From positions 1 to 20,733 of the IMG/VR virus record IMGVR_UViG_3300029319_000645: a DNA stretch of 20,733 bases; one strand, written 5' to 3'. Positions within the stretch are counted from its first letter, which is position 1, and the number at the start of each line of letters is the position of its first letter. Below the pieces are notes generated by a model. That model was not told the DNA's origin, searched no databases, and was given only the letters and a program-made list of their open reading frames with translations. This document shows, one piece after another, positions 1-20,733 of this stretch. The DNA is from a virus. The translations under genes were made by a program, and so were the position numbers.

Positions 1-1990
1 ACGTCATACTTGTTTTAGTTCCTGAAATCTGAAATCTTCTTATATAAAATCTGTAATCTGTGCTACTTGCAGTCAAATTATCACCTGTAAACCAATATCC
101 ATAACTTCCTGTTGGATTCACCAAAAAACCTGGTTTGACTTGTAAGTCATATTGTCCGATTACATTATCACCCTCATCATTTGTTTGGAATGAATCCACT
201 GTAAATGCGTCTCCATTGAAACCAACAACGTTATTGTTTATTTTGATTCTAAAGTCTTCTCCACTAAATGCTTCCGAAGTTCCTCCTAAAGTGCCAGCAT
301 CATAACCTTGTGCTCTACTATAAACTGCCATACTACCACTATCAGCGCTTTGATTGAAAAGTGATGCCGTATAAAGATTCAATGTGCTTGTTGTATCGGT
401 AACAGAACTGTTTTTCCAATTTCTACCTGTAGCTCTAAATGATAATTGATAATTCAAAGTATTGTTTGCTGTTCTATTTTGTCCAACGTTATCAGTATTA
501 CTATCAAGTGAAAAACTTAATGAAGAACTTGCAACTGCGATATCTTGAATTTGTGGGTCAAAACCACTACTTCTTTTTGTAGTTCTTGTTGCATCAATTA
601 CATAATTAGTAGCACCTGTTGATGATACTCCAGTATTAGATACTGTTGTGGTTGTGTTACTTAATGTAGTTGAACCAATATTTTCCCAAGTATCAGTTGG
701 ATTTGAATTTACCAATACTGATGTTGCATATCCATACGCTGGGTCAAAGGATTTACTTACTTCTGAATCAAAAGTGAATGAGTAAGTAGTAGTTAACAAA
801 TATGGTGCACCACTTAAACTTCTTGAAGTTGCAGTGAATCCAGTTCTTTTAAGAGAACTTGTTACTACTGCAGTTGGTGCGCCTGTAGTAATATCACTTG
901 GTAACCCACCTGCATAAAGGTAAAATCTTGTTGTTCCGTCCGAACCATTTTTGTATTCAAAATCACTCATTGAACCAGTCTTTAATCCAACAACAACATC
1001 GTGTATTTGGTAATATCCACTAGCAGAAATATTTGTAGCAGAAGTCGCACCACCTGTATATTTTCTACCACTTATTGGTCCTGCTACATTGTTAAAATCA
1101 CCATCTTGAAATGCAGATGGTATAACAGCTGGCTGTGATGTTACTATTTTAGTTAGTGTCAAATTATCAGCTGATGTACCAAATGAATCTTGTTCATATT
1201 CTACAAAAGAATGTGTATGGAATGTAGAACTCGCATCAGGTGTTTGGTCTGAATAATTATCACTAAATGATTGTGATGCGATAACTCTGACTGTATATGC
1301 GGTAGCATTACCACTTGTTAATCCACCCAAACCAAACGTGTTTGCACTACTACTAACAATCGTAGAACCACCAGCATTTGCTGTTATGGTGTTTGTAAGT
1401 GTACCAAATGTACCTTGTGTTGTAATATTTGAAGATGGAATTCTTGAAGCATAGGAACCGTGAAATGGATTTGTAGCTACATCATTACTATTAGTTCCTC
1501 TATCACTTGTTTGTACAAATCCTTTTAATTCTAAATAATCTTGAACTTCTCTGTAAGAACCTGTTTCACTTAAATCAATAAATGCTGAGCCAGTCCAACT
1601 ATTACTTAATCTTGCATTCTCATATGTAGAACCCAACACACCATTCAATAATGAACTCTTACTTGTTTCACTTCCATCTGAATGTGCTGTTGTTACACTA
1701 TTCCAAATTTTTGTATTTGGTGCTGCGTCTGATACATCCAATGAATGGCTCATAGCACCTGCAATAAATCTTAAAATCTCACTTACGTGTGTAGTGTTAT
1801 CAAAATTATTAAAATAACTACCATCTAAACTTACACCCCACGGATTAGAAGTTGGATATCCGTTTTGTATATTATTAGTTTTTATAGCAGTTGAACCACT
1901 ATCAGCCTGTTCTACTTGTAAAAAAGTATTATTATCAGAGCCTGTTATTACAAGTGTTTGTCTACGTATCTCTTTACCAAGATAATTCAC
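1..1990 (-). CDS. Large virion structural protein, tail-fibre/adhesin-like, 3' end outside window
   Basis: Reading the minus strand from 1990 to the left edge gives one uninterrupted frame of about 663 codons, so the C-terminus lies outside the window. The start is a GTG overlapping the previous gene's TAG by one base (TAGTG), with GGAG at 1999-2002 and an 8-base spacer; the protein begins MNYLGKEIRRQTLVITG. Composition is strongly Ser/Thr/Gly/Asn-rich with almost no Cys, and alternating polar/hydrophobic stretches suggest extended beta structure. There is no signal peptide or membrane segment. It follows fibre-like and small virion-like genes in the same operon, so I infer an exposed virion protein such as a fibre, whisker or baseplate-associated adhesin. 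I do not recognise a specific family, and enzymatic motifs are not visible. Confidence 0.75.
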   Translation of the reverse strand, partial: MNYLGKEIRRQTLVITGSDNNTFLQVEQADSGSTAIKTNNIQNGYPTSNPWGVSLDGSYFNNFDNTTHVSEILRFIAGAMSHSLDVSDAAPNTKIWNSVTTAHSDGSETSKSSLLNGVLGSTYENARLSNSWTGSAFIDLSETGSYREVQDYLELKGFVQTSDRGTNSNDVATNPFHGSYASRIPSSNITTQGTFGTLTNTITANAGGSTIVSSSANTFGLGGLTSGNATAYTVRVIASQSFSDNYSDQTPDASSTFHTHSFVEYEQDSFGTSADNLTLTKIVTSQPAVIPSAFQDGDFNNVAGPISGRKYTGGATSATNISASGYYQIHDVVVGLKTGSMSDFEYKNGSDGTTRFYLYAGGLPSDITTGAPTAVVTSSLKRTGFTATSRSLSGAPYLLTTTYSFTFDSEVSKSFDPAYGYATSVLVNSNPTDTWENIGSTTLSNTTTTVSNTGVSSTGATNYVIDATRTTKRSSGFDPQIQDIAVASSSLSFSLDSNTDNVGQNRTANNTLNYQLSFRATGRNWKNSSVTDTTSTLNLYTASLFNQSADSGSMAVYSRAQGYDAGTLGGTSEAFSGEDFRIKINNNVVGFNGDAFTVDSFQTNDEGDNVIGQYDLQVKPGFLVNPTGSYGYWFTGDNLTASSTDYRFYIRRFQISGTKTSMT

Positions 1991-2316
1991 TATGTAATCT
2001 CCAATATACTAGCAAACACATCAAGGTCACTATTAGCATTAGCTTGAGTTTCTAATTTATCCCCCGCTCCCAAGTTAATTGGTTTCTCGATTACAGTTGT
2101 AGAATCTGCTGGAACTAAAACTGTTTTTAAGAGATATCGTCTTGTATTAAAATTAGCACTACCACTAATAGCTATATCAATAGTAGCATCATTTGTTCCA
2201 TCAACATTACTAACATACATAGCGTGTACAACTGAGGTTGTATCAGCTGGGCAAGTGTAAATTGGTTGTAAGGTTGTAGTTGAACCTGTTGCTGCACTTT
2301 TAAAGGTTTGAGCCAT
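1990..2316 (-). CDS. Small beta-rich virion-like protein
   Basis: A 108-residue protein beginning MAQTFKSAATGSTTT. It is rich in Thr, Ser, Ala and Val and has a regular alternation of hydrophobic residues. The block around residues 65-84 (VLVPADSTTVIEKPINLGAG) and the end DVFASILEIT have the look of a small beta-sandwich subunit. One Cys (residue 22) and no membrane segment. It starts 2 bases after the stop of the upstream 71-residue gene and overlaps the downstream large structural gene by one base, so the three are probably translationally coupled. Small proteins of this type occur near tail-fibre genes in marine T4-like phages, which suggests a virion or fibre-associated role; this is inference from composition and position. 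Confidence 0.7.
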   Translation of the reverse strand: MAQTFKSAATGSTTTLQPIYTCPADTTSVVHAMYVSNVDGTNDATIDIAISGSANFNTRRYLLKTVLVPADSTTVIEKPINLGAGDKLETQANANSDLDVFASILEIT

Positions 2317-2318
2317 TA

Positions 2319-2534
2319 TTATCCTCCAAATACTATGGCTAAAGCAGTTGCTGTATCAACAACACTTGTGCCTTGTTCAAAAACTCTACCTGTTGTGTTT
2401 ACACTACCTGAAGTTACTAAAACGTATTCTCCTTGTGTTGTATTCTCACTACCACTAATAAAAAGTGAACCAGTATTTATTTGAAATGAACCTGATAAAT
2501 CTTTACTTAGTTGTTTCGAGTCTATTAAAGCCAT
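2319..2534 (-). CDS. Small Ser/Gly/Thr-rich hypothetical, probably virion-associated
   Basis: A 71-residue protein beginning MALIDSKQLSKDLSGSF. It contains Gly-Ser turns spaced through the chain (SGSF, TGSL, SGSE, TSGS), like the GSL-type beta turns of the fibre-like proteins encoded upstream (2829-5442), and ends in a hydrophobic stretch ATALAIVFGG. The start lies inside the last 32 bases of the upstream zinc-finger ORF in another frame; a purine-rich AAGAAG precedes the ATG. Two bases separate its stop from the next gene. No family is recognised. Likely a minor virion or fibre-associated protein by context. Confidence 0.6.
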   Translation of the reverse strand: MALIDSKQLSKDLSGSFQINTGSLFISGSENTTQGEYVLVTSGSVNTTGRVFEQGTSVVDTATALAIVFGG

Positions 2535-2787
2535 AATCTTCTTGCTTTCTTTCTTCCCACCACGAAGTTATTGATTTTGAAATCTTCTTTTTGTGTTGGT
2601 AAGATTTTGGTTGTTTCATTTTCTCGATTGTTTCGAGAGTAAATTTTCTATCTAACTGAGCGCAGGATTTACATACAGTATTATTTTCCACTGCTCTATC
2701 AAAAGCATCTTTTCTTGTATATGTTAAAATTTTACTACAATCGGGACACTTTCTATTTTTTCTATTCTTCCAATGTCTTTTTCTCAT
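2503..2787 (-). CDS. Zinc-finger ORF, probable remnant of an HNH-type homing endonuclease
   Basis: A 94-residue, very basic protein. It has two CxxC pairs (C14/C17 and C39/C42) forming a probable zinc ribbon, followed by a Lys-rich segment (HKKKISKSI, residues 65-73) resembling the DNA-binding NUMOD3-type helix seen behind zinc fingers in phage homing endonucleases. No HNH or GIY-YIG catalytic motif is present. The last 10 residues are read from the start of the next gene in another frame, as expected if the original C-terminus was lost. The ATG overlaps the end of a candidate promoter motif and has no clear Shine-Dalgarno, so translation is uncertain. It interrupts an otherwise structural gene run. 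I see a degenerate endonuclease as most likely; a small DNA-binding regulator is the alternative. Confidence 0.5.
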   Translation of the reverse strand: MRKRHWKNRKNRKCPDCSKILTYTRKDAFDRAVENNTVCKSCAQLDRKFTLETIEKMKQPKSYQHKKKISKSITSWWEERKQEDYGFNRLETTK

Positions 2788-2801
2788 CTTATATATAAAT
2801 A
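2787..2801 (-). promoter_or_regulatory. Candidate late promoter motif TATTTATA-N2-TAAGA (copy 3)
   Basis: Coding-strand TATTTATATATAAGA lies in the short gap after the 277-residue fibre-like gene. It matches two other intergenic sites (14449-14463 and 10147-10161) at all 13 fixed positions. Its last A is the first base of the zinc-finger ORF start codon, so a transcript starting here would be leaderless for that ORF. Promoter function is inferred from recurrence and position. Confidence 0.45.
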
Positions 2802-2828
2802 TCTAAGAATGGTAAAACCAAAGTGGAA

Positions 2829-3662
2829 TTATGAATTAAATTTACCAAAACCAACAATTTCATCATCACTTGATAGGTTATAACCTAAATTAGATGTATT
2901 AACGTGCAATTCAAGTGTTGAACCTTTTTGTTGTATGTTTAACGCATCATATTCCATAATCATACCATTTATAAAAAACATAAAATCATCTTTACTTGTA
3001 GAAGTCATAGTGTCTGTAGAAGCTGTTACTGCAGCAAAACTTGCAGTTGTCGTACTGATACTAGCAGTATGTGTAAATGATTTTCTAAGATATTCATTTT
3101 GTGCAATACTTGTATTGAATGATAACCGAGCTGCTCGTTCCGTAGCTAAATCACTCGCATCATTTGCTACAGCACTATTAGCAATCTCATCGATAGCTGT
3201 ACTTGAGTTTATACTAAGGGAACCTGTTAGTGCTAGACTTCCTGTAAATTCGTGTTTATCATCAAGGGTGTTTCCAAATAGTGTTGAACCACTTCTTTGT
3301 ATTTGAAATGATTGAGTTAATTCACTTCGAATAACTTCAGCAACTATACTACCTGTTATAGTCAGATTACCATCTATAGTAGTATCCCCAGTAACCGATA
3401 ACGAACCTGTAATATGTGTATCACCACCAAAACTAGCAGTTCCATTTGCACTACCAGATATACTTTTAGTTTTTAGCTCTAAAGGATTTTCTGTTGTAAA
3501 AGAATTAAAAGTTACGTTAGATGATGATTCTACCGCCTGTCCGATTGATAAAGTTATACTTTCTGCTTCTTGAAGATATATGAATTTAGAATCATCGTGT
3601 GATGTCGTTACACCTGTACTTCCACTTATCCTTATTGGTGATTTTACTATTAAGTTAGCCAT
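2829..3662 (-). CDS. Fibre-like virion protein, paralogue of the C-terminal half of the gp15 fusion
   Basis: A 277-residue protein with no membrane segment or signal peptide. It shares ordered blocks with residues about 350-592 of the protein encoded just upstream: SIGQAV (39-44), STIDGNLT-like TTIDGNLT (94-101), FTGSLALTGSL (139-149), YLRKSF (191-196), DFxFFING near residue 228, and a final GYNL-SDDEI-GKFN block. The GSLxVTG and GNLTITG repeats are the turn-and-strand pattern of trimeric fibre shafts; the conserved final 85 residues look like a cap or attachment domain. The gene begins 1 base after the stop of the fusion gene. I infer that it forms or extends a fibre at the neck or tail, perhaps co-assembling with its paralogue. 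Exact role unknown. Confidence 0.8.
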   Translation of the reverse strand: MANLIVKSPIRISGSTGVTTSHDDSKFIYLQEAESITLSIGQAVESSSNVTFNSFTTENPLELKTKSISGSANGTASFGGDTHITGSLSVTGDTTIDGNLTITGSIVAEVIRSELTQSFQIQRSGSTLFGNTLDDKHEFTGSLALTGSLSINSSTAIDEIANSAVANDASDLATERAARLSFNTSIAQNEYLRKSFTHTASISTTTASFAAVTASTDTMTSTSKDDFMFFINGMIMEYDALNIQQKGSTLELHVNTSNLGYNLSSDDEIVGFGKFNS

Positions 3663-3663
3663 C

Positions 3664-5442
3664 TTATGTATTGAATTTGCCGAGTGCTATTATCTCATCA
3701 TCACTTTCTAAATTATATCCTATTGAAGAGTTATCAACCATTAAGTGAAAACTACCAGTAGAAACTTGTTTGATGGATAATGCATCGTGTTCCATATATT
3801 GTCCATTGATAAAAAATACAAAGTCATTTTCATTTGTTGCAGTCATATCAGTAGGTGCTGATGCAGTTGTTGCGTTAAAACTAGCAGTCGCAATGTTTAC
3901 TATTGAATTAGATGTTTTAAAGAAACTTTTTCTCAAATAATCTTGTTTTGTTCCCAAATCAGTTGTAGCGAATTGTTTTACAGCATTTTCTGTAACTAAT
4001 GCTGTAGCACTTGAATCTGTTAAAGAAGTATCATTTGATATTTCGTTAATTGTATATCCATTTAAAACAAGTGAACCTGTTAGTGCTAAACTACCCGTGT
4101 AGGTATGTGAATCATCTTGAGTATCTCCAAACTTACTAGAACCACTTGTAAACAAAATAGATGCAGATACAAATTCTGTTTTAACTTCTTGAGCAGTTAG
4201 TATACCACCTACAGTTAAATTACCATCTATAGTAGAATTAGATGTTACATCTAAACTACCAGTTACTTTTACACTACCTTGTATACCATCACTACCATAT
4301 GATATACCACCTATTTGTGCACTACTAGCTGATATGGTATTGAAAGTTACATCATCTGATGTACCAACCGCTTGTCCTATTGATATAGTTTGTTGTAAGT
4401 TATTAGAACCATCCCAAGCAACACCAGTATTACTTATTGTTATACCAGTTCCTTGTAGTAAGGTTAATGGATTTGAAGTTGAAATACGTACTTCTGTTCC
4501 AACTCGTGGTAGCGTATCTTCAGTTTCAGGATCGGGTGCTTCAGGATCGAATTCAGAAAATGGGCGTTGTACATCAAAACCTCTTCCAACTACAATCGGT
4601 GATTGTCTATGATGTGCTGTTTTACTATAATCTAAATTACCATAACCTGTTTTATCTTTACCTAAATCTGCTACCTCTGTACTAAAAACTAATCTCTTTG
4701 GTGATAAGAATCTTTTTGTTGTTAATTCATCATTAAATTTTTCAGGTAGTAGGTAACCACGAAAGTTAAAATTAAACTCTGTTCTTATAAGTCTTTCTTC
4801 TGTACTGATTTCACTAGCATCAGTAAATTCTTCTACGTTAACTCTGAACTTAAACTTACCTGGCTCACCCCAATATGAACCATCAGAATATGTTATTTGT
4901 TCTATTAGGTGATTCATTTGTTCTACGTAAGTAGTCCAAACTCTAGCTTGATATTGCATAGTAACAAAATCAGGCATAGAAACTCTAAATATTTCTTTTT
5001 GAGGTCTTAAGCCTGTTTGTGTTGAAAACTGGTCATATCTATTTACGTTACTATACTTTTGTTTAAACGTTTGAAATATGGCTGGTTTGTTAGCATCTAA
5101 CTTATCCACTGTTACTTGTTCATCTTTTTGAAGTGATATTCTTCTAAAAAGAATAACAGGTGTTATTATCTGTCCACCCTTATCTCTTATATAACCATCT
5201 GCTCTTGAAGCTTTCCATCTTTCAGGATTACCATAGAATACAGGAACTTTTACTTTCTCACCTTGTTCACTAACTTCTGGTTTAATAACTTCATTGAAGT
5301 AGTACATAATCGCAGCATCAAAGTCTTTAATCGTAGCGGTGATGTTCTTTATATCATCTTTATCTCTTCTTAATAATTCACCACGATTGAACTCATTTCC
5401 TATATATCTCAGAGCTCGTGGTAACGGCTTATTTCTTGCCAT
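3664..5442 (-). CDS. gp15: gp15-like tail completion / sheath-stabilising domain fused to a fibre-like C-terminus
   Basis: A 592-residue protein in two parts. Residues 1 to about 260 follow the T4 gp15 pattern: KVKVPVFYG (63-71; T4 has IRVPITYAS), ITPVILFRRISL (93-104), RVSMPDF (153-159), VEQMNHLIEQI (173-183), a KFKFRVNV segment (197-204) and ERLIRTEFNFNFRGYLLPE (216-234), matching gp15's RRIEWSLTFEVNGWMYPP. T4 gp15 has about 272 residues and caps the tail tube and sheath. After an acidic, Pro-rich linker (295-313), residues 320-592 carry GTGITI-type turns, GSLxVT/GNLTVGG repeats and a terminal domain shared with the next gene. The start overlaps the gp14-like stop by one base (TAATG). The fusion implies fibres anchored at the tail-neck junction; that is inference. 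Confidence 0.75.
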   Translation of the reverse strand: MARNKPLPRALRYIGNEFNRGELLRRDKDDIKNITATIKDFDAAIMYYFNEVIKPEVSEQGEKVKVPVFYGNPERWKASRADGYIRDKGGQIITPVILFRRISLQKDEQVTVDKLDANKPAIFQTFKQKYSNVNRYDQFSTQTGLRPQKEIFRVSMPDFVTMQYQARVWTTYVEQMNHLIEQITYSDGSYWGEPGKFKFRVNVEEFTDASEISTEERLIRTEFNFNFRGYLLPEKFNDELTTKRFLSPKRLVFSTEVADLGKDKTGYGNLDYSKTAHHRQSPIVVGRGFDVQRPFSEFDPEAPDPETEDTLPRVGTEVRISTSNPLTLLQGTGITISNTGVAWDGSNNLQQTISIGQAVGTSDDVTFNTISASSAQIGGISYGSDGIQGSVKVTGSLDVTSNSTIDGNLTVGGILTAQEVKTEFVSASILFTSGSSKFGDTQDDSHTYTGSLALTGSLVLNGYTINEISNDTSLTDSSATALVTENAVKQFATTDLGTKQDYLRKSFFKTSNSIVNIATASFNATTASAPTDMTATNENDFVFFINGQYMEHDALSIKQVSTGSFHLMVDNSSIGYNLESDDEIIALGKFNT

Positions 5443-5927
5443 TAGATACTCCTAACTCTCTCAATTTGTAACTGTGTTCTTCTCACTAAGAATGTTATGG
5501 CTTGAATACCAAACTTTGCATCATCTCTACCACCAACCATCTGAGAATCATTTAAACTCTGTATTTCCCAATAGTTGTCAAACCAATCTATTATATCACC
5601 TGGTTCTAATACAAAACTAATTTCTGTTAATGATTTTCTCAAAAAGTTAAAAGTAGCATTTGTTTTTTTATCAGGTCCATATTCACTATTAAAAGTTTCA
5701 GCAGGATCTTGTGCAACTAATGCAGCTAACTTAACGCCTGGTTTGTAAAACTTACCACTAGCAGCTTCACCATACATATTTACTTTTGTATCTTGTTCAG
5801 ATACTTTGTAAACATATACAATAGAATTAACTATACCATCTTGGTCTGTATATGGATTTCCAATTAGCTCTTTATTAAACTCTTGGAATCTCTCTACATC
5901 TCTATCATTAAAAAATCTTCCAGCCAT
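5442..5927 (-). CDS. gp14: Neck protein, gp14-like
   Basis: A 161-residue protein beginning MAGRFFNDRDVERFQEF. The segment LEPGDIIDWFDNYWEIQ (about 112-128) followed by FGIQAITFLVRRTQLQIER corresponds to the T4 gp14 stretch GDLIYFPMDNSLFEINWVE and its GQNAIRKITAGKF continuation. It is shorter than T4 gp14 (256 residues), lacking most of the C-terminal part. In T4, gp14 with gp13 forms the neck that closes the packaged head and receives the tail. Here it sits between the gp13-like and gp15-like genes, the same order as T4, which supports the call. It starts 4 bases after the gp13-like stop. Similarity is by eye and the shorter length lowers certainty. Confidence 0.65.
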   Translation of the reverse strand: MAGRFFNDRDVERFQEFNKELIGNPYTDQDGIVNSIVYVYKVSEQDTKVNMYGEAASGKFYKPGVKLAALVAQDPAETFNSEYGPDKKTNATFNFLRKSLTEISFVLEPGDIIDWFDNYWEIQSLNDSQMVGGRDDAKFGIQAITFLVRRTQLQIERVRSI

Positions 5928-5931
5928 ATTA

Positions 5932-7098
5932 TTAACCTATGTAAATTGGAAGTGGAACTTTAGTTAGTTTTTCTTGTAATAACGTAGCACTATCTCTATC
6001 TGCTTCAGTTAGGTTTCGTTGACTTGTTTTTTCTAACATTTCTCTAAGTTGTGATACTAAACCCTCTTTTTCAGCAGCTGCCTCGTTTCTTAAAGTATCT
6101 CCATCCATTTGAGTTTCACCATTTGGTATAGGTAAGTTTTGGTATTTACTTCTTACTAACCCTAAACTCTCTTTACATAAAGCTAATGCATATTTTCTTA
6201 TCCATTGTTTACCCACATCATTAATTTGTTTATAGACAATATTATCATATGGTGCATTTGAAAAATCTGATATCTCATCTGCTACTGAAGCACTATAGTA
6301 ATTCTTAGTTACTGAATCTCTATCACTAATTGTTAGGTAATCAAAGTGTAATGTAAACTCATCGGTAGGTATAGGAAATATTCTCATTTGATTATTCATC
6401 ATTTGGAATGAATAAGCAGATTTTCTAATCTGGTCATTTAATTCTATAGCCTGTACTCTTAGTATATCTTCATATATTGGCATCAAAGTGTAGGTTACTG
6501 CAGGTGAGTAAGTGCCAAATCCAAATCCATCTAATAAATTGTGAGTTCCCATACCTGTAGATGCGTATGGGTCAAAAAATCTTCTTATTGCAGGTGTTTG
6601 TGAATGATATATTCTTTTTATTTGTATAGCACCACTTTCACTAACATCGGTAAATAATTTATCAAAGTCATATACTTGGCTACCACTTGTTATTTGTATT
6701 GAACCAGTCTTAAAACTTGTCAAACCACCCACACCAGCTGCTGTACCATATTCTTCTGCTAATCGTATGGTTCTTCCCATAGTTGGTGTAATATTCTTTT
6801 GTGATAGATTAGAACCTGTACTTTGTCCTTTTAACGATAATAAATTATCTGTAATATTAAACTGATTAACTTGTGCTGAATACTCTGTAACTGCTTCTTC
6901 AAAGTTAGCATAAAAACTACCTGAAGTTAATTCTACAGCGACAATCGGATATCCTAATCTTTTAGCTGCCCATTCTGCAAATCTATCCACAGAATTAGCG
7001 CTTGAGCCTGAAAATTCTGTATCTGAATCATAAAATCCGTAAGGTGTTTGACCTGATGCGAATGAACTACTTCCGGGCCAGATTGGTTCTGCTGCCAT
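5932..7098 (-). CDS. gp13: Neck protein, gp13-like head completion protein
   Basis: A 388-residue soluble protein. It begins MAAEPIWPGSSSFASG; the N-terminal third has Ser/Gly-rich segments and a helical block (FAEWAAKRLGYPIVAVEL, about 39-56). The central part includes PIYEDILRVQAIELNDQIRKS (about residues 208-228) followed by strand-forming QMRIFPIPTDEFTLHFDYL, a pattern I associate with T4-type gp13 connectors. The C-terminus is charged and helical. A GGAG at 7106-7109 sits 7 bases before the ATG. It is the first gene after the terminator behind the capsid gene, with a possible promoter element near 7133-7140, and precedes gp14-like and gp15-like genes. Longer than T4 gp13 (309 residues). 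The assignment depends largely on gene order plus overall pattern. Confidence 0.65.
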   Translation of the reverse strand: MAAEPIWPGSSSFASGQTPYGFYDSDTEFSGSSANSVDRFAEWAAKRLGYPIVAVELTSGSFYANFEEAVTEYSAQVNQFNITDNLLSLKGQSTGSNLSQKNITPTMGRTIRLAEEYGTAAGVGGLTSFKTGSIQITSGSQVYDFDKLFTDVSESGAIQIKRIYHSQTPAIRRFFDPYASTGMGTHNLLDGFGFGTYSPAVTYTLMPIYEDILRVQAIELNDQIRKSAYSFQMMNNQMRIFPIPTDEFTLHFDYLTISDRDSVTKNYYSASVADEISDFSNAPYDNIVYKQINDVGKQWIRKYALALCKESLGLVRSKYQNLPIPNGETQMDGDTLRNEAAAEKEGLVSQLREMLEKTSQRNLTEADRDSATLLQEKLTKVPLPIYIG

Positions 7099-7132
7099 AA
7101 TAAATCTCCAAAATTTGATATTTTAACTCATT

Positions 7133-7140
7133 AATAAATA
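7133..7140 (-). promoter_or_regulatory. Weak promoter-like element between terminator and gp13-like gene
   Basis: Coding-strand TATTTATT lies just downstream of the terminator at 7153-7182 and about 35 bases before the gp13-like ATG. It matches the TATTTATA core of the shared intergenic motif at 7 of 8 positions but lacks the TAAGA part. It would restart transcription after the terminator if functional. Confidence 0.25.
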
Positions 7141-7152
7141 TCATCGCCAACC

Positions 7153-7182
7153 AAAAAAGGGGAAACCGAAGTTTCCCCTTTT
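7153..7182 (-). terminator. Intrinsic terminator behind the major capsid gene
   Basis: On the coding strand AAAAGGGGAAAC, loop TTCG, then GTTTCCCCTTTTTT: a perfect 12-base-pair stem with a UUCG tetraloop and a run of six Ts. It lies 28 bases after the capsid stop. This is the only strong rho-independent terminator I see in the window. The stem read on the plus strand ends with only four Ts, so minus-strand use is favoured. Confidence 0.92.
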
Positions 7183-7209
7183 AAGTTAACTTAACTTAGT
7201 TTAAATTAA

Positions 7210-8838
7210 TTAAACGTAGTTAACGTCAGCAACAATGATTTTACCGTAGAATTCACTACGAACCATTTTCTTAGCGTAACGAGTCATAACACCTTTACGT
7301 GGTGTAAAGTTCTTAGGATCGTATACTAATGGTGTCATTATTAATGGTACGTATGGAGCGTAAACAGCACCTGTTTCTAAGAAGTTAGATCCTCTAAATC
7401 CAACAAGGATTTGGTTCTCTAACATATAAGGGTTCTTATAAACAGTAAATCTGTTATTGATTTGTCCAACTCTCTGTACACCCATTGCGTAGGATGCAGT
7501 AGAAGCATCACCATCAGCTGAGCTAGCATATCCAGGAATTGATTCTAAGATTGTAGCTGTCTCAGGAGAAACAACTATGAAGTTTGCACCACCTCTTAGA
7601 GTCTTTTGATGAATTGCGTTAGATACTGCTTGTATCTTGTTTCCAAGTGTTTGGAACCACTCGCCTTTAGTGTATGCGTTTGAGTTACCACTTGATTCAG
7701 TAAATGAACCTACGCCGTCATACTCATATCCAACTCTTGCTGACCATCTTTCAGTCTTAGCAGATGCATTTGCAAATAACATATCAAGGATTTCTAAGTC
7801 GATTTCCATTGAGATGTACTCACTTAACATAGAAGTCAATTCTGCTTCAGCGTCAACTGAATGATAAGCGTTAAGATCCTGAGCAAGCTCTGGAGTCCAA
7901 ACAGCTTTTAACTTACGTGTTTTTGCAATTATTGGAATACTCTTTAAGCTAATATCAACTTCTGGTATGTCGATGTCAGCTTCAGGATTTGCGTCAACTG
8001 CACCTGCACTAGCTTCAAACTCAGTACGTGAGTAGTTTGTTGTTGATTGCTTGTGGAACTTAATTCCAACGCCGTTAGCAGCGTTGAAAGTACCAGAAGC
8101 AATAAAACGAACTTCACTGTCATCAGCTGATGCTGAGGTGTATGCTGGGTAGAATGCGGTTACGCCAGAACCAGAAAGTTCGAATGCACGAACTCCATTA
8201 AGATCTGCACTTGATAAGTCAGCTGCTCTAACGTGAACGTTAACAAGCCCTGATACAATAGAAGCGGATAGATCTGGTTCATAATTAACATCTTTCCAAA
8301 CTGCGGAAGATGTTGTGTATTTATTAGCACTAAGTGATGCGGCAATTGTAAGTACACTTGAGCTAAAGTCATTGATGGAATATCCAAAACGACCTGCACC
8401 ATACAAACCGCCAGATGCATCGCCAGAAGATGATGTATCACCAAAGATATCAGCATTCTCTGTATGCAAACCTGTAGCTTGTGCTGAGCCGTACTTGAAG
8501 TCCAAGTAGAAAATAAGACCAGATGGTAAGTTCATTGGCTGAACAGAAACGAATTCCTGTGCTGCTAATTCACCAAAGATTCTACGAACCAAAGGTAGAG
8601 CAACTCCGCTCCACTCTTCAGAATTTGCAGAAGTACCAGTCTGAGAAGATTCATCAATTAATTGACGAGCCTGATTCTCAAGAAGAACTGCCATACCGTG
8701 TGTCTTTGTTTCATTACCAATACCTTCTAAAAGACCGGTTGGTTCCCATTTTTCTACCAACTTACGTGTTTGCTCTAAAAGCGCACGTTGTGGATTATAT
8801 CCATCCATAATTTCAGATAATTGTTCGAATTTTGGCAT
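7210..8838 (-). CDS. gp23: Major capsid protein, gp23-like
   Basis: A 542-residue T4-type major capsid protein that forms the icosahedral shell. Key blocks: FVSVQPMNLPSGLIFYLDF (about 95-113; T4 has CGVQPMNSPTGQVFALR), TRKLKAVWTPELAQDLNAYH followed by DAEAELTSMLS (T4: SRQLKAAYSIELAQDLRAVH, DADAELSGIL), GGANFIVVSPETATIL, and near the end YAPYVPLIMTP plus DPKNFTPRKGVMTRYAKK (T4: YAPYVALTPL, DPKNFQPVMGFKTRYG). The gp21 cleavage consensus (L/I-x-E) occurs as I61-D-E63 followed by Ser, close to T4's cleavage after residue 65, so the mature N-terminus may be Ser64. AAGGA precedes the ATG with a 7-base spacer. It follows the scaffold gene by 31 bases and is followed by a strong terminator, consistent with high expression. 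Confidence 0.97.
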   Translation of the reverse strand: MPKFEQLSEIMDGYNPQRALLEQTRKLVEKWEPTGLLEGIGNETKTHGMAVLLENQARQLIDESSQTGTSANSEEWSGVALPLVRRIFGELAAQEFVSVQPMNLPSGLIFYLDFKYGSAQATGLHTENADIFGDTSSSGDASGGLYGAGRFGYSINDFSSSVLTIAASLSANKYTTSSAVWKDVNYEPDLSASIVSGLVNVHVRAADLSSADLNGVRAFELSGSGVTAFYPAYTSASADDSEVRFIASGTFNAANGVGIKFHKQSTTNYSRTEFEASAGAVDANPEADIDIPEVDISLKSIPIIAKTRKLKAVWTPELAQDLNAYHSVDAEAELTSMLSEYISMEIDLEILDMLFANASAKTERWSARVGYEYDGVGSFTESSGNSNAYTKGEWFQTLGNKIQAVSNAIHQKTLRGGANFIVVSPETATILESIPGYASSADGDASTASYAMGVQRVGQINNRFTVYKNPYMLENQILVGFRGSNFLETGAVYAPYVPLIMTPLVYDPKNFTPRKGVMTRYAKKMVRSEFYGKIIVADVNYV

Positions 8839-8869
8839 TATATTTTCCTTATTTCTTTCAATTTATCCA

Positions 8870-10036
8870 TTAAAGGATGTTAGCTAATTTCTTAAATCGG
8901 TTACGCATCTCACTGCCTTCAGTAATTACTTCCTCTGTTTTTTCAGATTTGGTGCTTGCTGTTGCTTTTGATGCAGAACCCTTCACTTTGACTGATTCAT
9001 TTACTACTTCGTTCTTAGAACCAAAAGATTCTGCTAATGTTGAGTAAACCAACTTAACTTCTCTAATATTCTTTGCACGATCAAATGTTTCAATCACTTT
9101 AACTTTTTGTGCCTCGCTTAAGCCATAAGCACGGAAGAGTTTGTTTGTGAATAAAAGTTTTGCGTTAAGCATATTAACTTCAGAAAGTTCACCTCTTAAT
9201 ACTTCTACAGTATCACGGTATTCTTTCAATTCAGCTTCTAATGCTTCAACTTTATTTTCTTCTTCTTCAACTTCATTCTCTTCTTCGAGTGATTTAAGGA
9301 TTTCTTCTAAGTCGATTTCTTCATCAACTTCCTCTTCCTCTTCACCTTCAGTCATTTTACCTTTACCAGCTTTGCCAATATCGGTTGAACTACCTGATTT
9401 TTTGTCGTGAGCGTTGTCGCCTTTGCCGATTCCTGAGGAAACATCATTTTCATCAACTGTTTCTTCCTCTTCGTCGCCCTCTGCAACAGGCTCTTCATCT
9501 GCAGGTTCGTCATCTTCTTCAAGTTCAGATTCGAGTTCCTTAATTACAGCTTCTAGATCTAACTCCTCATCCATTTCATCTTCGTCGTCTTTTTCATCTT
9601 CCATCTCTTCTTCATCTTCATCTTTCATTTTCATTTCATCGACTTCGACTTCATCAACTACAGGAGCATACTTTACACCATCAATCTCGATAATTTCAGA
9701 TTCATCAACTTCTTCTTCTTCATCTTCATCTTCATCTTTCATTCTCATCTCATCCATATCGTCATCTTCTTTAGAATCTTCATCAGATGGATCTTCATCG
9801 GCGTCTTTCATTCTCATCTCATCCATATCTTCATCTTCATCATCTTTTTTCATTTCTTCAACTTCGTCATCTTCAGTTACTTCTTCTTCACCCTCGATTT
9901 CTGATTGAAGTTTTTTAGAAAGCATAGACTGTATAGTAGGTGTGAAAGCTTCTTCTAATGCTAATTTAGCATTTTCTATTGCTGTTTCACGGACTGCTTT
10001 AGCGTCTGCGATGGCTTCTTTCAATAAGTCATCCAT
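8870..10036 (-). CDS. gp22: Prohead scaffold (core) protein, gp22-like
   Basis: A 388-residue, extremely acidic protein. The C-terminal block from about residue 286 to 337 (VNMLNAKLLFTNKLFRAYGL, then QKVKVIETFDRAKNIREVKL and VYSTLAES) is the recognisable gp22 signature of marine T4-like phages. The N-terminus is helical (MDDLLKEAIADAKAV). Residues 45-260 are almost entirely Glu/Asp with Lys/Met islands, including repeats [VM]-[DE]-E-M-[RK]-x-K/D-D at about 59, 71, 94 and 132. Longer than T4 gp22 (269 residues) mainly through this acidic middle. gp22 fills the prohead and is degraded by gp21; possible L/I-x-E cleavage sites include LAE at 334-336 and ITE near the C-terminus. GGAG at 10045-10048 lies 8 bases before the ATG. 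It lies directly before the capsid gene, as in T4. Confidence 0.92.
   Translation of the reverse strand: MDDLLKEAIADAKAVRETAIENAKLALEEAFTPTIQSMLSKKLQSEIEGEEEVTEDDEVEEMKKDDEDEDMDEMRMKDADEDPSDEDSKEDDDMDEMRMKDEDEDEEEEVDESEIIEIDGVKYAPVVDEVEVDEMKMKDEDEEEMEDEKDDEDEMDEELDLEAVIKELESELEEDDEPADEEPVAEGDEEEETVDENDVSSGIGKGDNAHDKKSGSSTDIGKAGKGKMTEGEEEEEVDEEIDLEEILKSLEEENEVEEEENKVEALEAELKEYRDTVEVLRGELSEVNMLNAKLLFTNKLFRAYGLSEAQKVKVIETFDRAKNIREVKLVYSTLAESFGSKNEVVNESVKVKGSASKATASTKSEKTEEVITEGSEMRNRFKKLANIL
9250..9905. repeat. Polypurine/polypyrimidine, low-complexity acidic repeat tract inside the scaffold gene
   Basis: The plus strand is dominated by TTC/ATC/TCT units (coding strand GAA/GAT/AGA). Near-identical blocks encoding MDEMRMKD occur at about 9733-9760 and 9803-9828, and a diverged copy (DEMKMKD) at about 9620-9640. 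It also creates a long Ser-rich open frame on the plus strand that I regard as spurious. Confidence 0.7.
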
Positions 10037-10103
10037 TACTAAATCTCCATTTAGGATTCAATATAGTTATTTTGAACTATAATATTATTAAGTTTAAAGC
10101 GGA

Positions 10104-10135
10104 ACATCGTATGTCGGTAGAATTACCCACGATGT
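10104..10135 (-). promoter_or_regulatory. Nested hairpin in the scaffold leader
   Basis: Coding strand ACATCGT (10129-10135) pairs with ACGATGT (10104-10110), a perfect 7-bp stem. Inside it GGTA-ATTC-TACC forms a second 4-bp hairpin. No T-run follows, so it is unlikely to be an intrinsic terminator; an RNA-stability or translation-control element is possible. Confidence 0.45.
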
Positions 10136-10146
10136 ATTTTTACTTT

Positions 10147-10161
10147 TCTTACATATAAATA
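10147..10161 (-). promoter_or_regulatory. Candidate late promoter motif TATTTATA-N2-TAAGA (copy 2)
   Basis: Coding-strand TATTTATATGTAAGA, 111 bases before the scaffold ATG and just after the bS21 stop. It matches the sites at 14449-14463 and 2787-2801. It would drive scaffold and capsid genes with a roughly 110-base leader containing the hairpin at 10104-10135. Confidence 0.5.
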
Positions 10162-10179
10162 TATATAAAGTAAAAAATA

Positions 10180-10368
10180 TCAGTTGTTTTGAGAATTTTT
10201 TTTCATTCTCAATTTTGCTTTCAAACGTTTTTTTCTTTTTGTTATAGATGGTTTTTCATAGAACCGTCTGTCTTGTAACTCTAAAAGTATTTTAGAATCT
10301 TTTACTTTTCGTTTGAACTGACTTATAGCCTTTTCTATATTATTTTTACGAACCTTTACTTCTATCAA
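10180..10368 (-). CDS. rpsU: Ribosomal protein bS21, phage-encoded
   Basis: A 62-residue basic protein whose full length aligns with bacterial bS21: an N-terminal strand MIEVKVRKNN (E. coli PVIKVRENE), a helix with FKRKV (18-22; E. coli FKRSC), then RRFYEKPSITKRKK (34-47; E. coli REFYEKPTTERKR) and a Lys/Arg C-terminal tail. bS21 sits on the small ribosomal subunit near the anti-Shine-Dalgarno and aids initiation. The start is TTG at 10368, chosen because the family N-terminus fits and AGAGG (10374-10378) sits 5 bases upstream; no in-frame ATG is available. It follows the previous gene's TAG by 8 bases. bS21 homologues are known from marine phages such as pelagiphage HTVC008M. Modification of host ribosome specificity is inference. 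Confidence 0.9.
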   Translation of the reverse strand: MIEVKVRKNNIEKAISQFKRKVKDSKILLELQDRRFYEKPSITKRKKRLKAKLRMKKNSQNN

Positions 10369-10376
10369 GTTAACCT

Positions 10377-10949
10377 CTACTTATCTTTACGAGCTGCTAT
10401 AGCTTTTGCTATTGCTTTTCTTCTTTTTGCTAGATACTCATCTGAATCATCTTTATCACCATCGTTATCAATATCACCATCTTCTTTACCAACTGGATCC
10501 ATAGCTTCACCTAATTCAAAGTATCTTCCAAGAATGTTACCCATATCCTCATATAATACAGCCATTCTTTCTTTTAGTTGTTGTGCTTCACCAGCTATCT
10601 TACCAAATTGTTTGGAAAAGCCAGTTAATTCTTTCATATTACGATTTACTGTAATCTTATCAAAATTCTCATCAGCTTCAGTAAGAGCATATTGTTTAGC
10701 ATATTCTGCTAATTCAGAAAGTCCTTTAGCTACTTCTCTCAAATCATTCTCACCAAAAATGGTTTTTCTATAGTTACCAAATGTGGATAACTTTTCTGTT
10801 AACTCAGATGCAGATACGCTTGTTTCTTCTTCATCCATACTTTCTTGCTTAATAAGTTTTGATAACTTAATACCATTCCCTATTGGCTTCTCAGTAACAA
10901 CACCACCTATTGTTGCAAATTCTTTGATAATATCTTTCATTTTAACCAT
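10377..10949 (-). CDS. Probable prohead/virion protein with C-terminal EF-hand-like motif
   Basis: A 190-residue protein starting MVKMKDIIKEFATIGG. An ATG further upstream (11003) is rejected because AGGAG at 10956-10960 stands 6 bases before 10949 and forms TAAGGAG with the previous gene's stop; the longer start would overlap that gene by 44 bases. The middle is helical and coiled-coil-like (about 75-145). Residues 159-170 (DIDNDGDKDDSD) fit an EF-hand calcium loop with D159, D161, D163, G164 and D170, followed by a basic tail with YLAKRRKAIAKAIAARK. Similar Asp-rich plus RRKAI tails occur at the ends of marine T4-like phage proteins. Possible gp21-type cleavage: LTE before Ala. Function unknown; location suggests a prohead core role. 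Confidence 0.75.
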   Translation of the reverse strand: MVKMKDIIKEFATIGGVVTEKPIGNGIKLSKLIKQESMDEEETSVSASELTEKLSTFGNYRKTIFGENDLREVAKGLSELAEYAKQYALTEADENFDKITVNRNMKELTGFSKQFGKIAGEAQQLKERMAVLYEDMGNILGRYFELGEAMDPVGKEDGDIDNDGDKDDSDEYLAKRRKAIAKAIAARKDK

Positions 10950-10959
10950 TATTGGCTCC

Positions 10960-11304
10960 TTACTTTCTAAGTTTTCCTCGTTTAGAGTATCTTCTGAAAC
11001 CATCTCTTACTCGGTTCCATAAAGCCCTCATTAAATCTTTTTGTCCTGTACCAGTATCTCTAACTGGACCTGACATAATTGCTCTTTGTAAATCCATAGC
11101 ATCGTACTTACCAGCTTTTACACCATCCATCATCATTTTTACAGTTTGTGCTGATGCTTTACCAATCATCTTTCCCATCTTTATAACATCTTGTTCAACC
11201 ATTTTCTTTGCTTCTGGCGAACTAAATGGTAATTGTGATGGTGAACTAAAAGGTGCTTCATCAACCATATTTTCCATTAGTCTTTTATAAATAGATTTTT
11301 TCAT
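10960..11304 (-). CDS. Hypothetical basic protein, probable prohead component
   Basis: A 114-residue protein beginning MKKSIYKRLMENMVDEAPF. A Ser/Pro-rich stretch (18-30) is followed by Met-rich amphipathic helices (35-70) and a strongly basic C-terminus (WNRVRDGFRRYSKRGKLRK). MVDE followed by Ala near residue 16 resembles a prohead-protease site but lacks the preferred L/I. It overlaps the upstream gene's stop by one base (TAATG) and is 10 bases from the next start. No family recognised. The charge pattern suits an internal head protein near DNA or the acidic core; this is inference. Confidence 0.7.
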   Translation of the reverse strand: MKKSIYKRLMENMVDEAPFSSPSQLPFSSPEAKKMVEQDVIKMGKMIGKASAQTVKMMMDGVKAGKYDAMDLQRAIMSGPVRDTGTGQKDLMRALWNRVRDGFRRYSKRGKLRK

Positions 11305-11669
11305 TATCTTCTTAGTCCTAATGATTTTCTAAGTCTTAATGACTTCATTCTTTTTCTTAAAATTCTTTTACCTTTTGCTTTTCTTTTTATAGCAGCTCTT
11401 CTCTGCCCCCTTTTCTTTCTAACTCTTTCACCTGTACTTACCATCACACAAGCTTTTTTGGATGGACTATACTTCATACGAGGTGGACAAAAGGCTTTTA
11501 ACTTAACCCTACGATTTCGTATTACTCTACGTTTTCTTAGTTCAGTTAGAAAAGCTAATGCAATTTCATCAACTGTTTTTGAATTCTCCCACATTTCATC
11601 TTCAACTAAGTCAAAGAATCCATTCCTATCAGCGTATTCTATTAAACCATATATCTCGGTTAGTTTCAT
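11304..11669 (-). CDS. Hypothetical protein with very basic C-terminal half
   Basis: A 121-residue protein. Residues 1-42 are acidic and helical (MKLTEIYGLIEYADRNGF); residues 43-121 are dominated by Arg/Lys. In between are two cysteines (C61, C74) in the segment AFCPPRMKYSPSKKACVMV. The tail carries RRAAIKRKAKGKRILRKRMK then LRLRKSLGLRR. This CPP...KAC plus RLRKS pattern looks like a conserved small protein of marine T4-like head clusters, although I cannot name it. A DNA-binding or core-binding head protein is plausible. AAGG in the end of the previous gene may serve as Shine-Dalgarno; the gap to that gene's stop is 4 bases. Confidence 0.7.
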   Translation of the reverse strand: MKLTEIYGLIEYADRNGFFDLVEDEMWENSKTVDEIALAFLTELRKRRVIRNRRVKLKAFCPPRMKYSPSKKACVMVSTGERVRKKRGQRRAAIKRKAKGKRILRKRMKSLRLRKSLGLRR

Positions 11670-11673
11670 TAAA

Positions 11674-11973
11674 TTAACTTACCTTTGGATTTTTCTTTAA
11701 TACGTAAACCACTTTGTTGTTAGTAGCCATATGTTTTGGTGCAAATTCATATAATTGATTTTGTTGAAGTTTAGATATATCTATTCTTCCACCATCCCAT
11801 AAATCTATATGTCCTGTAGTACCTGATTCAGCAACAATAACACCACCCATTCCAAAGTCGGAACCTGTGAAACTAGCACTTGTATTACTAACTTGAATTA
11901 CTCTAGTCCATTTGCCAGGAACTCCAAATTTTTGAGCCTGGTTATAATCGGTTGGGTGATCGTTCATTCCCAT
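11674..11973 (-). CDS. Small hypothetical, possible head decoration or accessory protein
   Basis: A 99-residue protein beginning MGMNDHPTDYNQAQKFG. Beta-rich with many Gly (GSDFGMGGVIVAESG), WDGGRIDIS, and a final strand VVYVLKKNPKVS. AGGAG overlaps the upstream gene's stop (TAGGAG) 6 bases before the ATG. Its neutral, beta-rich character differs from the charged helical neighbours, so it may be a surface or decoration protein rather than a core component. No family recognised; the role is a guess from composition. Confidence 0.65.
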   Translation of the reverse strand: MGMNDHPTDYNQAQKFGVPGKWTRVIQVSNTSASFTGSDFGMGGVIVAESGTTGHIDLWDGGRIDISKLQQNQLYEFAPKHMATNNKVVYVLKKNPKVS

Positions 11974-11982
11974 AATTTACTC

Positions 11983-12261
11983 CTAAGTATTTTTTCTTTT
12001 CCAGTCAGCTAATTTGACTTTCATTTCAATCACATATTTTTTATAAAAACGCTGTAGCTCTAATACTTGTCTTTTGTAGTCAGCATCTTTATCTTTTGCT
12101 AAATCTTTCATAAGAGTTTTCATATTTCTATCAACTCTATCCATAGCACTTTCAATAGATTTAAAGTAATTATCATATCCAGCAAAACCCATCTTTATCT
12201 TTCCTTCAGATAATCTAAAATTTCTCCACTTAGTCCACATTTCTTTTGTGTATTCTGGCAT
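11983..12261 (-). CDS. Small helical hypothetical protein
   Basis: A 92-residue, Lys-rich protein beginning MPEYTKEMWTKWRNFRLSEG. Most of the chain from residue 28 to the end (SIESAMDRVDRNMKTLMKDL and QVLELQRFYKKYVIEMKVKL) predicts as long helices with heptad-like hydrophobics. The start overlaps the prohead protease stop by one base (TAATG), so it is probably translationally coupled to it. No known family; a small core protein analogous in position to T4 gp67/gp68 is possible but not shown. Confidence 0.65.
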   Translation of the reverse strand: MPEYTKEMWTKWRNFRLSEGKIKMGFAGYDNYFKSIESAMDRVDRNMKTLMKDLAKDKDADYKRQVLELQRFYKKYVIEMKVKLADWKRKNT

Positions 12262-12878
12262 TATTCTTCTCTCATTATCTGATTAATAACGTGTTCTACT
12301 TTACAATAATCTCCACAAGTTCTACCTTGTGTCTTATCTACTGATTCATTCATTGGATACATAAATGCACCGTGTGTAGATGGATTGGATACGAAATCAA
12401 AAGCGATGAGTTCAAAATCTTTTTGAACTTCCTGTGCCTCTTTACCACTATCTTCAGTTACAGTCTCTACTGAACCAACACCTCTTGATGAAATACCTAA
12501 CTTGATACCATTTTTAAATAACTCTCTTAAAATATTACCACTTGGTGTTGTTAAAATTTCTACTTCACCTATTAAATCGTTTCCTCTCCAATTCATATCA
12601 GTAATATTATGTGAAACGTTAGCAAGGTTTACTACTGAACTATCTGGATGGTCAAGTTCACCCATAGCTCTCTTTTCTTTTACAAAATTCTTTGAATACT
12701 CGTTAGCTTCTCTAACTAATATTTCTTTAGGATAAACTCTACCATTTTGGTTTTTAGCTTCTGCTCTTTGTAATACACCACGTACAACTAACTTTCCGTT
12801 GTTCTCTTTTACAGATTCAGTTATCTGTTCAGGTGTTACTTCAAAAGGTAGATAATCTACTATAAGTTGTTTATTCAT
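12261..12878 (-). CDS. gp21: Prohead protease, gp21-like (peptidase U9)
   Basis: A 205-residue serine protease of the T4 gp21 family, which matures the prohead by cutting scaffold and capsid proteins after L/I-x-E. Visible signatures: RVLQRAEAKNQNGRVYPK-like start (GVLQRAEAKNQNGRVYP, 34-50), catalytic His in GELDHP (H77), catalytic Ser in GISSRG (S130/S131), and Asp in AFDFVSNPS (D161). Length is close to T4 gp21 (212 residues). The C-terminal tail (about 178-205) has two Cys (C188, C192), unusual here. It lies two genes away from positional T4 equivalents because several small genes separate it from scaffold, but order portal-protease-scaffold-capsid is kept. It starts 1 base after the previous gene's stop. 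Confidence 0.93.
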   Translation of the reverse strand: MNKQLIVDYLPFEVTPEQITESVKENNGKLVVRGVLQRAEAKNQNGRVYPKEILVREANEYSKNFVKEKRAMGELDHPDSSVVNLANVSHNITDMNWRGNDLIGEVEILTTPSGNILRELFKNGIKLGISSRGVGSVETVTEDSGKEAQEVQKDFELIAFDFVSNPSTHGAFMYPMNESVDKTQGRTCGDYCKVEHVINQIMREE

Positions 12879-12879
12879 A

Positions 12880-13125
12880 CTATTTCACTTTCTTATAAAT
12901 ACGTTCAACCTCTTTCATAAAAGAAGTTATATTCTTTTTATACATTCTACCTATCTCTTTTGAAAGTTGTACGTTAGTTGGATTAGCATCTTTTAATATC
13001 GCTTGTTGCATATCAAACATAGATTTTCTTAATCCAGCTTCTTTTTTCATCAGTTTCATCTTAGAAGCTTTAACAGCCTTTTTATCGAGAGGTGATTCTA
13101 CTAAAAAATCTTTTAGCTTTATCAT
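12880..13125 (-). CDS. Small basic helical protein with probable prohead-protease site
   Basis: An 81-residue protein beginning MIKLKDFLVESPLDKKA. It is rich in Lys and Met and mostly helical. L8-V-E10 followed by Ser fits the gp21 cleavage consensus and would release a mature basic chain, as for internal head proteins in T4. The ATG overlaps the upstream gene's TGA (ATGA), so translation is coupled. The gene directly precedes the protease. A prohead-core or internal head protein is likely by charge, site and context; no named family. Confidence 0.7.
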   Translation of the reverse strand: MIKLKDFLVESPLDKKAVKASKMKLMKKEAGLRKSMFDMQQAILKDANPTNVQLSKEIGRMYKKNITSFMKEVERIYKKVK

Positions 13126-13559
13126 TGTAATTTACCGATTTTGTTAGATAGTCTAACTAATCTTTCTGCTATTTTACTTAAAGCCTTATGTGTATTTTTC
13201 CAATATGAACTTGAGTCTACTTTTAATTCACTTTTTAGTCTAACAGCCATATCGATTTGTTTACTTAAATTTTTCAATGTGTAATTTACTTCACGCATTG
13301 ATTTACCAATTTTTTGTCTTGGTGTGAACTCTTCATTATTTCTCCAGTCGTGGTATCTACCCTCATTTATATCCTCAGATACATAACCACTACCACTAGC
13401 TATTTGCTTTCTTCTATCCAATGGAACACCATCCTTAGTACCTTTACCACTAAAGGCTCTTGGTGTCATATAGCCTGGCGTAGCTGAAGAAGTTGATACC
13501 TCTTCAAGTTCTTGTCTTATTAGTTCTTTAAGAAGTTCTATTAGTTCACTTTTTTTCAT
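13122..13559 (-). CDS. Hypothetical head-cluster protein with TPGYMTPRAF motif
   Basis: A 145-residue protein. The N-terminal helix (MKKSELIELLKELIRQELEE) is followed by a disordered segment holding SSATPGYMTPRAFSGKG (24-40), a motif I associate with small proteins near the portal and protease in marine T4-like phages. The C-terminal half (85-145) is helical and basic (VNYTLKNLSKQIDMAVRLKS, YWKNTHKALSKIAERLVRLS). It overlaps the upstream gene by 14 bases and the downstream gene by 4. Function unknown; core or portal-associated role inferred from location. Confidence 0.72.
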   Translation of the reverse strand: MKKSELIELLKELIRQELEEVSTSSATPGYMTPRAFSGKGTKDGVPLDRRKQIASGSGYVSEDINEGRYHDWRNNEEFTPRQKIGKSMREVNYTLKNLSKQIDMAVRLKSELKVDSSSYWKNTHKALSKIAERLVRLSNKIGKLQ

Positions 13560-14418
13560 TAACTTTTCCTAATTCAGTTACTAAATCATAATAACGTAAA
13601 ACAGAAGTAAGTGTTTTCTCTGATACGTGTTTTGTATTCTTGATTTCTTGTATCTTATTGATAGCACCGTGTAACTTAATTCGTGTGATTTCATCGTTAA
13701 CTTTATTAACGTGTTTTTCAAGTTTTGCTTCAATAATATCTAATTTATCATTAACAAAAGTTTTTAATTCTTCATTATCAGAAACATTGTAAATATATTT
13801 CTTCAATACTTCTTTTTGCTCTGTAGTTAACTTAGAGTATTTTTTATTAAACTTATCAACCAATGTTTTGTAAGCAAGTAATCTAACATCTGTATCACTT
13901 TTTGAAAATTCACTAAATACTTCATTCTCTTGTACTGGCTTTTTCTTTGGTGATGTTGATATAGTTTCGATTAGAGTAAATTTACTGTTTACCTTTGCAA
14001 CTGGATTGAGTATTTTATCAGAAGATACTTCTTCAAATAGATTGTAAACAGAAGCGTAAAATTTATAATTTGGAATTCTTGCGTTAAAAAATTCTTTTGA
14101 ATCAAATGATTCGTTTACTCTTTTAACTAAGTTATATTTTTCTTTGCGTAACTTAGAATTAGATAATTTTTGTCTAGTTTCCAAAACTACGTTAAGTAAA
14201 TCAGTTGCCATAGCCTGATTTTTAGTTTTTTTATTTTGTAAGATGTTATATAATTCTAACTCTTTTGATATTTCAGTATCTTTTCCGAAAAATTCTTTAA
14301 AGATGCTAACTGCTTTACTTTTAGTGTTATCATTGAGAACATCGGCAGTTAACTTCCTCGCTAGAAGTTCATACATTATACCAACATTCTTTACTTTGGA
14401 ATGTTTTATTTTATTCAT
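13546..14418 (-). CDS. Hypothetical helical protein following portal
   Basis: A 290-residue protein read from ATG 14418 (a GTG immediately before it at 14421 is an alternative). GGAG lies 10 bases before the ATG or 7 before the GTG. The start is MNKIKHSKVKNVGIMYELLA; the chain is Lys/Glu-rich and almost all helical, with little low complexity apart from STSPKKKPVQENE near residue 160. It is preceded by a 53-base gap containing a candidate promoter motif, so it may head a transcription unit for the small head genes and protease. No family or catalytic motif recognised. Position right behind portal, where T4 has gp67, gp68 and gp21, suggests involvement in prohead assembly. Confidence 0.75.
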   Translation of the reverse strand: MNKIKHSKVKNVGIMYELLARKLTADVLNDNTKSKAVSIFKEFFGKDTEISKELELYNILQNKKTKNQAMATDLLNVVLETRQKLSNSKLRKEKYNLVKRVNESFDSKEFFNARIPNYKFYASVYNLFEEVSSDKILNPVAKVNSKFTLIETISTSPKKKPVQENEVFSEFSKSDTDVRLLAYKTLVDKFNKKYSKLTTEQKEVLKKYIYNVSDNEELKTFVNDKLDIIEAKLEKHVNKVNDEITRIKLHGAINKIQEIKNTKHVSEKTLTSVLRYYDLVTELGKVNEKK

Positions 14419-14448
14419 CACACAAATGCTCCGTGTTATCGTAATTTC

Positions 14449-14463
14449 TCTTAACTATAAATA
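14449..14463 (-). promoter_or_regulatory. Candidate late promoter motif TATTTATA-N2-TAAGA (copy 1)
   Basis: Coding-strand TATTTATAGTTAAGA, 30 bases before the following gene's start and just behind the portal stop. A second TATTTATA (14464-14471) lies immediately upstream in tandem. It matches the sites at 10147-10161 and 2787-2801. Confidence 0.5.
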
Positions 14464-14473
14464 TATAAATACA

Positions 14474-16300
14474 TTAAATTTTGTTATTTAGAGTAGAATC
14501 TACTTCCTTTTCATACTCTTTTTTTAACTCTTCTGATTCATTTATGATTTTTTTATCGTTTTTAGCTATCTTTTTTAGAGATGTTTTCATATTATCATAG
14601 TGAGCTAGAGCTAAATTAGTTGCAGCAACTACTCTATCGTGTTTACCTAAAGGATCTCTTCCTCTAGCACTTCCATCTTTACTGTATTTTGGTAATTCTT
14701 TTGGTCTTCCAGCGCCTTCGTGTCCACCCTCTGGTGCTCCACCCTCTTCATCAAACTCATCTAACTCGTGTCCTGTTCTACCCATAGCCAAATCTGCTGG
14801 TGTTCCTTGTGATTGTCCTGATTTTTCAGGATCATTACCCTCATTTTCTATCTGAGAGCGTCTGAACTTTTCTTTAGTATCATCTATTATCTTGTCTCTC
14901 TCTTTTTTAATATCATCTTTACTGAAATTAAATACATTTGAGTAAATCCAATCAGAAGAAACTAACCCATCTTGTAACATCGAAGATGCTAATTGTGTCT
15001 TACTACTCCACAACTCTACTTTTTCTGTTTCATATATTGTAGATGGGTTTGTTAAATTTAATTCAAAGTTTACTAATTCAGCATCTTTAAATCCTTGTGC
15101 ATATAAATGAACAATAGCTATCTTAGTTAACTCTGATACTGTAATTCTTTGTAATCTTTCTATGGTACGAGCAAATCTTACATCCTCAGCTGCTAATGTA
15201 GCTTTAGCACCCAATCCCTCTTCATATCCTAAGAAAGCTTTTGGTACTCTTAATGCAGCCATCATTTTATTTCTGAGGTATTCTATATCATCAGTAGCCT
15301 CATATGTTAAGCCTGGTAATGAATCGATTTGTGTTCCACTATCACCACCTCGAACTGGTAAGAAGAAATCTTCAGTTATGTTTTGCATATTGTATTTGAG
15401 ATTATATTCGCCTGTTGTTTGGTCTATAATAGGTGCCTTCTTCATCTTATCAACAATTTGCCCCATATAGTTATCAACTTCATTTGGTGGTATGTTTCCA
15501 ATATCTACTCTAAACACTCTCTTTTCAGGTGCTCTCATAATACGATGAATTAACATCGCATCTTCCATAAGAGATAATTGTTTCCATATTTTTCTACCAC
15601 TCTCAATCATTGATTTACCGTAAGGTAAATAGTTTGTATCAGCCAACATTCTAAAATGTGCTATTTCAAAATTTTCAAACTCTGTCTTAATAGTTGATAC
15701 TGAACGTCTTGGGTCTGATGTTTCTTGTACAAATTTTACCATCTCAGGATTCTCAGGATCCATTCCCTCTATCCTTGATAAATCATATGGAGACATTGGT
15801 TCTACATTTGTAATACCATATTTTTCTGCGATGTTTAACTTTAAAAAGAAATCTCCATACTTACACATATTACGAATCCACGGCCAGAGATTAAATTCTA
15901 TATTTAAAATATCATAAAATAAGTTATTTAAGATTTCTTGTATATTCTTATTACTTGAATTTATGGTTAATACGTTTCCATACTCTGATTTCATTGTTGA
16001 TTCATCAGCGTAAATATCTAATGCAGAACTAATGATTGGGTCAGCATCCATCGATTCATAATCTTTAAATAATCCCAACCTTACAGTACGAACCATAGCG
16101 GTATCTGAATAACCACTTAATCCTAAAGGACCTGCGCTACCTTTATACAGCTTAGTATATCTATCTACTAAATGTGATTTAGCATTAGCTTGTATTTCAT
16201 CGGTATCTATTACTTTTAATTTTCTTCCACCAACGTTTCTGATTATTACATTTGTAGAAAACAATCTTTGTAGTCTACCAAATAATGATGTATCAGCCAT
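14474..16300 (-). CDS. gp20: Portal protein, gp20-like
   Basis: A 608-residue T4-type portal that forms the dodecameric DNA gate at one capsid vertex, nucleates prohead assembly and docks terminase. The N-terminus MADTSLFGRLQRLF, then DYESMDADPIISSALDIYAD (about 80-99), YGDFFLKLNI, IAHFRMLADTNYLPYGKSMI, and LMEDAMLIHRIMRAPEKRVF with VDIGNIPPNEVD, are the conserved gp20 blocks; PGLTYEATDDIEYLRNKMMA and VPKAFLGYEEGLGAKATLA continue the core. It is longer than T4 gp20 (524 residues) through a Gly/Glu-rich, probably disordered tail (about 480-560) and a terminal charged helix. It starts 11 bases after terminase stop. A 53-base gap follows. Confidence 0.95.
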   Translation of the reverse strand: MADTSLFGRLQRLFSTNVIIRNVGGRKLKVIDTDEIQANAKSHLVDRYTKLYKGSAGPLGLSGYSDTAMVRTVRLGLFKDYESMDADPIISSALDIYADESTMKSEYGNVLTINSSNKNIQEILNNLFYDILNIEFNLWPWIRNMCKYGDFFLKLNIAEKYGITNVEPMSPYDLSRIEGMDPENPEMVKFVQETSDPRRSVSTIKTEFENFEIAHFRMLADTNYLPYGKSMIESGRKIWKQLSLMEDAMLIHRIMRAPEKRVFRVDIGNIPPNEVDNYMGQIVDKMKKAPIIDQTTGEYNLKYNMQNITEDFFLPVRGGDSGTQIDSLPGLTYEATDDIEYLRNKMMAALRVPKAFLGYEEGLGAKATLAAEDVRFARTIERLQRITVSELTKIAIVHLYAQGFKDAELVNFELNLTNPSTIYETEKVELWSSKTQLASSMLQDGLVSSDWIYSNVFNFSKDDIKKERDKIIDDTKEKFRRSQIENEGNDPEKSGQSQGTPADLAMGRTGHELDEFDEEGGAPEGGHEGAGRPKELPKYSKDGSARGRDPLGKHDRVVAATNLALAHYDNMKTSLKKIAKNDKKIINESEELKKEYEKEVDSTLNNKI

Positions 16301-16311
16301 TTTTTACCTCA

Positions 16312-17892
16312 CTATAAAAGCCATTCAAGGCTTTCCTTATTTTTACCGACTTCCCATTTCCAAGAATCGGCTTTATCTGTTTTGTTAGTATAGACTCCTT
16401 GACTATTATACTGATTCATACTATCAAGAGCTTTTCTCTGTAATTGAACACCTTCAGCACGTAATCTAAGAGCAGTTTCTCTTACCCATAGAGCTACAGC
16501 ATATGACATAACTAAGTCATCATTGTATCCTCTCATTGCCTCAGCGCGTTGCCCGTTATATATAAATACAAACAACTCATCAATTAAACGATTTGAACTA
16601 ACTTCTACTAACTTTTCTCTAAAAAATTCTTCTAATTTAGCAACAACTAATGGTCTTGTTTTCATTGACATTGTGAAACCAGGCACCATCTTCTTTTCTT
16701 CTCTATAATGTTTATTTGTCATTTGATGTTCTACATCAACATACTTTAAATCTTTACTCATATAGAATAGGTTAGGGTAACCTCTATCTATAATTTGTTG
16801 AATAGCTGCCCAACCAATATTGTTATTCTCCACAACGAGTAATGCATTGTTATACTCTGCAGATATATTAACTAACAAGTTACCAAAATCTCTTGTAGAC
16901 AAAACACCTTTGTATTCTGCTACTTGTTTTAAAGTTTCTAACTCAAGTATATGAAATGCTGAAAAGTCTGTAGAATCTCCCCTACTAACGTCAGCACTAA
17001 CTATGTAATCTTTAGTATAATTTGGTGGTTCCCATATCCATAAATTACTATCCACTCCACGTTTTTCCATAGGTTCATTAACAAACTTAGTTTTTTGTTC
17101 TTCAAGTAGAACACCATCAATTACAGTTTGTCCTGAACTTATAAAATCACAATCACATTCTTGAGCTGCAAGTGATGGACCAAGTAATTTATCTTGTTCA
17201 TCTCTCCACTCTTGCCCTCTATCTGGATGTACAGTCCAATGAAGTTTGATAAAATTAAAATCATTAATACCATCTTCAGCATCCATCCAAGTTTTGTGAA
17301 ACCAATTACCAATACCATTAGGTGTAGATAGTGCGATACATTGTCCACCAGTTGATAGTGTCTGAGAAGCCGCTGCCCATATCCCATCAATCTTTTCAAT
17401 GAATGCTGCCTCATCAAGTATCAGTAACGATAGTGCTTCAGAACGACCACTATCCTCACCACTTGATACAGCTTTAATTTGAGAACCATTTTTATATCTA
17501 AGATTTAATTTATTATCTTCAACACACTTTGCCTTTAACCAAGTAGGTAAATTTGCGTGCATCACACGAACTTTAGTAACCAAGTTTTTAGCAACATCTT
17601 GTTTAGTTGCTATAACCAATATATTCTTATCTTGATTAAAAGTCATCATCCATAGTGAGTAAGCAGCTGTAAGAGTTGATATACCTAATTGTCTAGCTTT
17701 TAAGATAACGTTAAATCTATGTAACAATAAATCAGACATAGTTTTTTCTTGAAACTCATACAAATCAAAAGGTATCTTACCTTTCATTGGATGTTGAATG
17801 ACACAATACTTCTTTACAAAGTAGCTTGGGTCACTAGCACATTTAAGATATTCTTTTTTAATAGCTTCTTTTAGTGGTGCTGGATTAGCCAA
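16312..17892 (-). CDS. gp17: Terminase large subunit, gp17-like
   Basis: A 526-residue packaging motor. The ATPase part has a variant Walker A (LKARQLGIST, 64-73), Walker B with catalytic Glu (LLILDE, 156-161) and motif III ALSTPNG (187-193). The nuclease part has D301 in VSADVSRGD, E355 in LVVENNN and D458/D459 in GYNDDLVMSYA, matching T4's LDCSEG, IELNS and GYHDDLVMSL. It is shorter than T4 gp17 (610 residues), mostly at the N-terminus. The usual Walker A Lys position is Ile (T4: RQLGKT); Lys65 or Arg67 may substitute. Start at 17892 overlaps the upstream gene by 8 bases. It cuts concatemeric DNA and pumps it through the portal encoded next. Confidence 0.97.
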   Translation of the reverse strand: MANPAPLKEAIKKEYLKCASDPSYFVKKYCVIQHPMKGKIPFDLYEFQEKTMSDLLLHRFNVILKARQLGISTLTAAYSLWMMTFNQDKNILVIATKQDVAKNLVTKVRVMHANLPTWLKAKCVEDNKLNLRYKNGSQIKAVSSGEDSGRSEALSLLILDEAAFIEKIDGIWAAASQTLSTGGQCIALSTPNGIGNWFHKTWMDAEDGINDFNFIKLHWTVHPDRGQEWRDEQDKLLGPSLAAQECDCDFISSGQTVIDGVLLEEQKTKFVNEPMEKRGVDSNLWIWEPPNYTKDYIVSADVSRGDSTDFSAFHILELETLKQVAEYKGVLSTRDFGNLLVNISAEYNNALLVVENNNIGWAAIQQIIDRGYPNLFYMSKDLKYVDVEHQMTNKHYREEKKMVPGFTMSMKTRPLVVAKLEEFFREKLVEVSSNRLIDELFVFIYNGQRAEAMRGYNDDLVMSYAVALWVRETALRLRAEGVQLQRKALDSMNQYNSQGVYTNKTDKADSWKWEVGKNKESLEWLL

Positions 17893-18280
17893 TTATCTTT
17901 CCTGTTTGGTTAATAAGTGTGATTACTGCATACGATAATACAGAACCATATCCAAAATATAACCATTTGTTTTCATACCAACTTGGTTTAACTAACTTAA
18001 CCTTTTTCTCTGTAAGAGCTAATTGTTCGTTAGTTAGTTTTATTTCTTCTTCAAGTGTAGTAATCATTATAGCTTTCAAACTATCTTGATATGTTAGAGA
18101 ATCTACTTTGTTTTCTAAATAGATAAAATCATTTTCAAGGTTAATCATTTCCTCATCAGTAAATGTAGTTTGTGCACCAAGACTTACCATAAGTAGTGCA
18201 ATAGCAGTTATCATACTAACAACAAATTTTATTGTAAACTCTGGATTATCAGAGAAAAATAAATCTAAAATTCTTTTCAT
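17885..18280 (-). CDS. Two-membrane-segment protein with central coiled coil
   Basis: A 131-residue protein. A hydrophobic segment at about 16-36 (TIKFVVSMITAIALLMVSLG) is followed by a helical acidic stretch with heptad-like spacing (42-97; ENDFIYLENKVDSL, LEEEIKLTNEQLALTEKK) and a second hydrophobic segment at about 106-124 (WLYFGYGSVLSYAVITLI). No lipobox Cys, so it does not fit the unimolecular spanin pattern. The ATG overlaps the stop of the upstream gene (ATGA type). Possible roles are a holin-like or spanin-like lysis protein or a membrane-associated factor; none is demonstrated, and no endolysin is seen nearby. Confidence 0.7.
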   Translation of the reverse strand: MKRILDLFFSDNPEFTIKFVVSMITAIALLMVSLGAQTTFTDEEMINLENDFIYLENKVDSLTYQDSLKAIMITTLEEEIKLTNEQLALTEKKVKLVKPSWYENKWLYFGYGSVLSYAVITLINQTGKIIG

Positions 18281-18528
18281 TTTTTAGCTCTCGCTTTCAA
18301 CGATGTTCTAGCAGCTTTTGCTGTCTTGACATTTGGTTTCTTTTTAGGTGTTTTTTTAACAGCTTTCTTTACTGTAGCTTTTTTCTTTTGTACTACCTTT
18401 TTAGCTTTCTTAACTTCTTTTACTTTCTTATCAATCTTCTTAACTTCTGCTTTTTTCTTAGCAGATGCCTTACCACTTAATCCTAAGATACCTAAGATAG
18501 CCATTATTATTTTTACTAAGCCTTTCAT
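18277..18528 (-). CDS. Lysine-rich protein with signal-peptide-like N-terminus
   Basis: An 83-residue protein. Residues 1-23 (MKGLVKIIMAILGILGLSGK, then ASA) look like a signal peptide or single membrane segment with an AxA cleavage site at 21-23. The rest (24-83) is about half Lys with Ala and Val, in KKAxVKK-type repeats typical of histone H1-like or AlgP-like tails, and has no acidic cluster apart from isolated Glu/Asp near the start. It overlaps the next gene by 4 bases and starts 1 base behind the previous stop. If exported, a polycation in the periplasm or membrane; if the hydrophobic part stays in, a membrane-tethered DNA- or lipid-binding tail. Function unknown. Confidence 0.7.
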   Translation of the reverse strand: MKGLVKIIMAILGILGLSGKASAKKKAEVKKIDKKVKEVKKAKKVVQKKKATVKKAVKKTPKKKPNVKTAKAARTSLKARAKK

Positions 18529-18529
18529 A

Positions 18530-18763
18530 CTATGCCTCTCCGTGTCTTGTTAAACCGATGTTTGTTAATATATCATCAAGGGATACTCCCTCTTTACCAG
18601 CAAATTTGTGAATTTCGTTTTCTACTTCAGTAAAAGCGTGTAAAGCACTATCTAAATCTTTATGATTATCTGCGTGATATACTCTACATATCTCTTTTAA
18701 ATTAGATACTAAATCTAATAATCTATCAAGTACTTTTGTACTAATCGTTACTGATTGTTTCAT
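18530..18763 (-). CDS. Small helical hypothetical protein
   Basis: A 77-residue, mildly acidic protein beginning MKQSVTISTKVLDRLLDLVS. It appears wholly helical and contains a His-rich loop (YHADNHKD). No cysteine pair, membrane segment or known motif. Its start lies inside the end of the upstream zinc-ribbon gene (23-base overlap in another frame) and its stop is 1 base from the next start, a spacing pattern that supports a real, co-translated gene. Function unknown. Confidence 0.65.
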   Translation of the reverse strand: MKQSVTISTKVLDRLLDLVSNLKEICRVYHADNHKDLDSALHAFTEVENEIHKFAGKEGVSLDDILTNIGLTRHGEA

Positions 18764-19301
18764 CTTCTACCAAACTATGTAAATATTTTTCTGCTTCATC
18801 TGCCATCTTGTTCATATGTTCTCTTGTCTTTTCACTAATCTCTAATTTTTCTCTATCAACACTATATCCATCAACATATGGTTGGTGTAGAACTTCAGGA
18901 CTTTCTTGCTCTCTCCACTCCTTTAATCCTTGTAACATATCTTTTACAAATGCTTTTTTATTTTCTTCTATCTTATTCTTTTCCCACTCTTCATATTCAC
19001 CTGAAATACGAAGTTTATTTTCTATAGTTATTTGACAATCAAAACAATGTCCAAATAATCTCCACATTTTATCATCTAAACGATTTTTCATTGTTTTATT
19101 ACACTCAGGACAAAACCACGGCATCCGTACTTCTTTCATTATCTCCGATAATCTATCTATCTTATCACCTTGCTTTTCCCAAGCCTTTCCATCTTTATCT
19201 CCATTGTATCCTACTTGTACTCTTTTCTCAGGAGTTTCTCCACGTAAGATAGATTTTAACGCTTTGTTTTGTCTTTCCGATTCTTTACTATAACCAGCCA
19301 T
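18741..19301 (-). CDS. Zinc-ribbon hypothetical protein
   Basis: A 186-residue protein. It has a probable zinc ribbon with C64/C67 (WFCPECNKTM) and C86/C89 (GHCFDCQI) separated by a basic segment. The rest is charged and helical: an N-terminal Lys/Arg-rich part, and a C-terminal part with EYEEWEKNKIEENKKAFVKD and a long helix ending in an acidic tail. I recall similar unnamed proteins next to terminase in marine T4-like phages, with the CPEC/CFDC spacing conserved. A nucleic-acid or protein-binding adaptor, possibly in packaging (the place of a small terminase), is conceivable but unsupported. It starts 5 bases after the previous stop. Confidence 0.72.
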   Translation of the reverse strand: MAGYSKESERQNKALKSILRGETPEKRVQVGYNGDKDGKAWEKQGDKIDRLSEIMKEVRMPWFCPECNKTMKNRLDDKMWRLFGHCFDCQITIENKLRISGEYEEWEKNKIEENKKAFVKDMLQGLKEWREQESPEVLHQPYVDGYSVDREKLEISEKTREHMNKMADEAEKYLHSLVEDETISND

Positions 19302-19306
19302 ATAAT

Positions 19307-20725
19307 TTATCCAAACTTTAATAATCCGAGGATTTGATTGATTGGTGCGAATGCACCTGTAAATTTATATATCTTATTTTTATACTTAAAAACAATTCCC
19401 TCTGATGGAACGATAGCATCTGAACCACCAATAGCCTCAAACTTCTCTAACTGCCTTTTTAGAGTATCTAACTTAGATACATCTTTTGCAGATTTGAGTT
19501 GTTTAACTGCAGCATCAACTTCTTTCTTCATCTTAGCCACGGTTGCTTTTGGATTCGCTGCTAAGAAACCACTAACGTTTTTAAGTATCTCTGCACCCAA
19601 TTCAAAAAATAAAATTTCAAATGGTTTTATATTATCTTTTTGTAACTTTTTCAAATCTTTTTTGTCTGTAGATTTAGCCCAATCTAAAAACTTTTCATTC
19701 TTTATATTCTTTTTATCTAACCTAAAACTTTTGTCTAAGAATGCCCATCTTTTTGTTAATTTAAGTAAAACAGTTCTTGGAATTCTATACTTGTATTGTT
19801 TAGATGCATTATATATGAATTCCATCCAATAAGTTTCGTGATACTTACCTAAAGTATCATTATCCTTTAGTCTATAAATATTCTGTAATTTCTGTAACTT
19901 CGATAAAAAATATTTTTGTCTTTTAGCAAAATCTTGTGTTTTAGCTACTTTTAAAAAATTAGGTTTAGAAATAGTAAATTTTTTCTGTACGTGTTGATTT
20001 ACTTGTCTAATCATACCCTCTAGTATACGAGCTAAAGATGCATCAATTTTTTTAGCTACACCAGCTTCAGTATACTCTGTAGCGTTATGAAAAACTAAGT
20101 AAGCTCCATCATAATTGACTACATTAGCAGATGCTGGATACATAACCTCTAAGTTCATCCACCTCTTACCATTACCAAAAACTTTTTCTTTTTGTTTATC
20201 TGATAACTTAGTTATAGCTTTACTTAAATCTTTCATAGCAAAAACAAATGTATCCTTAATAACTCCTCTACCAGCAAACAAACTTTTTACAGCATTGATG
20301 TTTAAAGCGTTTTCTCCAAAACCTTTTAGCTGTCCTTTGTTTCTAGCTGCTACTAACTGATTACCTTTCCAACTAATTAGTAAGTTTTGTCCATCAAGTT
20401 TTTCTGTAACGTTATCCTCACGATTAAGTTTACCACTTAGTCCTAATTTTATTATTTTCTTTAAATCTCCAAAAGTTAAATCAGCATCATCAAATGGATG
20501 ATTCATATGTCCAGCAGCACCACCCTCAAGTAATTGAACACGATCAGAACCTTTTGGAGTGCTTGTTTTACTTACCTCTTTTAAAGATTCTAACCACCAC
20601 TCTTTAGAAAAGTTATCAAATTTTACTCCCTCTTCTTTAGATTTTGATTGAGCATTAATAGCACTACCGTGTGTTGCTCCTGGCACTACTAAAACTTTCT
20701 TACCTTGTTTTTTCAACTCTTCCAT
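19307..20725 (-). CDS. Ligase-like covalent nucleotidyltransferase, 5' end possibly outside window
   Basis: At least 472 residues. The first ATG is at 20725 but the frame stays open to the window edge, so the true start may lie beyond. Motifs of the DNA/RNA ligase and capping-enzyme superfamily appear in order: motif I EKLDGQN with nucleophile K109, a downstream R128 (AARNKG), motif III-like WMNLEVMYPA (E193) with AYLVF, motif IV EGIVFK (E442-K447) and motif V-like IYKFTG (K454). About 220 residues of helical insert separate motifs III and IV, longer than usual in RNA ligases. This predicts a protein-AMP intermediate and nucleic-acid end joining or a related reaction. An uncharacterised phage domain of this kind (I believe DUF6267) may be the closest family. 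Leads a packed operon ending in terminase and portal. Confidence 0.7.
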   Translation of the reverse strand: MEELKKQGKKVLVVPGATHGSAINAQSKSKEEGVKFDNFSKEWWLESLKEVSKTSTPKGSDRVQLLEGGAAGHMNHPFDDADLTFGDLKKIIKLGLSGKLNREDNVTEKLDGQNLLISWKGNQLVAARNKGQLKGFGENALNINAVKSLFAGRGVIKDTFVFAMKDLSKAITKLSDKQKEKVFGNGKRWMNLEVMYPASANVVNYDGAYLVFHNATEYTEAGVAKKIDASLARILEGMIRQVNQHVQKKFTISKPNFLKVAKTQDFAKRQKYFLSKLQKLQNIYRLKDNDTLGKYHETYWMEFIYNASKQYKYRIPRTVLLKLTKRWAFLDKSFRLDKKNIKNEKFLDWAKSTDKKDLKKLQKDNIKPFEILFFELGAEILKNVSGFLAANPKATVAKMKKEVDAAVKQLKSAKDVSKLDTLKRQLEKFEAIGGSDAIVPSEGIVFKYKNKIYKFTGAFAPINQILGLLKFG

Positions 20726-20733
20726 TTTACGAG

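Follow-up and report, generated by a model that had tools for sequence, protein, structure and literature searches.

The window, as the whole 20.7-kb stretch of DNA analysed here (20,733 nucleotides) is called, contains a lysine-rich gene, GENE1, that overlaps a partner gene, GENE2, and the most plausible reading of the pair is as a hitherto undescribed candidate system, without a lipoprotein, for opening the host envelope when infection ends. The window is a piece of a T4-like phage, in which genes for the terminase, the Gp20 portal and the Gp23 capsid protein were identified; among annotated genomes, Flavobacterium phages and the phage Mel-JY01 are closest to it at the DNA level. The carriers of GENE1 and GENE2 are T4-like marine phages, with Bacteroidota as their probable hosts. 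Host assignment by contig matching pointed only to an alphaproteobacterial MAG, through one 4.4-kb contig that is probably misbinned phage DNA and was set aside.

GENE1 and its family

GENE1 (18277..18528, minus strand, as are all features of the window described below) encodes an 83-aa Lys-rich protein, MKGLVKIIMAILGILGLSGKASAKKKAEVKKIDKKVKEVKKAKKVVQKKKATVKKAVKKTPKKKPNVKTAKAARTSLKARAKK. Lys accounts for 30 of the 83 residues and for 27 of the 60 (45%) in residues 24-83, which carry a net charge of +26, so the first-pass annotation placed this ORF correctly and rightly described its tail as about half lysine; other window proteins tested contain 4-16% Lys. Base composition does not explain this richness, since the GC content of GENE1 (31%) is close to that of the window (33%), and since dN/dS between close homologues is 0.04-0.42 (19 comparisons), corresponding to purifying selection. 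With these values and about 30 distinct homologues, GENE1 is a real gene. A Pfam profile search with GENE1 gave no match, and in NCBIfam the best match of the window copy (E=0.36) was far below the cut-off, with no known basic protein family recovered; searches against solved structures returned mostly coiled-coil and designed proteins, and nothing informative.

GENE1 alone as a query retrieved only near-identical copies. The family became visible through GENE2, which as a query matched many marine viral contigs in which a GENE1 homologue was found upstream. Net charge among the approximately 30 distinct GENE1 proteins extends from +33 (contigs L011, L019 and L020) down to +11 (L079). What the alignments conserve is a hydrophobic N-terminus, a helix with heptad patterning and, at the C-terminus, a motif similar to D-A-x-x-F-L-x-x-F, which is degenerate in the window clade, reading A-A-R-T-S-L-K-A-R. 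Judged from these alignments, the polylysine look is one extreme of a family of predicted membrane-targeted helical proteins, because homologues down to net +11 keep the segment, the helix and the C-terminal motif. The histone-H1-like tail, earlier taken as the essence of the protein, is not a family trait, homologues of net +11 being ordinary helices.

The Lys-faced helix with heptad-like periodicity covers residues 24-58 (18355..18459), as delimited by an AlphaFold2 model and by periodicity. Its period of 103-105 degrees, a value typical of coiled coils, was equalled in 36 of 1000 shuffles for the window copy and in 0-2 of 1000 for three homologues. The AlphaFold2 model (mean pLDDT 76) consists of a long helix over residues 2-58 and a second helix over residues 70-82 (18283..18321); by alignment and model, the latter is the counterpart of the C-terminal motif of the homologues. 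The predicted structures of both GENE1 and GENE2 are single or broken helices.

GENE2 and membrane topology

GENE2 (17885..18280) is joined to GENE1 by a 4-bp ATGA stop/start overlap (18277..18280) and encodes a 131-aa protein with a signal-peptide-like N-terminus, an acidic helix, a P-S-W-Y-E-N-K-W-L-Y-F motif and a weakly hydrophobic C-terminus. The hydrophobic export segment (residues 14-36, 18173..18241) ends before an invariant Gln37, and all GENE2 homologues have Gln directly after the hydrophobic N-terminus, as A-Q, S-Q or G-Q. Gln following the signal peptidase I site, the Q-rule, has been reported to be specific to Bacteroidetes and to occur there in most substrates (PMC5837995). A lipobox Cys was sought in the GENE2 homologues and none was found, the invariant Gln occupying that site; the first hydrophobic segment of GENE2 is best read, from its sequence, as a signal peptide. 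The motif (residues 99-109, 17954..17986) is nearly invariant in the alignment and runs into a C-terminal segment (residues 106-125, 17906..17965; alignment and hydrophobicity) that is only marginally membrane-like, with a best 16-residue Kyte-Doolittle mean of 1.41 in the window copy. The previous description of GENE2 as a coupled gene with two membrane segments is thus upheld for the coupling, through the ATGA overlap, but the second segment is marginal and the first resembles a signal peptide.

The membrane-targeting segment of GENE1 spans residues 4-19 (18472..18519), within which residues 7-19 (IIMAILGILGLSG) are hydrophobic and G16 and S18 are invariant in the alignment. The first-pass annotation had named homologues lacking a hydrophobic N-terminus as the observation that would count against its reading; all 28 aligned homologues possess one. 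The hydrophobic core is short in the window copy (13 aa), and is unbroken over 17 aa in L021, L066 and L067, where it therefore suits a membrane anchor. Of the proposed export signal ending in ASA, the membrane-targeting N-terminus is retained in every homologue; cleavage at ASA (residues 21-23) finds no such conservation, G16 and S18 being the only invariant small residues there and lysines following the site. Gln after the segment is confined to the L031/L045 clade, where it follows G-L-S, and is absent from the window and the other clades. On these alignments a cleaved, freely exported GENE1 polycation is unlikely, because ASA is not conserved and because Gln, though invariant in GENE2, is missing outside one clade.

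The side of the membrane on which the GENE1 tail lies is indicated differently by two lines of evidence. In most homologues the C-terminal flank of the segment carries +4 to +8 and the N-terminal flank +2 to +4, and by the positive-inside rule lysines directly after a hydrophobic segment favour a cytoplasmic tail, as does the established hindrance of export by early positive charges. The charge of the GENE1 tail is inversely related to that of the GENE2 helix, with a Spearman coefficient of -0.84 over 18 pairs and -0.77 over 8 clade means (p=0.026), although from few independent clades. This opposite trend suggests that the two helices meet and hence that the GENE1 tail is periplasmic. The flank charges of GENE1 would accordingly favour a cytoplasmic tail, while the match in charge with an exported GENE2 would favour a periplasmic one.

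Genomic settings and links to lysis genes

GENE1 stands directly upstream of GENE2 in 40 of the 41 distinct GENE2 copies that have enough upstream DNA, with one 84-98-aa gene sometimes between them; the sole unpaired copy is that of Mel-JY01, in which GENE1 is replaced by a protein with the same layout. The next gene downstream in the window encodes the large terminase subunit (16312..17892; Terminase_6N, E=7.8e-14), and the terminase gene follows GENE2 in 35 of the 41 copies. Upstream of GENE1 lies a 77-aa gene (18530..18763), whose place is taken by another gene in relatives. Both genes are present at 96 terminase loci, neither at 38, and GENE2 only at one (Mel-JY01), counts that include overlapping loci of the same contigs and therefore reflect consistency, not independent events. 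The pair also occurs beside gp32, RecA-like and helicase genes (L172, L175, L178) and beside Hsp20 and TonB-receptor genes (L021, with L024 and L025 similar), Hsp20 being shown, among the TonB-receptor-like contigs with the pair, in L021 only. Since they are found before the terminase gene and in at least two other settings, GENE1 and GENE2 are a two-gene cassette and not a packaging component. A packaging partner of the terminase was rejected as the main idea, the pair without terminase and terminase without the pair both being observed.

A small virion-like gene of 84-104 aa shifts its position between contigs and sometimes lies between GENE1 and GENE2 (window 11674-11973, minus strand; L058:5670-5966; L047:1069-1323; L137:5661-5975). 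Near the pair in two contigs is a third small exported basic protein (L021:4518-4859, L221:4041-4418), with a signal ending in A-Q, a K/R-rich middle and a C-terminal GGVxYYVGY or GGVxWYVGY. Pair-bearing contigs away from the terminase gene encode proteins resembling TonB-dependent receptors, with CarboxypepD_reg and Plug domains, an unusual phage cargo (L021:9379-12171; L172:8454-9233, partial); genes of a size similar to that of L021 are present at L024:5533-8346 and L025:8525-11344.

Seven terminase-linked contigs carry a GH108 endolysin gene approximately 7-9 kb upstream on the same strand; in a 216-kb contig the distance is about 129 kb. This linkage is weak evidence, because the sister contig G013, which lacks the pair, has the same endolysin near its terminase gene. 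The GH108 endolysins of this group (L214:251-829 and relatives) are encoded just upstream of a very large gene related to window 19307-20725, and several of them are extended at the N-terminus by a short basic or hydrophobic stretch. No coding-strand protein other than GENE1 and GENE2 exceeds the hydrophobicity threshold in the window, L187, L214 or L178; in L203 GENE2 alone passes, and in L232 there is one extra ORF, probably an artefact.

The cultured Flavobacterium phage immuto, a relative by terminase, offers a similar arrangement beside lysis genes. Its gene 80 encodes a GH19 endolysin (phrog_181, E=3e-63) and gene 81 a holin, followed by two genes and then by the unannotated genes 84 and 85, whose order and encoded layouts match those of GENE1 and GENE2. 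In the gene 84 protein a membrane segment at the N-terminus is followed by a helix and, C-terminally, by an ELEQFF motif; unlike that of GENE1, its tail is not Lys-rich. When the ATG at 46087 is taken as its start, gene 85 encodes the signal MKKLILLIPILLLSLSSFSQ with Gln, a helix and a hydrophobic C-terminal segment. Translation from this in-frame ATG gains a signal peptide and an overlap with gene 84, and the annotated TTG start of gene 85 at 46129 (immuto26A_85, L236:46087-46488) is probably an error. Sequence comparison detected no homology between these genes and GENE1/GENE2. Such a pair beside the endolysin was seen in immuto alone of five phages, and in none of the four other Bacteroidota phages, Olleya phage Harreka_1 and Cellulophaga phages phi14:2, phi19:1 and Nekkels_1.

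Mel-JY01 provides a further comparison. Its protein WWT39303 is a GENE2 homologue (E=5e-11) and is encoded, together with WWT39302, directly before the terminase gene. WWT39302 occupies the position of GENE1 and likewise combines a membrane segment with a helix and a C-terminal motif similar to that of GENE1, but its tail carries a net charge of only +5, and an hhalign comparison (E=0.006, probability 6%) is only suggestive of homology. Three genes upstream of WWT39302 stands a homologue (E=2e-9) of immuto gene 79, a small two-segment protein encoded beside the immuto endolysin. A six-frame scan of the complete Mel-JY01 genome by a simple rule revealed no lipobox ORF; since no ORF with a lipoprotein signal was present, the phage is spanin-less by the lipoprotein criterion. 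A scan of viral contigs with the Mel-JY01 GENE2 found no relatives. Mel-JY01 (PP395634.1) was deposited as a Microcystis phage, although it is related to the window by DNA as the Flavobacterium phages are and its GENE2 counterpart obeys the Bacteroidetes Q-rule, so that its host may deserve a check.

Candidate functions of the pair

The leading explanation, held tentatively, is that GENE1 and GENE2 form a lipoprotein-free, spanin-like pair for envelope disruption. The hydrophobic N-terminal helix of GENE1 would anchor it at the inner membrane, from which its Lys-faced helix, ending in the short conserved one, would extend, while GENE2 would be exported by its signal peptide, display its acidic helix in the periplasm and place its C-terminal WYENKW segment at a membrane. 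The two helices would most likely pair through their opposite charges, and the proteins would most likely act late, together with the separate endolysin of the phage, to breach the host envelope, thereby doing a spanin-like or outer-membrane-disrupting job without a lipoprotein. This agrees with the envelope destabilisation at lysis suggested by the first-pass annotation, for which a lysis role is still the best guess, but not in the form of a free exported polycation. Speaking for the envelope-disruption reading are the near-constant pairing of the two genes, their occurrence as a unit in several settings, their standing almost alone above the hydrophobicity threshold, the GH108 endolysin gene on the same strand, the immuto layout beside lysis genes together with the gene 79 homologue of Mel-JY01, the missing lipobox ORF in Mel-JY01 by the simple rule, and the opposed charges of tail and helix. 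Against it stand the lysines that follow the GENE1 segment, the endolysin-bearing sisters without the pair, the lack of homology to the immuto genes, the four Bacteroidota phages with no such pair at their endolysin, the spanin matches equalled by permuted controls and the weak C-terminus of GENE2.

The likeness to known two-component spanins (lambda Rz/Rz1, P2 LysB/LysC, T4 PseT.3/PseT.2) lies in two small adjacent or overlapping genes, the first encoding a membrane segment and a helix and the second an exported protein. The second spanin protein, however, is an outer-membrane lipoprotein, whereas GENE2 has a signal of the signal peptidase I type with Gln, a membrane-like C-terminal segment and no lipobox. 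Several GENE1 members gave weak matches to the Rz-like spanins of PHROG and to LysB, but ten heptad-permuted copies matched as well or better; such matches are uninformative, because they reflect only a membrane segment plus a coiled coil, and by this permutation control GENE1 has no specific sequence similarity to Rz. Lysis genes of T4-like phages are not clustered, and a spanin survey noted that other membrane topologies, which it did not consider, might serve (PMC6139136). Unimolecular spanins such as T1 gp11, the type reported for Bacteroidetes phages (PMC12596118), share with GENE2 an export signal at the N-terminus, a middle part that is helical and a membrane-like C-terminal segment; GENE2 differs in its lack of a lipobox, its obligate partner gene and the weak hydrophobicity of its C-terminal segment. 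Judged by lipobox and homology, then, the pair is not a spanin, but it may work like one.

Disruptins, exemplified by that of phiKT, are summarised in PMC12819732 after Holt et al. (2022) as small cationic helical phage proteins. GENE1 is likewise small, cationic and helical (by model, charge and periodicity), its homologues being moderately cationic only, and as a disruptin would be a candidate for disrupting the outer membrane in phages without spanins; it departs from disruptins in its conserved N-terminal hydrophobic segment, its dedicated partner and the present evidence that it is not a free peptide. A more elaborate proposal, offered with considerable reserve, is a lipoprotein-free two-component system of marine phages in which charge would couple a membrane-anchored polycation to an acidic helix that is exported and anchored at its C-terminus, the two together doing the job of a spanin, with the Lys-rich members perhaps binding the outer membrane directly as a spanin/disruptin hybrid. 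Should the pair work at lysis, it would offer a concrete, testable answer for one such phage group, and GENE1 followed by P-S-W-Y-E-N-K-W would be a sequence signature for recognising further cases; otherwise the pair is nonetheless a gene family that lacks annotation, shows strict pairing and is widespread among contigs of marine viruses.

Among the alternatives, a distinctly less probable but still credible one is that GENE1 is an inner-membrane anchor whose cytoplasmic polylysine tail keeps DNA, terminase or the prohead at the membrane while heads are assembled and packaged, as T4 head assembly also starts membrane-bound. The more positive C-terminal flank in most homologues and the terminase gene following in 35 of the 41 copies fit a tether, but the pair is also found away from the terminase gene, 38 terminase loci lack it, homologues of net +11 are unlike DNA binders and the GENE2 helix is predicted to be exported. 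Slightly lower still is the chance of a role as holin or in lysis timing, in which GENE1, by itself or together with GENE2, would use its short membrane segment and a charged, cytoplasmic tail to open the inner membrane to the GH108 endolysin. The small size of GENE1, its single membrane segment, its charged tail, the scarcity of other membrane genes nearby and a weak match to the holin family phrog_13404 (E=0.017) speak for this; the match, as in the spanin controls, is within the chance range of coiled-coil or low-complexity sequence, the 13-aa core is short in the window, and relatives with the same endolysin lack GENE1. Of comparable standing is the view that the pair alters the host envelope to some other end, for instance to exclude superinfecting phages, since a small exported or membrane cassette of two genes that is patchy among close relatives and moves between contexts behaves as accessory genes do; the pair nevertheless persists in most members of several clades, and its layout recurs beside the lysis genes of immuto.

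The remaining readings, a free cationic toxin and a DNA binder, are the least likely of those in the first-pass annotation, the heptad helix rather than charge being conserved in homologues reaching down to net +11. Release of the GENE1 tail from a signal peptide as a cationic, envelope-disrupting disruptin or toxin is improbable: its high Lys content, the possible placement of G16-x-S18 at -3/-1 of a signal peptidase site and the Gln of the L031/L045 clade would suit it, but other clades and the window lack that Gln, and early positive charges in a mature region hinder export. Very improbable is a histone-like DNA-binding protein inside the virion, for which the Lys-rich tail and the neighbourhood of head genes might speak; a hydrophobic N-terminus in 28 of 28 homologues, the absence of a Pfam match, the near-total pairing with exported GENE2 and the low-charge homologues all disfavour such a virion role.

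Two further proteins are encoded elsewhere in the window, both on the minus strand. A very acidic 388-aa protein with repeated MDEMRMKD-x-DED, encoded just before the capsid gene (8870-10036), is probably a prohead core or scaffold protein. A 121-aa protein of the head cluster (11304-11669), with an Arg/Lys-rich C-terminal half, is a better nucleic-acid-binding candidate than GENE1.
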